Shown in pieces: positions 1 through 61,704 of a stretch of 61,704 nucleotides of DNA. Both the position numbers and the translations under genes were made by a program. This DNA is from a virus. The DNA is taken from positions 1-61,704 of IMG/VR virus record IMGVR_UViG_3300028840_000575, one strand, 5' to 3'. Position 1 is the stretch's first letter. Each line of letters opens with the position of its first letter. The notes under the pieces were generated by a model that saw nothing but the letters and a program-made list of their open reading frames with translations, was not told the DNA's origin and searched no databases.

Positions 1-144
1 AACTGACGATGATATTCGTTCTGCTAGATTAGGGTATTCTGAAAAGGATGGAAGGATTTCCATACCTGTTTATGACAAAGATTGGAATGTCATAAACATC
101 AGAAAATATCTGCCAGGAGCTCCTGGACCGGAGAAGATGAAGAA
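1..144. repeat. Left copy of 144-bp terminal direct repeat
   Basis: These bases are identical to 61561-61704. The primase-helicase reading frame continues across the overlap without interruption, so the repeat most simply means that a circular or circularly permuted genome was linearised inside this gene. A true physical terminal repeat is possible but less likely, because it would interrupt an essential gene. Confidence 0.97.
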
Positions 145-2509
145 TACTCCGGGCTATGGTGGAAGCCATATTTATCAAATAGACCAGTTACAAAAGTATG
201 ATAAGATATGGTTATGTGGAGGAGAACTGAAAGCACTTGCAGTATCCAAATTCTTAAATAAGAATAAAGTTGGTGCTGTTGCGATCACTGCTGGAGAAGG
301 TAATTGGGAGACAAAATTAACAGATCAATTTGAGGGGAAAGAAGTTTACATATGCTATGATGTAGACGAAGCTGGTGTTAGAGGTGCTAAGACTGTCGCT
401 GGTTATCTATGTTATAAAGCATCTAATGTGAAACTTATACATATCCCTTTAGATAAAAAGAAATATCCTAAAGGAGATATCAACGATTATATTGGACAGG
501 AGAAAGCAACAGAAAAACAAATTCTAAAGTTAATGGAAGAATCTGAGAAATGGGTTCTACCTTCTTTGGAACAAGAAGAGGATGAAGAAAATGTTAAGAT
601 TAAACAGGTATCTTTATTAAATTCAACAAGATCTGAAAATATAGGTAAAAGAATAGAGGTCCATGCTCTTATATCTGCAATGGATACTCAGCCTTATATT
701 ATACCTAAAGAAATTATATGTGATTGTCCTCTTAATCAGAAGAATTGTGCGATGTGTCCTGTTATGAGATGCGAACCGGATGACAACAATTGCAGGAAGC
801 TGTATATTAATTCTACTTCGCCATGTCTCTTAGATATGATCAATACTTCTAAGAGGACACAACACCAGTCAATACAAGAAGCACTAAGAATTCCACCATG
901 TAAAGCAATTAACTTTAGGATAACAGATAACTATACTATCCTGGATGTCAGGCTTATACCAAAGCTAACTATAAGTCAAGAACATAATGAAAACCTTGTT
1001 CAACCTGCCTTAATAATTGGGCATGGTATAGAGATGAATACTCCTTATATATTAAAAGGAAAACCATATCCACATCCAAGGAATCAACAAGCTGTTCTAC
1101 TTATAAATAAAATAGAAATAGATAAAGATAGCTTGACATCTTTTAAATTATCTAAGAAAGATTTGAATGTATTGAAGATATTCCAGCCTGAAGAATGGAA
1201 TATAAAATCCTTAGAAGAAAAGCTAAATCATATATACGCAGATTTAGAAGCCAATGTTACAAGGATATTCCAAAGAAGAGATTTGCACATTCTTGTAGAT
1301 CTTTGCTATTTTTCAAGTCTACTAATGAATTTCGATGGACAGACTGTAAAAGCCTGGACCAATGTTATAGTCGTTGGAGATTCTTCACAAGGTAAATCTG
1401 AAACAACTATAAAATTGATGGAGCATTATCAACTCGGTGAGAGGGTTGAATGTAAAAACGCAACAGTCGCTGGGCTATTAGGCGGTTTGAATCAAATTGG
1501 AAATAGATGGTTCGTTTCTTGGGGAATGATCCCAACACATGATCGTAGATTAATAATCCTTGAAGAAGTAAAAGGCACTTCACCAGAAGTTTTAGGTAAG
1601 CTGACAGACATGAGATCTTCTGGGATTGCAGAAATACCTAAGATTGAGAAACGAAGAACATGGGCAAGGACAAGACTAATCTTCATCTCTAATCCTAGAT
1701 CTAGTAGAGCTATGAGTACTTACAATTTTGGAATAGAAACTATTTCAGAGTTAATGGGGAATCCAGAAGACGTAAGAAGATTTGATACAGCATTGATAGT
1801 TTCATCTAATCAAATTGATCCTAGTGTTATCAATATGTTATCAAGTCATAGACCAAAGGTTGAGCATATCTACACTTCTGATCTTTGCCATAAACTTATT
1901 CTTTGGGCATGGACAAGAAAGCCAGAGCAGATTATATTTGAAGATGAAGCAAATAATTATATATTTGAATCTTCTAATTATTTCTGTGATAAATATACTG
2001 AAATATTTCCTTTAGTTGATCGCGGTACTATGCGACACAAGATGGCTAGACTTGCAGTATCTATAGCGACAAGGACATTCAGTTCTGATGATGAAGGACG
2101 TATCTTAATTAAGAAATGCCATGTTGAATTTGTAAAACAATTCCTTGATAGAATTTATGAGTCCAAAGTATTTGGATATTCTGACTTCAGTGCTGCACAA
2201 ACTTATTCTCAAAATGTTTTAGATCCTGATTTAATACGTAGAAGAATACAAAGCACTAGATATCCAAAAGATTTGGTTGAAAATTTATTATTCGCTAATG
2301 AAATCACAATGGAAGATCTTTGTGACTGGTGTGAAGTAGATAGAGATGCTGCTCGTGGTTTATTATCTTTCTTTGTAAGAAAACATGCGTTGAAAAGAAT
2401 TAAAAGAGAATACTATAAAACTTCTGGATTCATAGAATTATTAAGATCTATGAAGGATAAAGGTGTTAGCGATAACCAGGAAATAGAATCTGATAGAGAG
2501 GAATTTTAA
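2..2509 (+). CDS. Primase-helicase, C-terminal part: Toprim plus MCM-like AAA+ domain
   Basis: This is the downstream part of the gene that starts at 61190; joined across the circular overlap it encodes about 959 residues. In joined numbering, a Toprim fold lies near 195-290, with Glu199 and the DxD pair Asp244/Asp246. An OB-like segment with a cysteine cluster follows (about 330-395, including CAMCP). An AAA+ ATPase comes next, with Walker A GDSSQGKSE (583-591), Walker B LIILEE (Glu645/646), sensor-1 FISNP and an RRFD arginine finger. Those motifs and the preceding OB/Zn region fit MCM helicases better than RecA-like DnaB helicases. The protein would synthesise primers and unwind DNA at the phage fork. 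Its place immediately upstream of nucleotide and polymerase genes fits. The primase call is secure; the MCM assignment is by motif only. Confidence 0.85.
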   Translation, partial: TDDDIRSARLGYSEKDGRISIPVYDKDWNVINIRKYLPGAPGPEKMKNTPGYGGSHIYQIDQLQKYDKIWLCGGELKALAVSKFLNKNKVGAVAITAGEGNWETKLTDQFEGKEVYICYDVDEAGVRGAKTVAGYLCYKASNVKLIHIPLDKKKYPKGDINDYIGQEKATEKQILKLMEESEKWVLPSLEQEEDEENVKIKQVSLLNSTRSENIGKRIEVHALISAMDTQPYIIPKEIICDCPLNQKNCAMCPVMRCEPDDNNCRKLYINSTSPCLLDMINTSKRTQHQSIQEALRIPPCKAINFRITDNYTILDVRLIPKLTISQEHNENLVQPALIIGHGIEMNTPYILKGKPYPHPRNQQAVLLINKIEIDKDSLTSFKLSKKDLNVLKIFQPEEWNIKSLEEKLNHIYADLEANVTRIFQRRDLHILVDLCYFSSLLMNFDGQTVKAWTNVIVVGDSSQGKSETTIKLMEHYQLGERVECKNATVAGLLGGLNQIGNRWFVSWGMIPTHDRRLIILEEVKGTSPEVLGKLTDMRSSGIAEIPKIEKRRTWARTRLIFISNPRSSRAMSTYNFGIETISELMGNPEDVRRFDTALIVSSNQIDPSVINMLSSHRPKVEHIYTSDLCHKLILWAWTRKPEQIIFEDEANNYIFESSNYFCDKYTEIFPLVDRGTMRHKMARLAVSIATRTFSSDDEGRILIKKCHVEFVKQFLDRIYESKVFGYSDFSAAQTYSQNVLDPDLIRRRIQSTRYPKDLVENLLFANEITMEDLCDWCEVDRDAARGLLSFFVRKHALKRIKREYYKTSGFIELLRSMKDKGVSDNQEIESDREEF

Positions 2510-2511
2510 AA

Positions 2512-2991
2512 ATGAAAACAGCTTTTGAAATGGTGCAAGAGTTCCATGAAAAATATGGGTATCCTGTGAATGTTTGTCCTAATCCCACGGATGAATTAAA
2601 ATTCACTTACAAAATACTTGGAGATATGTTGATAGGTATAGCCAAAACGATTGAGGAAAATGCTATACATTATCAAAACCAAGGCGATCCTACTCTGTAC
2701 AGACTGCATTTAAATATGGAAGAACTTGGTGAATTATGTATTGCTTTCAGTGAAGGCGATGATGTTAAGATCTTTGATGCAGAAGTAGATCTAGCTTATG
2801 TTGTTACTGGTTTAGCAGTTACTTTTGGATTACCTCTTCCAGAAGGATTCGCAGAAGTTCATCGTAGTAATATGACGAAAGCTCATCCATCAGAAGGTGG
2901 CGGAGCAAGAATGAGAAGGAAAGGATCTGATTATAGTCCTCCAGAATTAGAACAGTTGCTATTTAGGAGTAGAAACAATGAGACCGTATGA
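2512..2991 (+). CDS. MazG/PRA-PH-like nucleotide pyrophosphohydrolase
   Basis: The 159-residue helical protein has an EELGEL motif (about 71-76), acidic residues in FDAEVDLAYVVTG (about 87-99) and a later EVHRSNMTK segment. This pattern is typical of the all-alpha NTP pyrophosphohydrolase superfamily (MazG, dUTPase, phosphoribosyl-ATP pyrophosphohydrolase-like). Such enzymes convert an NTP or dNTP to NMP plus PPi. In a phage making altered pyrimidine nucleotides it could remove unwanted dNTPs, but the substrate is not visible from sequence. A good ribosome binding site (gagagg) precedes the ATG. Its end overlaps the next gene by 14 bases, so they are probably co-translated. Confidence 0.72.
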   Translation: MKTAFEMVQEFHEKYGYPVNVCPNPTDELKFTYKILGDMLIGIAKTIEENAIHYQNQGDPTLYRLHLNMEELGELCIAFSEGDDVKIFDAEVDLAYVVTGLAVTFGLPLPEGFAEVHRSNMTKAHPSEGGGARMRRKGSDYSPPELEQLLFRSRNNETV

Positions 2992-4018
2992 TAACATTGA
3001 CACTATGTTCTTAGATGCTTGCACTTGTATAAATATTGCAGGTAGAGAAACTCCATCACGAGATGGATTCAGCAAAGAAATACTTGGATATTGTGGTAGA
3101 TTACTAAATCCACGTGCTAATTTTCTTGTGAATCCTACAAGAAAATTAAGTCCTCCATATGCTGCTGCTGAATTCTTATGGTATCTTAGTGGAACAGATC
3201 AAATTGAGATGATCCAAAAATATGCTCCTCAGTATAAAAGATTTACTGAAGATGGTAAAACTGCATGGGGATCCTATGGTCATAGATGGCTTCGTGATCC
3301 TTCGTTTACAAAAGAATGTTTAAAATGTTCTGAGGATTTTAATTTTGATGTAGATGAATTTATAAAAGAGGATAGACTCAAAGCTCCTATCAGTCAATTA
3401 CAGGCTATTGCATGGTTATTGAAAAGAAAACCAGAAAGTCGTCAAGCGGTTATGACGATGTGGAATGCTGGTGATCTTGTTCATGCTATACTTGGAGATA
3501 AAAATGATCTACCCTGTACTACCAGTTTGAATTTTATTATTCGAGAAAATAGATTATATTTAACTGCGACTATGAGATCCAATGATATATGGCTTGGATT
3601 TCCTTATGATGTTTGGTGCTTTACTAATCTGCAAATGTTACTTGCTTCAGTTTTAGATTTAGAATTAGGCTGGTATCAGCATCAAGCAATGTCACTGCAT
3701 GTTTATGATCGTAATATTGAGAGGATGAAGAAGGTGTGTTTTGAAGAAGCACCTAAAGATTATCCTGTATTCTCGTATCATACAGGATTAAATCGTAGTG
3801 CAAGATTATCTGATACAATACGTAATCTAATCCTCAAAGAAAATGAAATGTCTTCTAATGAGAGATATGATTCGCATCGTGTTTCTGAGGATACTGTTAT
3901 ATCCACATTGTTAGGACAATGCTATACGATGTGTGGACTTAAATGGGATTATGAAAATGCCATAAACCATATTATGAATTCAGATTTGAAACACTATTGT
4001 GAAAATCTAAGGAGTTAG
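2978..4018 (+). CDS. Thymidylate-synthase-family pyrimidine C5-(hydroxy)methyltransferase, probably dCMP-specific
   Basis: The 346-residue protein has the TS fold signatures: catalytic Cys180 in LPCTT, the phosphate-binding Arg in MRSND, LGFPYDV, and the ribose-binding His241/Tyr243 in SLHVY. The residue that is Asn in thymidylate synthase (Asn177 in E. coli) is Asp211 here. T4 dCMP hydroxymethylase has Asp at this place, and the Asn-to-Asp change in TS is known to shift specificity from dUMP to dCMP. I therefore infer dCMP methylation or hydroxymethylation rather than ordinary dTMP synthesis. A dNMP kinase and a deaminase-like gene follow directly, forming a modified-nucleotide supply block. 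Use on dUMP cannot be excluded. Confidence 0.8.
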   Translation: MRPYDNIDTMFLDACTCINIAGRETPSRDGFSKEILGYCGRLLNPRANFLVNPTRKLSPPYAAAEFLWYLSGTDQIEMIQKYAPQYKRFTEDGKTAWGSYGHRWLRDPSFTKECLKCSEDFNFDVDEFIKEDRLKAPISQLQAIAWLLKRKPESRQAVMTMWNAGDLVHAILGDKNDLPCTTSLNFIIRENRLYLTATMRSNDIWLGFPYDVWCFTNLQMLLASVLDLELGWYQHQAMSLHVYDRNIERMKKVCFEEAPKDYPVFSYHTGLNRSARLSDTIRNLILKENEMSSNERYDSHRVSEDTVISTLLGQCYTMCGLKWDYENAINHIMNSDLKHYCENLRS

Positions 4019-4019
4019 T

Positions 4020-4595
4020 ATGTTTATTATAGAAGGTCCAGATTGTGTCGGGAAGACAACTGTCGCTGATAAAGTAGTTGAAATGGCAAATAGCTATGGA
4101 TCTTTCCCTATCTATTATCAGCATATGACTCGACCACCACGACATTTTGATTTCTGTTTTCATTACTTAGATATGATGTCTAAGTATGCGGTCATGGATC
4201 GTTTTCATCTTGGTGCTTTGGCTTATCATCCAGCAGATACTTTACCTGCATATCAAAGAAAATTTGTAGAGAGTCAGCTATATCAAAAAGGCTCTATCAT
4301 TGTGATCATGTATGCAAGTAATCCACTACGATACAGAGAGAAATTAGAAGCTCATGCATCACAACGTAAAGAGATGTTTGACTTTGATGTTCTTGTTAAT
4401 GCTAATGCGATCTTTACGGAATTAGCATTATCTGGTAATTATGATTATACATGGGATATCACACAGTCTAACTATCCGGATTCATCAATTGAATTCAGAT
4501 ATCCAGATAAGGAAGTTTTAAAAACTTGGATAGAAACGTGGTTTAAGAGTTTACATATATTGGAGATGTGGAAACATGGCGGACGGATTGACTAG
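4020..4595 (+). CDS. P-loop deoxynucleoside monophosphate kinase
   Basis: The N-terminus carries a Walker A loop, EGPDCVGKTT (residues 5-14), like thymidylate and phage dNMP kinases. An acidic/aromatic VMDRF segment (about 58-62) matches the DR(Y/F) substrate motif of that family. The 191-residue length is normal. It starts one base after the TS-family gene stop behind an aaggag site and overlaps the deaminase-like gene by 20 bases. The expected job is phosphorylation of the unusual dNMP made by the upstream enzyme so that it can become a polymerase substrate. The exact base specificity is not visible. Confidence 0.78.
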   Translation: MFIIEGPDCVGKTTVADKVVEMANSYGSFPIYYQHMTRPPRHFDFCFHYLDMMSKYAVMDRFHLGALAYHPADTLPAYQRKFVESQLYQKGSIIVIMYASNPLRYREKLEAHASQRKEMFDFDVLVNANAIFTELALSGNYDYTWDITQSNYPDSSIEFRYPDKEVLKTWIETWFKSLHILEMWKHGGRID

Positions 4596-5064
4596 AATAA
4601 AAGAAACGTTGTTACAAGAATGTGAAATAGTAACTTCACTTGCAGAATCAAAGACACGATGCAAAAGAAAAGGTGTAGGATGTCAGCTTACAAGATTCCA
4701 TGAAAGAGGAATGTTAGCACTCCCAGCAGTTTATAATGGTCCTGCACATGAAGATTTAAAATGTACAGGAGAGATTGGAAATTGTGGTTGTATGCACAGC
4801 GAACCTCAGGCAATTATAGATTGTCTTAAGAGGCCGTACAATAATTACAAATTCATTCTTCTGTGTACTTATTCACCATGCACGAATTGTGCTAATATTA
4901 TAATTAATTCCGGGATTGTTGAAGGTGTTGTTTATGATATTCTTACGGAGCATGACAAACGTGGTGATGAGATTCTAAGAAAATTTATGCCTGTGGTAAC
5001 TATAGAAGATATTAGAAATGGACATGTAGATGCGATACTTAGCTCCTGGATCAATTCTTATTGA
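4576..5064 (+). CDS. dCMP-deaminase-like zinc enzyme
   Basis: The protein shows the cytidine/deoxycytidylate deaminase signature: zinc ligand His74 and catalytic Glu76 in MHSEP, with Cys102 and Cys105 in PCTNC. dCMP deaminases convert dCMP to dUMP. With an enzyme that looks dCMP-specific just upstream, it could balance the dCMP and dUMP pools or act on a modified nucleotide. Extra cysteines at about 35-70 (CKRKGVGC, CTGEIGNCGC) are conspicuous and might bind a second zinc, as in T4-type enzymes. It overlaps its neighbours on both sides. Confidence 0.75.
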   Translation: MADGLTRIKETLLQECEIVTSLAESKTRCKRKGVGCQLTRFHERGMLALPAVYNGPAHEDLKCTGEIGNCGCMHSEPQAIIDCLKRPYNNYKFILLCTYSPCTNCANIIINSGIVEGVVYDILTEHDKRGDEILRKFMPVVTIEDIRNGHVDAILSSWINSY

Positions 5065-6982
5065 AGAGATTAGTGAACTTCCAAATATAGCAAGATCTAA
5101 AGAATTATTTTTAGATGTTGAAACTAATTGGAATGATCTACCTTGTAAACATAAGGGCGATAAAAGTAAAAAGATCACAGATTCTATGCCTTTCCATGGA
5201 GATAGAATCTGCGGTTTTTCATGCACAATTGACGATGATCCTACAGCATGGTATATTCCAATAAGACACAGAGATACTAAATGGAATTTACCATTAGAGA
5301 ATGTTCAACGCTGGATGAAAGATGTAATCGGGACTTGTGAAGATTGGGTGAATCACAATATAAACTTTGATGCTCATTTCGTTAAAAGAGAGGGTGTGGA
5401 TTTTGGTGGCAGACTGGTAGATACTCTTACACTTGCTAAATTAATTGATAGTGATCGCTTCAGCCATGATCTAAAATCTTTATGTAAAGAATGGTGTGGA
5501 TTAGAAATGGATGAAACGAATAGAGTAAAAGCATATTTAAAGGGCGAAAAAAGTTGCGATTATTCTATTGTCCCTGCTGATATACTTGGGGAATATGCAA
5601 ATCAAGATGTCTTCGGATGCAGAACATTATATAGGTATCTACAGAAAAAGAAAACAAAAGATTTAAATAACGTATGGGAAACTGAAATTCTATTTACTCC
5701 AGTCCTATTCGATATTGAAGAATTTGGGATGCCTGTAAATGAACAGCAACTTAAGATAGAATTAGTAAAGTCTATCGATAAATCTATACGATTAGAATCT
5801 GAATTAACGAAACTAATAGATTCTGAAATAAACCCTAATAGTAATCAACAGGTTTATGATTTATTGATTAATAGATTTGGTCTTCCTATACTGGCAACAA
5901 CTGATAAAGGTGGTGCATCGTTTGATAAAGATGCTCTACTCATGTATAAGAATCATCCACAAGTTTTATTAGATCCAAATCTAGGGCATATTATTTCATT
6001 GTTATCAGAGACTTCTGAAGAAAGCCACTTTAGAAGTCTTTATCTTGAAAATTTCTTAAGGCTGCAAGTTGATGGAATTCTTCACCCTTCATATAATCAA
6101 TGTGTACGGACAGGAAGACTTTCTTGCAGATCTCCAAATGCTCAACAATTAAATTCAAGAGCTAAAGGTTTAATTGTACCTTTGCCAGGATATGGCATTA
6201 ATTCTCGTGATTATTCACAAATTGAGTTTAGATTAATTGTTCACTATATCAATGATCTTGCTGCAATAGAAGCATATAACATAGATCCAAATACTGACTT
6301 CCATCAATGGGTTGCGGACATGGGACATATCACACGTAAGATTGCGAAGAATGTTAATTTCGCAGTTGCATTCGGTGGTGGAAAAGGTAAAGTGACTTCT
6401 ATGCTCAAAGGCACAGAGGATATTGTGAATGAGATGTTGGAGAAGTCAAATAGATGGGAAGAAGATCCATCTCAATTTATAAATGAATTTCCAAGTGATG
6501 CTCAATTCAACGATAAAGTATCTGTGTTTAAATATTTCTTAGACCAGAGAGCAAATGAAGTCTATAGTGGTTATCATGAAAGATTGCCAGGAATAAAATC
6601 TTGTTCACGAAGAGCAGGTAATAAAATTGCCGAACGCGGATTTGTTTTCAATGCTTATGGGAGAAGAAGACATCTTCCAACTAAGCTGCAATATCGTGCG
6701 TTCAATGCAATCATACAATCTTGTGCAAGTGATATCATGAAAGATTGTATGATTCGCATCGCTCCAAGATATAATAAATTTATAAGAGATCTTGGAATGA
6801 ATTTCTTTGCACTGGTCCATGATGAAGCTGCGGACATTGCACCTAAAGAAATTTGTGAAGACAAAATAGTGCAAGCCAAAATAACCAAGATGTTCCAGGA
6901 AACTAGCGTGCCATTTAAAGTACCTATAGTAATGGATCACAATTACAGCTCTATAAATTGGGCTGAGGCATCCGAAAAATAA
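5030..6982 (+). CDS. Family A DNA polymerase with 3'-5' exonuclease
   Basis: The 650-residue enzyme has the proofreading domain motifs Exo I (Asp29-x-Glu31 in FLDVETNW), Exo II (NHNINFDAHF) and Exo III (YANQD). The polymerase motifs follow: A (DYSQIEFR), B (RKIAKNVNFAVAFG) and C (VHDEA). In motif B the Phe that sets dideoxynucleotide discrimination is kept, but the position of the usual Tyr (Tyr766 in E. coli Pol I) is Phe. There is no N-terminal flap nuclease; that activity is supplied by the separate gene at 13942. The ATG overlaps the preceding gene by 35 bases and has only a weak ribosome site, so the start could differ slightly. Confidence 0.93.
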   Translation: MRYLAPGSILIEEISELPNIARSKELFLDVETNWNDLPCKHKGDKSKKITDSMPFHGDRICGFSCTIDDDPTAWYIPIRHRDTKWNLPLENVQRWMKDVIGTCEDWVNHNINFDAHFVKREGVDFGGRLVDTLTLAKLIDSDRFSHDLKSLCKEWCGLEMDETNRVKAYLKGEKSCDYSIVPADILGEYANQDVFGCRTLYRYLQKKKTKDLNNVWETEILFTPVLFDIEEFGMPVNEQQLKIELVKSIDKSIRLESELTKLIDSEINPNSNQQVYDLLINRFGLPILATTDKGGASFDKDALLMYKNHPQVLLDPNLGHIISLLSETSEESHFRSLYLENFLRLQVDGILHPSYNQCVRTGRLSCRSPNAQQLNSRAKGLIVPLPGYGINSRDYSQIEFRLIVHYINDLAAIEAYNIDPNTDFHQWVADMGHITRKIAKNVNFAVAFGGGKGKVTSMLKGTEDIVNEMLEKSNRWEEDPSQFINEFPSDAQFNDKVSVFKYFLDQRANEVYSGYHERLPGIKSCSRRAGNKIAERGFVFNAYGRRRHLPTKLQYRAFNAIIQSCASDIMKDCMIRIAPRYNKFIRDLGMNFFALVHDEAADIAPKEICEDKIVQAKITKMFQETSVPFKVPIVMDHNYSSINWAEASEK

Positions 6983-7018
6983 TTAAATATTATCGGGCCT
7001 AAAATGGGGAGTTTACGT

Positions 7019-7042
7019 AAGTACCTGGAAAATAAGGTACTT
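7019..7042. promoter_or_regulatory. Perfect inverted repeat, candidate operator
   Basis: AAGTACCT and AGGTACTT are exact 8-base inverted arms separated by 8 bases. The element lies just after the polymerase gene and 38 bases upstream of a strong promoter. Its GGTAC core recurs in the elements at 26625, 27458 and 59344, all in intergenic DNA near promoters. A regulator-binding site is the inference; it could also act as an RNA hairpin ending the polymerase transcript. Confidence 0.5.
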
Positions 7043-7080
7043 ATAGGTGATCATTTTTCGAAATATTTTACAAATTTTCT

Positions 7081-7109
7081 TTGCATTTAGTGGGATTAAA
7101 TTTTATAAT
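7081..7109 (+). promoter_or_regulatory. Sigma70-type promoter
   Basis: TTGCAT at 7081-7086 is followed by a 17-base spacer and a perfect TATAAT at 7104-7109. The -10 box runs on as TATAATTAATATAG, exactly as in the promoter at 7550. It drives the small genes from 7134. Confidence 0.8.
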
Positions 7110-7133
7110 TAATATAGAAAGGTTAACTAAAGC

Positions 7134-7292
7134 ATGACTATTAAGGTAACAATCAAAAAAGCAACTGGCAACAAAGCCAAACAATTCACCAACAGTGGTG
7201 ACGCCCATGATTGGATCCGCCGTCAGCTTAGTTACTGCAAAGAAATTGGACAAAAGGTTTTTGGTTATGATTGGGAGAAAACTAATGGCTAA
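7134..7292 (+). CDS. Small basic protein of unknown function
   Basis: This 52-residue reading frame begins with ATG downstream of an aaagg ribosome site and directly follows the promoter at 7081. It is lysine-rich, contains an amphipathic segment (DAHDWIRRQLSYCKEIG) and ends in EKTNG. Its stop overlaps the start of the next gene by 8 bases, typical of translational coupling. No family is recognised. An early-expressed accessory role is only a guess from the strong promoter. Confidence 0.65.
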   Translation: MTIKVTIKKATGNKAKQFTNSGDAHDWIRRQLSYCKEIGQKVFGYDWEKTNG

Positions 7293-7548
7293 AACTAAAA
7301 AAGCAAAATGCCCGAATTGTGGTGCTGGTATTAAATGGGACTGGGATATGGACTGCTACGCTTATGATCATGGTGAATACCTTAATGATGACACTGGAAG
7401 AATTGGAAATAATGACATCACAATCCATACTTGTAAATGTGGCCAACTGTTAGGTATGATGGTCGTCAATGATGAAGGTGCAACACCTTACAACCATCCG
7501 GAATTAGAAGATGTAGATTGGCAAGAAGAAATTAATTCTAATAATTAA
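7285..7548 (+). CDS. Small zinc-ribbon protein
   Basis: The 87-residue protein has CPNC near residue 9 and CKC near residue 50, a likely four-cysteine zinc ribbon, and an acidic C-terminus. A longer frame is open from 7195, but ATG 7285 is preferred because it has a gggag-like site and overlaps the preceding stop. Co-transcribed with the gene at 7134. Function unknown; such proteins in phages are often nucleic-acid binding or host-takeover proteins. Confidence 0.65.
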   Translation: MAKTKKAKCPNCGAGIKWDWDMDCYAYDHGEYLNDDTGRIGNNDITIHTCKCGQLLGMMVVNDEGATPYNHPELEDVDWQEEINSNN

Positions 7549-7549
7549 T

Positions 7550-7578
7550 TTGCATTCTTCAGATTTATATCTTATAAT
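7550..7578 (+). promoter_or_regulatory. Sigma70-type promoter
   Basis: TTGCAT at 7550-7555, a 17-base spacer and TATAAT at 7573-7578, followed again by TAATATAG. The spacing and both boxes are identical to the promoter at 7081. Confidence 0.8.
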
Positions 7579-7605
7579 TAATATAGTTAAATTAAAGGAG
7601 AAACA

Positions 7606-7704
7606 ATGATTTCAACATTAATTATCACAGTTCCAATGATCCTGATCGGTTATATAAGTTTACGTATTGCCTACAACAATTATAAATCAACTGGTGGATT
7701 TTAA
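7606..7704 (+). CDS. 32-residue predicted membrane peptide
   Basis: A strong aaaggag site precedes an ATG opening a 32-codon frame. Residues 3-20 are hydrophobic (TLIITVPMILIGYISL) and are followed by polar residues, giving one transmembrane helix. It has its own strong promoter (7550). No homology can be assigned. A small host-membrane-active peptide or holin-like peptide is conceivable, but nothing in the sequence proves it. Confidence 0.55.
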   Translation: MISTLIITVPMILIGYISLRIAYNNYKSTGGF

Positions 7705-7705
7705 T

Positions 7706-7781
7706 AGGCGATTAACAAAAAGCGATTTCCAAAGCTGCGAGAAATCCCAGCATTAGCCAGTTCGCTCACTGGCAATCGCCT
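7706..7781 (+). ncRNA. Candidate structured RNA with tRNA-like ends
   Basis: An 8-bp closing stem (AGGCGATT 7706-7713 with AATCGCCT 7774-7781) encloses two hairpins. The first is GATTTC 7724-7729 with GAAATC 7741-7746. The second is GCCAG 7756-7760 with CTGGC 7769-7773, whose loop begins TTCG. Total length and the 3' arm resemble a tRNA acceptor and T arm, but there is no D arm or 7-base anticodon loop, so it is not a normal tRNA. It is transcribed from the promoter at 7550. A further hairpin (AATCAC/GTGATT, 7790-7807) lies between it and the next gene. The structure is seen; a function is inference. Confidence 0.4.
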
Positions 7782-7843
7782 TGTGAATAAATCACATTGT
7801 AGTGATTAACAGTTTTAACGCCCTATTCAATAAGGAGCAAGTA

Positions 7844-8287
7844 ATGAGTAAAGTGACACCGAAAAATGGTAATGTCAAAGCACCGAAAACCGATGCAACC
7901 AAAGAAGTCAAAAAGGCAAAGAAAATTGATTATCCTGTAAAGGATGGTCAAAAATTGGCTGAACTGCCGAAGGACTTTGATCCTGAAAAGCACAACCCAA
8001 TTAAGAAAGTGCATTTTGAAAAGTCCTCTGATCATCTGCGACATCGTGCGAGTATCTGCAAACATCGTGCAGATCAGTACCAAAAGCAAGCGGATGATTT
8101 CGCACAGAAAGCCGAACGTATGGAAAAATTCGGCGACGAAAAAACTGCGAAGAAACTCAAGAAGGTCGAAAAGCTTCGCAGCACTTTGGACGATCTCCGT
8201 GCTCAGCTTACCGCGGAAGGCATCAACGTGGACGAAATTCTGTCCGGCGTTGCCGAAGCAAAAGCCGAAGCACCTGTATCCAAGTAA
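7844..8287 (+). CDS. Highly charged Lys/Ala-rich protein
   Basis: The protein (147 residues from ATG 7844, with an aaggag site) starts with a Lys/Ala/Pro-rich disordered tail. A helical, coiled-coil-like region follows (about 60-140) rich in Lys, Gln, Asp and Arg, and the tail ends AEAPVSK. Composition resembles DNA-binding or nucleoid-like phage proteins, but no family is recognised. The base composition here is noticeably less AT-rich than the neighbouring genes. A long structured leader precedes it and a clear terminator follows, so it is probably its own transcription unit. Confidence 0.7.
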   Translation: MSKVTPKNGNVKAPKTDATKEVKKAKKIDYPVKDGQKLAELPKDFDPEKHNPIKKVHFEKSSDHLRHRASICKHRADQYQKQADDFAQKAERMEKFGDEKTAKKLKKVEKLRSTLDDLRAQLTAEGINVDEILSGVAEAKAEAPVSK

Positions 8288-8303
8288 TTTTGACGGCTAT
8301 GGG

Positions 8304-8329
8304 CTCGTGGGACATAAAACTCCCACGAG
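8304..8329 (+). terminator. Rho-independent terminator
   Basis: A 9-bp perfect stem, CTCGTGGGA and TCCCACGAG with an 8-base loop, is followed by TCTATTT. It lies just after the stop at 8287. Confidence 0.7.
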
Positions 8330-8333
8330 TCTA

Positions 8334-8390
8334 TTTAGCCTAACTTTATTGGTTGCAATGGTTTATATCAACCCTTAAAATTAGGCTAAA
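8334..8390. other. Nested inverted repeat in a 278-bp intergenic region
   Basis: TTTAGCCTAA (8334-8343) and TTAGGCTAAA (8381-8390) form a perfect 10-bp stem enclosing GGTTG/CAACC (8351-8373). A third hairpin follows (ATTGTAA/TTACAAT, near 8400-8420), and the phrase CAATGGTTTATAT occurs twice (near 8356 and 8418). TATAAT at 8467 lacks a good -35. No gene is visible between 8288 and 8565; the region looks regulatory. Confidence 0.45.
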
Positions 8391-8565
8391 AACGACGATT
8401 GTAAGTGCTTTATTTACAATGGTTTATATTAAAAGTTCCGTATCCGGTCTGTGTTGGTTTTAGGGGTATAATAGTACCTAAAATAAATTTTAACGAATCT
8501 GGGGCCAATCTGGGGCTCTAAAAAACAGGCATTTGGAGCTTAAAACGGGTATTTGGGAGAAAACA

Positions 8566-8943
8566 ATGAGTAAAACGACAAAAGCCAAAAAAGCTGATAT
8601 TTTGGAGAGCATTGGGCATTGTAAAGCATTAATCCGCTATTATAATGAAATGCTTGACGGGGGATTTGAACAAAAAGAACAGCAGATCCAAAATCAAATC
8701 TCAACTTTGCAAAAAGAATTGGATGCACTTCGGGAAAAAAGAGCAAAGGCTCCTGAATCTATAAAAATGTATAGAGCCAGAATAATCGAATTTGAGAAAC
8801 AAATTGATATTGAGCAGGTGCAACCACTGATTCGGAAAGCTGAAAAAACTTTTGCAAAACTTCTTGAGCTTAAAGAACAACTGAAGGATGTCAATATTAG
8901 CTCCGATGATTTAAATCTTCTTAGAGACCTTCTCGGAGAATAA
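8566..8943 (+). CDS. Small coiled-coil protein
   Basis: Starting from ATG 8566 behind gggag, this 125-residue protein is almost wholly predicted helix, with heptad-like patterns (QNQISTLQKELDALREKR and later segments). It ends one base before the SNF2 helicase start, suggesting coupling and a possible accessory role for that helicase. No catalytic motif is visible. Confidence 0.7.
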   Translation: MSKTTKAKKADILESIGHCKALIRYYNEMLDGGFEQKEQQIQNQISTLQKELDALREKRAKAPESIKMYRARIIEFEKQIDIEQVQPLIRKAEKTFAKLLELKEQLKDVNISSDDLNLLRDLLGE

Positions 8944-8944
8944 A

Positions 8945-11146
8945 ATGAATAATGAAATAACACCAATAAAGACAAGCCAATTAACTGCTAAAGATATGGT
9001 TGGATATGATGTTATTCAAACCGAGCAAAAAGAAGTTGTTGAGGTGACAACAAAAGAAGTAGAAACTGGAATTGAGAAAGTCCGTCCCGAAAATCCTGAA
9101 ATAAATATTAGATCGCTTCCAATTCTTGAGGCTCTTAGTAAAGCAACTTCTAGATTAATCAAACCATTAAGACTAAGATCTAATGATCGTCTAGAATTAA
9201 GACTGAATGATGATGGTGAGAGATTTGTTGCTAGAGTATTTGCAGTTAGAGCATCCGCACCTGTAAGTGACGGAAAGATCCAAACTAATGAAGAATATTT
9301 TGGACCGGCAAGTTACCATGCAAGGGAATTCTTTGATCGTATTCCCGAGCATCAATGGTTTGGAAGCGAAAGATGTGTTCTAGCAGGTACAGATATGACA
9401 GCTTTGGTCATCTACAACAGTTGGCCAGAAAATCAAATAATCTTCAAAGATGAAGAATCTAGAATACTGTATGAATTTCTTATTGCTCGTTTCATGGTGC
9501 AAACTAAGAATGCAGTGGATCAGGCGAAATTCAAAATCAATAGAGAAGTTCCTCCACTTCCTGAAGATTTTGTTGAGCATCCTGATCCCAACCTTAAACT
9601 TGCAGATTATCAGTTAGCTGCTCTGGCAATCACTTTATCCACTGATGAATATTGTCTATGGTTTAAACAAGGTCTGGGAAAAACTCCAGTCGCTATTCAT
9701 AAGATGGTAACAGAAGCAAAACGCGTCCGTAGAAAAGAAAATCGTATGATGCGTTGCTTAATTGTTTGTCCAAAGCAATTAAGAAAGAATTGGGAATTAG
9801 AAATTGGCCGTTTCACAACTGTTCCTGGAAAAGTGGTACAGTTACGAGGTGGTGAAATTAAAAGAACACAGAAGCTCATTGATGTTGTAAGAGATGAAGA
9901 CGATTGTGTTTTCTCTGCTGCAATCAGTAGTTATGAATCAGTAGTGCTGACCTGGAAAGGATTGTCTCAAATTCCGTGGGATCTTGTGATTATTGATGAA
10001 GCACAATTTATAAAGAATCCAAATTCCAGACGTTCAAAAGCCTGTGTCAAGAAATTAAAGCACAACGCAAGGCAGAAACTTGAGCTTACAGGTACGCCTT
10101 ATGGAAATCATCAATTGGACCTGTTTCCTCAGTTCGAATTTCTTGGTGATGGGATGAGTGGATTTTTAAGTGCTAAGAAATTTAAATCTTTCCATAGCAA
10201 GAATGTCAAGGATGCACCTTGGGAAGATACGTTAGAACAATCTGACATACCTTTATTAAAAGAAAGAATTGCAAGAGTTGCTTTTACACTTACAAAAGAT
10301 GAAGCTGGTGTTAAACTTCCTGATAAGGTACGTGATATCTATGAAGTGACTTTTACTCCGCAACAGGCAAAACTATATAAGAGAATACAAAATGAGCTTA
10401 AGATTGAAATTAATGACACAATTACAGGTGAGATCAAAGAAATAACTGCTGAGCACATTCTTACTAAACTTCTTCGTCTCGCACAAGTTACTTCTGGTCA
10501 TATAAAATATAATGAAGTATGGGATGAAGAAGGAAATCTTGTCAGTGAAAGTAGTCTTGAGCAAATTGAAGGTGGAAATCCTAAAGTCGATGCAACAGTA
10601 GAATTGATAAAACAAAATATGGAATCTGATCCTAAAGGAAAAACTGTTGTATGGGCAATCTTCGACGAAGATATTCGTGCTGTCTCAGAAAGACTCCATA
10701 AGGAGGGTATCAAGCATACAGGCTATAAAAAGCAAATTGTGAAAGAATATCGTGAAAGTGGTGCGGATGAATCTGAAATTATCTTTAATACTGTTGAAGA
10801 TTGTAAAGTATTCATCGGTCATCCTGCAAGTGGTGGAACTGGTCTTAATTTAGTTGGTTGGAATTATCGTGATCCAGAAAATTCACCTGACACTTATTGC
10901 AATAGAGAAATATTCTTTAGTAAAAACTGGAGCATGCTACAAAGATCACAGGCTGAAGATCGTTGTGCTGAGCGTCGCAGTTCAAAATGTAATGTACGTA
11001 TCACTGACTTGCAGGTTCCAGACACAATCGATGATACCTTGCTGTCTGTTGTATTTGGTAAAATGAAAGCAAGTGATGATCTAAAAGACCTTAAACCTAT
11101 TTTGTCTAAGGTACTGGACACTGAAGCATTAATTGAGGAAGACTAA
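8945..11146 (+). CDS. SNF2/SF2-family DNA helicase
   Basis: The 733-residue protein has a Walker A motif in FKQGLGKTPVAI (about residue 242) and a DEAQ box in LVIIDEAQF (about 345). A TGTP motif III follows (about 385). The C-terminal RecA lobe has GGTGLNLVGW and an QRSQAEDRCAER motif VI. This is the SNF2/RapA-like arrangement found in many phage replication modules. It would translocate on duplex DNA during replication or repair. The first 200 residues are phage-specific. The stop and the next ATG overlap. Confidence 0.88.
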   Translation: MNNEITPIKTSQLTAKDMVGYDVIQTEQKEVVEVTTKEVETGIEKVRPENPEINIRSLPILEALSKATSRLIKPLRLRSNDRLELRLNDDGERFVARVFAVRASAPVSDGKIQTNEEYFGPASYHAREFFDRIPEHQWFGSERCVLAGTDMTALVIYNSWPENQIIFKDEESRILYEFLIARFMVQTKNAVDQAKFKINREVPPLPEDFVEHPDPNLKLADYQLAALAITLSTDEYCLWFKQGLGKTPVAIHKMVTEAKRVRRKENRMMRCLIVCPKQLRKNWELEIGRFTTVPGKVVQLRGGEIKRTQKLIDVVRDEDDCVFSAAISSYESVVLTWKGLSQIPWDLVIIDEAQFIKNPNSRRSKACVKKLKHNARQKLELTGTPYGNHQLDLFPQFEFLGDGMSGFLSAKKFKSFHSKNVKDAPWEDTLEQSDIPLLKERIARVAFTLTKDEAGVKLPDKVRDIYEVTFTPQQAKLYKRIQNELKIEINDTITGEIKEITAEHILTKLLRLAQVTSGHIKYNEVWDEEGNLVSESSLEQIEGGNPKVDATVELIKQNMESDPKGKTVVWAIFDEDIRAVSERLHKEGIKHTGYKKQIVKEYRESGADESEIIFNTVEDCKVFIGHPASGGTGLNLVGWNYRDPENSPDTYCNREIFFSKNWSMLQRSQAEDRCAERRSSKCNVRITDLQVPDTIDDTLLSVVFGKMKASDDLKDLKPILSKVLDTEALIEED

Positions 11147-11373
11147 TGAGACCAGAAATTAAAGCTGCAATAGACAGATATGCTAAAGAAAGAATTCCTA
11201 CTGGTGATTTTCTAAGAGCAGTATTAGAAAATGATTTATTTGAAGCAATAGGAAGAGCAGATTTGGGAAATCGTATGGATATTCATGAAATTTGTTCTTA
11301 TATTTATAACAATATTCCTTTAAACAGTTGGGGCTCAAAGAAAATTGTCAAGGAATGGTTAGGAGAAAAATAA
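11146..11373 (+). CDS. Conserved small phage protein
   Basis: The 75-residue protein has the pattern IPTGDFLRAVLENDLFEAIGRAD followed by an acidic/aromatic C-terminus ending in a WG...VKEWL segment, with this recognisable arrangement in many phages and plasmids but no assigned function. (The quoted motif is at residues 17-39; key residues are the Pro-Thr-Gly and the Glu-Asn-Asp.) It is coupled to the helicase upstream and the ligase downstream by overlapping start and stop codons, so it belongs to the replication operon. Confidence 0.7.
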   Translation: MRPEIKAAIDRYAKERIPTGDFLRAVLENDLFEAIGRADLGNRMDIHEICSYIYNNIPLNSWGSKKIVKEWLGEK

Positions 11374-12194
11374 TGACTTTGCCTAAAATTAAAGAATGGA
11401 ATTCTGAAAAACATACCAATATCAACTATGTTCAAGAAAAGAAAGATGGATACATGGTTGAAATTATTAAGTTTATTGATGGCGGATATGCTATAAGAGG
11501 GAAGCGTCAAGATTATACAGAAAAGATGTTAGCTATTCCACAATTTGAGCATATAAGAAACATGCCTAATGGGACTTGTGTCTTAGGTGAATTATATGCA
11601 GAGGGTGGTCAGGCAACAGATGTGATAACAGCATTGAATGAAAAATGGGAAAGTCTGAGATATTGTGCCTTTGCAATGCCTGAATGGAAAGGTCTAGACA
11701 TTACTGAACGGAAAAGTTTAGAATTGATTAACGTTCAGTTGGAAGAAATGGGATTTGAAACTCCATGGACTGGTCTATTCGATGATTCCACTGAAGAATA
11801 TTTATTACTGTTAATCGAATATAAGAAGTGGGAAGGTGTTGTTCTTAAAGAATCTCATATGTCTGGATGGTATAAATTCAAACCTGTTAAAACTGTAGAT
11901 GTAGTTGTCACAGGATGGGAGATGAGCTATAATGGAATGTTCTATGGTGAAATGGGAGCTCTAAGAGTTTCTGTCTATACAGAGGATGGTCAGCTTAAAG
12001 AGATTGCTAAAGTTGGAGGTGGATTTACACCTGAACAACGAAAACAATTCACAAGAGAATACACTGTTGGCAGAGTTATTGAAGTTGCTTATCAAGATCT
12101 CCAATCAAAGGGAAGACTTAAATTTCCACGATTTATTCGTTTTCGGGATGACAAAGAAATGAGTGAATGTACAGAGGATCAATTACATGCCTAA
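11373..12194 (+). CDS. ATP-dependent DNA ligase
   Basis: Starting from ATG 11373 (overlapping the previous stop), the 273-residue enzyme has nucleotidyltransferase motif I with the probable adenylated Lys23 in EKKDG. Motif III-like GELYAEG, motif IV EGVVLK and motif V KFKP follow, then an OB-fold-like C-terminus. This is the compact layout of phage ATP-dependent ligases. It would seal Okazaki fragments alongside the polymerase and flap nuclease. A longer in-frame extension upstream to 11328 is unlikely to be used. Confidence 0.88.
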   Translation: MTLPKIKEWNSEKHTNINYVQEKKDGYMVEIIKFIDGGYAIRGKRQDYTEKMLAIPQFEHIRNMPNGTCVLGELYAEGGQATDVITALNEKWESLRYCAFAMPEWKGLDITERKSLELINVQLEEMGFETPWTGLFDDSTEEYLLLLIEYKKWEGVVLKESHMSGWYKFKPVKTVDVVVTGWEMSYNGMFYGEMGALRVSVYTEDGQLKEIAKVGGGFTPEQRKQFTREYTVGRVIEVAYQDLQSKGRLKFPRFIRFRDDKEMSECTEDQLHA

Positions 12195-12399
12195 TCAAGA
12201 ACAATTCGTAGATAGTACAGGACAATATTACGTTCGAGTCGGAGATAAGGTTGGATCTTCCAAGACCGGAGAAGTGGCTAAAGTCATACAGATGTCCCAT
12301 GGATATATTGTTTTGCAGCCGATTGGATCAATGGAATCTTATGTATTGACCAAATTTGAATTTGAGGAGATGTCAAATTGGACCCTGATCTTATCTTGA
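12187..12399 (+). CDS. Small hypothetical protein
   Basis: This 70-residue protein starts at ATG 12187 behind agagg and overlaps the ligase stop. The sequence has beta-strand character (YYVRVGDKVG, GYIVLQPIG), suggesting a small beta-barrel or KOW-like fold. No family is assigned. An upstream in-frame GTG at 12163 is a less likely start. Confidence 0.6.
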   Translation: MPNQEQFVDSTGQYYVRVGDKVGSSKTGEVAKVIQMSHGYIVLQPIGSMESYVLTKFEFEEMSNWTLILS

Positions 12400-12620
12400 T
12401 AGAGTATATCTGCAATGAATGTAATGTAGAAAGTTGTAAGGAAATACCTATAGATCTATTTAATTCATTTCCTATTGGTGAACTTGATTTATTTTTTCCT
12501 TGCAATAATTGCGGAGAACTGGTATATATAGATAGGCAAATAGTTATTGAAATACAGACGTATACAGATGGTCTACACTATGTCTATAGTAGTCCTTGGT
12601 CTTATATATCATTGAATTAA
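12378..12620 (+). CDS. Small protein with two CxxC pairs
   Basis: The best start is TTG 12378, 9 bases after gaggag. The 80-residue product has CNEC (near 12) and CNNC (near 42), consistent with a zinc-binding fold. It overlaps the previous gene and ends two bases before the next start. Function unknown. Confidence 0.55.
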   Translation: MDPDLILIEYICNECNVESCKEIPIDLFNSFPIGELDLFFPCNNCGELVYIDRQIVIEIQTYTDGLHYVYSSPWSYISLN

Positions 12621-12622
12621 TT

Positions 12623-13054
12623 ATGCAAACATTTTTACCATATGAAGATTTTCAAAAGTCTGCAAGTGTCTTAGATTATCGTAGACTTGGGAAACAAAGA
12701 GTTGAAGTTAAACAAATACTCTTAGCTAATTTCCAAGGACCAATTAAAGGAGATAGAAAGACTCCGTGGTACAATCATCCAGCTTGCAGAATGTGGAGAG
12801 GATATGAAGGAGCTCTAATAGCTTATGGAATTGCGATATGTGAGGAATGGTCTAATCGTGGATATGTTGACAATATTTATTCAGAACTATATGAAATGAC
12901 TAATAGAAAATTAAATTATGACGGTCCTCCATGGCTTGGCAGAAAAGATTTTCATGATTCACATAAAAGTAATTTACTTTATAAACAATATTCACATTAT
13001 AAACAATTTAATTGGAATGTTCCATTGAATTTACCTTATGTCTGGCCAGTGTAA
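12623..13054 (+). CDS. Pyrimidine-dimer DNA glycosylase-like (MSMEG_6728-type) protein
   Basis: From ATG 12623 the protein begins MQTFLPYEDFQKSASVLD and has DYRRLGKQRVE, HPACRMWRG and a conserved WLGR segment. This is the recognisable pattern of the family annotated as pyrimidine-dimer DNA glycosylase or MSMEG_6728. Known members related to T4 endonuclease V excise UV dimers. In this replication and modification neighbourhood it may act in base excision. The family match is good; the enzymatic activity is not proven. The ATG has a weak ribosome site, so coupling to the preceding stop is likely. Confidence 0.72.
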   Translation: MQTFLPYEDFQKSASVLDYRRLGKQRVEVKQILLANFQGPIKGDRKTPWYNHPACRMWRGYEGALIAYGIAICEEWSNRGYVDNIYSELYEMTNRKLNYDGPPWLGRKDFHDSHKSNLLYKQYSHYKQFNWNVPLNLPYVWPV

Positions 13055-13064
13055 AGGATGAATT

Positions 13065-13940
13065 ATGGCTAAACAACATTTTGAACCAGGATCTTCTACC
13101 GTTGAAGGATTTTTTAATTTTATGCGTGAACGGCATAGAATCTATCTTAAAAGATTCACAATGGATCAACCAAAACCATGGACCGATGATCCCATTTTCC
13201 AACAATGGAAATTTACAAATGTGTTTCGGCAATTGGATCATGGGACTAGAGTCCTTCACATGGCTTTAAGGCATGAAAGAGATTTTACAAAGATAGTTTG
13301 GAACGTTTGGTGGTATCGCCTTTTCAATTGGCATGAGCACATGACCGATTTTGGTGTATTAGAGCATTCTACAAAAGACTACAGCAAGCTGATCAATGGT
13401 TTAAAAGCTAAGGCATATAGAGGTGATAAAGTTTTTACCTCAGCCCATATGACAACTGGTGTTTTTGCGGAAGATAAAGTAGATACATATATAAGAGCAG
13501 TGAAACATGCTGCAGATTATGCACCATATATCGCAGATATAGCTCTGTCTACTCAATCTATGGAACGTGTGTTTGAAGAACTTCTTGAATTCTATATGAT
13601 TGGTAAATTTGTGAGTTATGAAATTGTCTGTGATCTTAGGTTCTTTCATGGATTTGAACCAACAGATGCTATGACATGGGCGAACATTGGTCCAGGTGCT
13701 AAACGAGGTCTAAGAAGATTAGGAAAATCTGTTGATTTAGATAATATGATTGCCCTTATGAATCAGTTCGCTGATGAAGAAGCTGAGAATATTGATGGGC
13801 CATTCTATCCTCACATGTTTTGCAGCATGTATCCACCATTTGAGCTTAGAGAAATTGAACATAGTTTATGTGAATTCGATAAATATGAACGTATTCGTTT
13901 AGGACAAGGTAGACCAAGACAGAAATACAAAGGTATATAA
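13065..13940 (+). CDS. HMUDK-helical / aGPT-Pplase-like base hypermodification protein
   Basis: The 291-residue all-helical protein has a signature I associate with the 5-hmdU DNA kinase helical domain and alpha-glutamyl/putrescinyl-thymine pyrophosphorylase group: FMRERHRIYLKRF (about 18-30), PKPWTDDPIFQQWKFTNVFR (about 36-55) and LDHGTR. A distal region follows with WANIGPGAKRGLRRLG (helix-hairpin-helix-like). Those proteins, related to the DNA glycosylase fold, act on hydroxymethyl- or pyrophosphorylated pyrimidines inside DNA to attach amino acids or amines. It sits at the head of the methyltransferase, radical SAM and kinase cluster, which supports a DNA-modification role. The chemistry performed here is unknown. 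Confidence 0.75.
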   Translation: MAKQHFEPGSSTVEGFFNFMRERHRIYLKRFTMDQPKPWTDDPIFQQWKFTNVFRQLDHGTRVLHMALRHERDFTKIVWNVWWYRLFNWHEHMTDFGVLEHSTKDYSKLINGLKAKAYRGDKVFTSAHMTTGVFAEDKVDTYIRAVKHAADYAPYIADIALSTQSMERVFEELLEFYMIGKFVSYEIVCDLRFFHGFEPTDAMTWANIGPGAKRGLRRLGKSVDLDNMIALMNQFADEEAENIDGPFYPHMFCSMYPPFELREIEHSLCEFDKYERIRLGQGRPRQKYKGI

Positions 13941-13941
13941 T

Positions 13942-14823
13942 ATGCTATTCGTTGATACATCAATGGTGATCCATCGTGCATTGCACAAATTAGATTTCTT
14001 AAAGAATTCTAAAGGAGTGCATACCGGAATGGAATTTGGGACTTTCAAAATTCTTGAGAGTTTAGAAAAGAAATTCCCAAATGAAATAATAATTCTATGC
14101 TTTGATAAGGGTATTTCTAAACGCAAGAAGATTGATCCTAATTACAAAGCTAATAGATCTAAGAGATCTGATGAATTTATAGAGCGTTCAGAAAGACTGC
14201 AAGAAGTTCTCTCTGTCTTGTATAGAACAGCTTATGCTTACGGTGAAGAGGCAGATGAACTCATATATAGCTTAGCAAATCAATATACAGGCCCTCATTA
14301 TATTTATAGCAATGATGATGATTTGTTACAAGCTGTCAATGATGAATATGAGATACAGGTAGTAAAGTCATTCCAATCTAAACTATATTATTGGGATGAA
14401 GCTAAAATAAGGGAAAAGTATTATGTTGGCCCTGCATTGTTACCAATGTTTAGAGCATTCATTGGTGATAGCAGTGATAATATAAAAGGTATCCCAAGAA
14501 TCAACAGAAAACTACTTGCAGAAGCTTTGACTCATGCACTAGATAAGTGGAGCGGTGAAAGCATATTTGATTTCTTAGAAATATTTATGACTGAAAATCT
14601 ATTCAGTGATAATATGAAATTAAAAGTCAGACACTTTGTAGAAGATGGTAATTTTCTGACTAACTATAGACTAATAAAATTGATGTCTATCCCTACAACT
14701 GTGAATAAGCCAGAAGGCGAATTACAAATAGTTGAAAATTTTCTGAAGGAGAAGGAAATTTATAGTCTAGGTATTTGTGAAAAATTAGGTATGAAGAATA
14801 TACAGGATGGAGATGAATTCTAA
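13942..14823 (+). CDS. 5'-3' exonuclease / flap endonuclease
   Basis: The 293-residue protein has the metal-binding acidic residues of the PIN/FEN superfamily: LFVDTSM (Asp5), ILCFDKG, EEADELI (about 111-117), SNDDDLLQ (about 129-136) and AFIGDSSDNIKGIP. The last motif is the helix-hairpin-helix entry typical of T5- and Pol I-type nucleases. It would remove RNA primers and flaps, complementing the polymerase that lacks this domain. It overlaps the following methyltransferase by one base. Confidence 0.9.
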   Translation: MLFVDTSMVIHRALHKLDFLKNSKGVHTGMEFGTFKILESLEKKFPNEIIILCFDKGISKRKKIDPNYKANRSKRSDEFIERSERLQEVLSVLYRTAYAYGEEADELIYSLANQYTGPHYIYSNDDDLLQAVNDEYEIQVVKSFQSKLYYWDEAKIREKYYVGPALLPMFRAFIGDSSDNIKGIPRINRKLLAEALTHALDKWSGESIFDFLEIFMTENLFSDNMKLKVRHFVEDGNFLTNYRLIKLMSIPTTVNKPEGELQIVENFLKEKEIYSLGICEKLGMKNIQDGDEF

Positions 14824-15395
14824 TGGAAGTATCAAAAGATTTTGGACCATTGCAGCAACATGCAAATAGATCTAATCACTGTAGCACATCTTTACAATTT
14901 ATATTAAATAAATTTAAAGTTATCAAATCCTTTATTGATATCGGTTGCGGTCTTGGCGAACAAGTCCGTATTGCTAAGGAACTCGGTCTTATTGCATATG
15001 GTATCGATGGTGATCCTTCATTAAAGATATATGATGATGAAATATTTATCCAGCATGATTTTACAACTGAGCCGTTTTTATCAGGTGACTACATCTATGA
15101 TCTTGGATGGACTGTTGAATTTGTTGAGCATGTCGAAGAAAAATATATAGATAATTATATGCCCCAATTAAGTTATTGCAATAGAGTCCTTATGACTTAT
15201 GCACCTCCAGGACAGAATGGAAGGCATCATGTCAATTGTCAACCACAAAGTTATTGGATCAATATATTTGATAATTGGGGATTCGAACTTGATATCGAAA
15301 CGAGCTATGAAGTTAGAATGGCTTCCATTAATAAATGGATTAGAAATAAAGCACTATTCTTCACAAATCGGAGACTTAAAGCATTATGCGAATAG
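14823..15395 (+). CDS. Class I SAM-dependent methyltransferase
   Basis: The 190-residue protein has a Rossmann motif I FIDIGCGLGEQ (about 38-48), an acidic end of strand 2 (IDGDPS), and a motif IV region VEFVEHVEE followed by LMTYAPPGQNGRHH. The lack of a DPPY/NPPY or PC motif argues against a direct N6-adenine or C5-cytosine DNA methylase. It is more like small-molecule or sugar methyltransferases. Given its position between an HMUDK-helical protein and radical SAM genes, methylation of a base substituent is a reasonable inference. Confidence 0.78.
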   Translation: MEVSKDFGPLQQHANRSNHCSTSLQFILNKFKVIKSFIDIGCGLGEQVRIAKELGLIAYGIDGDPSLKIYDDEIFIQHDFTTEPFLSGDYIYDLGWTVEFVEHVEEKYIDNYMPQLSYCNRVLMTYAPPGQNGRHHVNCQPQSYWINIFDNWGFELDIETSYEVRMASINKWIRNKALFFTNRRLKALCE

Positions 15396-16675
15396 GACTT
15401 ATCTATCTACCACATCCTTATCTTAATCAACCTGATGCACAAGCACCGATTGGACTCCTCTATATTGCAGCTTATATAAGAGAATCATTACCTAATTATG
15501 ATGTGAAGATATTTAATCTTTCTTCTTTCGGTACATTTTCTGGTGCTATAGATTCTTTACCTGAATGTGACCTATATGGAATCACAGTCACAAGTCTAGA
15601 ATTACTGCAAGCAAATAGATTTGCAAAACAATTGAAGGAAACTTATCCTAAGTGCAAAATAATTCTAGGTGGACCAGGAACACTGACTGAAGGATATGTT
15701 GATTGGTATTATATAGATTCCATTTGTAAAGGTGAAGTAGAAAATGGGCTCGTTAAGATACTTTCTGATTTTGAAAATAATAAATATCAAGATATCTATG
15801 AATTTGAATCTCCTCAAAATTTAGATATTCTGCCTTTTCCTGCAAGGGATATGCTTGGATCTAATCAAGGTGGTAACATATTCGCATTTAATAAGAAGTA
15901 TCACGGAATTAAAAGTACGATTATCCTATCGAGTAGAGGATGTCCATTTAAATGTCCATTCTGTAGCTCTATGTTCGTGTCTGGAAAATTAAGATATCGT
16001 TCACCTGAAAGTGTATACGAAGAGATCAAAGAAGTAAAAGAAAGATATGGGATACATCAGTTTAGATTTTCAGATGATATGTTCACTGCGAATTTAGAAC
16101 GAACATATAAGATCTGTGATTTAATACGTCCATTGAATTTAGCCTGGAGGATATCAACAAGAGTCAAACCATGGAACAAAGAACTGGCAGAGGCTTTATT
16201 CAGTGCAGGCTGCAAGGAAGTATCCTTTGGTGTTGAGAGTTTTGATGACCACGTATTAAAGGTATTAGATAAACGAACAACAGCAAAAGATAACGTGAAT
16301 GCTATTCGTATTGCGAAAGAAGCTGGTATGACCGTACGAATACTGTTTATGATTAAAACTCCTGGACAAACAGAAGATACAGTAGATCTAAATATCTCTT
16401 ATCTTGAGGGTATTAAAGATGATTATGATATCATAGCTTGCACAACTTTTATTCCTATTCCTGGGTGCTCTATTTGGGAGAATCCTAATAGATATGGTGT
16501 TGAAATCATTGATACTAATTTAGATAACTACAATTTCTATTTTTATGGATCAAGTGGTGAAAATAAAATTAAAGATGTTATACGATTGTATAACCGTGAT
16601 CCAGAAAAAGTTAATAAAGAAAGTCAACGTTTCCGTAATTATTTAAAAGAAACTGGAAAACTTAATCGAGGGTGA
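15386..16675 (+). CDS. B12-binding-domain radical SAM enzyme
   Basis: The 429-residue protein has an N-terminal cobalamin-binding-like Rossmann domain (GITVTSLELLQA, then IILGGPGT). A radical SAM core follows with the CxxxCxxC cluster ligands Cys186, Cys190 and Cys193 in RGCPFKCPFC. Strand signatures FSDDMF and VSFGVES come next, with a family-typical C-terminus. Such enzymes carry out methylations, ring contractions or C-C bond formation at unreactive carbons. The usual B12-ligand DxHxxG motif is not obvious, as in many base-off members. In this cluster it may remodel a modified base. Confidence 0.87.
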   Translation: MRIGLIYLPHPYLNQPDAQAPIGLLYIAAYIRESLPNYDVKIFNLSSFGTFSGAIDSLPECDLYGITVTSLELLQANRFAKQLKETYPKCKIILGGPGTLTEGYVDWYYIDSICKGEVENGLVKILSDFENNKYQDIYEFESPQNLDILPFPARDMLGSNQGGNIFAFNKKYHGIKSTIILSSRGCPFKCPFCSSMFVSGKLRYRSPESVYEEIKEVKERYGIHQFRFSDDMFTANLERTYKICDLIRPLNLAWRISTRVKPWNKELAEALFSAGCKEVSFGVESFDDHVLKVLDKRTTAKDNVNAIRIAKEAGMTVRILFMIKTPGQTEDTVDLNISYLEGIKDDYDIIACTTFIPIPGCSIWENPNRYGVEIIDTNLDNYNFYFYGSSGENKIKDVIRLYNRDPEKVNKESQRFRNYLKETGKLNRG

Positions 16676-16679
16676 AGAA

Positions 16680-16880
16680 ATGTCTATAACTAATTTTCAA
16701 GAACTCTATAATGATATCCTTAATCAGATACGGAAAGAAAAAGGATTTGTTCAACTTGCAAAAGAGACTAATGGAGAAAATGATAGAGGCTATATACAGC
16801 ACAAGGCAAAATTGGATACCTTGAATAATATCGCCTTTAAACTCATTAATGAATGTGGTTGCACTGCGGAGGAAAACTAA
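16680..16880 (+). CDS. Small helical protein in the modification cluster
   Basis: The protein is 66 residues, mostly helical, starting four bases after the radical SAM stop behind gaggg and ending at the A that begins the next ATG. It ends INECGCTAEEN. No motif is recognised. Its tight coupling on both sides suggests it is needed with the radical SAM or glycosyltransferase-like gene. Confidence 0.6.
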   Translation: MSITNFQELYNDILNQIRKEKGFVQLAKETNGENDRGYIQHKAKLDTLNNIAFKLINECGCTAEEN

Positions 16881-17827
16881 TGAAAAGTTATATTGTCCAT
16901 CTTACGAAATGTGTAAAAGGATCAACAGTTGCGAGCTCAAGGATCGCTTTGTATTTATCAGATCTTCTTAAACTCCCTTTACTCCATGAACCTGAAGATT
17001 TTATAGACTTAGATAAAGAAGTGGATACAATCTATCTAGTGAACAGCATGTCCGCATTCTCCAAAATCCTAAACGAACTTGCAGATTTGGCACGAGGATG
17101 TAGAAGAGTTGTGTTTATTCAGAACGATTATACGATCTATCCGCCAACACAACTAAGAAGAGTGTTTATTGAGCGAGATGATATAATCGTTGAGCGTTGG
17201 AGTACAGTACCTCAGCTTCCAGAAGAATGGGCAAAGAAAAAGATCTGGGTGAAAATCCCAATGAAGGCAACTCATTATGTGAATTGGAATATGCTGACAT
17301 ATGATCCTCTACCGTTGATTCCTAAAAATAAATGTGCAAGTGATACCAGTTGTCTTTTCTACTATGGGGCATATCGAAAAGATCGAGAACACCTTTTCAA
17401 AAAATACTTCGAGGATGCAATTTATCCTATTGAAATAAGTGCTTCATCAAAAGCATTTAGTAAATTCTTAGATCTAAATTATGAGATCGAAGAAGTCCCT
17501 GTACTCAAGAATCTAATAGGGAATATAGCTCATTATGGAACAACGATCTACTTGGAAGATGCTGAATCTAACGATATCTATTGCTCTCCTGCAAATAGAT
17601 TCTATGAATGTCTCAGTGCGGGTATAGCAATTTTATTTGATAAATCTTCTATTCCAACGATGTCTACTGCAGGATACAATATACGCCCATATGTTGTAGA
17701 CAGTCAAGAAGATGTCAAGAAAATGTTACCTAATTGGTTTAATATCTCTAAAGAGCAAAGCGAATGGAGATATGATTTTAGAAAAATTTTAAACTGTCAA
17801 ATAGAGAAGGCTTATCATCATGTCTGA
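16880..17827 (+). CDS. Glycosyltransferase-like protein (GT-B type), possibly acting on modified DNA
   Basis: Starting from ATG 16880 the protein has 315 residues. The C-terminal half has SPANRFYECLSAGIAILFDK (about 248-267), which resembles the nucleotide-sugar-binding region of GT-B glycosyltransferases (N-R-F-Y-E-x-L-x-x-G). The N-terminal half has alternating strand/helix character with VVFIQNDYTIYPP. T4-type phages use GT-B enzymes to glucosylate hydroxymethylcytosine, and the neighbouring genes make that analogy attractive. Family membership is tentative and a protein or lipid target is not excluded. Confidence 0.6.
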   Translation: MKSYIVHLTKCVKGSTVASSRIALYLSDLLKLPLLHEPEDFIDLDKEVDTIYLVNSMSAFSKILNELADLARGCRRVVFIQNDYTIYPPTQLRRVFIERDDIIVERWSTVPQLPEEWAKKKIWVKIPMKATHYVNWNMLTYDPLPLIPKNKCASDTSCLFYYGAYRKDREHLFKKYFEDAIYPIEISASSKAFSKFLDLNYEIEEVPVLKNLIGNIAHYGTTIYLEDAESNDIYCSPANRFYECLSAGIAILFDKSSIPTMSTAGYNIRPYVVDSQEDVKKMLPNWFNISKEQSEWRYDFRKILNCQIEKAYHHV

Positions 17828-18776
17828 TACTTATTGGCAAGATCCACCATTTTCACTAGGGTTTAATTTAACTCACGGATGTAATTTTCGTTGTCCTTTT
17901 TGTGGGATCAATGCGATAGATGTTTCTAAGATGGAGTACATGGATCTTAGAATTGTTGAGCATACATGTGAAATGATAAAGGAAGATGGGTGGAATTGTA
18001 GGATTGGTCTTGGAACTCATGGAGAACCATCCCTGCATCCAGACCTTTTAAAAGTGATTGATATAATCCGTACGATACTACCTAAACACCATATATCTAT
18101 GATCTCAAATGGTGCTGGTATAATACGTCGCAGCTTGTCCTATATAGATGAAATTATGACTGCTGGTGTTAACGTGCTTATGCTGGATGATTATGGCCAT
18201 AGCGACCTTGTGCGAAGGATTAAGGGCGGTTATACAGGCCATAACCAACTATATTATTACCCTACAGACCAACAAGCCAATCCCCACAAGCGTAGGAAGG
18301 TAACAGAGCACCATATAGTCATAGTTGAGAGCATAGACATAGCGAAGAAAGGCAATCATTCCAGGATCAATAATAGAGCAGGATGTGCATATGAAGGAAT
18401 TCCTAATATTAAAGAAGGCAGGAGATGTGCGAATCCATTTAGAGATTTCACTGTAAGATATAATGGAAACGTTCCTATTTGTTGTGTTGATTTCAGAGGA
18501 GTTATCAAATGCGGAAACGTGCTTGATGTGAACTCACTTGAAGAAATATGGAACGGTGAAGTATTTTCTGCAATAAGAAGATTTATGTATCATGGTATGC
18601 GATCTAAAGTTCATCCTTGCAGAATCTGTGATGCTGTTGGCTATAGATTAGGATTTCTACCTGATAAAAAGGGTTTAATGTATCTTCCTGAACCGAATGA
18701 ATTAGATGTGAAAGCCATTGCTAAAGGAACAGTCAATGGCCCTTGTGTCAAAATTAAAAAACTTCCATGGGAGTAA
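17820..18776 (+). CDS. Radical SAM enzyme with SPASM-like C-terminus
   Basis: The 318-residue protein has CxxxCxxC cluster ligands at Cys21, Cys25 and Cys28 (GCNFRCPFCG), and radical SAM strands IGLGTHGEPSLHP and ISMISNGAG. The C-terminal cysteine set (GRRC, VPICCVDF, HPCRIC) matches SPASM/twitch domains that hold extra Fe-S clusters. SPASM enzymes modify peptides, sugars or small molecules. It overlaps the glycosyltransferase-like gene by 8 bases and precedes the kinase-methyltransferase gene by three bases, so it belongs to the same operon. Confidence 0.87.
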   Translation: MSDTYWQDPPFSLGFNLTHGCNFRCPFCGINAIDVSKMEYMDLRIVEHTCEMIKEDGWNCRIGLGTHGEPSLHPDLLKVIDIIRTILPKHHISMISNGAGIIRRSLSYIDEIMTAGVNVLMLDDYGHSDLVRRIKGGYTGHNQLYYYPTDQQANPHKRRKVTEHHIVIVESIDIAKKGNHSRINNRAGCAYEGIPNIKEGRRCANPFRDFTVRYNGNVPICCVDFRGVIKCGNVLDVNSLEEIWNGEVFSAIRRFMYHGMRSKVHPCRICDAVGYRLGFLPDKKGLMYLPEPNELDVKAIAKGTVNGPCVKIKKLPWE

Positions 18777-18779
18777 GAA

Positions 18780-19916
18780 ATGATTATTAATATTAGAGGA
18801 ACAAATGGCTCGGGTAAGAGTCATATAATTAAATCTTTACTTAATATGTATAAGTATGAGATTATCAATGATAACATCTTATTTATTAAAGACTTAGATT
18901 TGTATGTTGTTGGGAAATATTTAAACAAAGATGGCGAATTCATCCCTACTGGTGGATGTGATCAATTAGATGCAAGAACAGTTTATACTTTTATCTATGA
19001 ATTAAGAAATGAAAATGTAATTTTTGAAGGTGCTGCTGAAAGCACTGTGTTCAATAAATGGAGTACTCTTGCATCTGAAGTTGGATTCCATAATTTTATA
19101 TTTATTTTCTTAGATACTCCTATTGAGAAATGTATTAAGCAAAGAGAAGAGAGAAGAAAAGGGCGAAAATCTAATTTTGATAATTCAACTCTTATAAAAA
19201 ATCATGCCGTCTGTAAAATAGTGAGGCATAAACTTAGACATGATGGACATGCGGTCTACGAACTGGCTTCTAAAGATGTAATTAAGTTTATTCATCAAGT
19301 ATTCAATGAAAATTCTGATGATTACCGTAATTGGTTAGAATTTTTATCAGGCTCAGGTAAAAGAACTGGAACATATAGGATCTATGGTCTGTATTGCTCA
19401 GTGAATTTACCTTTGTTTAATGATATGCCTGCTGTAAGAGACATAGAGAAGCGATACAAAGAATTTGGCATTGACAAAATTGAAGGATCAGTGATTGATT
19501 ATGGATGTAATTGTGGTTCTTTGATCTTTGAATCGTTTAATCATGGAGCTACAAGTGGAACAGGTTATGAATATTCTCCATCAAGAGTGCTATTCTGCAA
19601 CAAAGTAGCGAGACGATATGGATTGAATTGTAAATTCTACCAATATGATTTAAATATTGACCTACCTCATATCACTGCGGATTATGTATTCTGCTGCTCA
19701 GTCGATGAATACATAAACAATGTAGATTTATTCTATAGTCATCTACGTATGAGTACAAAGAAAAAGTTGTTCTTTGAATGCAATATCCAAAGAAGTGTGA
19801 CTGTTGATCTAACAGTGCGAAGACTTATGACTGCAGGTTTTAAGAAAGTCTCATATCTAGGGAATGGTGATAGTGGTGGGATTTCTCGTAAAAGAAAAAT
19901 TTACATCTGTGAATAA
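18780..19916 (+). CDS. Fusion of P-loop (hmdU-DNA-kinase-like) kinase and SAM methyltransferase
   Basis: Residues 1-180 form a P-loop kinase with Walker A GTNGSGKS (7-14), an acidic strand VIFEGAAES and a lid region IKQREERRKGRK. This is the small kinase type linked in phages to phosphorylation of 5-hydroxymethylpyrimidine in DNA. Residues about 190-378 form a class I methyltransferase (motif I VIDYGCNCGS about 238; GTGYEYSP; VFCCSVDEYI). The gene ends the modification cluster. I infer two sequential activities on the same modified base; kinase specificity is by analogy only. A non-DNA substrate is possible. Confidence 0.75.
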   Translation: MIINIRGTNGSGKSHIIKSLLNMYKYEIINDNILFIKDLDLYVVGKYLNKDGEFIPTGGCDQLDARTVYTFIYELRNENVIFEGAAESTVFNKWSTLASEVGFHNFIFIFLDTPIEKCIKQREERRKGRKSNFDNSTLIKNHAVCKIVRHKLRHDGHAVYELASKDVIKFIHQVFNENSDDYRNWLEFLSGSGKRTGTYRIYGLYCSVNLPLFNDMPAVRDIEKRYKEFGIDKIEGSVIDYGCNCGSLIFESFNHGATSGTGYEYSPSRVLFCNKVARRYGLNCKFYQYDLNIDLPHITADYVFCCSVDEYINNVDLFYSHLRMSTKKKLFFECNIQRSVTVDLTVRRLMTAGFKKVSYLGNGDSGGISRKRKIYICE

Positions 19917-19924
19917 TTTTCTTC

Positions 19925-19953
19925 TTGCATTGACGCTATTTATATGTTATAAT
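19925..19953 (+). promoter_or_regulatory. Sigma70-type promoter of the ribonucleotide reductase unit
   Basis: TTGCAT (19925-19930), a 17-base spacer and TATAAT (19948-19953) match the promoters at 7081 and 7550. The leader to the ATG at 20019 is about 60 bases and too short for a cobalamin riboswitch. Confidence 0.78.
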
Positions 19954-20018
19954 GATTACATAGTAATTTAAAAGTAGACTCATCACTTGGGATATGCACC
20001 TATTAACTTGGAGAAGAT

Positions 20019-22196
20019 ATGAAGAATATCCGTGTACGTAAACGAGATGGAAATCTGCAATCATTTGATGCGAAGAAAATCAAAAAGGCATTGTTCTTAG
20101 CTTATAATGAGATAAGACCAGATGATCTCCCTTCTTTTGATTCTATAGTGTCTAAAATAATCAAGAAGATTAAAGCACTTAAATTAGAAATTGTTGATAT
20201 AGAATCTATTCAAGATATAGTTGAAGAATATTTAATGACTGCTGATCCTCCTGTTGCACAACACTACATCACATATCGTAGAGAACGTGCAGAGGCAAGG
20301 GAGACGCGTAAGAAACCAGATCCTAATGCTATAGCAGACTATATACATTTGTCTAAATACTCACGTTACGATCCTTCGCTTGGTAGACGTGAGACGTTCG
20401 ATGAAACTATTGGACGCGTTATGAGGATGCACAAAAGAAAGTATCCTAAACATACAAAGCATATTGAAGAAGCATTTAACTTTGTCTATGACAAAAAAGT
20501 GCTCCCATCTATGCGATCAATGCAATTTGCAGGCAATGCAATTGAAGCCCATAATGCAAGATTGTATAATTGTTCTTATACATTGGTAGATAGATTAGAT
20601 GTCTTTGGACAAATACTGTATCTATTGTTATGTGGATGTGGAGTTGGCTATTCTGTTCAATGGTTCCATGTTGATAAGCTTCCTAGACTCAATAAAATAG
20701 GTAGGAAAGTTGAGCATTATTCTATACCTGATTCTATAGAAGGATGGGGGACTGCACTTAATGCCCTTATGTTCAGCTTTATAAGCGGACATCATATTGA
20801 ATTTGATTATAGTCATATACGGGCAGAGGGTGATTTCTTGAAAACAAGTGGAGGACTTGCTCCTGGCCATCTGCCTCTTAAAACAGCTTTAGAAAATATA
20901 AGAACTATCCTGCTAAAAGCACAAGGTAGAAAATTAAGACCAATTGAATGCCATGATATAATATGTCATTCGGCGGAAGCTGTCCTTGCTGGTGGTATAA
21001 GGCGATCAAGTTTAATTAGCTTATTCTCATATGAAGATACTGAAATGTTGTATGCGAAGAGCTCTGGCAACTTTGATCCTAATTTCTTAAATCCTCAACG
21101 AATGATGGCCAACAATTCAGCGGTCTTGCATCGTAGCATGGATGATAGGACTGTATTTGATCGAATCATTCGTATTGCAGAAGAAGGATGGGGCGAACCA
21201 GGATTCTTCTTTAGTAATCATAAAGATTTTGGATGTAATCCTTGTGGTGAAATTGGTATATACCCACGATATAAAGGATATACTGGATTTGGGTTCTGTA
21301 ATCTTTGTGAAATTAATCTGGCAAACATTGAAACAGAAAATGAGTTCATCCAGGCTGCAAAAGCTGCTTCTGTCATTGGTACACTACAGGCAGGATACAC
21401 GGACTTCCCATTCCTTGGTGAAGTAACTGAATCTATTGTTCGTAGAGATGCTTTACTTGGTGTTGGATTAACAGGCATGATGGATAATCCAGAACTGGCA
21501 TTTGATCCAAGGATACAGAAATTAGCTGCGACAAGTGTAACTATGATGAATTCTTTCATGTCTAAAGAAATTGGCATCATGCCTGCTGCTCGTTGCACTA
21601 CTATTAAACCTGGAGGAACAGCACCTCTTGAGCTCGGCGGTGTTTCTTGCGGAATACATCCGCATCATGCAAGAAGGTATTTCCGGAGAGTAACCGCAAA
21701 TCGGTTGGAACCTGCCTTCTTGCATTTTAAGAAAACTAATCCTCATATGGTTGAAGAAAAACCAAATGGGGACTATTGTATAGTATTTCCAATTGAAGTA
21801 TCTTCAGAGGCTAAGACCGTAAAGGAAATGCCCGCTTTAGAATTTATGGAATACATATTCACGACCTATGACAATTGGATAATGTCAGGTAGTAGATCAA
21901 CAGATTTAACTCATAATGTCTCAGCAACCGTAATGCTTGAGGAAGGTGAAAAGTCAGAGGTCATGGATCGTGTATGGGATAACCGTCATCGTATTGCAGC
22001 AATGTCCTTTGCTCCTAAGATGATTGATAAGAAATTCCCATTTGCACCACGTGAAGAAGTAACACAAGCAGATGAATCAAAATGGAATTACCTAATTGAT
22101 AATTATCGTCCAGTGGATTGGGAAACAATGAGTGGTGAAAATATTGAAATCCTCAATGCTGATTGTGAATGCACTGGTATGAAGTGTGAAATCTAA
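20019..22196 (+). CDS. nrdJ: Adenosylcobalamin-dependent (class II) ribonucleotide reductase
   Basis: The 725-residue enzyme starts with an ATP-cone-like allosteric domain (about 1-95). It continues with NCSYTL (Cys185) and LCGCGVGYS, and has the thiyl-radical cysteine Cys409 in NPCGEI. The C-terminal redox cysteines are CECTGMKC (716-723). The pattern is closest to the monomeric Lactobacillus-type ribonucleoside triphosphate reductase. It reduces ribonucleotides to deoxyribonucleotides using coenzyme B12 and does not need oxygen. It supplies dNTPs for phage replication and has its own strong promoter. No small radical-generating subunit is encoded nearby, as expected for class II. Confidence 0.92.
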   Translation: MKNIRVRKRDGNLQSFDAKKIKKALFLAYNEIRPDDLPSFDSIVSKIIKKIKALKLEIVDIESIQDIVEEYLMTADPPVAQHYITYRRERAEARETRKKPDPNAIADYIHLSKYSRYDPSLGRRETFDETIGRVMRMHKRKYPKHTKHIEEAFNFVYDKKVLPSMRSMQFAGNAIEAHNARLYNCSYTLVDRLDVFGQILYLLLCGCGVGYSVQWFHVDKLPRLNKIGRKVEHYSIPDSIEGWGTALNALMFSFISGHHIEFDYSHIRAEGDFLKTSGGLAPGHLPLKTALENIRTILLKAQGRKLRPIECHDIICHSAEAVLAGGIRRSSLISLFSYEDTEMLYAKSSGNFDPNFLNPQRMMANNSAVLHRSMDDRTVFDRIIRIAEEGWGEPGFFFSNHKDFGCNPCGEIGIYPRYKGYTGFGFCNLCEINLANIETENEFIQAAKAASVIGTLQAGYTDFPFLGEVTESIVRRDALLGVGLTGMMDNPELAFDPRIQKLAATSVTMMNSFMSKEIGIMPAARCTTIKPGGTAPLELGGVSCGIHPHHARRYFRRVTANRLEPAFLHFKKTNPHMVEEKPNGDYCIVFPIEVSSEAKTVKEMPALEFMEYIFTTYDNWIMSGSRSTDLTHNVSATVMLEEGEKSEVMDRVWDNRHRIAAMSFAPKMIDKKFPFAPREEVTQADESKWNYLIDNYRPVDWETMSGENIEILNADCECTGMKCEI

Positions 22197-22206
22197 GGAG
22201 AAAACT

Positions 22207-22332
22207 ATGAGATTCAAAGTAATTGGTAAAGATGTGATTTATAAAATCCATATGACATTTAAAGAAGCATATGAGTTTATATGCGAAGCGAAAACTCAAT
22301 GTGCTGACAGTTATCAATTAATAATGGAGTAA
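22207..22332 (+). CDS. Small hypothetical protein
   Basis: A 41-codon frame lies behind a strong aaggagaa site, ten bases after the reductase stop and two bases before the next gene. It begins MRFKVIGKDVIYKIHMTF and contains two cysteines. No family is recognised. The placement and ribosome site support real translation. Confidence 0.6.
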   Translation: MRFKVIGKDVIYKIHMTFKEAYEFICEAKTQCADSYQLIME

Positions 22333-22334
22333 TC

Positions 22335-22796
22335 ATGTTTGTACGCCCAAGAAGAGTTTATTTAGCTGGCCCTTATACCAGTGATAAAAGTGATGAAATG
22401 CAATCAAGGAATTGTGATCTCACAAATGTTACTGCAAATTTGGTTGCTCTTGGTTATCATGTGTTCTCACCTATAACTCACAATCATCAGATCAATGAAA
22501 GATTGCGAGTAGTCGATAAGAAACCTAATGGTTTTGATTTCTATCGTAGATATGATCTAACTATGATTGCAGAATGGGCTGATGAAACATGGGTTCTTCC
22601 TTTACCTCGTTGGAATGAATCAAAGGGAGTACTAAGTGAGATAGACTTCACTGTTCAAATTGGCAAACCTGTTTTAATAATGCCTATGCTGCTATTAGAT
22701 CCTAAACAGTGGAACATTAATCTACTTCCTCATCACATGAAAGAGGAAATGTCTACACCTGCATATGATAAATTGATAACCGCATCGGAGAAGTGA
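22335..22796 (+). CDS. DUF1937/DUF4406-like nucleoside 2-deoxyribosyltransferase-fold protein
   Basis: The 153-residue protein begins with VYLAGPYTS (about 8-16). It has VFSPITHNH, a YRRYDLTMIAEWADE segment and WNESKGVLSEIDF, the typical arrangement of the nucleoside 2-deoxyribosyltransferase/DUF4406 fold, with Asp and Glu in the expected active-site region. Members cleave or exchange the N-glycosidic bond of deoxynucleosides or dNMPs. Next to a ribonucleotide reductase it may remove unmodified or unwanted deoxynucleotides. The substrate is not visible. Confidence 0.7.
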   Translation: MFVRPRRVYLAGPYTSDKSDEMQSRNCDLTNVTANLVALGYHVFSPITHNHQINERLRVVDKKPNGFDFYRRYDLTMIAEWADETWVLPLPRWNESKGVLSEIDFTVQIGKPVLIMPMLLLDPKQWNINLLPHHMKEEMSTPAYDKLITASEK

Positions 22797-22799
22797 GCA

Positions 22800-22895
22800 G
22801 AGACACACTATGTCATTGTATTATTTTGTGTCTCCTAATATTCTGAGGAGCTTGTGTACTCCAGCCTATACCCCTACTGGACCACGACTCCTCAG
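22800..22895 (+). terminator. Two consecutive hairpins, probable terminator
   Basis: GAGACACA (22800-22807) pairs with TGTGTCTC (22827-22834). CTGAGGAG (22843-22850) pairs with CTCCTCAG (22888-22895), which is followed by GATTTTATT. A small CCAG/CTGG stem lies inside the second. The 108-base gap has no gene. Confidence 0.55.
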
Positions 22896-22904
22896 GATTT
22901 TATT

Positions 22905-22991
22905 ATGGAAAATACATTACTAATATGTATCAGTGTATTAATGTTAATAGCTTGGATCCTAGATTGGAGATGGAAAAAACATGGACAGTGA
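22905..22991 (+). CDS. 28-residue predicted membrane peptide
   Basis: The ATG opens a frame encoding a single hydrophobic stretch ([15 protein letters not shown]) followed by a basic tail (DWRWKKHGQ). It overlaps the SEC-C gene by 11 bases. No strong ribosome site is seen, so the call is tentative. Confidence 0.45.
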
Positions 22992-23235
22992 AACTGGTAA
23001 ACTCTACACACGCGAAGAAATGGAAAAGCTCCCTGATGACATCAAGATGAGGATGTTTCCTATAAGTGCGGAAAGACTAACAAAGAAACAAATAGAAGAA
23101 CGTTGTGTCTCGTTACATGACAATAGATCATTTGCAGGTAAGGCACGAATAGCAAATAAAATCGGTCGTAATGATCCTTGCCCTTGTGGTAGTGGTAAGA
23201 AATATAAGAAATGTTGTTTACACAGAAAGGAATAG
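22981..23235 (+). CDS. SEC-C motif protein
   Basis: The 84-residue protein ends with the zinc-binding SEC-C motif [16 protein letters not shown], the same motif found at the C-terminus of SecA and in many stand-alone adaptors. The N-terminal half contains [19 protein letters not shown], a helical region found in similar phage proteins. In SecA the motif contacts SecB and ribosomes. A host-interaction role is possible but unproven. Confidence 0.75.
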
Positions 23236-23237
23236 TT

Positions 23238-23684
23238 ATGGAATCCTACAACAAACAGTTTCTAAGCATTTTTATCCCGCTTATGCTGATCGTCATCGCA
23301 GTGACGTTCGTACAAGCACAAACAGAACCAACTTACAAAGATCTTGGAACGTTTTCAGTCAAGTCAACACAGACATTAGAACTGAAAGCAGTTGCAAGTG
23401 ATTATGATGATGGTGACATCCTACAGTTTTCGCTTATCGATGCCCCTTCATGGGTGACCATTAGTGAATCCATTGTGATCGACGTTGTCCCAGAAGGATT
23501 TGCAGTTGGGTATGAGACTGTCATTACTGCAAGTCCTCCGGATGGTGTCATTGGTGAACATGAAATTAAAATTATGGTCTCAGACGGTAGTGTGGATAAC
23601 TGTTGTGATTATGGTATAGTCACAGTCAATGTTATACAAATAAACCACCCTCCGATCCTGGGGGATGTGGAGCTACAGGGATAG
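23238..23684 (+). CDS. Secreted Ig/cadherin-like domain protein
   Basis: From ATG 23238 the protein (148 residues) has a signal peptide (basic start, then FIPLMLIVIAVTFVQAQ with a likely cleavage after AQA). One beta-sandwich domain follows: SDYDDGDILQFSLIDAPSWV is characteristic of the putative-Ig/cadherin-like repeat, and a second motif GEHEIKIMVSDGSVDN follows. Exported Ig-like proteins of phages can act at the host surface, for example in superinfection exclusion or adhesion. The export prediction is firm; the role is open. Confidence 0.65.
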   Translation: MESYNKQFLSIFIPLMLIVIAVTFVQAQTEPTYKDLGTFSVKSTQTLELKAVASDYDDGDILQFSLIDAPSWVTISESIVIDVVPEGFAVGYETVITASPPDGVIGEHEIKIMVSDGSVDNCCDYGIVTVNVIQINHPPILGDVELQG

Positions 23685-23700
23685 AGGTTATTCTTTTAGT

Positions 23701-23934
23701 ATGGTTTCTAATAAGAAGAAATTCAAACTAATGGTAACTTATAGGTGTGATCGATGTAAAGTTGGTCACACCTCTTATTACTATGGCAGTAGGCATAAGC
23801 TGGTGGAACGTGCAAAGAAGATCGTGGAAAGCTATGTTCCTCAATTACACATCTGTCATAGTAGTGTATCCTCTGGAGAACTAGATTGTGGTGTTGAGTA
23901 TATTGATAGTTTATTAATACATAGGAACATATAA
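23701..23934 (+). CDS. Small zinc-finger-like protein
   Basis: ATG 23701 gives 77 residues with CDRC near residue 15 and later cysteines in LHICHSS and GELDCG. An upstream in-frame ATG at 23665 has ggggg very close and is an alternative start. No family is recognised. Confidence 0.5.
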   Translation: MVSNKKKFKLMVTYRCDRCKVGHTSYYYGSRHKLVERAKKIVESYVPQLHICHSSVSSGELDCGVEYIDSLLIHRNI

Positions 23935-23946
23935 AGGATACATGGA

Positions 23947-24306
23947 ATGGGTGAGAAAACTTATTTATTACTAGAATCTTCGTTTGGTGAAGATGAGACC
24001 TACACTCCTGGATTATTCGGAGTTGTAGAGCTGGATTTTCAACCACTGGAGACATTTCCAATCCTCGTGTCAATGGCTCCCTATAGAGGAGGTGTGCAGA
24101 TAGATTGTACTGAATGGATTGGAAGCATAATTAAATCAGTATTCTCAGAAATGGATTATGCACGATTAGAATTGAAAGTGATGAATCTCGCGTCAAGTAA
24201 GAAGTATGATGGGGTAACAACAGTTTGTTTGAAATGTGGTAAGACGTTATCAGATGGTCTGATAAACGCTAAACGGAAATATTGCGATAAATGTGGAGAA
24301 GACTAA
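23947..24306 (+). CDS. Hypothetical protein with C-terminal zinc ribbon
   Basis: The 119-residue protein has a beta-rich N-terminal half (LLLESSFGEDETY, FGVVELDFQ) and a C-terminal ribbon with CLKCGKT and YCDKCGED spaced for a four-cysteine zinc site. It overlaps the next gene at its stop. Function unknown; nucleic-acid or protein binding through the ribbon is plausible. Confidence 0.6.
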   Translation: MGEKTYLLLESSFGEDETYTPGLFGVVELDFQPLETFPILVSMAPYRGGVQIDCTEWIGSIIKSVFSEMDYARLELKVMNLASSKKYDGVTTVCLKCGKTLSDGLINAKRKYCDKCGED

Positions 24307-24617
24307 TGGAGTGGGAACCAAATGAAACAGACAGTAAGCATCTTCAATTAATCATTAGTATGTCAATGGATTGCTTGCGAGGCAATGGGACAGATACAAG
24401 AGATACATACCTTGCCAATTTGCAAATGATCTTAGATGAACTTAATATGATTAAGTTCGAAGAGCTTCGCCGTATGGTGGATGAGATCGATGAAAAGGGT
24501 GAGGACCTAACAAATTGGGAAGTCGGGTTCATATCTGATATCATTGATCGAGATATCAAGAAGTTCAGTCCTAAGCAATGTAAATACATTAAAGAAATTT
24601 ATGAAAAGAGAGTATGA
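24306..24617 (+). CDS. Acidic helical hypothetical protein
   Basis: The ATG at 24306 overlaps the upstream stop. The 103-residue product is acidic and helical, with LANLQMILDELNMIKFEELR and ending IKEIYEKRV. Similar small helical proteins are frequent in phage accessory blocks. No motif identifies a function. Confidence 0.6.
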   Translation: MEWEPNETDSKHLQLIISMSMDCLRGNGTDTRDTYLANLQMILDELNMIKFEELRRMVDEIDEKGEDLTNWEVGFISDIIDRDIKKFSPKQCKYIKEIYEKRV

Positions 24618-24703
24618 TGTCGAATGATCTTATCTATGGCATCGTGATTGGTGTTTGCCTATCTACTATTGTATGGGCAATATATCTTGGGAGACCGAAA
24701 TGA
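24617..24703 (+). CDS. 28-residue predicted membrane peptide
   Basis: The frame starts at the overlap with the previous stop and encodes one transmembrane segment (LIYGIVIGVCLSTIVWAIYL) with a short basic end (GRPK). It overlaps the next start. It is the third tiny single-helix peptide in this genome, after 7606 and 22905. Confidence 0.5.
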   Translation: MSNDLIYGIVIGVCLSTIVWAIYLGRPK

Positions 24704-25032
24704 ATCCATTAGCAGGTGAAAGAACTGTGACTGCAAGACGCCGGAAGTTGTTGCATGGTCAGACATGTGACAGCTATCCGGTTGCAGTTACTTTTAATAT
24801 TATAGAGAATGGTGGAAATCGTGGTAAACCTATTCTCCACGTTTCTAAAGGAGGTGTAACTGGATATGAAGGATACTATGTCGCGGATCTTAATATCGCG
24901 AAGATCAAAGAGGAAGGGATTTATCTTTGTGCAGGAACTACAGGTAGTTGGGATGAGCTATATTTATCTGGGGATCAATTTGCTTTGGTCTGTGGCCATT
25001 TTTCTATTACTGAAAAGGACGGGAGACAATGA
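24700..25032 (+). CDS. Hypothetical protein
   Basis: ATG 24700 opens 110 residues with a basic start (TVTARRRKLLHGQTC) and a beta-rich centre (VAVTFNIIENGG, GYYVADLNIAKIKEEGIYLC). It ends SITEKDGRQ. It overlaps neighbours on both sides by four bases. No family recognised. Confidence 0.6.
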   Translation: MNPLAGERTVTARRRKLLHGQTCDSYPVAVTFNIIENGGNRGKPILHVSKGGVTGYEGYYVADLNIAKIKEEGIYLCAGTTGSWDELYLSGDQFALVCGHFSITEKDGRQ

Positions 25033-25211
25033 TAGATAAAGTAGAAGTCCGAACGTTTAAACATTATGCTCGTTGTAATTGTGGTGGGACTTATAAATGG
25101 CTCTGCTCTCAACAAGGATATGAGTACTTGCATATATGTGATAAATGCCGAGATAAGAAATTATTCTCTAAAATTTATCCATATACATCATATGAGGAGA
25201 TAAAATTATGA
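25029..25211 (+). CDS. Small zinc-ribbon-like protein
   Basis: The 60-residue product has CNCGG near residue 16 and CDKC near residue 37, a probable zinc site. ATGA overlaps link it to both neighbours. Function unknown. Confidence 0.6.
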   Translation: MIDKVEVRTFKHYARCNCGGTYKWLCSQQGYEYLHICDKCRDKKLFSKIYPYTSYEEIKL

Positions 25212-25441
25212 TTGATATAAAAGATATTACTGATGATGACATTGGGAAATGGGTCTTGTATCAAGATCGTGGATCTTCGGAAAAGGGACGCATCAAAAGC
25301 TATAATCATAAATATGTTTTCGTAGTATTCTCTTGTGCAGAGGACTGGGAAAACTTCACTGATTATACAGCTTGTGCCTGTGTTCCTAAATTCTTGCGTA
25401 TGGTTGATGATCCAATAAAATCTGAAAAGGACGGGAGATAA
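25208..25441 (+). CDS. Conserved small phage protein
   Basis: The protein is 77 residues with GKWVLYQD, GRIKSYNHKYVFVVFSCAED and DYTACAC. This arrangement recurs in small proteins of many phages and looks like a small SH3-like beta-barrel. It has a gagg ribosome site. It shares its last residues (EKDGR) with the preceding 24700 protein, a hint of local duplication. Confidence 0.62.
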   Translation: MIDIKDITDDDIGKWVLYQDRGSSEKGRIKSYNHKYVFVVFSCAEDWENFTDYTACACVPKFLRMVDDPIKSEKDGR

Positions 25442-25443
25442 GA

Positions 25444-25668
25444 ATGTATAAATATAAACTCGAAATTAAATTCCATGCTAATGTAGAAGAAGCTGCTGTA
25501 CATACTCATACTTTTGATTTTGAATCTGAAGATGATTTTACAGCGATGGAAACTGCTGCAAGACATTGTCTCACAAGTGATTTAGCGAAGGATATAGTCC
25601 AGAACAGTATACTTATATCTATTGAAGTGTATCGTCGCATTACGGTCAAGGAGTCTAATCCAAGATGA
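25444..25668 (+). CDS. Hypothetical protein
   Basis: The 74-residue protein shows an alternating strand/helix pattern (YKLEIKFHANVEEAAVHTHT, then ETAARHCLTSDLA). It is preceded by gggag. No function can be proposed. The 88 bases after it hold no gene that I can support. Confidence 0.55.
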   Translation: MYKYKLEIKFHANVEEAAVHTHTFDFESEDDFTAMETAARHCLTSDLAKDIVQNSILISIEVYRRITVKESNPR

Positions 25669-25756
25669 ATGTTAAGAAGTAGAAATCACTGAAGATTTTT
25701 TCAATTACATGTCTTAGAAGATCCGTTTTACTAATTTACAATAGAGGTTCGTATAA

Positions 25757-25951
25757 GTGAATAAACAAACTAATCTTATAAAATCATTAGTCAATATTCA
25801 AATGGAAACTGTCTTAAATCTTATAGAGGCGGATCCTCATTCGTGGAGTAATCGCCCATGTCAGACATGCACTGCGATCTCTGCAATGATAGGACGTCCG
25901 TTCGGTTGTGTTAGAGTAATGGAGGAGAAGAAGAAACGTGAAACAACCTAA
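25757..25951 (+). CDS. Small Cys-containing protein
   Basis: The likely start is GTG 25757 behind tagagg. The 64-residue product contains SWSNRPCQTCTAISAMIGRP, a motif with CxxC followed by a conserved-looking GRPFGC that is seen in small phage proteins. It overlaps the next gene by 14 bases. Confidence 0.55.
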   Translation: MNKQTNLIKSLVNIQMETVLNLIEADPHSWSNRPCQTCTAISAMIGRPFGCVRVMEEKKKRETT

Positions 25952-26174
25952 AAAATGTTGTGAAATTGGATCATACGATCATCAAGTTCCTATGGCGATA
26001 AATGGTCGTCGCCAGGATATTGATTTATGTATTGCAGATATTGTAGCTGCTCTAAATGCTGCGAATATTAAAACTGTATTCAGTTGTTGTGGTCATGGAT
26101 GTGATGGTCAAATATCTTTAGAAGATGGACGTATTCTCAAAGTGTGTTGTATCCATCCAACTCCGAGGAAATAA
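25938..26174 (+). CDS. Conserved small cysteine-rich phage protein
   Basis: The GTG start at 25938 follows aggag. The 78-residue protein has DIDLCIADIVAALNAANI and SCCGHG followed by ISLEDGR, a pattern common in uncharacterised phage proteins. The Cys/His set (CC, SCCGH, CC) could bind metal. Function unknown. Confidence 0.6.
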   Translation: MKQPKKCCEIGSYDHQVPMAINGRRQDIDLCIADIVAALNAANIKTVFSCCGHGCDGQISLEDGRILKVCCIHPTPRK

Positions 26175-26650
26175 TGGCTCCGAAACCTGAAAGTAAATTT
26201 GTCGGTCAATTAAACGAACGGATATTTCGTAAGTTCAATTGTCTAATCTTTAATATTCATGGGCATATGATGCAGTCCACGAGTTGGCCCGATCTTTACA
26301 TTGTTCATAAGAAGCTTGGACAGTTTTGGTTAGAAGCTAAAGTCTATCCAAATACAATCATGAAGAATGTTAAACAAAGGCAAAGGATCAATGAACTGCG
26401 AAGTAGAGGTGCTCCGGTCGTTGTTGCAACGCTATTCGATGACTTTGATAAAATACCTGCAGAATGTTTTCGTGGGCATGACTTCCCGGATACTCCATTC
26501 GTGATGTTGGAATATGGAAATATCTATACAATGAATAGTGATCTTTGGTCATTAAATCATATTTACATGCCATTTGATAAGAGATTTAGTCATAAGGATC
26601 TATGGTCTTGGCTGCAAAAGTCAACTGTACCCGATTTGTGTGCGGGTTGA
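26174..26650 (+). CDS. VRR-NUC / PD-(D/E)xK nuclease-like protein
   Basis: From ATG 26174 the 158-residue protein shows a restriction-nuclease-fold pattern: GHMMQSTSWPDLYIV (catalytic Asp), FWLEAKV (Glu-x-Lys) and a downstream KQRQRINELRSRGAPVVV helix/strand. This is typical of VRR-NUC Holliday-junction-resolvase-like proteins in phages. It could process branched DNA during replication or packaging. The last eight codons lie within the left arm of the inverted repeat at 26625, so the repeat shapes the C-terminus. Confidence 0.7.
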   Translation: MAPKPESKFVGQLNERIFRKFNCLIFNIHGHMMQSTSWPDLYIVHKKLGQFWLEAKVYPNTIMKNVKQRQRINELRSRGAPVVVATLFDDFDKIPAECFRGHDFPDTPFVMLEYGNIYTMNSDLWSLNHIYMPFDKRFSHKDLWSWLQKSTVPDLCAG

Positions 26651-26871
26651 TTTGCAATGACCAAATTTACGGCCATTCGCTATTAGTAAATGAAAACACC
26701 AAATCCGTTCAAACTACAAAATACAACCCTTTATATATACGTACGTGAGTAAGTGACCGGGTGGAAGAAAAAGAATATAATATAGAATATTTTAATATTT
26801 GTCTCTTTGCAGTGGTAGCAGGTGGCCAGAACGATCCACTGCAAATCAACCCTGCCACTTTTAGGGTACAG
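26625..26871. repeat. Pair of 32-bp imperfect inverted repeats around an intergenic region
   Basis: The arms 26625-26656 and 26840-26871 match at 25 of 32 positions as inverted repeats: CTGTACCC outside and GGGTTGATTTGCA inside are exact. The left arm overlaps the end of the nuclease gene; the right arm ends 11 bases before the HTH gene. The 183 bases between contain no gene; TTCAAA (26708) and TATATA (26732) form a possible promoter. The arms recur fused together at 27458. They may be operator sites or the ends of a MITE-like element. Confidence 0.65.
26806..26845. promoter_or_regulatory. Perfect 10-bp inverted repeat upstream of the HTH gene
   Basis: TTTGCAGTGG (26806-26815) and CCACTGCAAA (26836-26845) are exact inverted copies separated by 20 bases, and the second overlaps the right arm of the larger repeat. 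It could act as an operator or a leader hairpin controlling the regulator downstream. Confidence 0.55.
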
Positions 26872-26882
26872 AGGATAAAACT

Positions 26883-27440
26883 ATGAAACATGGAAAAGAG
26901 TTCAGGGATGCGAGAGATCTACTAGAAGGATTGAGACTTGCAGAAAATTATTATAGTGTCGAACGATTTAAAAAATGTGATTGGGATGATCCTGATGATG
27001 TTTCTTTATATAAGAGTCAGAAAAGAATTGCAAGACGAGATGAAACAATATTAAGACTGTGTCCAGATAAAAGATGTCCGTCTTGTGGTAGAATAGTTTT
27101 ACAGTCAGCAAGATGGGTGATAAGTAAAGATAGAAATAAAGTAATATGCAAATCTTGTCATCAACGATTAATGAATAATAAGGCTCCAGATTCTGTAGAA
27201 GTATTTGAATACAGTATATTCACACCAGAACGTTATTCTATCAATCCTCAACTTCTTGTGCAGGCAAGAGAGATGTCTGGATTAAGTTTAAGAGAGTTTG
27301 CGAGAAGAGCAGGATGGGGACGTTCATATCAACAGAAAATAGAAGACGGAACAATAAAGACAGTTTCAATAGATGTTGTGAATATTCTCATTTGTGTTCT
27401 TAATGATTCTAATGTTACTACTCTAGATAGTCTAAAGTAA
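26883..27440 (+). CDS. Zinc-ribbon plus helix-turn-helix transcription regulator
   Basis: The 185-residue protein has a charged N-terminus and a zinc ribbon with RCPSCGR (about 64-70) and CKSCHQR (about 92-98). It ends with a Cro/Xre-like HTH (about 128-180: SGLSLREFARRAGWGRSYQQ followed by KIEDG). It is flanked by related inverted repeats upstream (26625-26871) and downstream (27458-27493), immediately before the packaging-gene promoter. Autoregulation and control of the packaging unit through these sites is a coherent inference. It has an agagg ribosome site. Confidence 0.72.
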   Translation: MKHGKEFRDARDLLEGLRLAENYYSVERFKKCDWDDPDDVSLYKSQKRIARRDETILRLCPDKRCPSCGRIVLQSARWVISKDRNKVICKSCHQRLMNNKAPDSVEVFEYSIFTPERYSINPQLLVQAREMSGLSLREFARRAGWGRSYQQKIEDGTIKTVSIDVVNILICVLNDSNVTTLDSLK

Positions 27441-27457
27441 TCTGTAAATTAATCATC

Positions 27458-27493
27458 TGTACCCGATTTGTGGCATGCCACTTTTAGGGTACA
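27458..27493. promoter_or_regulatory. Nested palindrome upstream of the packaging promoter
   Basis: TGTACCC and GGGTACA form the outer arms and the 12-base perfect palindrome GTGGCATGCCAC the centre, separated by 5-base asymmetrical stretches. It is built from the two outer halves of the arms at 26625 and 26840. It ends 18 bases before the -35 at 27512, the same distance as the AAGGTACA element at 59353-59359 from its promoter. A regulator-binding site is likely. Confidence 0.6.
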
Positions 27494-27511
27494 ACTGATT
27501 TTATTTTTCGC

Positions 27512-27540
27512 TTGCTTTTGATGTTAAATTGTGTTATACT
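27512..27540 (+). promoter_or_regulatory. Sigma70-type promoter for packaging genes
   Basis: TTGCTT (27512-27517), a 17-base spacer and TATACT (27535-27540). The region upstream (GGTACA, then an ATTTTATTTT tract) matches that of the promoter at 59378. Confidence 0.72.
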
Positions 27541-27582
27541 ATTAACGTTGGGCAAGCTAAGCCTCCATCTGGAAATTGAGTT

Positions 27583-28278
27583 TTGTCTAAACCTAAACGA
27601 TTTAAGAAAAAAGAATGGTTTAAAGATTATAGTGTGAAGCGAACAGGTGGCGGACCTCCTCCACCGAACCATCCCCGGAGATGCCAAGCCAGGAATTCTC
27701 TTGGTCTCCAATGTGGAAGATGGGCATTGCGAGGACGTGACTATTGTGCAATGCACGGAGGTCGCACACCTTTATCAAGGAAGAAATTGGCTAACTACTA
27801 TTCAAAACATGCTGGACGCTCATTGAAGAGTTTATTAGAGGAAGTTGCCAGTCAACCTGATGATGAGCGTCTCTCACTTGCAGAAGAGATCGACGTTGCA
27901 AGGATTAATACTGCTAGAGCATTACAGTTCTTTGAAAAGATAGTTCTTAATGAAGACTTCCGTGATAAGGATGGTAATCAAGTAGAAATTGGTCCTGAGA
28001 AAATGCTTCAGCTTAAATCAACATGCTCAAATGCTGTAAAGCAGGGATTGGATCAAGTTGCTTCATTAGTCCAGGCAATGGCTAAAGTAGAAGCACTGAA
28101 ACAAGATAAAATATCTGTTCACAATATTAAGTGGATAGTTGCTCGTATCATGCGTTTAATCGAAGAGGAGGTTGAGCCTGTCAATAGTGAATGTGCTAAG
28201 AGGCTTTGTAATAGGATCAGTGATCTTAAACTTCTTGAAGGCGATTCAACGAATGCTAAGGTGGTGTTGAGTATATGA
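27583..28278 (+). CDS. Probable terminase small subunit / DNA-recognition protein
   Basis: The frame opens with TTG 27583; no ATG is well placed. The 231-residue protein has a basic N-terminus (KPKRFKKKEWFK) and a Cys/His motif CQARNSLGLQCGRWALRGRD followed by YCAMHGGRT. The HGG-type zinc motif is frequent in phage proteins encoded before the large terminase. A long helical region follows (about 80-200). Position as the first gene after the promoter and a few small genes before the large terminase suggests the small terminase subunit. No direct functional motif proves it. Confidence 0.58.
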   Translation: MSKPKRFKKKEWFKDYSVKRTGGGPPPPNHPRRCQARNSLGLQCGRWALRGRDYCAMHGGRTPLSRKKLANYYSKHAGRSLKSLLEEVASQPDDERLSLAEEIDVARINTARALQFFEKIVLNEDFRDKDGNQVEIGPEKMLQLKSTCSNAVKQGLDQVASLVQAMAKVEALKQDKISVHNIKWIVARIMRLIEEEVEPVNSECAKRLCNRISDLKLLEGDSTNAKVVLSI

Positions 28279-28472
28279 CAAAATGCCTAACATGTGAACA
28301 AGGGGCTAAATTTAAAAAGATCCCTGGATACATAAGCCTGATCACAGATGGTGATTCTTTTGTTTGTAAAATAGAAATCAATGGACAGGTACGACGTCTA
28401 GGAGCTCAAACCTTAGAGCTTTTGTATGAAACCATAATCGAAGAAAAGAAGAAACGAGAACAGGATGCCTGA
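28275..28472 (+). CDS. Small hypothetical protein
   Basis: The 65-residue protein begins MTKCLTCEQGAKF, is beta-rich in the middle (SFVCKIEINGQVRRLG) and ends in a charged helix (IIEEKKKREQDA). ATGA-type overlap with the previous gene and 8-base overlap with the next indicate co-translation. Function unknown. Confidence 0.58.
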   Translation: MTKCLTCEQGAKFKKIPGYISLITDGDSFVCKIEINGQVRRLGAQTLELLYETIIEEKKKREQDA

Positions 28473-28653
28473 AAAGACAATTGAAGTTGATTTCATGATT
28501 GGTGATAATGTTATAATCAGAGATACTGATTTTGATGGGAGAGTTATTGGTATTTGGATAGATCAAACGCAGACAATCCAATATCAAGTTCGATATTTTG
28601 CTGGTGGAAAGTTAGATGATAGATGGTTCATCAGTAGCAATTTACACAGATGA
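28465..28653 (+). CDS. Small SH3/KOW-like protein
   Basis: The 62-residue protein has VDFMIGDNVIIRDTDFDGRV followed by strands ending in QYQVRYFAGGKLDDRW. This pattern fits a small SH3-like beta-barrel of the KOW kind. Such proteins are common near phage packaging genes; no specific role is assigned. Confidence 0.55.
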   Translation: MPEKTIEVDFMIGDNVIIRDTDFDGRVIGIWIDQTQTIQYQVRYFAGGKLDDRWFISSNLHR

Positions 28654-28672
28654 AAGTTTTCTCCCCTCCGGA

Positions 28673-28702
28673 AGCACCAAGTGACTTCGGTTATTTGGTG
28701 CT
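28673..28702 (+). terminator. Intergenic hairpin
   Basis: AGCACCAA and TTGGTGCT (28673-28680, 28695-28702) form an 8-bp stem. No U-run follows, so processing or attenuation is as likely as termination. Confidence 0.45.
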
Positions 28703-28721
28703 CCATTAAAGGAATCTTCAC

Positions 28722-28850
28722 ATGAGTGAAGCTAAAAATAAACCAAAGCCGAAGAAACCTAAACCAACACTCCACAGTTCTAATCATAGAGAACGGAAGT
28801 TCGGTGCCACGGACCGTAAAGCTTCCTCGGCGAGAGCTGTGACAAGGTAA
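28722..28850 (+). CDS. 42-residue basic peptide
   Basis: An aaagga site precedes ATG 28722. The product MSEAKNKPKPKKPKPTLHSS continues to a basic end (SSARAVTR). It is Lys/Pro-rich, disordered and strongly basic, and it is bracketed by two hairpins. It could bind nucleic acid or the capsid interior. No family recognised. Confidence 0.5.
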   Translation: MSEAKNKPKPKKPKPTLHSSNHRERKFGATDRKASSARAVTR

Positions 28851-28879
28851 TCTTTTTCTCCTCAAGTTAAAGATACCAC

Positions 28880-28908
28880 GGAACCAAGAAGTCATCCCTC
28901 TTGGTTCC
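28880..28908 (+). terminator. Intergenic hairpin before the large terminase
   Basis: GGAACCAAGA (28880-28889) and TCTTGGTTCC (28899-28908) form a perfect 10-bp stem with a 9-base loop, followed by CATTAACATTTTT. Confidence 0.5.
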
Positions 28909-28942
28909 CATTAACATTTTTAGATGAAACGCGAAAGACTAA

Positions 28943-31144
28943 ATGTTGCAAGGACGCGATACAATTCAGATCCAGGTTCCTCCTCTCTATAAGGAAGTTA
29001 TTGAACTCGGTATAGATAATGGTGCAATAATCCACGCTCCATTAAACTGCCGGATAAAGGAAACTCTCCTTGCAGAAGTATTAGCGAATCTAACCTCTTC
29101 ATTTCAGTTTAATACTGAACCAGAGAATTTTCTCTACATCTGTAGAGACACGAACCGTATACGGACACAATTCATATCTTGGCTTTCTACGATAGGACTT
29201 TCTTCTAAGCCAAGATCAAAGGGCTTCATGTTTCCATCAAGTGCAATTGTTTGGATACTTAATCCAAAGGAAATTGTATTAGATGATCTACCATTTTCCT
29301 ACGTGTCTAAGACTTATATATGCGATGCACACACTATTCCTGAACATACGTTCAAAGTGTTGCAACACATCTCCACCGATATCGTTTGTGCTGGGAACAT
29401 GGTTCCTAGGGATCACTGGTTCTATAGATATTGTAAGTCTGCGGACAATGTATATAGGTATAATGCCAATGATATATGTGAAGCGTTCCCTGATCAATGG
29501 GACGACGCCAAACGGCTCAGCAAGGATTATACCAAGGATGAAAGAAGACGTTATCTTAATTTAGAAGATATTGAAATTAAGAGCAGCAACTTTCGTCGCT
29601 TTGCCAATGCTCGGCTATGGATTAAAACTGACCGTGATATAAGGTCATTGCATCCACGACAACAGGAGTATGCTAAAGACACTGAGGGAACGCCTGTTGT
29701 TCCTTATATGCTTACTCCACTCAATAAACGTTATTTAGCAATGAAGCGTCTTGCTATTAAGCAAGGCAGAAAGAAACGTTTTCTATTACTCAAATATAGA
29801 CGTGGTGGATTTACGACATTAGAGCAAGGGCTCTCCTACCATCAGTGTGTTGACTTTTCTTATTCACAGTGCATAACTCTTGCTCATACGCAGACATCAA
29901 CACAACGTATCTTCAAGATTGCTAAACTGTACCAAGAGCGTGATCCAAGACATCCTTTACTTGCATCAGACTCAAAGACACAGCTTGAGTTTGCAGATAA
30001 TGGATCAACGTTCTTTATTGGAACAGCAGGTGGTCGCGGTGTTTCGCGTGGTGACACTATTCAGCGAGTACATGGATCAGAGGTTTCCAAGTGGTGTCCT
30101 GGGCCTAATCAAAATGAATTGGTTGAGGATATTATCGCTGGTCTACTTGGTGCTGCAAGTCATGGTGAGGTTATCTTAGAAACAACTCCTGATGGATTTG
30201 AATGGTTTGCTAATACTTACACTGATGCAAAGAAAGAGCTTAATGATTGGGTTCCTTTGTTTTTACCTTGGTTCGTGGATCCAGTCAATACTGTTTATGT
30301 TATTGATGAAGAGGAGATTTTAGATACTCTAACAGAGGAAGAAAAGAAGTTCTGCGAAAAGGTTAAGCGTGACTGGAATATAACCATCACGCTTAATCAG
30401 ATCGCATTCCGTAGGGACAAGAAAAAAGAATATGGTCGTTTGTTTAGGCAGGAATATCCTGAAGATGATATTACTTGTTTCATTATATCTGGTGATCCAT
30501 TCTTCAACACTGATCTTATAATGGATCTATTAGATGAAATGCCTGAATATAAAAGGGAGCATGTTCCTGGGGGTTATATTGAACGATATAAGGAGCCTGA
30601 AGCTGGAAAGAAGTATGTAGCTGGTGTTGACACTAGTGAAGGTCTTCCGTTCAGCGATCCTAATGGGATGGGCATACTGGACAAGGAAACAGGAGAACAG
30701 GTATTAAGTCTGCATGGACGTTTTCCTTTCAACCAACTTGCAGAACTCTGCATTAAAGAATGTGAGAAATACAATCGTGCATTACTCGGAGTAGAAAGGA
30801 ATAATCACGGACATGCGGTTCTTCAACGTATCAAAGAGTTGGGTTACAAAAAACCAAATTATCGTGGCGGTCCTTTGTATCATTTTTCTAAAGATCGTCC
30901 GGGCTGGGATACTAATTCTCAGACCCGTCCTATTATGCTTGATGAGCTTAGTGAAGCTATTGAAGAAAAGTTTATGACCATCCACGATAAAGAGTTTTTG
31001 CGTGAATGCCTTACATTTAAGAAACAACATAATGGTAAATTTGAAGCTGATCCAAATTGCCACGATGATTCAGTTTTGAAATGGAGTATAGCTTGGCAAA
31101 TGCGGAAACAACGCAGACCAAGAATATCTTATAATGAAGTGTAA
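28943..31144 (+). CDS. Terminase large subunit
   Basis: The 733-residue protein has an ATPase domain with a Walker-A-like KYRRGGFTT (about 283-291), a Walker-B-like segment ending HGSEVSKW (about 375-382) and LETTPDGFEW as motif III. The nuclease domain has an RNase H-like YVAGVDTSEG (about 555), GVERNNHGH and HDDSVLKW. Together they form the motor and the DNA-cutting nuclease of packaging. The N-terminal 230 residues are unusually long and phage-specific. The ATG has a weak ribosome site, and a slightly different start is possible. Confidence 0.92.
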   Translation: MLQGRDTIQIQVPPLYKEVIELGIDNGAIIHAPLNCRIKETLLAEVLANLTSSFQFNTEPENFLYICRDTNRIRTQFISWLSTIGLSSKPRSKGFMFPSSAIVWILNPKEIVLDDLPFSYVSKTYICDAHTIPEHTFKVLQHISTDIVCAGNMVPRDHWFYRYCKSADNVYRYNANDICEAFPDQWDDAKRLSKDYTKDERRRYLNLEDIEIKSSNFRRFANARLWIKTDRDIRSLHPRQQEYAKDTEGTPVVPYMLTPLNKRYLAMKRLAIKQGRKKRFLLLKYRRGGFTTLEQGLSYHQCVDFSYSQCITLAHTQTSTQRIFKIAKLYQERDPRHPLLASDSKTQLEFADNGSTFFIGTAGGRGVSRGDTIQRVHGSEVSKWCPGPNQNELVEDIIAGLLGAASHGEVILETTPDGFEWFANTYTDAKKELNDWVPLFLPWFVDPVNTVYVIDEEEILDTLTEEEKKFCEKVKRDWNITITLNQIAFRRDKKKEYGRLFRQEYPEDDITCFIISGDPFFNTDLIMDLLDEMPEYKREHVPGGYIERYKEPEAGKKYVAGVDTSEGLPFSDPNGMGILDKETGEQVLSLHGRFPFNQLAELCIKECEKYNRALLGVERNNHGHAVLQRIKELGYKKPNYRGGPLYHFSKDRPGWDTNSQTRPIMLDELSEAIEEKFMTIHDKEFLRECLTFKKQHNGKFEADPNCHDDSVLKWSIAWQMRKQRRPRISYNEV

Positions 31145-31168
31145 CTTAATTCTTTTAAGGAGAACATT

Positions 31169-31687
31169 ATGTTTAGGAAGCTGAGAGTAGTTATTGTACT
31201 TGCAGTCATTTTCTCAGTGATGATTGCATCGGCTGGTTGCTTGTCTAAGACCGGCTATTGGAAACCTGGGACTGACTTTGATACTATTATATCAGAAGAT
31301 GATTATGCTGCATTGCCAGCGGATCAGCAAGCTGAAATGGTTCAGGTCACGTATCGGGAGCTTGATCAAAAGTATGTAGAGGGTACTGAAACTATCTTGG
31401 ATACTGGATCGGGGGTCTATAAAGTAATAAAGCCAGTGATTCCAGAGCCCTTTGCTACAGGCGGATCAATATTATTAGGTTTGGCAACAACACTGACCGC
31501 ACTGTTAGCGAGGAAGAAGGTAGTTACTCAACTTGTTGAGACGGCTCAAGGTATTCAAAATGTAATAGACGGCAAGGAAGAAAGCCTTGGGACGTCATTG
31601 TCAAAAGCACAGAGCACAAGTACGAAGGTCGCTATTACGAATCTAAAAACTTCGGGAATTGTAAAGTCTACGTCTGGTGAGGCGTAA
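31169..31687 (+). CDS. Predicted lipoprotein with an internal membrane segment
   Basis: The 172-residue protein starts with a basic/hydrophobic leader (MFRKLRVVIVLAVIFSVMIA) ending in a lipobox SAGC, so it is probably lipidated. A second hydrophobic segment (GGSILLGLATTLTALLA, about 97-113) precedes a basic region and a Ser/Thr-rich tail. It follows the terminase behind aaggag. A role in the host envelope (lysis or exclusion) is possible; there is no clear holin or spanin signature. Confidence 0.6.
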   Translation: MFRKLRVVIVLAVIFSVMIASAGCLSKTGYWKPGTDFDTIISEDDYAALPADQQAEMVQVTYRELDQKYVEGTETILDTGSGVYKVIKPVIPEPFATGGSILLGLATTLTALLARKKVVTQLVETAQGIQNVIDGKEESLGTSLSKAQSTSTKVAITNLKTSGIVKSTSGEA

Positions 31688-31714
31688 AGCTTCCTAGGCC
31701 ATGTTACCCTGGAT

Positions 31715-31740
31715 GGAGCCTCGGGGAAACTCGGGGCTCC
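31715..31740 (+). terminator. GC-rich hairpin terminator
   Basis: GGAGCC (31715-31720) and GGCTCC (31735-31740) form the stem of a GC-rich hairpin followed by AATATTT. The surrounding sequence contains a repeated TCGGGG. Confidence 0.55.
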
Positions 31741-31766
31741 AATATTTCTAACAGGAAAGAATTAAA

Positions 31767-32231
31767 ATGAAATTATCAGCACAAGTAGAAACGCTCGAAA
31801 AACAAGCTGAAGCTTTGAGCAAAGAGAATAGTTCTTTGAAAAGCTCTAATGGCACTTTTACATCAACTAATAGAGCTCTTCAAAGAGAGATTACATTTCT
31901 AAAAGCGAAGGTTAAGAACTTAGAGGAACGACCTCTTCAGAAAGAGGTTGAATCTCTTAAAGAACGATTAGCTGTTGAGAATGCCAATGCTGTAGTTAAG
32001 AAATTGACTAAGAGGGTTGAGGAATTACAAAAACAATTATATGAAGAATTACAACGTACTAAACCAATTAAAGAGTTGGAAGATACTATAGTCCAATTAA
32101 AGGAGGAACTTGCTAAGGTCAGGACCGAATCCCAAGAAAAGGGTGAAAAGATTACAATATTGGAGACCGAAATTGATAATTTATTGAATAACGGAGAAAC
32201 GAATGAACCCACTACTACAGATAATAGTTAA
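31767..32231 (+). CDS. Long coiled-coil protein
   Basis: The 154-residue protein is almost entirely coiled coil (heptads in LSAQVETLEKQAEALSKEN and onwards) with a short Asn/Thr-rich end (NGETNEPTTTDNS). There is no catalytic motif. Its last 29 bases overlap the next membrane protein. A structural or scaffold-like role, or a partner of that protein, is plausible. The Thr-rich EPTTT end resembles the tags of the virion proteins. Confidence 0.68.
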   Translation: MKLSAQVETLEKQAEALSKENSSLKSSNGTFTSTNRALQREITFLKAKVKNLEERPLQKEVESLKERLAVENANAVVKKLTKRVEELQKQLYEELQRTKPIKELEDTIVQLKEELAKVRTESQEKGEKITILETEIDNLLNNGETNEPTTTDNS

Positions 32232-32535
32232 TGTTATTTCAACTGTCGTAGGTCTTGGTCTTATAGCTATTGCTAGTAATGTTCTTAAAAATGTACTCGA
32301 TTATAAAAAGCAAATACTTAAAATACAAAATGATTTTATTGAAAGCCAACAGGATTTCATAAAATTCAAAACACAAACGGAAGAACGTTTGACATCTATG
32401 CAGAACAATTGTGCTGATAGACTTGAATGGATGAGAAAGCTTGAAACTGGACTAAATAAAATGAATTTAAATATCGTCTCTATTGGTACACGTATGCAGA
32501 TGGAAGAAAAAGATTTCCATAAATTGGATAACTAA
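32203..32535 (+). CDS. Membrane-anchored coiled-coil protein
   Basis: The 110-residue protein has one N-terminal membrane helix (LLQIIVNVISTVVGLGLIAI) followed by a coiled coil with NCADRLEWMRKLETG. This layout occurs in small phage proteins near lysis and tail-fibre genes. A holin-like or anchor role is possible but not shown. A ggagaa site precedes the ATG. Confidence 0.62.
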   Translation: MNPLLQIIVNVISTVVGLGLIAIASNVLKNVLDYKKQILKIQNDFIESQQDFIKFKTQTEERLTSMQNNCADRLEWMRKLETGLNKMNLNIVSIGTRMQMEEKDFHKLDN

Positions 32536-35093
32536 TGTTAATACCTGGAAGTTCAATACAGTATGATCCTAATCAGTTCAGCTTGCAAAGTGGCAAGTTG
32601 CACTTGGATCATTTTGCAATAGATGCAACGGACGGAGTTCGTCGTATTGCTATTGGACTGGATTGTGAAGATAGCACTGGTGTCTATGATACTCTTCTTG
32701 GTCATAGAGCAGGTAGAACGAGCACTACAGGATTCAATACATTAATCGGTTCTAATTGTGGTGAAACAGTCGCTGATGGATTTGCGAATACTGGTGGTGG
32801 TGCTTTAACGATGAGCAACACCTCCGGCCCTATCACAAGGAACACAGCTTGGGGATATTATAATCAAACAACTCTTCAAGCAGGGAAAGCATATTATTCA
32901 GCAGTAGGGAATACTTCTGTTGGCTCATTCTGTATGAGTACAATAACAACAGGGAATGAGAATGTTGCTTTTGGCTATTATACTTTATACTTTATATCTG
33001 AAGGATATAGGAATTTAGGTATAGGGAGTGGAGCTGGTAGAATGCTCAAACCTAATGCCAGAACAATATCTTCATTTGCAGATGCTGGTGGAGGAAAAGT
33101 AGAAGCAACATATTCCGGTGATGCATTATCTGAGAATGATGATATAAGGATCTCTGGATCTGTTGATTACGATGGATTATATGAAATCACAAATGTGACC
33201 GCTACAACATTTGAATTTACTAAGGCTTTTGTCGCAGATGGAACTGGTCTAGTTCACTTACAATCTGATGCAAATGAAAATGTCTTAGTTGGAGTACTGG
33301 CTGCAAGAGCTTCAGTGCATCTTGGTCAGTCTGTTGTGATGGGGACAGAAGCTGGCTATAATGCTGAGGGGAATGGCCATGTACTAATCGGTCATAAAGC
33401 AGGCTATAACGAGACAGGTGATAATAAACTCTATATTGCTAATAGTGACACAAGTGATCCGTTAATTTATGGTGAATTCGATAATAGCTTTGTCACAATT
33501 AATGGATACTTAAATGCTAATTACTTTGTCTCAGATGTTGCTGTCGGTACTCAGCCTTTCCAATGCACTTCAACGACAAAAAATACTAATTTAAACGCTG
33601 ATCTATGGGATGGACAGGATTTGCCGACACTAGATAGTGGTAAATATCTATCCAACAATGGTGTTAATTTATCTTGGGAAGAAATTGATCTTTCGGGATA
33701 CGTCCCTTATACAGGAGCAACAGGATCCGTTGATTTAGGTTCTTATAATTTATCCACGACAGGAGATGTATCAGCTCAATCTGTCACATTCACATATCCT
33801 GGGTATGGTGATTATGTATTTGAGAGAGTATCAGGCTATCCTGATTACTTTGATCTTAGGTCTGCATCTGGAAAGCTGAGTTGGTTGCGTATATCTACGA
33901 CAGATGCTGATGGGACAGACACTGTAGGATGGTCTCTTAAGTCTTCTGGCTCTATTCAAGCATGGTTTCAGTTAATCGCTGGTGGAGTTGGTGGACAATT
34001 CGCAACACAAGGAACACCCCTTTCTATCTGGGCTGGAAAGAACTCAATATACTTATCAAGTTCATCTTGGGTTACTGGATACGGTCCAGGTGCTTCGTCT
34101 GTTTCTGGGTCATACTATCACGAGTTTATTGGATCGGTATGTTTAACAGATTGGTTATATCTATCTTATCCTACTGGTGATTACAGGATATATGTCACCA
34201 TTTCTAGGCAATTTGAAACTTATATCAATGGTAATAAGAAATGTGAATATGATGATAGCAGCGGATGGTGGATGTTCTATGATGATATGCGAATAAATGG
34301 GTATTGTGTTGTTTCTTCAACATTAGATGTCGGATCTTATGTTGCTATAGGGTCACAAGCAGGTACTCCTGGAAATGGAAGAACTCTTGCTGTTGGTCAT
34401 GCTCAGTATTCAACATCTAATCCTATAAGTATTTGGTCTTATCTATTAACAGGTTCTGGATCGTATACTGATAAAACAGGTGTTATAAGTATTATAGCTA
34501 CATTGGGTGATGGAAATACTTCACCATTAGAAATTAATTTCGATGCTGAAACTATCTTAACTGTTGATGATGGTAATGATCCGGCGACAATTACAAAAGT
34601 TATTCATTATCGTGCTGGAGAAATGACATTATTTAGTGATGGAAATGATAATGCTACAGTAGATACTTTACATTGTTTCGAAGCTCAAGCTGTAAGCTAC
34701 GATGATGGTGAAGGAGATATAAATAATATTATTGCTTTCTATGATGAAGGACAAACTACTGGAAAGACTATTAACTGGGGTCTTGGAATAAATACTCAAA
34801 GTTATATTAATGCGAGTTTATCATTAGGAAAAGCCACTGCTCCAAATTCAGTATTAGATGTTGAAGGTGCTTCTCGTTTAGGTGGGTCTTCTAACTATAT
34901 TTCTATATCTAGCTCTGGAGATATAAGTTTTGTTGGAACTGCTGGTTTTTATCCTGTTCGATCAAATCAATCTGCTCAGCCAACTCCTGATACAGGTGAG
35001 TTAATAATTTGGCGTGATTCAGATGATGGTAAAATATATTTAATCTACAATGACACAGATACTGGAGCTAAGAAAGTTGAGCTTGCAGCTTAA
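32535..35093 (+). CDS. Tail fibre / receptor-binding protein with YadA-like head repeats
   Basis: The 852-residue protein contains repeated short units such as NTLIGSNCGE, NVAFGYYTL, NLGIGSGAG, SVVMGTEAGYNA and HVLIGHKAGYN (about 55-300), like left-handed beta-roll head repeats of trimeric adhesins and many phage fibres. A region with LSGYVPYTGATGSVDLG (about 390) is a common fibre motif, and the C-terminal third has lectin-like beta strands. It should form a trimeric fibre recognising the host. No chaperone-type autocleavage motif was recognised. Its start overlaps the previous stop by one base. Confidence 0.85.
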   Translation: MLIPGSSIQYDPNQFSLQSGKLHLDHFAIDATDGVRRIAIGLDCEDSTGVYDTLLGHRAGRTSTTGFNTLIGSNCGETVADGFANTGGGALTMSNTSGPITRNTAWGYYNQTTLQAGKAYYSAVGNTSVGSFCMSTITTGNENVAFGYYTLYFISEGYRNLGIGSGAGRMLKPNARTISSFADAGGGKVEATYSGDALSENDDIRISGSVDYDGLYEITNVTATTFEFTKAFVADGTGLVHLQSDANENVLVGVLAARASVHLGQSVVMGTEAGYNAEGNGHVLIGHKAGYNETGDNKLYIANSDTSDPLIYGEFDNSFVTINGYLNANYFVSDVAVGTQPFQCTSTTKNTNLNADLWDGQDLPTLDSGKYLSNNGVNLSWEEIDLSGYVPYTGATGSVDLGSYNLSTTGDVSAQSVTFTYPGYGDYVFERVSGYPDYFDLRSASGKLSWLRISTTDADGTDTVGWSLKSSGSIQAWFQLIAGGVGGQFATQGTPLSIWAGKNSIYLSSSSWVTGYGPGASSVSGSYYHEFIGSVCLTDWLYLSYPTGDYRIYVTISRQFETYINGNKKCEYDDSSGWWMFYDDMRINGYCVVSSTLDVGSYVAIGSQAGTPGNGRTLAVGHAQYSTSNPISIWSYLLTGSGSYTDKTGVISIIATLGDGNTSPLEINFDAETILTVDDGNDPATITKVIHYRAGEMTLFSDGNDNATVDTLHCFEAQAVSYDDGEGDINNIIAFYDEGQTTGKTINWGLGINTQSYINASLSLGKATAPNSVLDVEGASRLGGSSNYISISSSGDISFVGTAGFYPVRSNQSAQPTPDTGELIIWRDSDDGKIYLIYNDTDTGAKKVELAA

Positions 35094-35102
35094 GGAGTCA
35101 TT

Positions 35103-35345
35103 ATGCAAAGTGAAATAACAAATTCAGAGATAGAAAAAATTGAAGTATTAGATGAGAATACCATTGCTGAAATTTTCAGTGCCACAAGAAAGTATACTCG
35201 CCAAGATTTATTGAATCTTAGGACTGTGTATATAACTAAACTACAGTATATTGAAGATCTATTATCAATGTTAGATAATGAATCAACGACAACTCAAGAA
35301 GGCTCTTCGACTGTTACGGGAGAACCTCATATTCCTCCAATTTAA
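35103..35345 (+). CDS. Small protein downstream of the tail fibre
   Basis: The 80-residue protein has a helical core (TRQDLLNLRTVYITKLQYIE) and a Thr/Ser-rich end (NESTTTQEGSSTVTGEPHIPP). The position right after the fibre suggests a fibre chaperone or minor structural part. A good aaggag ribosome site is present. The Thr-rich end resembles the tags in other virion genes. Confidence 0.6.
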   Translation: MQSEITNSEIEKIEVLDENTIAEIFSATRKYTRQDLLNLRTVYITKLQYIEDLLSMLDNESTTTQEGSSTVTGEPHIPPI

Positions 35346-35356
35346 TAGGTGAAAAG

Positions 35357-35692
35357 ATGAAAGTTAGTTTAAATGTATCTGATCGTATTATGATGCCTCA
35401 GTTATTTCCTGAGAAATCAAGTATCATTAACCTAAGATTGACTCGTGATATTGGAGAGAAGATAAAATTAACAGATGGTGAAAAAGAAAAGTTCAATGTT
35501 CGATTTACTTCTTCCCAAGTTGCTTGGGATGTTCCTAATCTTAAAGATTCAGAAATTGAAATTGAATTTTCTAATTCTGAAATAGAATTTCTTCAAGATC
35601 GTATACGTGATCTTAATAAAAAAGAATCTTTGACAATGTCAATATTAGATCTTTGTGAAAAGATTAATAAACTTGATACAAAAGAAAAGTAA
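35357..35692 (+). CDS. Hypothetical structural-region protein
   Basis: The 111-residue protein contains IINLRLTRDIGEKIKLTDGE and DSEIEIEFSNSEIEFLQDRI. It is a beta-rich half followed by a helical half, an arrangement common to uncharacterised phage proteins encoded near fibres and portals. No specific function. Confidence 0.6.
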   Translation: MKVSLNVSDRIMMPQLFPEKSSIINLRLTRDIGEKIKLTDGEKEKFNVRFTSSQVAWDVPNLKDSEIEIEFSNSEIEFLQDRIRDLNKKESLTMSILDLCEKINKLDTKEK

Positions 35693-36091
35693 ATGGCTCG
35701 AATTGGCTTCAGATATTCTGAGACTAGTGTGAATATTTATGGTGTTCTCACTAACTTGTCTAATCAACATAGGAATGCAGATATAGCATCCTTTGAAAAT
35801 TATGATGCAACAAATTGGACAAGCTACGATCATGAATTATCTGAAACAGATGATTATTTTTATGAATTAATATTGCCGACTTTAAGTGATGGTTCTTATT
35901 ATATAGAGCTATTCCTAAGAGCAGGTGGTAGTCCAGCTTTGACAGATGCTAAGGTAGGTGAAAAGGCATTTGAACTAAAGGATAATGAATTTTACACTTT
36001 ATCAAATTTAGAATTTTCTTCTGATGATATTGATGATCTTAGCCAAAGGATCGCTGAATTAACTCGTGCTTTAATTAGGTTTAATCTATGA
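35693..36091 (+). CDS. Hypothetical beta-rich structural-region protein
   Basis: The 132-residue protein is beta-rich (FRYSETSVNIYGVL, DYFYELILPTLSDGSYYIELF) with a short C-terminal helix. It is directly between a small protein and the portal, overlapping the portal start by four bases. A virion accessory or fibre-attachment role is a guess from context. Confidence 0.55.
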   Translation: MARIGFRYSETSVNIYGVLTNLSNQHRNADIASFENYDATNWTSYDHELSETDDYFYELILPTLSDGSYYIELFLRAGGSPALTDAKVGEKAFELKDNEFYTLSNLEFSSDDIDDLSQRIAELTRALIRFNL

Positions 36092-38451
36092 ATGATTTAG
36101 TAACAACTTCAATCGCTGCTCCAACGGATTACTTAGATATCCCGAAGAATGCTTATGCAAAAGAAGCAGTCGCGTATAAGACCTTAAGAAGTGCTCTATA
36201 TGGCCTACAATCCTCTTCGACTTATCGTGCAGGTGAGCCATTTGAAAATCATCCGTGGGTCTATGCTGCTGCAATGGCTGTCGCTTTGAATATAAGCCAA
36301 GTACCATTTAACATCTATCGTGAGACAGATGACGAATTACAGAAGCGAATGAAGTTTAGTCTGAAGAATTACGGTAAATGGAATGGACCGCTAAGAGGGC
36401 ATAGGCGAACAGCGATACAACGACATGCACGTAAACGTCAAAGAAATTCAGGTTTTAGATCTAAGGCAATTGAAGAAGATTATCAGCATCCTTTGTCACA
36501 GTTGTTCATAAAGGTTAATCCTCATATGGTGGATTCACAACTTTGGCAAATAACTACAATAGATCTTATGACAAAAGGAGAGCACTTTTGGCGTCTATTG
36601 AATGAAGCTGGTGAGCCTATTGGTATTGGTGAAACTCCATCATACATTTGGCCAACAAATCCAAATCAAATGGATACGATAATCCATGGTGGTGAATTTA
36701 TTGGATGGAAATTTACACAAAAGAAATCAGATGGTCAAGGCGGTTTCTCAGGTCGTGTCCAGAATTTACAAATTTGGCAAGTGATCCAATTTAAATTTAT
36801 CGATCCAGAAAATCCCCTTAGAGGTATGGCTCCTCTAATTCCTGTTATTGGTAATGTGAAATTAGATGTTTCGACCATAGATCATAATCAGTCAACAATG
36901 TCTAATGGTGCTGATCCAGGTGGTCTTCTGATTAACGAAGAAGGCTTTGATGATGAAATTGAAGAAAGAAAATTCTTAGAGAAATACAATCAAAGGCATC
37001 GTGGAGAAAAGAATACTGGTCGTACAGGTATCTTATCCGGCGGTTGGAAATATTTTCAAACAGGTATGTCCGTAAGAGATATGGACTATCCTAATCTTAA
37101 GATCTGGAACCGAGATGAAATCCTTGCAGCTATGAGGACACCGAAATCTGTTCTTGGTGTAACAGATGCTTTAAATTATGCTACTCAATTAGGACAGGAT
37201 AATAATTTCTGGAATAAAACAGTTATTCCTTTATTGAAATATTATGAAACAATTATTGATGGTACTTTATTATTTGAAGAGCCTGATAATATTGTTGGAT
37301 TGTTTGATTTATCTGGTGTTGAAGCATTAAGAGCTGGATTAAAAGATCAAGTTGACATAGCGAAAAATATGTCAGGTGCTGATTTGCATGTTCCTCCATC
37401 ATTGGCATTTGAAAAAGTTGGTCTCGATATGGAGGAATATGAAGGATCGGATGTTGCATTAATGAGTCCGTTGTTATCCACAATAGATACTATTCTTAAT
37501 CCTGAAGAACCGGAAATAGTTGAGCCAGAACCAACAGCTACAGAAGAGCCAGAGGAAGATCCTGTTCCAGATTCTGAAGAAAAACCTGTAGAGGAAACAG
37601 GGAAATCTAATATACTCATCGTAAGTAAAGCTAATAAATTATCCTTATGGAAGAAATATATTTACAAAGTACATTCGCCAATGATGCTTAGAACATCTGC
37701 TCAATGGCGTAAATATATTAAAGCAGAAAAGAAATTACAATTAGCAAAGTTCGATGAAATAGCTGGTGATAAATCTTGGGATAACGGAACTATAGGTTTA
37801 AGAGTATTTGAATCCGATGATGGATATAAACCATATAATAGAGCGATAAGTGCTGAATCTGTTATCTTAGATTTGAATGAAGCTGCAAAAAGATTAGGTA
37901 TTAAGATTCGTCCAGTGTATGATAAATCACTTGAAGAGGTTTATGACTATACTGTAGAAGAAATTGGTGGCGTCGCAGTATTTGAATTAGATGATCCAGA
38001 CATTATAGAATTTTATAATACTGCGGAGAAAACTTTAGTTGGTACAGCTCCTAAAACACTGTATAAGAATGTTCTTGGATCAATTAGAGCAGGTATTGAA
38101 GCTGGAGAAACAATCTCAGAACTGAGGTCCAGGATTGGGAAGGTTTTTGATATTTCTTCTTCGAGTCCTAAAACCTTGCAGATTGCAAGAACAGAATCTA
38201 CATTCTTCACAAATGGTGCTAAGGATGTAATGTATAAGAAAGCCAGTATACAGGAATCTGAATGGGTAACTGCTGGCGATGAAGATGTTCGTGATAATCA
38301 TACGACATATGGATCTTCTGGTCCTCATCCAATAGATTTTAATTATCTAAGTTTGGTAGGACTGGCTGGAACATTAAGATATCCTGGAGAGAAAGGTGCT
38401 CCAACTTCAGAAGTTATTAATTGCCGATGTACTAAAATTCCTGTTATATAG
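36088..38451 (+). CDS. Portal protein fused to a MuF-type head morphogenesis domain
   Basis: The 787-residue protein begins with an HK97-type portal (about 1-460; AMAVALNISQVPFNIY, a crown/stem region with WNRDEILAAMRTPKSVLG). An acidic Glu/Pro linker follows (about 470-510: EPEPTATEEPEEDPVPDSEE). The C-terminus is MuF-like (about 640-787) with IARTESTFFTNGAK, a conserved W and NCRCTK. Portal and MuF are usually separate genes. The MuF domain is likely carried inside the capsid by the portal. Both halves look intact. Confidence 0.87.
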   Translation: MNDLVTTSIAAPTDYLDIPKNAYAKEAVAYKTLRSALYGLQSSSTYRAGEPFENHPWVYAAAMAVALNISQVPFNIYRETDDELQKRMKFSLKNYGKWNGPLRGHRRTAIQRHARKRQRNSGFRSKAIEEDYQHPLSQLFIKVNPHMVDSQLWQITTIDLMTKGEHFWRLLNEAGEPIGIGETPSYIWPTNPNQMDTIIHGGEFIGWKFTQKKSDGQGGFSGRVQNLQIWQVIQFKFIDPENPLRGMAPLIPVIGNVKLDVSTIDHNQSTMSNGADPGGLLINEEGFDDEIEERKFLEKYNQRHRGEKNTGRTGILSGGWKYFQTGMSVRDMDYPNLKIWNRDEILAAMRTPKSVLGVTDALNYATQLGQDNNFWNKTVIPLLKYYETIIDGTLLFEEPDNIVGLFDLSGVEALRAGLKDQVDIAKNMSGADLHVPPSLAFEKVGLDMEEYEGSDVALMSPLLSTIDTILNPEEPEIVEPEPTATEEPEEDPVPDSEEKPVEETGKSNILIVSKANKLSLWKKYIYKVHSPMMLRTSAQWRKYIKAEKKLQLAKFDEIAGDKSWDNGTIGLRVFESDDGYKPYNRAISAESVILDLNEAAKRLGIKIRPVYDKSLEEVYDYTVEEIGGVAVFELDDPDIIEFYNTAEKTLVGTAPKTLYKNVLGSIRAGIEAGETISELRSRIGKVFDISSSSPKTLQIARTESTFFTNGAKDVMYKKASIQESEWVTAGDEDVRDNHTTYGSSGPHPIDFNYLSLVGLAGTLRYPGEKGAPTSEVINCRCTKIPVI

Positions 38452-38463
38452 GAGAATTGAAAA

Positions 38464-38649
38464 ATGGCGTCTACAACGACTAGTGAACCAACGACAACTA
38501 CGAGTGAGCCTACAACTACGGCTGCTCCTACAACTACGACACCGGAACCAGTAGGGCATTTCTCAGGTTATAATCGTATGATCCCAGCAATAATCACGGA
38601 GGAACTTGTCGATGAGATGGTTGATTCTGGTATTATACCTGTTCTGTAA
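38464..38649 (+). CDS. 61-residue protein made largely of a Thr/Pro mucin-like tag
   Basis: Behind an aggag site, the product starts MASTTTSEPTTTTSEPTTTA and continues with further TTTTPEP before a 31-residue tail containing PAIITEELVDEMVDSG. About half of the protein is the same TTTxEP motif found as inserts in many virion proteins. It would be a dense O-glycosylation substrate or a flexible spacer. It overlaps the LamG protein start. Confidence 0.65.
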   Translation: MASTTTSEPTTTTSEPTTTAAPTTTTPEPVGHFSGYNRMIPAIITEELVDEMVDSGIIPVL

Positions 38650-39424
38650 TGGATGTGATAAATTGGATTGTTTGGCTCAGTACAAATTGAATGATAATTT
38701 AGGAAATACTCTTGTCGTAGATAGTCAAGGATTTTCTAATGGGACTGCAACAGATAACACATCTGATTTGCATGTAGATGGAGTATTGAATGGAGCATTC
38801 CATTTCGATGGATCACAAGGTATAAATTGTAACAGCTATTTCCATGAAGCATTTAATGATTCATGCTCTATAAGTCTATGGATTAAACCGGATGATGGAT
38901 TACCTGCTTCATCAAATGGAATATTTGGTGGAGGGGCATTGACAGAATATATTGCTCTAACTTTGTATAATAATGGTGGTACAAGTAGATTAGCTTTTGG
39001 ATATAGATCACAAGGAAATTCTGTTGCATTCAATGCTGATGGACTATTTACAGATGGCCAACAAGATTGGAAACATATAATAATTACATTGGAACAAGTG
39101 ACAGATACACAGGTCACGGCTAAATTATATGCTGATAATGTTCTTCATACGTCTGTTGGTCCTGTGACCTGTGTTATGTCAGACTATAATCAGACCTCTA
39201 GAAAGTTTGCTATTGGAGCCAATCAAATATTCCTTGCTACTTATTTCAAAGGATCTATTGATAACTTTATGATTTTCAATGGTATACTTACAGAATATGA
39301 AAGAGAATGGTTATACAATGATGGATTGGGGACAGAAGTTATATTAACTCCTGGCCACAATACTCTTGTTCTTAATCCTTATTTTGATGAAGAAGATGAA
39401 AATTTTAAATTGATTGGATTTTAA
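38612..39424 (+). CDS. LamG / concanavalin-A-like lectin domain protein
   Basis: From ATG 38612 (spacing from ggagg is good) the product is about 270 residues. The first 16 residues are hydrophobic (MRWLILVLYLFCNGC) and resemble a lipoprotein signal, but the segment overlaps the preceding gene and a later start cannot be excluded. The body is a LamG-like jellyroll: AQYKLNDNLGN, GVLNGAFHFDGSQG, SISLWIKPDDG, WKHIIITLEQ and GSIDNFMIFNGILTE. It should bind carbohydrate and may decorate the virion. It is followed at once by a glycosyltransferase gene. Confidence 0.72.
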   Translation: MRWLILVLYLFCNGCDKLDCLAQYKLNDNLGNTLVVDSQGFSNGTATDNTSDLHVDGVLNGAFHFDGSQGINCNSYFHEAFNDSCSISLWIKPDDGLPASSNGIFGGGALTEYIALTLYNNGGTSRLAFGYRSQGNSVAFNADGLFTDGQQDWKHIIITLEQVTDTQVTAKLYADNVLHTSVGPVTCVMSDYNQTSRKFAIGANQIFLATYFKGSIDNFMIFNGILTEYEREWLYNDGLGTEVILTPGHNTLVLNPYFDEEDENFKLIGF

Positions 39425-40197
39425 TGCTAGTCTTAATTGCAAGATATTGGAATGAAATTGAATGGATCAATACTTCCCTGGAATATATATTCCAATGGAA
39501 TCCAGACAAGGTTATTATATCTGAAGGTAATTGGTCTTCGCATCCTGCGTTTAAAGGCAGAGAACATTCCACAGATGGTACAAGAGAAATTCTACAACAA
39601 TTTGCGAAAGCTAATAAAGATAGAGTACAACTTATAAATGGCGAAAGGGTATCAAAAGATTATAGAACTAATCAGGCTGCAACCTGCAGGAAAGCTCTAG
39701 AATTATCTGGTGCTAAGCCTGGAGATTGGTTTATAACGATTGATTGTGATAGTTTTATAAGTCAAGAATCAATAGACACCATAAAGATACTTATGAAAAT
39801 ATCCGGTGCATATTATTTTCCATATTTAATAAACCATTTTATGTGGGATTTAGAAACATGCGTAACATTAAGAGATATTCATGGCAACTTGCTTCCTCGT
39901 AAAATACATTCGGATGGCGATTTTAAAAATGCTAATCATTATGGTATAGGAAAAAATTACTACACTGGAAATCCAGAAATACACAGTTTAACCTTGGATG
40001 ATTATAATATTCAAGGATATCATTATTCCGGAATTAAAAATAAAGATCGCATTGAAGAACGTTATCTTCTAGGTGATAAACTGAAATCTAGACCAGAAAA
40101 AAGAGGCTACGATAAGAAGCGAAAGCCATTCACAGGTCAACATCCTGCGATTGTTCAGGATAAATTATTTGGAGACAAATCCCATGTTGCATCTTAA
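39424..40197 (+). CDS. GT-A/GT2-type glycosyltransferase-like protein
   Basis: The 257-residue protein begins MLVLIARYWNEIEWINTSLE and has an early acidic/NDP-sugar region (STDGTREIL), then the DxD-like metal site TIDCDSF (about 107-113), all on a GT2-like Rossmann pattern. It sits between a lectin-like gene and the prohead protease, both with structural roles. It overlaps the protease by 14 bases. I infer a glycosyltransferase acting on a virion or host-surface target. The exact sugar is unknown. Confidence 0.68.
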   Translation: MLVLIARYWNEIEWINTSLEYIFQWNPDKVIISEGNWSSHPAFKGREHSTDGTREILQQFAKANKDRVQLINGERVSKDYRTNQAATCRKALELSGAKPGDWFITIDCDSFISQESIDTIKILMKISGAYYFPYLINHFMWDLETCVTLRDIHGNLLPRKIHSDGDFKNANHYGIGKNYYTGNPEIHSLTLDDYNIQGYHYSGIKNKDRIEERYLLGDKLKSRPEKRGYDKKRKPFTGQHPAIVQDKLFGDKSHVAS

Positions 40198-41488
40198 TGA
40201 AATTAAATCTGCTGAAACTATTACTGATCCAGAACAGATTGCTGCTTTATTAGAATCTGCTGATCTTAATAAGAAAAATTCAGATCCTCTAAAGGATCAG
40301 ATGCCAGATACAACATATGAAAGAACTGATAAAGGTCTTAAAGTAACTAAGCATCTTTCGGGACAATCTATTCTTCAAGTAAGAGGAGTACCTTCATCAG
40401 ATGAAGTAAGAAAACTTGCAGAGTCTAAAGGTATTCCTTGGAAAGATGAGTATATGTCTCGTCTAATACCTTATTGGGCCAGTGATGAACGCGTAGATCG
40501 ACATGGCGATATTGTTAAACAAAATTGGTCTTTTGAGGATTTCGAAAAGAACAATATCATGTTGTATTCTCACAGTTGGGACTTGCCTCCAATTGGTGCT
40601 GTTTTAGATTGGTCTGTCAGTTCAAGAAATGATAAAGATTATTCTGGGAAAGCTCTATATCTGTTAACTTTATTCGCAACTAAAGAACAATGGGATTGGG
40701 CAGATACCATCTTCCGTTTGGTATCTGGAGGATTTTTAAAGAGTGGATCAGTAGGATTTTACCCGGGGACTATTATAGATGTCAAGGATGAAGAAGAAAG
40801 AGAGCAACTTGGACTTGGGAGATGGGGATATATTCTGGACAATAATTCTCTTATTGAATGGTCTCCTACAAGTGTACCTGCGAATACTGGAGCTCATGTT
40901 GTTCTTAATTCAATGAAAGAAAATAATCTATTGAAATTTGAGGATGCCCCAGTTATCCGTGAATTGGAACGTCAGCAATTGCAAAGAGGTGAAGGTGATA
41001 TTGAGGCATGGAAGCAGATTGATGCAACAATTTGTAGAATGTGGAAAGATTTATTTGATAAGGATCTTCCTGAACATAATGAGTTAGATGAGCCGTTCAT
41101 TGAAGCTGAAAAAACAGCTACTGAAGAACAAGAAGAATCTGAAACAATTTCTGATGTTGATCCTGATCCTGAGGAAGAAAATGAAAAAACATTAGAGGAT
41201 GTAAGTATCAGTGTTGAAGAGTGCAAAGAAATGTTATTATCTATAAAGAAGTCTACTGAAGCATTTTCAAATGCTTTAGATGAACTGAAAAATGAATTTT
41301 CCACTTTCTCAGAGGACATGACAAATAATATTGAAATTATTTTAGAAAGTGGTACAAATAGCGGAAAGGAAACAAATGTACCAAATGAAGAACAAAATTT
41401 AGACGAAGATAAGAAAGAAGCTCTGTTAAATATTTTAAATGTTATTAACAATTTCAACGATTCTTTTAAGGAGAATAAAAATGGCTGA
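40184..41488 (+). CDS. Prohead protease with scaffold-like C-terminus
   Basis: From ATG 40184 (ggaga upstream) the 434-residue protein has the HK97-type serine protease pattern: DERVDRHGDIVKQNWSFEDF, catalytic His in YSHSWD and Ser in LKSGSVGF. After about residue 250 it changes to an acidic, coiled-coil-rich tail (EEQEESETISDVDPDPEEEN, then long helices). This looks like a protease-scaffold fusion in which the tail organises capsid assembly and is later cut away. It overlaps the capsid gene by 8 bases. Confidence 0.85.
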   Translation: MLHLNEIKSAETITDPEQIAALLESADLNKKNSDPLKDQMPDTTYERTDKGLKVTKHLSGQSILQVRGVPSSDEVRKLAESKGIPWKDEYMSRLIPYWASDERVDRHGDIVKQNWSFEDFEKNNIMLYSHSWDLPPIGAVLDWSVSSRNDKDYSGKALYLLTLFATKEQWDWADTIFRLVSGGFLKSGSVGFYPGTIIDVKDEEEREQLGLGRWGYILDNNSLIEWSPTSVPANTGAHVVLNSMKENNLLKFEDAPVIRELERQQLQRGEGDIEAWKQIDATICRMWKDLFDKDLPEHNELDEPFIEAEKTATEEQEESETISDVDPDPEEENEKTLEDVSISVEECKEMLLSIKKSTEAFSNALDELKNEFSTFSEDMTNNIEIILESGTNSGKETNVPNEEQNLDEDKKEALLNILNVINNFNDSFKENKNG

Positions 41489-42884
41489 AAATGCCCCTAC
41501 AGAAAAAGATGTCGCACAACAGATTTTGAATAGTGTTGGTGGCATGGAAAAAAGCGTCACTCAGGTGGTAGAGGATTTAAAAGCTCTACAGACCAAAGTT
41601 GATGGACTTGAAGGTCTCGATCTTGATACTTTCAAAAGTGAATTTGAGAAACTTCGTGCATCCCACGAAACTGTTATCAAATGCATCAGCAGCAACAAGA
41701 ATGGATTCCATATTCCTGGTCTTGAAGATGAGAAAGAGAAATTCTCATTACTTCGTGCAATGATCGCTGTTAAAACTGGCAACTGGGATAAAGCTGGTTT
41801 TGAAAAGGAAGTATTTGAACAGGCAAGAGCGAAGGCTTCGCATGTGATCGGTATCGATTCACAAGGTGGCTATTTTGTACCTGATCAAGTTATTCCTGAA
41901 GTAATTGCAGCAATCTATGCAAGATCTGTACTTGTTGCTTTGGATGGCGATGGTCAAACTCGTGTTTCTGTACTTGACGGTTTATTTGGTATTCCTGTCA
42001 AGATTCCGAAATTCAAATCTGGTATGATTGCATATTGGATCGGTGAAGAGGATGACTATGTTGAGTCCGCTGTCAAAGTTGGTAATGTGACAATGACTCC
42101 GAAGAAACTCGGTGTTCTTGCACGTATCACCAATGAAATGCAGCGATTCTCAGGTTTCGGATTTGAAACTTTGCTCCGCAATGATTTTATCAAAGCTGCT
42201 GCAAAGAAGATTGACTGGTCTATTCTCTACGGTACTGGGACCGACAATATGCCGAAGGGCTTGTTCAATATGATCAATGCTACTAATCTGGCTCAGTCTG
42301 ATCGCAATGCCTATCCTTCAGTACAGGTTTATAAAGCTGAAAATAGCTCATTGTGGAATGGTTCTGCTATCACTGATAGTGATGGTGGTGAGCTCGATTT
42401 TGATGATCTTATGGAAATGCAGGGTGCTCTGGAAGATATCAGTATCGATCCAGATAACACGTTTGCAACGATTGCTCCGGCACGTTATTTCCGTCGTTTG
42501 AAACAGTTGAAGATTTTGAACTTCACTGGTCAAACTGAAGGTCAGCCATATCTGGTCGGTGTGCCAATGTTAACGGATGCAAAACTCCGTGATCTTATTG
42601 GCGAGTATGCTAAGCATACACAGATGCCAAGCGGTCAGCTTCCTGGTGCATCTCTTAACTGGGCTTCGGACAATGGCAACCTCAAATATGGCGATGTCGC
42701 TATGGGTAATTGGGGTGAAATGCTGTTTGGTCGTTGGTCTGGTGTTGAGATCGAAGATGATGCTGGTAAAGGCAAACATTTTGTAAGTGACGAAACACTT
42801 ATCAAACTTCGCATGTTCTGTGATATTGGTATTCGTCATGAGCAATCTCTTGTCGTATGTCCTGATGCACAAATGAAAGACTAA
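41481..42884 (+). CDS. HK97-fold major capsid protein
   Basis: From ATG 41481 the 467-residue protein has a helical N-terminal delta-domain-like region (about 1-90), a transition near ASHVIGIDSQGGYFVP (about 120), and a coat domain with conserved-looking KKIDWSILYGTGTDNMPKGL and GNWGEMLFGRWSGVEI. This is the usual HK97 gp5-like organisation downstream of a protease. Base composition is less AT-rich than neighbours, consistent with high expression. It has a strong aaggag site. Confidence 0.92.
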   Translation: MAENAPTEKDVAQQILNSVGGMEKSVTQVVEDLKALQTKVDGLEGLDLDTFKSEFEKLRASHETVIKCISSNKNGFHIPGLEDEKEKFSLLRAMIAVKTGNWDKAGFEKEVFEQARAKASHVIGIDSQGGYFVPDQVIPEVIAAIYARSVLVALDGDGQTRVSVLDGLFGIPVKIPKFKSGMIAYWIGEEDDYVESAVKVGNVTMTPKKLGVLARITNEMQRFSGFGFETLLRNDFIKAAAKKIDWSILYGTGTDNMPKGLFNMINATNLAQSDRNAYPSVQVYKAENSSLWNGSAITDSDGGELDFDDLMEMQGALEDISIDPDNTFATIAPARYFRRLKQLKILNFTGQTEGQPYLVGVPMLTDAKLRDLIGEYAKHTQMPSGQLPGASLNWASDNGNLKYGDVAMGNWGEMLFGRWSGVEIEDDAGKGKHFVSDETLIKLRMFCDIGIRHEQSLVVCPDAQMKD

Positions 42885-42892
42885 TGACTTAG

Positions 42893-42959
42893 TCCCACCT
42901 TAGGATCGAAGTGGGAGAAAACTACTTTATTGTTTCTGAATTAAATGTTACTTTAGTAT
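42893..42959 (+). promoter_or_regulatory. Hairpin and possible promoter after the capsid gene
   Basis: TCCCAC (42893-42898) and GTGGGA (42911-42916) form a short stem. TTGTTT (42930-42935) and TAGTAT (42954-42959), 18 bases apart, could be a moderate promoter for the gene at 42972. Both calls are weak. Confidence 0.35.
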
Positions 42960-42971
42960 AGGAGAATTCAA

Positions 42972-43511
42972 ATGAAGAATCTGCCTAATGAACAAAGAGA
43001 AGCAGGTCTTGCATTAAAACCTCAAAATGTTAATACGACCAAAATTCTTGGTGAGACTATTGCTGCACCATGGAAGAAAGGTCGTTTCCTTTTGTTAGAT
43101 ATCATCGCTGCTGCATTTGCTGCATCAGATAGTATCACGATTACTATTCAAGGTCGTATTGCAGGATCCTACCTCACTGCAACTTCTACCACGACCTTAG
43201 AGCCTTACATCTGGGAAGACATCCTAGATAAGGATAGTAATTCTTTAGCATTCACTGCTGAAGCAGATGGTGGTGATCTTGAAAATGGTCACATTACTGG
43301 TACACTTGATCTATGTCGTTTGAGCATCATTGCTCAGGATGGATCAAGCCAGTATGATGCTATTCGTGTCACTGCTATTAATAGCAATGCAGCGAATGTC
43401 GTCGTTGGTGCTGTTTACAGTATCACAGATCTGTATGAAGTTCCAGGCAGCATTACCGATGGTCTGTTGACAAAACAGTCTGATCTCGGTGGTGATGTCT
43501 ATACTTCTTAA
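42972..43511 (+). CDS. Putative capsid decoration / head protein with TTTxEP insert
   Basis: The 179-residue beta-rich protein lies directly after the major capsid gene with a strong ggag site. This is the usual place of head-decoration or head-fibre-base proteins. A TSTTTLEPYIWED insert occurs near residues 70-82, inside an otherwise regular strand-loop pattern. No enzyme motif is present. The likely product is a capsid surface protein; the name is inferred from position and composition. Confidence 0.6.
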   Translation: MKNLPNEQREAGLALKPQNVNTTKILGETIAAPWKKGRFLLLDIIAAAFAASDSITITIQGRIAGSYLTATSTTTLEPYIWEDILDKDSNSLAFTAEADGGDLENGHITGTLDLCRLSIIAQDGSSQYDAIRVTAINSNAANVVVGAVYSITDLYEVPGSITDGLLTKQSDLGGDVYTS

Positions 43512-43541
43512 GGAGTCTTTTCACCTCCTGTTGGATTGGGG

Positions 43542-43565
43542 CTCGCGGACCTTCGGGTCCGCGGG
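43542..43565 (+). terminator. Stable UUCG-tetraloop hairpin
   Basis: CGCGGACC and GGTCCGCG enclose TTCG (43544-43563), extended by a G-U and a G-C pair. This is the extra-stable C(UUCG)G tetraloop. It is followed by GTTTCC rather than a long U-run, so it may protect or process the mRNA as well as terminate it. Confidence 0.65.
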
Positions 43566-43581
43566 TTTCCATTAAAATAAT

Positions 43582-43731
43582 ATGGATAATCATAGAAGAG
43601 ATAATATTGGCGATGAACCTGTTTTTGTTGAGAGTACAACAGAAACTTTCACAGAGGATGTATATGTTCATTTATATGAACCTAAGAATGTATATGTCCA
43701 TCTAAGAAATAGAGAAGTCGATGCAAACTAA
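43582..43731 (+). CDS. 49-residue hypothetical protein
   Basis: The frame opens with MDNHRRDNIGDEPVFVESTT and contains the internal repeat DVYVHLYEPKNVYVHLRNRE. It overlaps the next gene by 11 bases. The ribosome site is poor, but the codon pattern and repeat suggest a real small beta-rich protein. Unknown function. Confidence 0.45.
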   Translation: MDNHRRDNIGDEPVFVESTTETFTEDVYVHLYEPKNVYVHLRNREVDAN

Positions 43732-44077
43732 ACTTAATTTAACTCAAGGATCAGATTCAACTGTAAGGATCCATATATTAGATGAAGCTGATAGTGCTTT
43801 TTCTCTTTCTGATTTTGAATCTGCTAAATTCACAATACGCGATTCAATAGATGGTGATGCGTTGATAGAAAAAACATTTTCTGCTTCAACTACAACGACA
43901 TCTGTTCCAGAGTTACATATAAGAAGCACTTATGTTGAAATCATTATAAATGCTTCTGATACAGAGGATCTTGATTTAGGATCTTATGTATCAGATATAA
44001 CTTTTACAAATGCTAATGGTAAAGAATTTACTACAGACTTATTCTATACACAGATTTGTCCAAAGGTGTCACAATGA
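43721..44077 (+). CDS. Structural-region protein with a TTTT insert
   Basis: The 118-residue protein begins MQTKLNLTQGSDSTVRIHIL and is beta-rich throughout, like an adaptor or baseplate N-terminal domain. The segment SASTTTTSVPELHIRS (about 53-68) interrupts two strands. It overlaps the connector gene by four bases. A head-neck or fibre-anchor role is possible. Confidence 0.58.
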   Translation: MQTKLNLTQGSDSTVRIHILDEADSAFSLSDFESAKFTIRDSIDGDALIEKTFSASTTTTSVPELHIRSTYVEIIINASDTEDLDLGSYVSDITFTNANGKEFTTDLFYTQICPKVSQ

Positions 44078-44640
44078 TAGATATGGCAAAAGCTCGAGAT
44101 CTTGTTGAATATGGGAATCGTTCGCCCATTGAACTTGAATTGGCTATTAAAGCTTCAATCAATGATTTCAAAAAAGGGACAAGAAAACTTTGGACAAGAC
44201 AAGAAGGTTATACAGAAATTCAATCTTTAGATATTAAAGGTGGGATCAAGTATAATAAACTTTGGTTCAAATTGTTTCCAATTGAAACAATAAGTTTAAT
44301 TGAATGGAATTATGATGAGACGGAATCAGATGCCGAAACAGTGGACTCTGATTATTACAATGTTCTTGCAGAAGAAGGATCTGTAGAACGCAATAGTGGA
44401 TTCTATTATCCATTTGTCAAAGCAACTATAACAGGTGGGTATACCAATGATCAAATCTGGGATGAATTCCCAGATATCGTAGAAGCAATAATATTAGAAA
44501 CAAAATATAAATTAATAAGAGATAGTGATAAGAATATTGCCATCAACAGTGAAGGATTTGAAAAGGGTCAAACAAATTTAAGAAGTTCTGTCCACCATAA
44601 AAGATTTGATGCGGTTGTTAAAAGGTACAGGAGGATCTAA
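44074..44640 (+). CDS. Head-tail connector-like protein
   Basis: From ATG 44074 the 188-residue protein has an N-terminal helical region, a strand cluster (FPIETISLIEWNYDE) and a helical IVEAIILETKYKLIRD segment resembling adaptor proteins of the HK97 gp6/SPP1 gp15 type. It lies in the standard position between capsid and tail-completion genes. The evidence is order plus pattern, not a specific motif. Confidence 0.65.
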   Translation: MIDMAKARDLVEYGNRSPIELELAIKASINDFKKGTRKLWTRQEGYTEIQSLDIKGGIKYNKLWFKLFPIETISLIEWNYDETESDAETVDSDYYNVLAEEGSVERNSGFYYPFVKATITGGYTNDQIWDEFPDIVEAIILETKYKLIRDSDKNIAINSEGFEKGQTNLRSSVHHKRFDAVVKRYRRI

Positions 44641-45320
44641 TGCCTGTTCTAAAAATTCCTCCAAGTACATATAAGGCATTTGATAGTCTTTTCAAAAGAT
44701 TCAGTACAGTTAAAATATATTCTGCACTAGATCGTTTCTTTGATAGGACAGCTTTATGGATGGCTGGACAGATAGTTAAAACTTCTTTAAGTGGAAAGCT
44801 ATTAAATAGAAGGACAGGTCAATTAGCTAATGCACTGACCGGCAGGTCTATTAGAGAAAAAGGAGTACCCGGATTTAAAGTTGGAGTATTTCGTGGTCCT
44901 GCTCTTAGATATGCAGGTGTTATGGAATATGGTACAAGAGGATATAATCCTAAATCCCCTTATTCAACAATTAAGCCTAGAAAAGCAAAAGCACTTGCAA
45001 TGCCTGTTAATGATGCAGTGACAAACGTTGGAGTATCAAGATTTGGTGGTCCTAGAGATTTTGAAAAACAAAAAGGTGAATTGTTTTTTGTACCATTTGA
45101 TAGAGGGTCCGGAGCTATAGGTGGCCTATACACAGAAAAAGAATTACTCCGCGGTGTAGATGATTTCTCATTGGCAAAAGCTTCTTATCTTCTACTATCA
45201 AAAGTGGACATAGAGCCAAGATGGTATTTAAAGAATGGAGTTAGAAGGAGACTTCCAACTGTTGTTAAAAGACTTTCTAAATATCTTGCAGATATACTTT
45301 CCGGGAAGGTGAAAATATGA
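44640..45320 (+). CDS. Tail-completion / head-tail joining protein (HK97 gp10-like)
   Basis: The 226-residue basic protein has TALWMAGQIVKTS, LLNRRTGQLANALTGR and YAGVMEYGTRGYNPKSPYS. The motif combination is typical of HK97 gp10-like minor tail proteins (LxxRTGxLxxS...YAxxxEFGT). It is coupled by start-stop overlap to both neighbours. It would attach the tail to the head. Confidence 0.8.
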   Translation: MPVLKIPPSTYKAFDSLFKRFSTVKIYSALDRFFDRTALWMAGQIVKTSLSGKLLNRRTGQLANALTGRSIREKGVPGFKVGVFRGPALRYAGVMEYGTRGYNPKSPYSTIKPRKAKALAMPVNDAVTNVGVSRFGGPRDFEKQKGELFFVPFDRGSGAIGGLYTEKELLRGVDDFSLAKASYLLLSKVDIEPRWYLKNGVRRRLPTVVKRLSKYLADILSGKVKI

Positions 45321-45739
45321 ACATAGGTAGAAAAGAAGTTATGGACAAGTTCTTAGAACTTTGGGGAGAAGTCCGTAATCAAAAATACGAAGTTCATAGA
45401 GGTGCTGTCAATTGGCCAAATTATGATTTTGATAAACATCCTCTTGCTGTTGCAGTTATGATGGATGAATGTAGTTTTTTAGGCCAAATAAATGAAGGAA
45501 TAGTTTCCTTTGAAATATTTGCAAAGATTACAGATGATAAGAAATTAAATGATGTAGAATTAGAAACTCAATTAAATAATGTAATGAACGTTATACATTT
45601 ATTTAATAAATCAATAAGTAGTATTGATCCAAGAAGAAGTATTGGTGCTGTTTTACCAAAAAGCGAAAAATGTATAGAACATTATGACATATCATTAAAT
45701 GTTCAAGGATTAGTAATTCTGTTCAGTGTTAAATTTTAA
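45317..45739 (+). CDS. Tail terminator-like protein
   Basis: The 140-residue alpha/beta protein lies between the gp10-like gene and the tail tube, where the tail terminator (lambda gpU, HK97 gp10/11-like) normally lies. It contains HPLAVAVMMDECSFLG and ends NVQGLVILFSVKF. The assignment is mainly positional. Confidence 0.62.
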   Translation: MNIGRKEVMDKFLELWGEVRNQKYEVHRGAVNWPNYDFDKHPLAVAVMMDECSFLGQINEGIVSFEIFAKITDDKKLNDVELETQLNNVMNVIHLFNKSISSIDPRRSIGAVLPKSEKCIEHYDISLNVQGLVILFSVKF

Positions 45740-45750
45740 GGAGAATAAAC

Positions 45751-46569
45751 ATGTCAGTATCCGGATTTCAAGAATTCTGGGTCGTTGGTAGTCGTTTCTA
45801 TTTTGTAAATGATGACGATACCAATAGTGCTCTATTGGATCTGGGCGTTATTCAAGTTGCTTCCCCGTCAATGGAAGTTGAAAAAATTGAACTTGAAGAC
45901 TCAGATGGTGGTATTCGAAGAACTGTTGATGAAGCTGTTACTAAAGTTAGTGAAACTTATGATCTCGTTTGTCACAATTTCAATTTGGACAATCTTGCAT
46001 TACTGTTTCTTGCTGATTCAAATAGTCCAGCGTCATTTACACAGACAACTGATGAGATACAGAATGTAGCTCATACTGCTGTTGTTGGCCCTGGAAAATT
46101 TGTTAAACTTAAAGATGCTAGTGGAAATTGGCTTTACAGTATTGATAGTATTGTAGTCAAGACACAGAATCCTGCAACAACCACTACTCCATCACCTGCT
46201 GTTGAAAATACAGATTGGGAATGGATCAGTGAAGATCGTGGTATTATTAGCATCTTGAGCGGTGGAAGTATTTCGGATGGAGATACAATTTATATTGATA
46301 TCACACCGAATGCCATTACTGGAAATCGTCTGGTCTATCCGCAGACTGGTTCTATTATTAAGGGTAAAGCTATGCTCGTCTGGGGTCGCGATAACAATGC
46401 TGAACAGACTGTTCGTGAAGCAAATGTTACAATCTCTCCAAATGCTGCTAACTTCCAAGTTGAAGACTATAGTGACTTTACTCTTCAAGCTAAAGTCACC
46501 AGCGATGTTACTCAAACCACTGCTCCGGCTGGAAAGCTCTTACAATATAAAGGAACTTTGCCTGCTTAA
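45751..46569 (+). CDS. Major tail tube protein with a TTTT insert
   Basis: The 272-residue beta-rich protein is preceded by aaggag. It contains GVIQVASPSMEVEKIELEDS and a regular strand pattern typical of siphovirus tube proteins, including a TYDLVCHNFNLDNLALLFLA segment. An insert QNPATTTTPSPAVENTDW (about 139-157) separates strands and should lie on the tail surface. A very stable hairpin follows, as often found after highly expressed tube genes. Confidence 0.78.
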   Translation: MSVSGFQEFWVVGSRFYFVNDDDTNSALLDLGVIQVASPSMEVEKIELEDSDGGIRRTVDEAVTKVSETYDLVCHNFNLDNLALLFLADSNSPASFTQTTDEIQNVAHTAVVGPGKFVKLKDASGNWLYSIDSIVVKTQNPATTTTPSPAVENTDWEWISEDRGIISILSGGSISDGDTIYIDITPNAITGNRLVYPQTGSIIKGKAMLVWGRDNNAEQTVREANVTISPNAANFQVEDYSDFTLQAKVTSDVTQTTAPAGKLLQYKGTLPA

Positions 46570-46581
46570 TCTGCATTTCTT

Positions 46582-46618
46582 GTGTATGAGTACAGAGTTG
46601 TTCTCTGTACTCATACAC
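46582..46618 (+). terminator. 16-bp perfect hairpin after the tail tube gene
   Basis: GTGTATGAGTACAGAG (46582-46597) and its exact inverse (46603-46618) enclose the loop TTGTT and are followed by TTTAATTT. It should partially terminate transcription or stabilise the upstream tube mRNA. Confidence 0.75.
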
Positions 46619-46646
46619 TTTAATTTAATCTTACAAAGGTGAAAAG

Positions 46647-47111
46647 ATGAATACAGATGAATTGAAAATTTTAATCCCAGGTAATAGAATTGAATTTGAC
46701 AATTTTGATGCTGTGGTCTACCCAATAGGCTTCAATCAAATGCGTGAATTCTCAGAAACATTGATCACAGCTTTAAGAATTGCGTTCGATAAAATAGATC
46801 TTGCTGAATTGGATTTAGAAAATGAAGAGGATATGAAAAAAGTTGGAGTCAACCTTATATCTCTTCTGTCTCCTATTGCAGCTAAAGATCTATTAGTCAT
46901 ATTTAAAAATTGTATTGTTATTCGAACAAAACATGGAAAAGTTGTTCCAGATGGTATAGATCAAATTCCTCATTGGAATGTTGCTCCTCTTATTACTGAA
47001 TGGCTTAAATCAAGTTTTTCAGGGGAAGAAAAACTCCGCCCTTGGATAGAGGCAATGAAGGAAGTGTCGGAACAAATAAAGAAAATGGATTTCAATTCCT
47101 TGTTGGGTTGA
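46647..47111 (+). CDS. Tail assembly chaperone (G-like)
   Basis: The 154-residue helical protein, between tube and tape measure, is in the position of the G-type tail chaperone. It ends QIKKMDFNSLLG. A second frame, -1 relative to it, overlaps its end and extends to 47356, the usual G/GT arrangement. It would guide tape-measure assembly before tube polymerisation. Confidence 0.72.
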   Translation: MNTDELKILIPGNRIEFDNFDAVVYPIGFNQMREFSETLITALRIAFDKIDLAELDLENEEDMKKVGVNLISLLSPIAAKDLLVIFKNCIVIRTKHGKVVPDGIDQIPHWNVAPLITEWLKSSFSGEEKLRPWIEAMKEVSEQIKKMDFNSLLG

Positions 47112-47356
47112 ATATCCAATACCTCATTGCCTCAGGACATACATTAGAAAGTATATTTTCTATACAACAAAATAATGTACCTTATTGTGGATGGACACTA
47201 CCACAATATAGATATTGGACTTCTATAGTAATCAAACGTTTAAAGCAAAAACGTAGAGATTTTATAAGTGGTTTAAGCAATGCGATAGATGGAGCCCTTT
47301 CTAAAAAGAATAGAAAAAAGCTTCAACAAGAATTGGATAAATTAGATGCCGAATGA
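47042..47356 (+). CDS. Frameshifted extension of the tail chaperone (T-like)
   Basis: This frame is -1 with respect to 46647-47111 and overlaps it by 70 bases. After 47108 the product (LNIQYLIASGHTLESIFSI, then a basic helix RLKQKRRDFISGLSN) ends 11 bases inside the tape measure. This matches the G-GT frameshift of long-tailed phages. No perfect heptameric slip site is visible; the A-rich AAATAAAGAAAATGG near 47070-47090 is the best candidate. Independent initiation at TTG 47108 is an alternative. Confidence 0.6.
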   Translation: MDRGNEGSVGTNKENGFQFLVGLNIQYLIASGHTLESIFSIQQNNVPYCGWTLPQYRYWTSIVIKRLKQKRRDFISGLSNAIDGALSKKNRKKLQQELDKLDAE

Positions 47357-50309
47357 AACTGTTTCTATAACTACTTTATTGACTGATAGGATGTCAAAAC
47401 CTCTGACGTCTATTGGTAAAGGTCTAGTTTTCCTTAAAAAGAAAGCTGAAGAAGCTAAGAAAAAATTAGATCCTATAGGAAATACTGTTTCTAAAGTTGG
47501 TAAGAATTTACAGAAACATTCTGGAAGTGTAAAAACTTTTGGAAGAAATATGACTCTTATGGGTCTAGCTATTACTGGAGCACTGGCATTGACTACAAAA
47601 GCTTCTGCTGAATTTGAGCAGCAGATGGCAAATGTCAATACCATGTTGTCAGAACAAACAGAACATTTTATGCCTCAATACACTGAGCAAATAAAAGCTC
47701 TGTCTATAGGTATAGGTGAATCCACTTCTACACTATCAAAAGGTTTATATGATATACTATCTGCATCCATAGATGCCAGTAAAGCAATGGATGTTTTGGA
47801 AGTTGCTGCAAAAGCTGCAAGAGCAGGCTTGACTTCTACGGCTGTCTCTGCTGATGCTATAACAACAGTTTTAAATGCCTATGGCTGGGAAGCTGAAAGA
47901 GCTGGAGAAGTATCTGACAAATTGTTCGCTATTGTCAAACGTGGTAAAACTACTTTTGGAAGTTTAGCACCTAACATTGGAAAAGTTGCAACTCTTGCAG
48001 CATCTGCAGGATTAAGTTTTGAAGAGCTTGGTGCTGCGATATCAACTCTGACAAGAGCAGGTCTTTCAACAGAGGAAGCCATAACAGCTATTCGTGGAGT
48101 ATTAACTAATTTCTTAAGTCCAGCAGATGAGGCGAAAAAAGCTGCTGCTGAATTAGGGATTGAGCTCAACACTTCTACATTAAAGGGTGAAGGTCTTATA
48201 TCTGTATTTAGGAAATTATCAAATGCCTCTGCGGAACAAGTTGCTGCTATTGCACCGAATGTTCGTGCTCTTGTTGGTTTCCAGGGTATTTTACAACAGA
48301 CTGCTGGATTTGAAGAAGATTTGAGGATACAGTTAAATGCTGCTGGGACAACTGCTGAAGCATTTGCAAAGAACACAGATACTGCTGCATTTTCAATAGA
48401 TCAAATGAAAGCTGCTTTACAAGTGGCACGTATTGAAATAGGATCAGCATTAGCTCCTTTAATTGTTGAATTATCAGAAGACATTGTTGAATTGGTTAAA
48501 ACTATTAGAGACTGGATAAAAGAGAATCCTGAACTTTTATCAACTCTAACAGGTGTCTTGACAAAGTTAGCTGCTTTGTCATTAATCTTTGGTCCAATGA
48601 TTGGATTGGTTGGAAAGATTGCAGGAAGTTGGAAAATTCTTGGAACTGTTGGAAAAGCATTATTCAGCAGTATTTCAACTGTCAATGCTGGTGCTCTATC
48701 TTTAGTCAGTACTCTCGGTCTTGCTGCAACTGCGATTGTTCTAACAATCTATGCAATGGAGAAATATAAAGCTGGTCTTAAATCAATTGAAAGATCTCAG
48801 AAAGAAACTAATTCTGTACTTTCCAAGACCGTGGATCTTCTGAAGGATAGTGAAGATGCCTGGAAAGAATATGCGGATATAGTTGAAAATTCTAATGAGC
48901 GTGCAACATTCGCAAGACAAAAGGCTTTACTCCAGGAAAATATTTTAAGACAACAGAAAGTTTTAGCAGATCTTCAAATTCAAATAAATGAAAATAGAAG
49001 TAAATCTGATAGGGAACTTTTACTTAAGAGTAGAAAGTATGCACAAGAATCTTTAGTAGCAAATCAAAATGAGCTTCAAAATTTAACCAATCAATGGAAG
49101 AAATATGTAGAGGATAGAAAGAAACAGCAAGAAGAATTAAATAAGCAAAAGACTCCAGAAGTAGCTTCAATATCTGAAGATATGTTACAAGAATATGAGC
49201 AATATCAAAATGAAATTATATCATTAAGAGAAGGACAACGAGCAGCAGATATTGATAGTTTAGAGAATTGGTTCTTAAGACAAAAATATTTGTGGAGAGG
49301 TAACACAGAAGAGCTCGCAACTATTGAAGAGCTTTACCAATTAAAAAGAACTGATTTAGAAAAACAAGCTGCTGAGGATATTATAAAAGAATTGAATAAA
49401 GAGATCAATGAGCGTAAAAAAGCTGTTGAAACTCAAAATGAATTAGCTCAGTCTGGTGTAATATCCTTTGGTCAAGCACAAGCAAAGAATAGAGAAGAAT
49501 TAGAATTACTAAAACAAAAAACTGAAGAAGCTAAACAAAAGATAGAAGAGCTATTTGTAGACTCTCCTGAACTTGCAGAAGAGTTCATAACTAAGATAAA
49601 TGAGACAACTGCTTCTTTGAGTCAAACAAAAGATTCAGTAGATCAATTGTTTACAGGCTTCCAAGCCGGTGTTCAAAATGCAACTGATGGGATGACTCGT
49701 TGGTCAGATATAGGGATCCAGGCTGGCGAAATGATGACTGATACAATTTCAACAGGTTTGTCTGGTGCTTTTGTAGAAGCGATAAGAGGAACTAAAGATT
49801 TTGGAGATGCTGTCAAAGATATGGCTGCTTCTGTATTAGCAGATCTTGCTAAAATGATTATGAAAGCTATTATTCTAAGATCTATTATGGCAGCATTTGG
49901 ATTCAATGGTGGTGGTGAAGTGCCTGCGATGGGATTTGATTCTGGTGGCTCTGTTCCTGGTCCAGATGTTAATAGAGACATTGTACCTGCTAAATTAACT
50001 CCTGGAGAATTTGTTCATAAGAAGAAAGCTGTAGATTATTATGGTTCTGGTATTATGAATGCTCTAAATAATATGCTGATCCCTAAAGGATTACTAAGTG
50101 CATTTTCAGGAGGTAGACTTGCAGATATTAATCATTCTGGATTATTCCAAACTGGTGGAGAAGTTGGATCAACAAATTCACAACAGATAAATCCTGCTTA
50201 TATAGTGGCTGATGAACAATCAATGGATAGACTTCTCGCTGGTGGCGGATCAGCTATGAAGAATTGGTTAGAAAATAATCGTTCCGCGGTAAGAAGTATC
50301 TTAGGATAA
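47346..50309 (+). CDS. Tail tape measure protein
   Basis: The 987-residue protein has the classical tape-measure pattern. The N-terminal region has SAEFEQQMANVNTMLSE and TSTLSKGLYDILSASID (TIGR01760-type), with hydrophobic helices (LAALSLIFGPMIGLVGKIA; ALSLVSTLGLAATAIVL). A long coiled coil (about 490-780) and Gly-rich C-terminal segments (FNGGGEVPAMGFDSGGSVPG) follow. It sets tail length and probably enters the host envelope. No lytic or peptidase motif was seen inside it. Confidence 0.93.
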   Translation: MPNETVSITTLLTDRMSKPLTSIGKGLVFLKKKAEEAKKKLDPIGNTVSKVGKNLQKHSGSVKTFGRNMTLMGLAITGALALTTKASAEFEQQMANVNTMLSEQTEHFMPQYTEQIKALSIGIGESTSTLSKGLYDILSASIDASKAMDVLEVAAKAARAGLTSTAVSADAITTVLNAYGWEAERAGEVSDKLFAIVKRGKTTFGSLAPNIGKVATLAASAGLSFEELGAAISTLTRAGLSTEEAITAIRGVLTNFLSPADEAKKAAAELGIELNTSTLKGEGLISVFRKLSNASAEQVAAIAPNVRALVGFQGILQQTAGFEEDLRIQLNAAGTTAEAFAKNTDTAAFSIDQMKAALQVARIEIGSALAPLIVELSEDIVELVKTIRDWIKENPELLSTLTGVLTKLAALSLIFGPMIGLVGKIAGSWKILGTVGKALFSSISTVNAGALSLVSTLGLAATAIVLTIYAMEKYKAGLKSIERSQKETNSVLSKTVDLLKDSEDAWKEYADIVENSNERATFARQKALLQENILRQQKVLADLQIQINENRSKSDRELLLKSRKYAQESLVANQNELQNLTNQWKKYVEDRKKQQEELNKQKTPEVASISEDMLQEYEQYQNEIISLREGQRAADIDSLENWFLRQKYLWRGNTEELATIEELYQLKRTDLEKQAAEDIIKELNKEINERKKAVETQNELAQSGVISFGQAQAKNREELELLKQKTEEAKQKIEELFVDSPELAEEFITKINETTASLSQTKDSVDQLFTGFQAGVQNATDGMTRWSDIGIQAGEMMTDTISTGLSGAFVEAIRGTKDFGDAVKDMAASVLADLAKMIMKAIILRSIMAAFGFNGGGEVPAMGFDSGGSVPGPDVNRDIVPAKLTPGEFVHKKKAVDYYGSGIMNALNNMLIPKGLLSAFSGGRLADINHSGLFQTGGEVGSTNSQQINPAYIVADEQSMDRLLAGGGSAMKNWLENNRSAVRSILG

Positions 50310-51998
50310 ATGACATTTCAAACTACTCCAGCTACGAATTGGCCAAGTGACGAAAATAAAATATGGTTAAATCCATATATGTTTCTTCATAACTGGTCCA
50401 CGAGTATAGAAGTAAGATCAAGATGGCTTACAGATGTTTCTGCAAATAGAAATTCTGGAGAGGTCAGAGTAGGATTAGTAGATAGGCCATTTAGGGTATT
50501 AACTGCAAGATATACGGGGATGACCAAAGAACAAGTATTGGGTCATCAAATGATGTTAGGTAGAATGGGTAAAGCTCGTTTTTGGTTCCCATTATATTCG
50601 GATGTCACTTATCTAACAAGTAATGTATCGCAACCATCACAAACAACTACGACCACACTTGAGCCGTTTGTTCTTCCTTGTGATACAACGAATCGTAGAT
50701 TTTATTCTAGTAAATATGTTGCAATAGTTACTGTAGATACTGAAAGTAAATCTAAAACTCCATATGTTGATATAGTACGTATTGTTTCTGTCAATGATGA
50801 CTATCTATCTGTTTCAGGAACTCTGAGTAGAAATTATAATTTGGGATCTAAGGTATTCCCTATAACTGTTTGCAAAATACTGGCACAAGAATCTAAGGAT
50901 TCTATTACAGATAGAGTATCAGATGGCAATATAACAGTTAATGAAATAATAGGGAAATATTCTTTACCTGCTTCTGCCATTAATAAAGAGATAACAACGG
51001 ATTATTCTGAGGCTGTTGCCCCAATTGGTGAAGAATATCCAATATTGAGTATTCGTCCTGATTGGAGAGAAGGATCTATCGGTTGGGAAAGAGATCTACA
51101 GATCAATTCATCTGGCAGAGGTGAGATAATAGAGACTTATGGTAATAGACCTTTAGTTAATAAATCCACATCTTTTACTTTCCTTAATAGATCTTCAGCA
51201 TTTAATTTTCTTAAATTATTTGATTCACGTAGAGGTAGATTGCATCCTCTATTTGTAATTTCAGATTTTAATGAATACAGTGAGATATATGATATAAGCT
51301 CTGATAGAAAACAAATTTCAATAGAGTACACAGGCCCAAAAATAAATTGGGCATTCAGGCCATATCTAGCAATAAGATTGAAAGATGGAACTCACATTAT
51401 AAGAAAAGTTTGTGATGTTCTTTCTACATCGACTACCACTTATGAACCTCTTACAACTACTGCTGATCCAGGAGCAACATTAGAAAGCGTTTGTTTAGAA
51501 ACGGCATTACCTGCATTTTCATTATCTAATGTTCATAGGTTGCATACAGGCTATTTAGTAAGATTCAATAAGGATGAATTAGTTGAATCTTGGATAACAG
51601 ATTCAATTATGCAATGTAGTATAGATTTTAAAGAACTCGATGAAAAAGATATAGATTATGAGGTAGGGTATTTTGGAACAACGACTACAACACTAGAGCC
51701 GACTACTACAGCAGGGCCAACGACAACTCTTGCAGGTGATCCAGGATCTGTGACTGCTTTCTTTCCAGCAGAAGGGGAAGCATATCTGCAAGATTTGTAT
51801 TTGACAGATGCAGAAGGAACTTGGGATGGACATGTTTTAAATATGACGACAGGCAATGCAGCGGGATACTATGCAACTATTGTATATTGGGGAGGACCTG
51901 GATATCCTTGGTTCCAATTAGTTCAATATTCTTTCCCTTATCCACCAGCACCAGAAACATGGGACGTACAAGTTGGAGATCATTATGTACTATTCTAA
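50310..51998 (+). CDS. Distal tail protein-like (DUF2460/GTA g12-like) with three TTTxEP inserts
   Basis: The 562-residue protein follows the tape measure immediately. Its N-terminus (TSIEVRSRWLTDVSANRNSG, RVLTARYTGMTK) and order before BR0599, NlpC/P60 and hub genes match GTA-like distal tail proteins. It is nearly twice the usual size. Three Thr/Pro tags (TTTTTLEP about 112; STTTYEPLTTTADPG about 373; TTTTTLEPTTTAGPTTTLAG about 456) precede or separate beta domains. The last tag links to an added C-terminal domain of about 85 residues. Tags appear to mark domain junctions or exposed loops. Confidence 0.72.
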   Translation: MTFQTTPATNWPSDENKIWLNPYMFLHNWSTSIEVRSRWLTDVSANRNSGEVRVGLVDRPFRVLTARYTGMTKEQVLGHQMMLGRMGKARFWFPLYSDVTYLTSNVSQPSQTTTTTLEPFVLPCDTTNRRFYSSKYVAIVTVDTESKSKTPYVDIVRIVSVNDDYLSVSGTLSRNYNLGSKVFPITVCKILAQESKDSITDRVSDGNITVNEIIGKYSLPASAINKEITTDYSEAVAPIGEEYPILSIRPDWREGSIGWERDLQINSSGRGEIIETYGNRPLVNKSTSFTFLNRSSAFNFLKLFDSRRGRLHPLFVISDFNEYSEIYDISSDRKQISIEYTGPKINWAFRPYLAIRLKDGTHIIRKVCDVLSTSTTTYEPLTTTADPGATLESVCLETALPAFSLSNVHRLHTGYLVRFNKDELVESWITDSIMQCSIDFKELDEKDIDYEVGYFGTTTTTLEPTTTAGPTTTLAGDPGSVTAFFPAEGEAYLQDLYLTDAEGTWDGHVLNMTTGNAAGYYATIVYWGGPGYPWFQLVQYSFPYPPAPETWDVQVGDHYVLF

Positions 51999-52010
51999 CA
52001 GGAGAAAAGC

Positions 52011-53105
52011 ATGACTTGCAGATTTAGAAAGAATGAAGAATGTGATTTAATTAAAAGAATTAAACCGCAGGATTGTAAAGTGAATGATTTATTTTGTCAG
52101 CATCATTGTTCTGAACATGATGATGTATTAAAAAATCAAATGTTGAAAACTCATTTTGGAGCATCTATTGATCTAGAATCGATGAAGCAAGTGAAAAGAA
52201 TTACTGTTAATGATGGGCAACTTATTGTTCTTGATACGAATGACCAATTAATCAAAAATAAAGAAATCGATAATTCTTGTATATCAGTATTATTACCTTC
52301 ATGCAATGAAGAAGATGATAATCTTAAGAATACAATAAATTCACTTTTAGAAAATGCTGTTCAAGAAGTTCAAATACTGGTAGGAATAGATGGAAGTGAC
52401 GAAGAATCATTAGATCATCCTTCAGTAGTGACAAGAAGATTTAAACAGAGAATAGGTAAAAGAAAAGTATTAAATGAATTAGCTAGTATTTCTTCAGGTG
52501 ATAAATTCTTTATACTTGATTCTCATTGTGCAATAACAAAAGGATGGGATAAAGAGTTAAAGAAATATCATTTAAGGAATTCAATTCTACAAACAACTTT
52601 AGATAGTCTAAGCCCAAGAAAATCAGATGGCACTTTATATTGGAAAGGAAAAGGAAACCGATACGATTTTGTATATCTGAATACAGAATTAAAAGATAAA
52701 TGGTGGCTCGCATATTCAAAACGTCTTCCTAAAAATTGGAAAGTAACTGAGACAATGGGGTTAACGGGATGTGGATTCTTAATTGATAAAGAGTTATTCT
52801 ACCATTTAGGTGGATACAATGAATCCTTTGGAGAACTTCGTGGTGCTGAAGGCCCCGAATGGGCTTGTAAAGTATGGCTCTCTGGTGGACAAGTTTTAAT
52901 GCACAGAAATGTCATCACTGCTCATTTGTTTAAAAAGAAGGAGCCATATACTTACAGTATTAAGAAATTAAGAGATTCGTATTCTAAAGTAAAAGAATGT
53001 TTTTGGAATAGACAAGGACCGCATCAAATCTTCTCTCCAGACTGGCTTGCAGAAAGATTTAATCCAGTCCCTAAATGGGAGGAATACTTTGAAAACAGAA
53101 AATAG
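52011..53105 (+). CDS. Polypeptide-GalNAc-transferase-like GT-A glycosyltransferase
   Basis: The 364-residue protein has a Cys-rich N-terminus (Cys3, 11, 22, 29, 33), then a GT-A core: ISVLLPSCNEEDDNL (91-105), VGIDGSDEE, FILDSHC (167-173; the D-x-H metal site), TGCGFLIDKELFYHLGGYNE (252-271), GAEGPEWACKVW (278-289) and His305 in AHLF. The set and order resemble the catalytic domain of GT27 polypeptide N-acetylgalactosaminyltransferases (DSHC, WGGEN, late His). It is encoded between tail-tip genes that carry mucin-like Thr/Pro tags. O-glycosylation of those tags is my inference. Other GT2 enzymes share parts of this pattern. Confidence 0.72.
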   Translation: MTCRFRKNEECDLIKRIKPQDCKVNDLFCQHHCSEHDDVLKNQMLKTHFGASIDLESMKQVKRITVNDGQLIVLDTNDQLIKNKEIDNSCISVLLPSCNEEDDNLKNTINSLLENAVQEVQILVGIDGSDEESLDHPSVVTRRFKQRIGKRKVLNELASISSGDKFFILDSHCAITKGWDKELKKYHLRNSILQTTLDSLSPRKSDGTLYWKGKGNRYDFVYLNTELKDKWWLAYSKRLPKNWKVTETMGLTGCGFLIDKELFYHLGGYNESFGELRGAEGPEWACKVWLSGGQVLMHRNVITAHLFKKKEPYTYSIKKLRDSYSKVKECFWNRQGPHQIFSPDWLAERFNPVPKWEEYFENRK

Positions 53106-53802
53106 AAAAATTGGCTCCTTAGTGACAACTAAAGTAAGAGAAAAATTTCTTCCTTCACAATTACAAGATCTTTCTCCCCAATTGGATACTCTGTATGTGA
53201 CGCTAAATGGATATTCTAAGATCCCTGATTTTGTAAATGGCTTTTCAAATGTGGAATGTATTTGTGATCCTAAGAATAGAACAAGAGATATTGCTAAATT
53301 GCTAATCTCTAAAGAAGTTGGTTCTTGTTATTTCTTTACTTTTGATGATGATCTTTTATATCCTGAAGATTATGTATCTAAGTATATGGAAAAATTTGAG
53401 CAGTATGGTAAGAGGACTATTCTATGTTTACATGGAACAATATTAAAACCTAATTGGATAGTGTATTATCAGCATAGAAAAGTTTTACACTATTTTGAAC
53501 CAATGGAAAAGGATCGAATATTCGATCTTGCAGGCACAGCAACAACTGCTTTCCATACAGATTCATTAAAAATTAATTTCAATGAAATATGGGATTATGA
53601 AATAGGATCTGATCTTTGGCTTGCGTATTTTGCATATAAGAATGATATTCCTTTACAAGCAATTGCACGAAAAAAGAATTGGGTTGTTTGCAAACCTGGA
53701 ACACAAAGTTGTGGGACTCCTTTATATGTGAAAGTTGCAAAAGATAAACTATGGCAATGGAGAAGAAATAGATTCTTTAGAGGATGGAAAGTAAATGTCT
53801 AA
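53089..53802 (+). CDS. GT-A glycosyltransferase-like protein with a DDD motif
   Basis: The likely start is TTG 53089, 5-6 bases after gggagg and inside the previous gene, giving 237 residues. It has a strand/helix GT-A pattern with the metal site FTFDDDLLYPEDYV (about 82-95), a downstream HGTILKPNW, and IARKKNWVVCKPG. Direct coupling to the GalNAc-transferase-like gene suggests stepwise building of one glycan. The sugar and acceptor are not visible. It overlaps the hub gene by 8 bases. Confidence 0.65.
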   Translation: MKTENRKIGSLVTTKVREKFLPSQLQDLSPQLDTLYVTLNGYSKIPDFVNGFSNVECICDPKNRTRDIAKLLISKEVGSCYFFTFDDDLLYPEDYVSKYMEKFEQYGKRTILCLHGTILKPNWIVYYQHRKVLHYFEPMEKDRIFDLAGTATTAFHTDSLKINFNEIWDYEIGSDLWLAYFAYKNDIPLQAIARKKNWVVCKPGTQSCGTPLYVKVAKDKLWQWRRNRFFRGWKVNV

Positions 53803-54415
53803 TACTATCAATGTGAAAACTTTAGATGACCAAATCTCAAAGAACTTTGCAACATTGGTGTCCTTTTACTGGGATGAAGATTATTCACAACAGAGTAATT
53901 ATATTGCTTGGACAGAGGATCTTACGATCACTACTATAGAATATGAATCAATTCCAGAGTTAGAAGTTAAAATGGGGACACAACATGGTGGAGCAAAAGA
54001 TGCCCCTATAAAAATCTCTATTCCTGGATCGTTCTCGCCAATAAATAAATTAGCAAGACCATTTCCTCACTCTGATGTGAAAGTCTTGGTTGCAGAATGC
54101 GATCCTTATGATGCAGTCAATACTTATAATATTCTCTTTCTAGGGTATATAACTAAGATCAACTTAGGACGGTACTCATCAAACTCACTTGCAGAATTAA
54201 CAGTCTCAGGATTAAAATCACAATCAGAGTTTCCTGTTGGTTTTCCTGCAAATTCTGATTGTATTCTCGATTTGTTTAATAGTATTTGTAAAGTCCCAGA
54301 AGAAGAATATTCTTCAACGATCCAAAGTATATCTAGTGATGGAATGACTATACTCGTTTCAACACCTGTAGAAGTCACAACCACAACTGAAGAACCAACC
54401 ACAACTGGAGTATAG
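53795..54415 (+). CDS. Tail hub protein, N-terminal part (DUF2163/BR0599-like), ending in a Thr tag
   Basis: The 206-residue protein has the N-terminal BR0599/GTA g13-like pattern (YIAWTEDLTITTIEYESIPE; CILDLFNSICKVPEEEY, with the two conserved Cys). It then stops just after VEVTTTTEEPTTTGV. The expected C-terminal hub segment is found at the end of the next gene. So the hub appears split, with the stop TAG at 54413 inside the tag linker. It is coupled to the next gene by one base of spacing. Confidence 0.72.
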   Translation: MSNTINVKTLDDQISKNFATLVSFYWDEDYSQQSNYIAWTEDLTITTIEYESIPELEVKMGTQHGGAKDAPIKISIPGSFSPINKLARPFPHSDVKVLVAECDPYDAVNTYNILFLGYITKINLGRYSSNSLAELTVSGLKSQSEFPVGFPANSDCILDLFNSICKVPEEEYSSTIQSISSDGMTILVSTPVEVTTTTEEPTTTGV

Positions 54416-54416
54416 T

Positions 54417-55994
54417 GTGTCTGATTTAAATAAAATATTCTTAGATGCGAATAATAAATTAGATGTCTATGAAATATTTCCTGGATGGAAAGAATATAAT
54501 TCTTATACAGGGTATGACATAGGTGGTGGATCTATTTCTGTAGACGGTAATTTCACAAAGAAGATTCAAAATGGGGCTTATTATGGAATAGGCATGTATA
54601 CAATTTCTGGAGGAGTAGAGGTTTGGAAAAAGAATCTTTCTACTTCCTCTGGATTTTATTTATCTAAGCCTGTATATGATTCTACAACAGATAGACTATA
54701 TTTTGTTGTGTCTAATGGATTGAGTGGAAATAATATATACGGAGTAGATAAAGATACTGGTGGTGGCGGAGTAGCAACATTAATAGATCATAACGATTTA
54801 GGTGGTGGATTGACATCTACAGAATTTCATGATATTTCTGTAGATTCTTCTGGATATTTATATTTATCTGGGAACGGTGTTATCGCTTCAACAACTCATT
54901 GTCTTGTATTAGTTAAATTAAGTTCTGGTCTATCCGTAATAGATTACATTATAGTTGAAGAAAATTTGTCTGGAGCTGGAACTGAAATAACAAGAGACAC
55001 ATCTATTGATGTTGGGTTTATAGGCGGTGTTGAAAGAATAGTTGTTGGATTTGATGGGGAACTCGGTGATGACAAATCCAATATTCGATTATATACTTTG
55101 AGTCTAAATAAAATTTGGTCACAAAGATTAACTCCTTTTATTGACGGAATTATAAATGTTAATCCAGAATATTATGGATCAAGAAAAGTAAAAATATTTG
55201 GTGACTCACAAGATATCCTTGTGTTAATGTCAACACCTTCTAGATCATCAGGCAGATGGCAATATTACGTTGGAGGACAATGGCCAGATCCTCCTTATCA
55301 ATATTACTATATACGAGATCATACTGAGCATTTAACTTTTGATATTCTATACAGAATAAATGGAGGAAATGGTTCGACAATATGGTCTTCTCCTTTGATG
55401 GAAGTTGCAGATCAAGAGAATGTAAATCCTGCAACAGGGATTGGAAATGGAACATATGATAATTCAGCAATGGAGTATTTTGATGATCTAGATTATGATG
55501 ACTTAGGAAATATATGGGTGAGCTATTATCAAGACTACAATGATAATAGTTCTTCGATGAAGAAAATAAGTGGATCTACTGGAAGCAGTTCAAGCAATAT
55601 TTTTACAGATCCAGATTATTTTGAAGATGGTGGGAATGTCATTATACAAGGCTTTGAAGAACCAATATCTGAAACAGTTACTTCCGAGCCGACGACTACA
55701 ACAACACAAGAACCATTACCATGTGAAGTATCTAATTTATTTGAATATGGTTATATTGAAAAAGATGGTATAAGAATTCTTATACGAAAGACAAGTGGTA
55801 ATGAATTAAAATTAATAAGACCGATTCCACCAGAATGGATTGTTGGGACAGAATTAAAACTGGTCCCAGGATGTAATAAAACTCCTTGTGATTGTTTATA
55901 CAAATGGAATAACATAAATAATTTCTTAGGTCTTGGAATCAAGATGCCAAATGCTGATCCATTGACTGCTGATACTGGAGCTAATCCTGGATGA
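54417..55994 (+). CDS. Beta-propeller-like domain plus C-terminal part of the BR0599-type hub
   Basis: The frame opens with GTG 54417, in the +1 frame relative to the preceding gene. Residues about 1-415 contain repeated beta-blade-like units (DRLYFVVSNG, SGYLYLSGNG, GNIWVSYYQD). A tag SEPTTTTTQEP follows (about 421-431). The last 95 residues restore the BR0599 C-terminal motif (GYIEKDGIRILIRK; GCNKTPCDCLYKWNNINNF; MPNADP). Thus a large beta-domain lies between the two halves of the hub, flanked on both sides by Thr/Pro tags. It may be a carbohydrate-binding or receptor-binding module. Confidence 0.72.
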   Translation: MSDLNKIFLDANNKLDVYEIFPGWKEYNSYTGYDIGGGSISVDGNFTKKIQNGAYYGIGMYTISGGVEVWKKNLSTSSGFYLSKPVYDSTTDRLYFVVSNGLSGNNIYGVDKDTGGGGVATLIDHNDLGGGLTSTEFHDISVDSSGYLYLSGNGVIASTTHCLVLVKLSSGLSVIDYIIVEENLSGAGTEITRDTSIDVGFIGGVERIVVGFDGELGDDKSNIRLYTLSLNKIWSQRLTPFIDGIINVNPEYYGSRKVKIFGDSQDILVLMSTPSRSSGRWQYYVGGQWPDPPYQYYYIRDHTEHLTFDILYRINGGNGSTIWSSPLMEVADQENVNPATGIGNGTYDNSAMEYFDDLDYDDLGNIWVSYYQDYNDNSSSMKKISGSTGSSSSNIFTDPDYFEDGGNVIIQGFEEPISETVTSEPTTTTTQEPLPCEVSNLFEYGYIEKDGIRILIRKTSGNELKLIRPIPPEWIVGTELKLVPGCNKTPCDCLYKWNNINNFLGLGIKMPNADPLTADTGANPG

Positions 55995-56479
55995 TTCCGA
56001 TATATTGGGACAATCATAGTTGCGAACCTTTGGCAAGAAGGTTAACACAGGTCTACACAGAATGGAGAGGAACACCATATATGAGAGACCAATTATGTAA
56101 AGGTGTTGCGTGTGATTGCGTGACTTTTGCATATGGATTCTATTGTGACCTCTTCAAAATAAATTATAAAGGTGTTCATTTACCTTCTTTGCCAAAATTT
56201 TCTCCAAAGAGAAGTGGAAATTCAAAAATAACTTTTGAGTTAATAAAGATATTCAAAGAAAAATTTTCTATGGTGGAATGGGATAAGCCAATTGTTAATC
56301 CTGGAGATCTAATTGCAGCAAGGACTGGAAAAGGATTTGGCCATGTTTTTATAGTCGCTTCTGAAAAGAATTTCTTATATCATTGTAATTATGATGTAGG
56401 AGTAGTAAGATCTGGATTCAGTGCTATTGCATCAAAACCTCTTATACTAAGATCAACTGAGAGAATGTCATGGGTTTAG
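55991..56479 (+). CDS. NlpC/P60-type tail peptidase
   Basis: The 162-residue protein has catalytic Cys in GVACDCVTFAYGF (about 40) and His in GFGHVFIVAS (about 117), with a further polar residue following. This is the NlpC/P60 cysteine peptidase layout of GTA g14-like tail-tip enzymes. It would cut peptidoglycan stem peptides during infection. It sits in the standard place between the BR0599 hub and the large hub protein and overlaps both. Confidence 0.85.
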   Translation: MIPIYWDNHSCEPLARRLTQVYTEWRGTPYMRDQLCKGVACDCVTFAYGFYCDLFKINYKGVHLPSLPKFSPKRSGNSKITFELIKIFKEKFSMVEWDKPIVNPGDLIAARTGKGFGHVFIVASEKNFLYHCNYDVGVVRSGFSAIASKPLILRSTERMSWV

Positions 56480-58818
56480 AAACTCTAATATTTATAGGTA
56501 TATCTGCTGGATTAAGTTATCTATCTGCAAAACTGATGCAGAAGACGCAGTCCTCAAAAGTGAAAGCTGAACAGGCTACACTTACAACTAGAGGTTCGTA
56601 TACAAATTTCTTAAGAGGCAGAAGAAGAGTTGGTCCTTTATTCGCGTGGGCTGGTAAAAGAACTTCCTCTAAACATGATGATGTTCGTTACTATTATGAA
56701 AAGGGATGGCATGTCTTAGCTGTTGGTCCTTGTACAAGGCTCACTAAAATTTGGAAAGATGGGAAAGTATTATGGGACGAGGGAATAGACAGTACAACAA
56801 CTCCATCAGGTTCATATGTCACTATAGGCAAAAGGAAGATAAGGGGTTTTTGGATCTATTGGGGAGAAAATGATCAACCTGTAGACTCCAATCTTGCAGA
56901 ATGGCTGGGGATAGAATCCGCATGGCCTAAAACTACTTATGTAATTCTTAATGGTGTTGAATTGACGACTGGTCGTTGGCCTGATTTTCAATATGAAATA
57001 GAATGTTTTGGCATAACACCAGAAGGAACTGATGGACTTCAAAATTCTACAAGGATTAATACAGATTATACAATGAATCCTGCTCATGTTATTTGGGAGT
57101 ATTCTTATCAAGATTATCCAGATGGGTGTGGAATAAGTTTTGATAATCTGGATAAAGATCTGTTTGAAGAAGTTGGTACAATCCTTGAAAATGAAGGAAC
57201 TTGGTGTAGTGTTTTATCTAATGATGGTAGAGATCTAACTGAATTAATAGCAGATCTATTAGAAGATTTTGGATTAATGTTATGCCAAAGAGGGAATAAG
57301 ATAGGATTAATAGCTGTAAGAAGCACAGAGTATGCTTTAGTTCTTGATGCTAATCAATTAATGCCTCCTCTACCAGAATTGGAATTTAATCTGATAGAAC
57401 GTGGCAAGAATAAAATTATCTATAAGTATTCTGACTATGAAAATAATTATACTGAGACAGATGTAAAAGTTGATAATGATGGTACAAGTACAAAGATCCG
57501 TCCTAATATAGATACAGTGGAACTTGCAACTATTATATCTAGAGATACTGCTAATAGAGTTTCTGAAAGGAAATCCCAAGAGCAATTAGTTGGTCCAATA
57601 AAATATAAATTAAGTGTTAATAGAGCAGGAAGAAGCCTTAGAGCAGGAGATTCAATATACATAAGTGATATCGGTAAAATGAGGGTGACTTCATACTCAT
57701 TAGATACAATGTCTGCAAGAACTGAGATAGAAGTTGTTGTTGATCTATATGGTCTTGAATTATCCGGATATCTTAATGGGATAATAACTGGTGGAATAGA
57801 TGGCGATGGTGCTTATTTAAGAGATGACATAGCTTTCACAGCTTTAGAAATGTACAGAGAAGCAGATGATTACCATTACAAAGAGATAATAGTTCTCAGA
57901 ATAAGAAGAGAATTGAGTTCCGGTTTTGCTAATGTTCTTGTTTCCTTTGATGATGGAACATCTTATGAGACAATAGCAGAGACTAATGATCTATGTTCTG
58001 GCGGTAGACTATTACAAGGAATTGAAGAAACTGATAATTTCATAATAGAGGAAGGTCCAATTATATATGTCGCTAATACGGATATTGAAAATGTAGAAGA
58101 TCTTTCTACTGATCCAATTTCTTGGCATTCTGGAAAACAACTATGCTTCATAAATAATGAAGTATTTTATTTGCAGAAAGTGACCGCCATTTCTTCAACA
58201 CAGTATAGATTAGATGGTTTAATACGTGCCAGATTTGATACAATTAGAGAAGAACATTCTATTGGTGACTACGCTTTTATAATTCTAAAGGAAGATTTAA
58301 CTCCTATACAAGATAATAGATTTAATTCTGGTCAAGAAATTTTAGTGAAAGCACAGCCAAAAACTGATGAAGCTGTATTAGAAGAAGATGGTATAGTGCC
58401 TAAACAATTAACAACTGTTGTACGAGGATGGAATCCATTATCTCCAAAAAATGTACGGGTGAATTCAAGTATCTTGTATGAGCCTAGTCAAGATTTTACA
58501 ATCACTTGGTCTATACGGAAAATGGTTGGAAGTGAGTATCATACTGCAATGTCTGGAAGACAAATTTCTGGGACAATTGTAGAAGATACAAGTGCTCCTA
58601 GAGATGGATATTTCCGTGTTGAAGTGAGGGAAACTTGGGGATATACAAGATTATCATATGACGTAGATAGTGATACATATCAGAAGATTGTCACTTGGTC
58701 AGATGTTGAAGACGCATTTGGTCAAGTCCCCGATGAACTTGATATCGCTGTTATAAATATTTCTGGTAAGAATGAGAGTTTAGCAGGCATTCAAAGAATT
58801 CGTAAGGAGAAATCATAA
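56470..58818 (+). CDS. Tail tip / baseplate megahub protein (GTA g15-like, phage-tail_3)
   Basis: The 782-residue protein has an N-terminal hydrophobic helix and basic region, then GSYTNFLRGRRRVGPLFAWA and a hub-type beta region (WKDGKVLWDEGID, followed by STTTPSGSYVTIG). The middle and C-terminal beta domains include SVNRAGRSLRAGDSIYIS and DYAFIILKEDL. The gene order and size match the large central hub of GTA-like and related siphovirus tails. It may hold the fibre. The start overlaps the peptidase by 10 bases. Confidence 0.8.
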   Translation: MGLETLIFIGISAGLSYLSAKLMQKTQSSKVKAEQATLTTRGSYTNFLRGRRRVGPLFAWAGKRTSSKHDDVRYYYEKGWHVLAVGPCTRLTKIWKDGKVLWDEGIDSTTTPSGSYVTIGKRKIRGFWIYWGENDQPVDSNLAEWLGIESAWPKTTYVILNGVELTTGRWPDFQYEIECFGITPEGTDGLQNSTRINTDYTMNPAHVIWEYSYQDYPDGCGISFDNLDKDLFEEVGTILENEGTWCSVLSNDGRDLTELIADLLEDFGLMLCQRGNKIGLIAVRSTEYALVLDANQLMPPLPELEFNLIERGKNKIIYKYSDYENNYTETDVKVDNDGTSTKIRPNIDTVELATIISRDTANRVSERKSQEQLVGPIKYKLSVNRAGRSLRAGDSIYISDIGKMRVTSYSLDTMSARTEIEVVVDLYGLELSGYLNGIITGGIDGDGAYLRDDIAFTALEMYREADDYHYKEIIVLRIRRELSSGFANVLVSFDDGTSYETIAETNDLCSGGRLLQGIEETDNFIIEEGPIIYVANTDIENVEDLSTDPISWHSGKQLCFINNEVFYLQKVTAISSTQYRLDGLIRARFDTIREEHSIGDYAFIILKEDLTPIQDNRFNSGQEILVKAQPKTDEAVLEEDGIVPKQLTTVVRGWNPLSPKNVRVNSSILYEPSQDFTITWSIRKMVGSEYHTAMSGRQISGTIVEDTSAPRDGYFRVEVRETWGYTRLSYDVDSDTYQKIVTWSDVEDAFGQVPDELDIAVINISGKNESLAGIQRIRKEKS

Positions 58819-59327
58819 TGTCTAGAATCCAACAGTTGCTGAACATTTTTGAACTTGCAGTTGATGCACCTGAATGGGATGCAACAGCAGATTCAAATTT
58901 TCAAAGCATTCAAGAATTTATATATACTTGGGAAATGACCGAAAGTGAAAATCAAATAACTATCCAATTACAAGATTCAAAAGGAGATGATGTAGAAGAG
59001 ACTTGCTACTTGAGGGTTCGTCTATGTAGTGGCACTGGATATTCTGCACATGGAGATGCTTCCTTTTCAGTTTCTACTGGAACAATTGTTGAAACAATAT
59101 CTTCAGGCGTTGATGAGATAATACAGAGTGATTCAACTGGTACTATAGTTTTAGACATGGAGACAGCTACGACAACAGCAGTACCTGAAACAACTACAAC
59201 AGGTACAGCAACTCCAGCACCGACAACAACAGTCACCCCCGAGCCTGTATCAGGCATTATACGTATTGGTCAACCCCCAATTAGTTCCCGTTTAGCTGAT
59301 TATTCAAATACATTGACTGTCAGTTAA
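58818..59327 (+). CDS. Minor tail-tip protein with a long Thr/Pro tag
   Basis: The 169-residue protein has a beta-rich first part (FIYTWEMTESENQITIQLQD; CYLRVRLCSGTGYSAHGDAS). A tag follows at about 114-142 (TATTTAVPETTTTGTATPAP then TTTVTPEP), and a 27-residue tail. It is the last gene of the structural operon and overlaps the hub by one base. A surface protein presenting the tag is likely; no enzyme motif is present. Confidence 0.62.
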   Translation: MSRIQQLLNIFELAVDAPEWDATADSNFQSIQEFIYTWEMTESENQITIQLQDSKGDDVEETCYLRVRLCSGTGYSAHGDASFSVSTGTIVETISSGVDEIIQSDSTGTIVLDMETATTTAVPETTTTGTATPAPTTTVTPEPVSGIIRIGQPPISSRLADYSNTLTVS

Positions 59328-59328
59328 T

Positions 59329-59359
59329 TGCAAATTTGCACTGACCTTTTTAAGGTACA
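59329..59359. promoter_or_regulatory. Two palindromes upstream of the replication promoter
   Basis: TGCAAATTTGCA (59329-59340) is a perfect 12-base palindrome. ACCTT and AAGGT (59344-59356) form a second inverted repeat. The sequence ends AAGGTACA exactly 18 bases before the -35, as GGGTACA does before the promoter at 27512. It also shares TGCAAAT with the arms at 26625/26840. Confidence 0.6.
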
Positions 59360-59377
59360 ATCAATTTTATTTTGATC

Positions 59378-59406
59378 TTGCTAATTTATTGTGAATAGCT
59401 TATAAT
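59378..59406 (+). promoter_or_regulatory. Sigma70-type promoter for the replication operon
   Basis: TTGCTA (59378-59383), a 17-base spacer and a perfect TATAAT (59401-59406). It is the only strong promoter between the structural operon and the replication genes that continue through the circular join. Confidence 0.78.
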
Positions 59407-59455
59407 ATTCACACTTAAAGTATTTTTAAAGAATTTCAAAGTAAAGAAAAGCAGC

Positions 59456-59797
59456 ATGTCCAATCAAAAACGATCTAGGGTTTTTATCCCTATAGATACA
59501 GATAAATATGATGTATCTAATGCAAAGAAGTTTGGGGAAATTGTCTATATCTTAGACGATACTGTCTCACCTTTCAATATAACTGAAACAACATATAAGA
59601 TCATAAATTCACTTAAACGAAATGAATTTGATCCACGAAAAGATTTTATATGTATGACGGGCAATTCAATAATCCTATGCTGGGCTTCAATCTCGATAAT
59701 GACTTTATTTGATAAAGTAAATATATTATTATTTGATAGCAGAACGGATGACTATCAAGTGAAAACTTTAGAAAAGCCTTGGATAGAAGGAGATTAG
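59456..59797 (+). CDS. Hypothetical protein at the head of the replication operon
   Basis: The 113-residue alpha/beta protein has a strand-rich start (RVFIPIDTDKYDVSNAKKFG), GEIVYILDD and MTGNSIILCWASISIMTLF. Equivalents with this pattern occur next to replication genes in other phages, without known function. It is the first gene after the promoter at 59378 and ends one base before the next gene. Confidence 0.62.
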   Translation: MSNQKRSRVFIPIDTDKYDVSNAKKFGEIVYILDDTVSPFNITETTYKIINSLKRNEFDPRKDFICMTGNSIILCWASISIMTLFDKVNILLFDSRTDDYQVKTLEKPWIEGD

Positions 59798-59798
59798 A

Positions 59799-60356
59799 AT
59801 GGATGAGAAGGTTAGAAATCTTGTAGATTTAAGATCTAGTGTAGACGATCTTCATGATCAAATTTATAATTATATGTCTGGCACTTATGGAGATGTTATA
59901 AATAATAATTTAGAAATTGAAGATATTTGTGATATGGCATTTCTATGTCGTAAATTAGAACTCTTGTTTGATGAATTAAGAAAAACTGCAAAGGCTCGAA
60001 AAGAGCTCAGTATAAAGATTATGGGCTTTTGGCTTGCAACTCAAAGCATTGAGAGTCCTGAAACTTATAAAGATAGAATTGACGGTGAACTCGCTTATGC
60101 AAGGATATCCGCAAAATCTATACCTAAGATCCCAAGTTCTTCTGATCCTGTCTATGAAGAATTCATGTTATCTTTAGGCATCCCTGAAGAATTTTTGAAA
60201 GGAGGTTTATTGAAGCCTGATTTTAAAGGTGTGACTGCGTTGGTCACAGACATGGTATCAAAGGGACAAGATCTTCCACCTGGAGTTGAGAAAACTTGGA
60301 CAGAGTACAATGCACATTTTTATGAAAGAAAACACAAAGAAAATAAGGATGGATAA
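59799..60356 (+). CDS. Hypothetical replication-operon protein
   Basis: The 185-residue protein is helical at its N-terminus (RSSVDDLHDQIYNYMSG; CRKLELLFDELRKTAKARKE), then has loop-rich sequence containing PEEFLKGGLLKPDFKG and ends in a Lys-rich tail. It is tightly placed between the hypothetical gene at 59456 and the SSB-like gene. A replication accessory function is inferred from context only. Confidence 0.6.
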   Translation: MDEKVRNLVDLRSSVDDLHDQIYNYMSGTYGDVINNNLEIEDICDMAFLCRKLELLFDELRKTAKARKELSIKIMGFWLATQSIESPETYKDRIDGELAYARISAKSIPKIPSSSDPVYEEFMLSLGIPEEFLKGGLLKPDFKGVTALVTDMVSKGQDLPPGVEKTWTEYNAHFYERKHKENKDG

Positions 60357-60358
60357 TT

Positions 60359-61183
60359 ATGGCTACGAAAGATCGAGGAAATAAATCTGATATCCAAAAG
60401 TTTAAAGCACCCGAAGGGCTTCCAGATTATCTTGCAGAAGTTTCGAAGAATGATGAATCTTTGGATACGCTAAAACAAGAGCGTACTCTATCGAGGCTTA
60501 AAATAATTTCTGGTAATTCTGGAGCTGATCTAAAGAAATTATTCGACGAAGGTGATGTGATTGCAAATCCTGGACAAACTCTTATAGCTAAAGCTGTGAA
60601 AGCTGATCAAGCATCAGAACCGTTTTTCATGGTCCCGTTATTTTTCTTCATTGAGTTTTGTCATTGGTCGGATGTCAATGATAATGCTTCTCCAACCATC
60701 TTTGCAAGATCCTTTGATAAAGGAAGTGACCTTGCTGCAAAGGCAAGAAATGCTGATGCACGTGAAGAAAATTATGGTGATGGCTATGTATCTCGCTATG
60801 TTGAGCATCTCAACTTTGCTTCAGTTATCGTTGGTGATCATCCACTTGCAGGCCAGATGGAACCATTTGTTATTGGATTCCAAAGAAGTAGTTGGGCCAC
60901 TGGTAAAAATTTAATCACAACTCTGGCCAGATTAGAAGCTCCTCTTTGGAGTACAGTCTGGGGATTCCAATCAAAATACATTACGAAGAAATTCAATTAT
61001 TGGAATTTTGATTACTTCGTACCAGATGAAGAAAAACACGGAATTGGAAGATTTATAACTAAAGATCAAGTTGACTTATTCAAAGCAACACATCTTGAAT
61101 TAAAAGAACTCTTTGAAGAAAGAATGCTTGTTGTTGATCGTTCTGATTCTGAAGACATTGATGAAGGTGACAGCGAATTTTAA
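60359..61183 (+). CDS. Probable single-stranded DNA-binding protein
   Basis: The 274-residue protein has no enzyme motif but is beta-rich in the centre (EPFFMVPLFFFIEFCHWSD; MEPFVIGFQRSSWATGKNLI) with aromatic residues. It finishes in an acidic tail ending in Phe (SDSEDIDEGDSEF), the hallmark of phage and bacterial SSBs that recruit partners through the acidic tip. It lies six bases before the primase-helicase start. The family is inferred; direct OB-fold proof is not possible by eye. Confidence 0.6.
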   Translation: MATKDRGNKSDIQKFKAPEGLPDYLAEVSKNDESLDTLKQERTLSRLKIISGNSGADLKKLFDEGDVIANPGQTLIAKAVKADQASEPFFMVPLFFFIEFCHWSDVNDNASPTIFARSFDKGSDLAAKARNADAREENYGDGYVSRYVEHLNFASVIVGDHPLAGQMEPFVIGFQRSSWATGKNLITTLARLEAPLWSTVWGFQSKYITKKFNYWNFDYFVPDEEKHGIGRFITKDQVDLFKATHLELKELFEERMLVVDRSDSEDIDEGDSEF

Positions 61184-61189
61184 TATACT

Positions 61190-61704
61190 ATGTCAACAGG
61201 CAAAATACCAATAGAGAAAATTGAATCTCTAGCGGAATTGAATCGAGTTGGTTGGAAGTATACTCCTGCAGGAAATAATGAGGTAAAAATAAAATGTCCG
61301 TGTCATGATGATAAATCTCCAAGTGTTTCTTTAAATATTAAAAAGAATTTGTGGATTTGTCATGTATGTAATGCATCAGGTGATATCATTTCTCTTCTTG
61401 CTCATATTCTTAAGCAAGAAAGAAAAGTTGTAGCCTTAGAATTATGTAATCGGTACGATTTACAATATCTCAAAACTCTTAGTCCTTCTGCTGTAGAAAG
61501 ATTTCACACAGCCATCTGGGAATCTGGAGTTTTCCTGCAGGAGCTATACAAACGCGGAATAACTGACGATGATATTCGTTCTGCTAGATTAGGGTATTCT
61601 GAAAAGGATGGAAGGATTTCCATACCTGTTTATGACAAAGATTGGAATGTCATAAACATCAGAAAATATCTGCCAGGAGCTCCTGGACCGGAGAAGATGA
61701 AGAA
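61190..61704 (+). CDS. Primase-helicase, N-terminal part with CHC2-type zinc finger
   Basis: The ATG at 61190 opens the frame that continues through the circular overlap to 2509, giving 959 residues. The first 130 residues hold the zinc-binding primase domain with ligands Cys36, Cys38/His39, Cys57 and Cys60 (KCPCHDDKSPSVSL and WICHVCNASGDII), the DnaG-like CHC2 signature that recognises priming sites. The reading frame is intact across the join. It follows the SSB-like gene and belongs to the unit transcribed from 59378. Confidence 0.93.
   Translation, partial: MSTGKIPIEKIESLAELNRVGWKYTPAGNNEVKIKCPCHDDKSPSVSLNIKKNLWICHVCNASGDIISLLAHILKQERKVVALELCNRYDLQYLKTLSPSAVERFHTAIWESGVFLQELYKRGITDDDIRSARLGYSEKDGRISIPVYDKDWNVINIRKYLPGAPGPEKMK
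61561..61704. repeat. Right copy of 144-bp terminal direct repeat
   Basis: The sequence is identical to bases 1-144; see the left copy. It marks the circular closure and lies inside the primase-helicase gene. Confidence 0.97.

Follow-up and report, generated by a model that had tools for sequence, protein, structure and literature searches.

An operon of an uncultured phage predicted to decorate DNA bases by glycosylation and radical SAM chemistry

Introduction

Known hydroxymethyl-pyrimidine routes of phages either attach plain sugars to the base or attach amino acids that are then trimmed. The 5-(2-aminoethyl)uridine pathway of Pseudomonas phage M6, the amino acid:DNA transferase (ADDT) route, uses a hydroxymethylase of the thymidylate-synthase fold, a hydroxymethyl-pyrimidine DNA kinase, HMUDK_hel (hel), ADDT, a PLP enzyme and a radical SAM (rSAM) enzyme. 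T4 has the hydroxymethylase gp42, a deaminase, a dNMP kinase and a dCTPase and incorporates 5-hydroxymethylcytosine (hmC), which is then glucosylated by β-glucosyltransferase (BGT). Another glycosyltransferase, TAGT (PF20691), is held likely to add the second glucose in T6-like phages (PMC13390438). Outside DNA modification, BtrN from butirosin biosynthesis is an rSAM enzyme acting as an aminoglycoside alcohol dehydrogenase, and ApyD, PhpK and AprD4 are class B B12 radical SAM enzymes.

Here, we analysed a 61,704-nt stretch of DNA, referred to as the window, from an uncultured phage (IMG/VR record IMGVR_UViG_3300028840_000575, positions 1 to 61,704), which appears to be a complete genome with a terminal direct repeat of ~144 bases. 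An initial annotation of positions 13065-19916 had proposed a new DNA base hypermodification pathway comprising an HMUDK-helical protein, two methyltransferases, one of them fused to a kinase, two rSAM enzymes, a small helical protein and a GT-B-like protein, and had compared it with phage thymidine hypermodification.

Results

The genes at 13065-19916 form one tight operon

All seven features that had been named are real and in place, located on the + strand with gaps of -28 to +10 bases, i.e. in one operon, so the observation is confirmed. Three corrections were necessary. A 5'-3' exonuclease (13942-14823, PF02739, E=3e-26) between hel and the first methyltransferase had been missed, the GT-B gene most likely starts at 16880, where its relatives start, in an ATGA overlap with the preceding small ORF, and the hydroxymethylase that would make the substrate lies outside the interval, at 2978-4018. 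The exonuclease is probably involved in replication rather than modification, as it lies near the RNR gene in related phages.

The operon starts with hel (13065-13940, PF18723, E=2e-49), an all-helical protein resembling amino acid:DNA transferases and DNA glycosylases. Its AlphaFold2 model (pLDDT 92.8) gave 8z2n and 8z2m, the 5-PmdU glycinyltransferase of PaMx11, as top PDB matches (probability 0.99, TM 0.51, E=0.14). Downstream of the exonuclease lies the SAM methyltransferase MT1 (14823-15395), which has only weak Pfam matches (Methyltransf_23/11), but a homologue (34% over 158 residues) directly follows the same B12-rSAM in L281, one of the viral loci retrieved (loci and contigs are designated L plus number). 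The B12-binding rSAM enzyme (15386-16675, PF02310, E=4e-7, and PF04055, E=3e-25) is of class B, with the corresponding domain layout and CX3CX2C core, but scores far below every curated cutoff, including that for AprD4 diol dehydratase (60.5 bits against a cutoff of 500), so that an AprD4-like function is not assignable, and it belongs to its own viral family. Relatives 41-56% identical were found in 13 other loci, mostly in glycosyltransferase-rich clusters, with the CX3CX2C motif being invariant. All of these loci but one, L284, lack a detected hydroxymethylase nearby, whereas L284 carries hel, the B12-rSAM, TAGT and a hydroxymethylase. Relatives of MT1 likewise lie in glycosyltransferase-rich clusters. 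The B12-rSAM and MT1 look recruited from viral glycan clusters. The following 66-residue ORF (16680-16880) has no homologue in any locus searched.

The last gene (18780-19916) encodes a hydroxymethyl-pyrimidine DNA kinase (PF18748, 27.4 bits, cutoff 27) fused at its C-terminus to a methyltransferase, MT2. The kinase is 27-30% identical to the M6 kinase and keeps Walker A and other motifs, and MT2 is a separate gene, 39% identical, next to the same module in the closest sister contig, L017.

The GT-B protein is related to T4 BGT and the SPASM protein to BtrN

As no Pfam hit exists for the GT-B protein (16880-17827), we generated an AlphaFold model (pLDDT 95.5) and compared it with known structures by Foldseek. 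The top six PDB hits were all T4 BGT (best E=1.7e-9, TM 0.64-0.72), confirming the GT-B fold. This relationship was corroborated by a profile match to 1bgt (E=3.5e-4) and by an hhalign alignment (E=5e-7), in which the catalytic D100 and the UDP-contacting R191, R195, R269 and E272 of T4 BGT align to conserved residues, although the proteins are only about 13-17% identical. Membership in this GT-B family alone is not diagnostic, as about half of the relatives have no hydroxymethylase or hel in the stretch retrieved.

The second rSAM enzyme (17820-18776) matches Radical_SAM (PF04055, E=5e-12) and SPASM (PF13186, E=2e-11), as initially annotated. The profile of its family, however, hits BtrN (4m7t) over both domains with E=2e-25, and the CX3CX2C motif as well as the cysteines of a single auxiliary cluster (CX17C...CX2C), of the same kind of spacing as in BtrN, are invariant in an 11-member alignment, classifying it as a BtrN-type rSAM/twitch enzyme. 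The relatedness to BtrN is at family level, from which the substrate cannot be read.

The hydroxymethylase is predicted to be of the dCMP type

The pyrimidine hydroxymethylase (2978-4018, PF00303, E=8e-28), of the thymidylate-synthase fold, has the CMP hydroxymethylase MilA as best PDB hit (E=1e-26). It carries the catalytic Cys and an Asp at the position of D179 in T4 gp42, where dUMP enzymes, such as M6 gp58 and SPO1 gp29, have Asn, and the Asp sequences group with T4 gp42 apart from M6 and SPO1. The gene is flanked by a MazG-like nucleotide pyrophosphohydrolase, possibly a dCTPase/dUTPase (2512-2991, PF01503, E=7e-12), which travels with the Asp-type hydroxymethylase, and by a dNMP kinase, predicted to act on hm-dCMP (4020-4595, weak PF02223), which, among loci with a typed hydroxymethylase, was found only with the Asp type. 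A dCMP deaminase (4576-5064, PF00383, E=2e-8) with intact HxE and PCxxC motifs follows. All four genes are on the + strand. No TET/JBP dioxygenase was found among the proteins scanned with Pfam, which did not include every small ORF.

The core of the operon recurs in uncultured viruses

We next asked if the arrangement occurs elsewhere. Scans with the single SPASM and kinase-MT2 sequences found only a fragment of the same virus, and the hel scan two more loci, so that family alignments were needed. A scan made on the SPASM family alone yielded 80 viral loci, of which 76 hold a hydroxymethylase, 72 hel and 78 either of the two within 10 kb, and 68 hold TAGT or GT-B, with TAGT being the alternative glycosyltransferase partner of hel and SPASM in 55. 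Upon clustering at 70%, 35 of 37 clusters have hydroxymethylase or hel. A kinase is present in only 4 of the 80 loci and ADDT in none, and all 72 hydroxymethylases with a readable residue in these loci are of the Asn type. L017 has the order hel-GTB-kinase-SPASM-MT2, with an Asp-type hydroxymethylase in the same contig. Hel, glycosyltransferase, SPASM-rSAM, hydroxymethylase and sometimes the kinase recur together in dozens of other viral contigs, which is far beyond chance and rules out a unique lineage-specific oddity. The core is therefore hydroxymethylase, hel, glycosyltransferase and BtrN-like rSAM, usually without a kinase, indicating that the kinase is not an essential part of the glycosyl branch. 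A scan of genome contigs gave one hit, in a contig filed as a Patescibacteria MAG that looks viral. In 50,697 deposited phage records only weak, distant relatives of the GT and the rSAM were found, and no deposited phage genome searched has this combination, although we cannot exclude that Lee 2021, Iyer 2013, Wen 2024 or Burke 2021 already mentions this SPASM/GT neighbourhood.

Finally, we looked for the remaining components of the M6/ViI route. An ADDT profile (PF18724) that finds the transferase, which defines this route, in 24 other loci gave no match in any frame of the window at E<=10, and the PLP enzyme and the M6-type rSAM are absent in the window as well, as is TAGT. Hence, the known amino-acid route as it stands is rejected, even though a hydroxymethylase of the thymidylate-synthase fold, here of the cytosine type, the kinase and hel are shared with M6. 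Compared with T4, the window has an Asp-type hydroxymethylase and a GT-B enzyme with the BGT fold and catalytic residues, whereas the kinase, hel, rSAM and methylation genes have no counterpart in the T4 route.

Discussion

Our results partly support the initial interpretation: a DNA hypermodification operon built on a hydroxymethyl-pyrimidine, including glycosylation, methylation and two rSAM enzymes, is supported, but the link to thymidine is not. We propose, with moderate confidence, that the operon hypermodifies the phage's own DNA, most likely on hmC. In this model the hydroxymethylase converts dCMP to hm-dCMP, the dNMP kinase raises it toward the triphosphate, the MazG-like enzyme may remove competing dCTP, and PolA incorporates the modified base. 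After replication the BGT-like enzyme would transfer a sugar from a nucleotide sugar to the hydroxymethyl group, the BtrN-type enzyme would oxidise a hydroxyl of that sugar to a ketone, and the B12-rSAM enzyme, MT1 and MT2 would alkylate or rearrange the sugar. A fraction of sites may instead be phosphorylated by the kinase-MT2 fusion and processed by hel. The product, best read as glycosylated hmC whose sugar is oxidised and methylated, would shield the DNA from host nucleases. Of this scheme, the fold and conserved residues of the GT-B protein, the BtrN-type family membership and the diagnostic Asp are shown by our analysis, whereas all activities, i.e. hydroxymethylation of dCMP rather than dUMP, sugar transfer to hydroxymethylated DNA, dehydrogenation of a sugar hydroxyl and the steps of the B12-rSAM enzyme, the methyltransferases, the kinase and hel, are inferred, those up to incorporation of the base by PolA from families and one diagnostic residue and the dehydrogenation from BtrN. 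We consider DNA modification very likely and glycosylation of the base likely. That the base is cytosine is probable, but rests mainly on one residue and its clade, and the dCMP deaminase could convert hm-dCMP to hm-dUMP. That the rSAM enzymes act on the sugar is at best slightly more likely than not, with the B12-rSAM and methyltransferase step being the weakest. As the phage encodes a B12-dependent type RNR, cobalamin is probably available in the host. Hel is retained in loci without a kinase, leaving its step unexplained by this model.

Other explanations appear less likely. In an M6-like route the kinase would (pyro)phosphorylate hydroxymethyl groups in DNA, hel itself would act as the transferase for an amino acid or other nucleophile, the rSAM enzymes and methyltransferases would remodel the attached group and GT-B would add a sugar last. 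Kinase and hel are indeed relatives of M6 gp54 and gp55, hel resembles a glycinyltransferase in fold, and it occurs in SP10 and phiW-14, which carry amino-acid/polyamine thymines, but the absence of ADDT, PLP enzyme and M6-type rSAM, the scarcity of kinases in the SPASM loci and the glycosyltransferase as conserved partner make this unlikely. We judge equally unlikely that the same sugar chemistry takes place on uracil, with the deaminase turning hm-dCMP into hm-dUMP before incorporation. The deaminase, of one family, accompanies Asp-type hydroxymethylases far more often than Asn-type ones, and the readable hydroxymethylases of the SPASM loci are Asn-type, yet T4 has the equivalent enzyme set and incorporates hmC, and we know of no phage that deaminates hm-dCMP as a route.

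A target other than DNA, such as a peptide, a capsid or tail glycan, or a cofactor, is very unlikely. SPASM and B12 rSAM enzymes often act on peptides, and most B12-rSAM relatives lie in clusters that look like virion-glycan clusters, but the SPASM family is tied to hydroxymethylase or hel in nearly every locus and the GT-B protein is a relative of a DNA glucosyltransferase. A peptide (RiPP) target with the 66-residue ORF as precursor was rejected as main reading since this ORF lacks homologues and the rSAM family tracks the hydroxymethylase.

A more far-reaching possibility, which remains tentative, is a cytosine-based glyco-hypermodification in which a sugar attached to DNA is remodelled on the DNA by both rSAM enzymes, a BtrN-type dehydrogenase and a B12-dependent enzyme, and methylated. 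This would be aminoglycoside-like sugar chemistry performed on a genome, in a kinase/hel setting previously tied to thymine.

Taken together, the evidence points to a third branch of hydroxymethyl-pyrimidine modification, glycosylation followed by rSAM tailoring, which is common in uncultured viruses. It predicts unseen DNA bases, provides a dedicated, BtrN-like enzyme family, and shows that the kinase/hel toolkit named for hydroxymethyl-uracil also travels with cytosine-type hydroxymethylases, even with the full M6-like set in contig L029.

The operon and the genes predicted to supply its substrate

The interval at 13065-19916 holds a co-directional operon with gaps between -28 and +10 bases, and Pfam searches confirmed HMUDK_hel, a B12-binding plus radical SAM protein, a radical SAM plus SPASM protein and a kinase-methyltransferase fusion, so that the gene cluster described in the initial annotation is indeed present. 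A 5'-3' exonuclease at 13942-14823 had not been listed there. Directly upstream of the operon lies a pyrimidine-dimer DNA glycosylase (12623-13054; Pyr_excise, 1e-18). The window appears to be a complete 61.7-kb viral genome, with a terminal direct repeat of about 144 bases.

Outside the interval, at 2512-5064, we identified a MazG-like hydrolase, a thymidylate-synthase-fold protein, a dNMP kinase and a dCMP deaminase. The synthase-fold protein matches the CMP hydroxymethylase MilA better than any thymidylate synthase in the PDB. At the position that decides between cytosine and uracil (D179 in T4 gp42, Asn in thymidylate synthases) it has Asp, like T4 gp42, whereas the hydroxymethylases of M6 and SPO1, both hydroxymethyl-uracil phages, have Asn. 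In a tree built with that column removed the Asp sequences group with T4 gp42, with one or two Asn exceptions at the base, and the window enzyme sits inside this group. This predicts 5-hydroxymethylcytosine; the role of the residue in base choice is established for these enzymes, but that it holds here is inferred.

The GT-B-like protein is related to T4 DNA beta-glucosyltransferase

The GT-B-like protein has no Pfam match. Its family alignment, however, hits T4 DNA beta-glucosyltransferase (BGT) in the PDB by sequence (E 3.5e-4), the two chains matched both being this protein, and a search with the AlphaFold model (pLDDT 95.5) returned T4 BGT as the first six PDB matches (best 1.7e-9; TM up to 0.72). 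In the profile alignment the catalytic Asp100 of T4 BGT and the UDP-contacting R191, R195, R269 and E272 fall on conserved residues. Three further genes resembling family 2 glycosyltransferases, at 39424-40197, 52011-53105 and 53047-53802, lie among tail and capsid genes and are possibly involved in virion glycosylation.

The SPASM enzyme family co-occurs with hydroxymethylase, hel and glycosyltransferases

The viral family profile of the SPASM enzyme hits BtrN, a radical SAM alcohol dehydrogenase of aminoglycoside biosynthesis, over both domains (E 2e-25), and the auxiliary-cluster cysteines with CX17C and CX2C spacing are invariant. Distant relatives (about 25% identity) of this BtrN-like enzyme, some annotated 'BtrN protein', were found in Campylobacter phages CPt10, CP20 and relatives. 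To avoid selection on the expected partners we scanned 2.9 million viral contigs with this family alone. Of the 80 loci kept, 76 have the hydroxymethylase within 10 kb, 72 have hel and 78 at least one of the two, while 55 have a TAGT, 13 a GT-B, 4 the kinase and none ADDT. As two of the listed loci carry both TAGT and GT-B, about 66-68 hold at least one glycosyltransferase; after clustering at 70% identity 30 of 37 do, and 35 of 37 hold hydroxymethylase or hel. For comparison, a hel relative is found in 359 of 50,697 deposited phage genomes. These results tie the enzyme to DNA modification and to glycosylation, not to the amino-acid route.

Hel is nearly constant in the glycosyl branch, the kinase is not. 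The hel model (pLDDT 92.8) resembles the PaMx11 5-PmdU glycinyltransferase (prob 0.99, TM 0.51, but E only 0.14) and, more weakly, DNA glycosylases, and closely resembles the hel domains of SP10 and phiW-14. Its invariant Arg, Asp, Glu, Lys and Cys residues suggest an enzyme, with a role that is unexplained where no kinase is present. The hydroxymethyl-uracil DNA kinase, exemplified by gp054 of phage M6 (NC_007809) and relatives, is annotated as 'terminase small subunit' in many phage records and in PHROG 800.

The closest sister is contig IMGVR_UViG_3300048588_000315 (loci L017/L095 in our set), which has the order hel-GTB-kinase-SPASM-MT2, with an Asp-type hydroxymethylase elsewhere in the contig. 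There the methyltransferase MT2 is its own gene, whereas in the window it is fused to the kinase. In this sister phage a nucleoside 2-deoxyribosyltransferase-like protein follows the module (L017, 7684-8460).

Relatives of the B12 radical SAM enzyme and MT1

Relatives of the B12 radical SAM enzyme (41-56% identity) were found in thirteen other viral loci. Most of them lie among glycosyltransferases near virion genes without any detected hydroxymethylase, but one locus (L284) reads hel-B12rSAM-TAGT-hydroxymethylase, with an Asn-type hydroxymethylase. This viral family (loci L275-L287) sits in glycosyltransferase-rich clusters near structural genes, suggesting virion-glycan tailoring by radical SAM chemistry. 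In locus L281 a relative of the methyltransferase MT1 directly follows the B12 enzyme, while in the window MT1 directly precedes it. We infer from this a glycan-tailoring pair recruited into the DNA operon, which supports action on a sugar but makes the DNA assignment of these two genes weaker than that of hel, GT-B and SPASM.

Implications for DNA hypermodification

DNA-base hypermodification, as proposed in the initial annotation, is strongly supported, whereas its thymidine framing is not, so that its interpretation holds only in part. Gene order, domain matches, the Asp residue, the similarity of the GT-B-like protein to T4 BGT and the co-occurrence counts are observed, while the chosen base, sugar transfer to DNA, the reworking of the sugar and the contribution of the B12 enzyme and MT1 are inferred. 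The best reading is glycosylated 5-hydroxymethylcytosine with the sugar reworked by radical SAM enzymes and methylated. Such a pathway would be a variation on the known hydroxymethyl-pyrimidine systems, new in this tailoring of the sugar, with a product that is as yet unproven.

Other loci carry related gene sets. In locus L014 (5994-8444) a sulfotransferase-like gene (PF13469) sits between the hydroxymethyl-DNA kinase and a weak ADDT relative, pointing to a possible sulfated DNA base. Asp-type hydroxymethylases also occur with hel-kinase-ADDT in locus L024 and with the full hel-kinase-ADDT-PLP-rSAM set of M6 in locus L029 (contig IMGVR_UViG_3300045996_000876, 9995-15795). In the latter phage the Asp (cytosine) type is the only hydroxymethylase detected, which predicts a cytosine analogue of 5-(2-aminoethyl)uridine. 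Both the amino-acid and the sugar branch therefore seem to exist on cytosine as well as on uracil.
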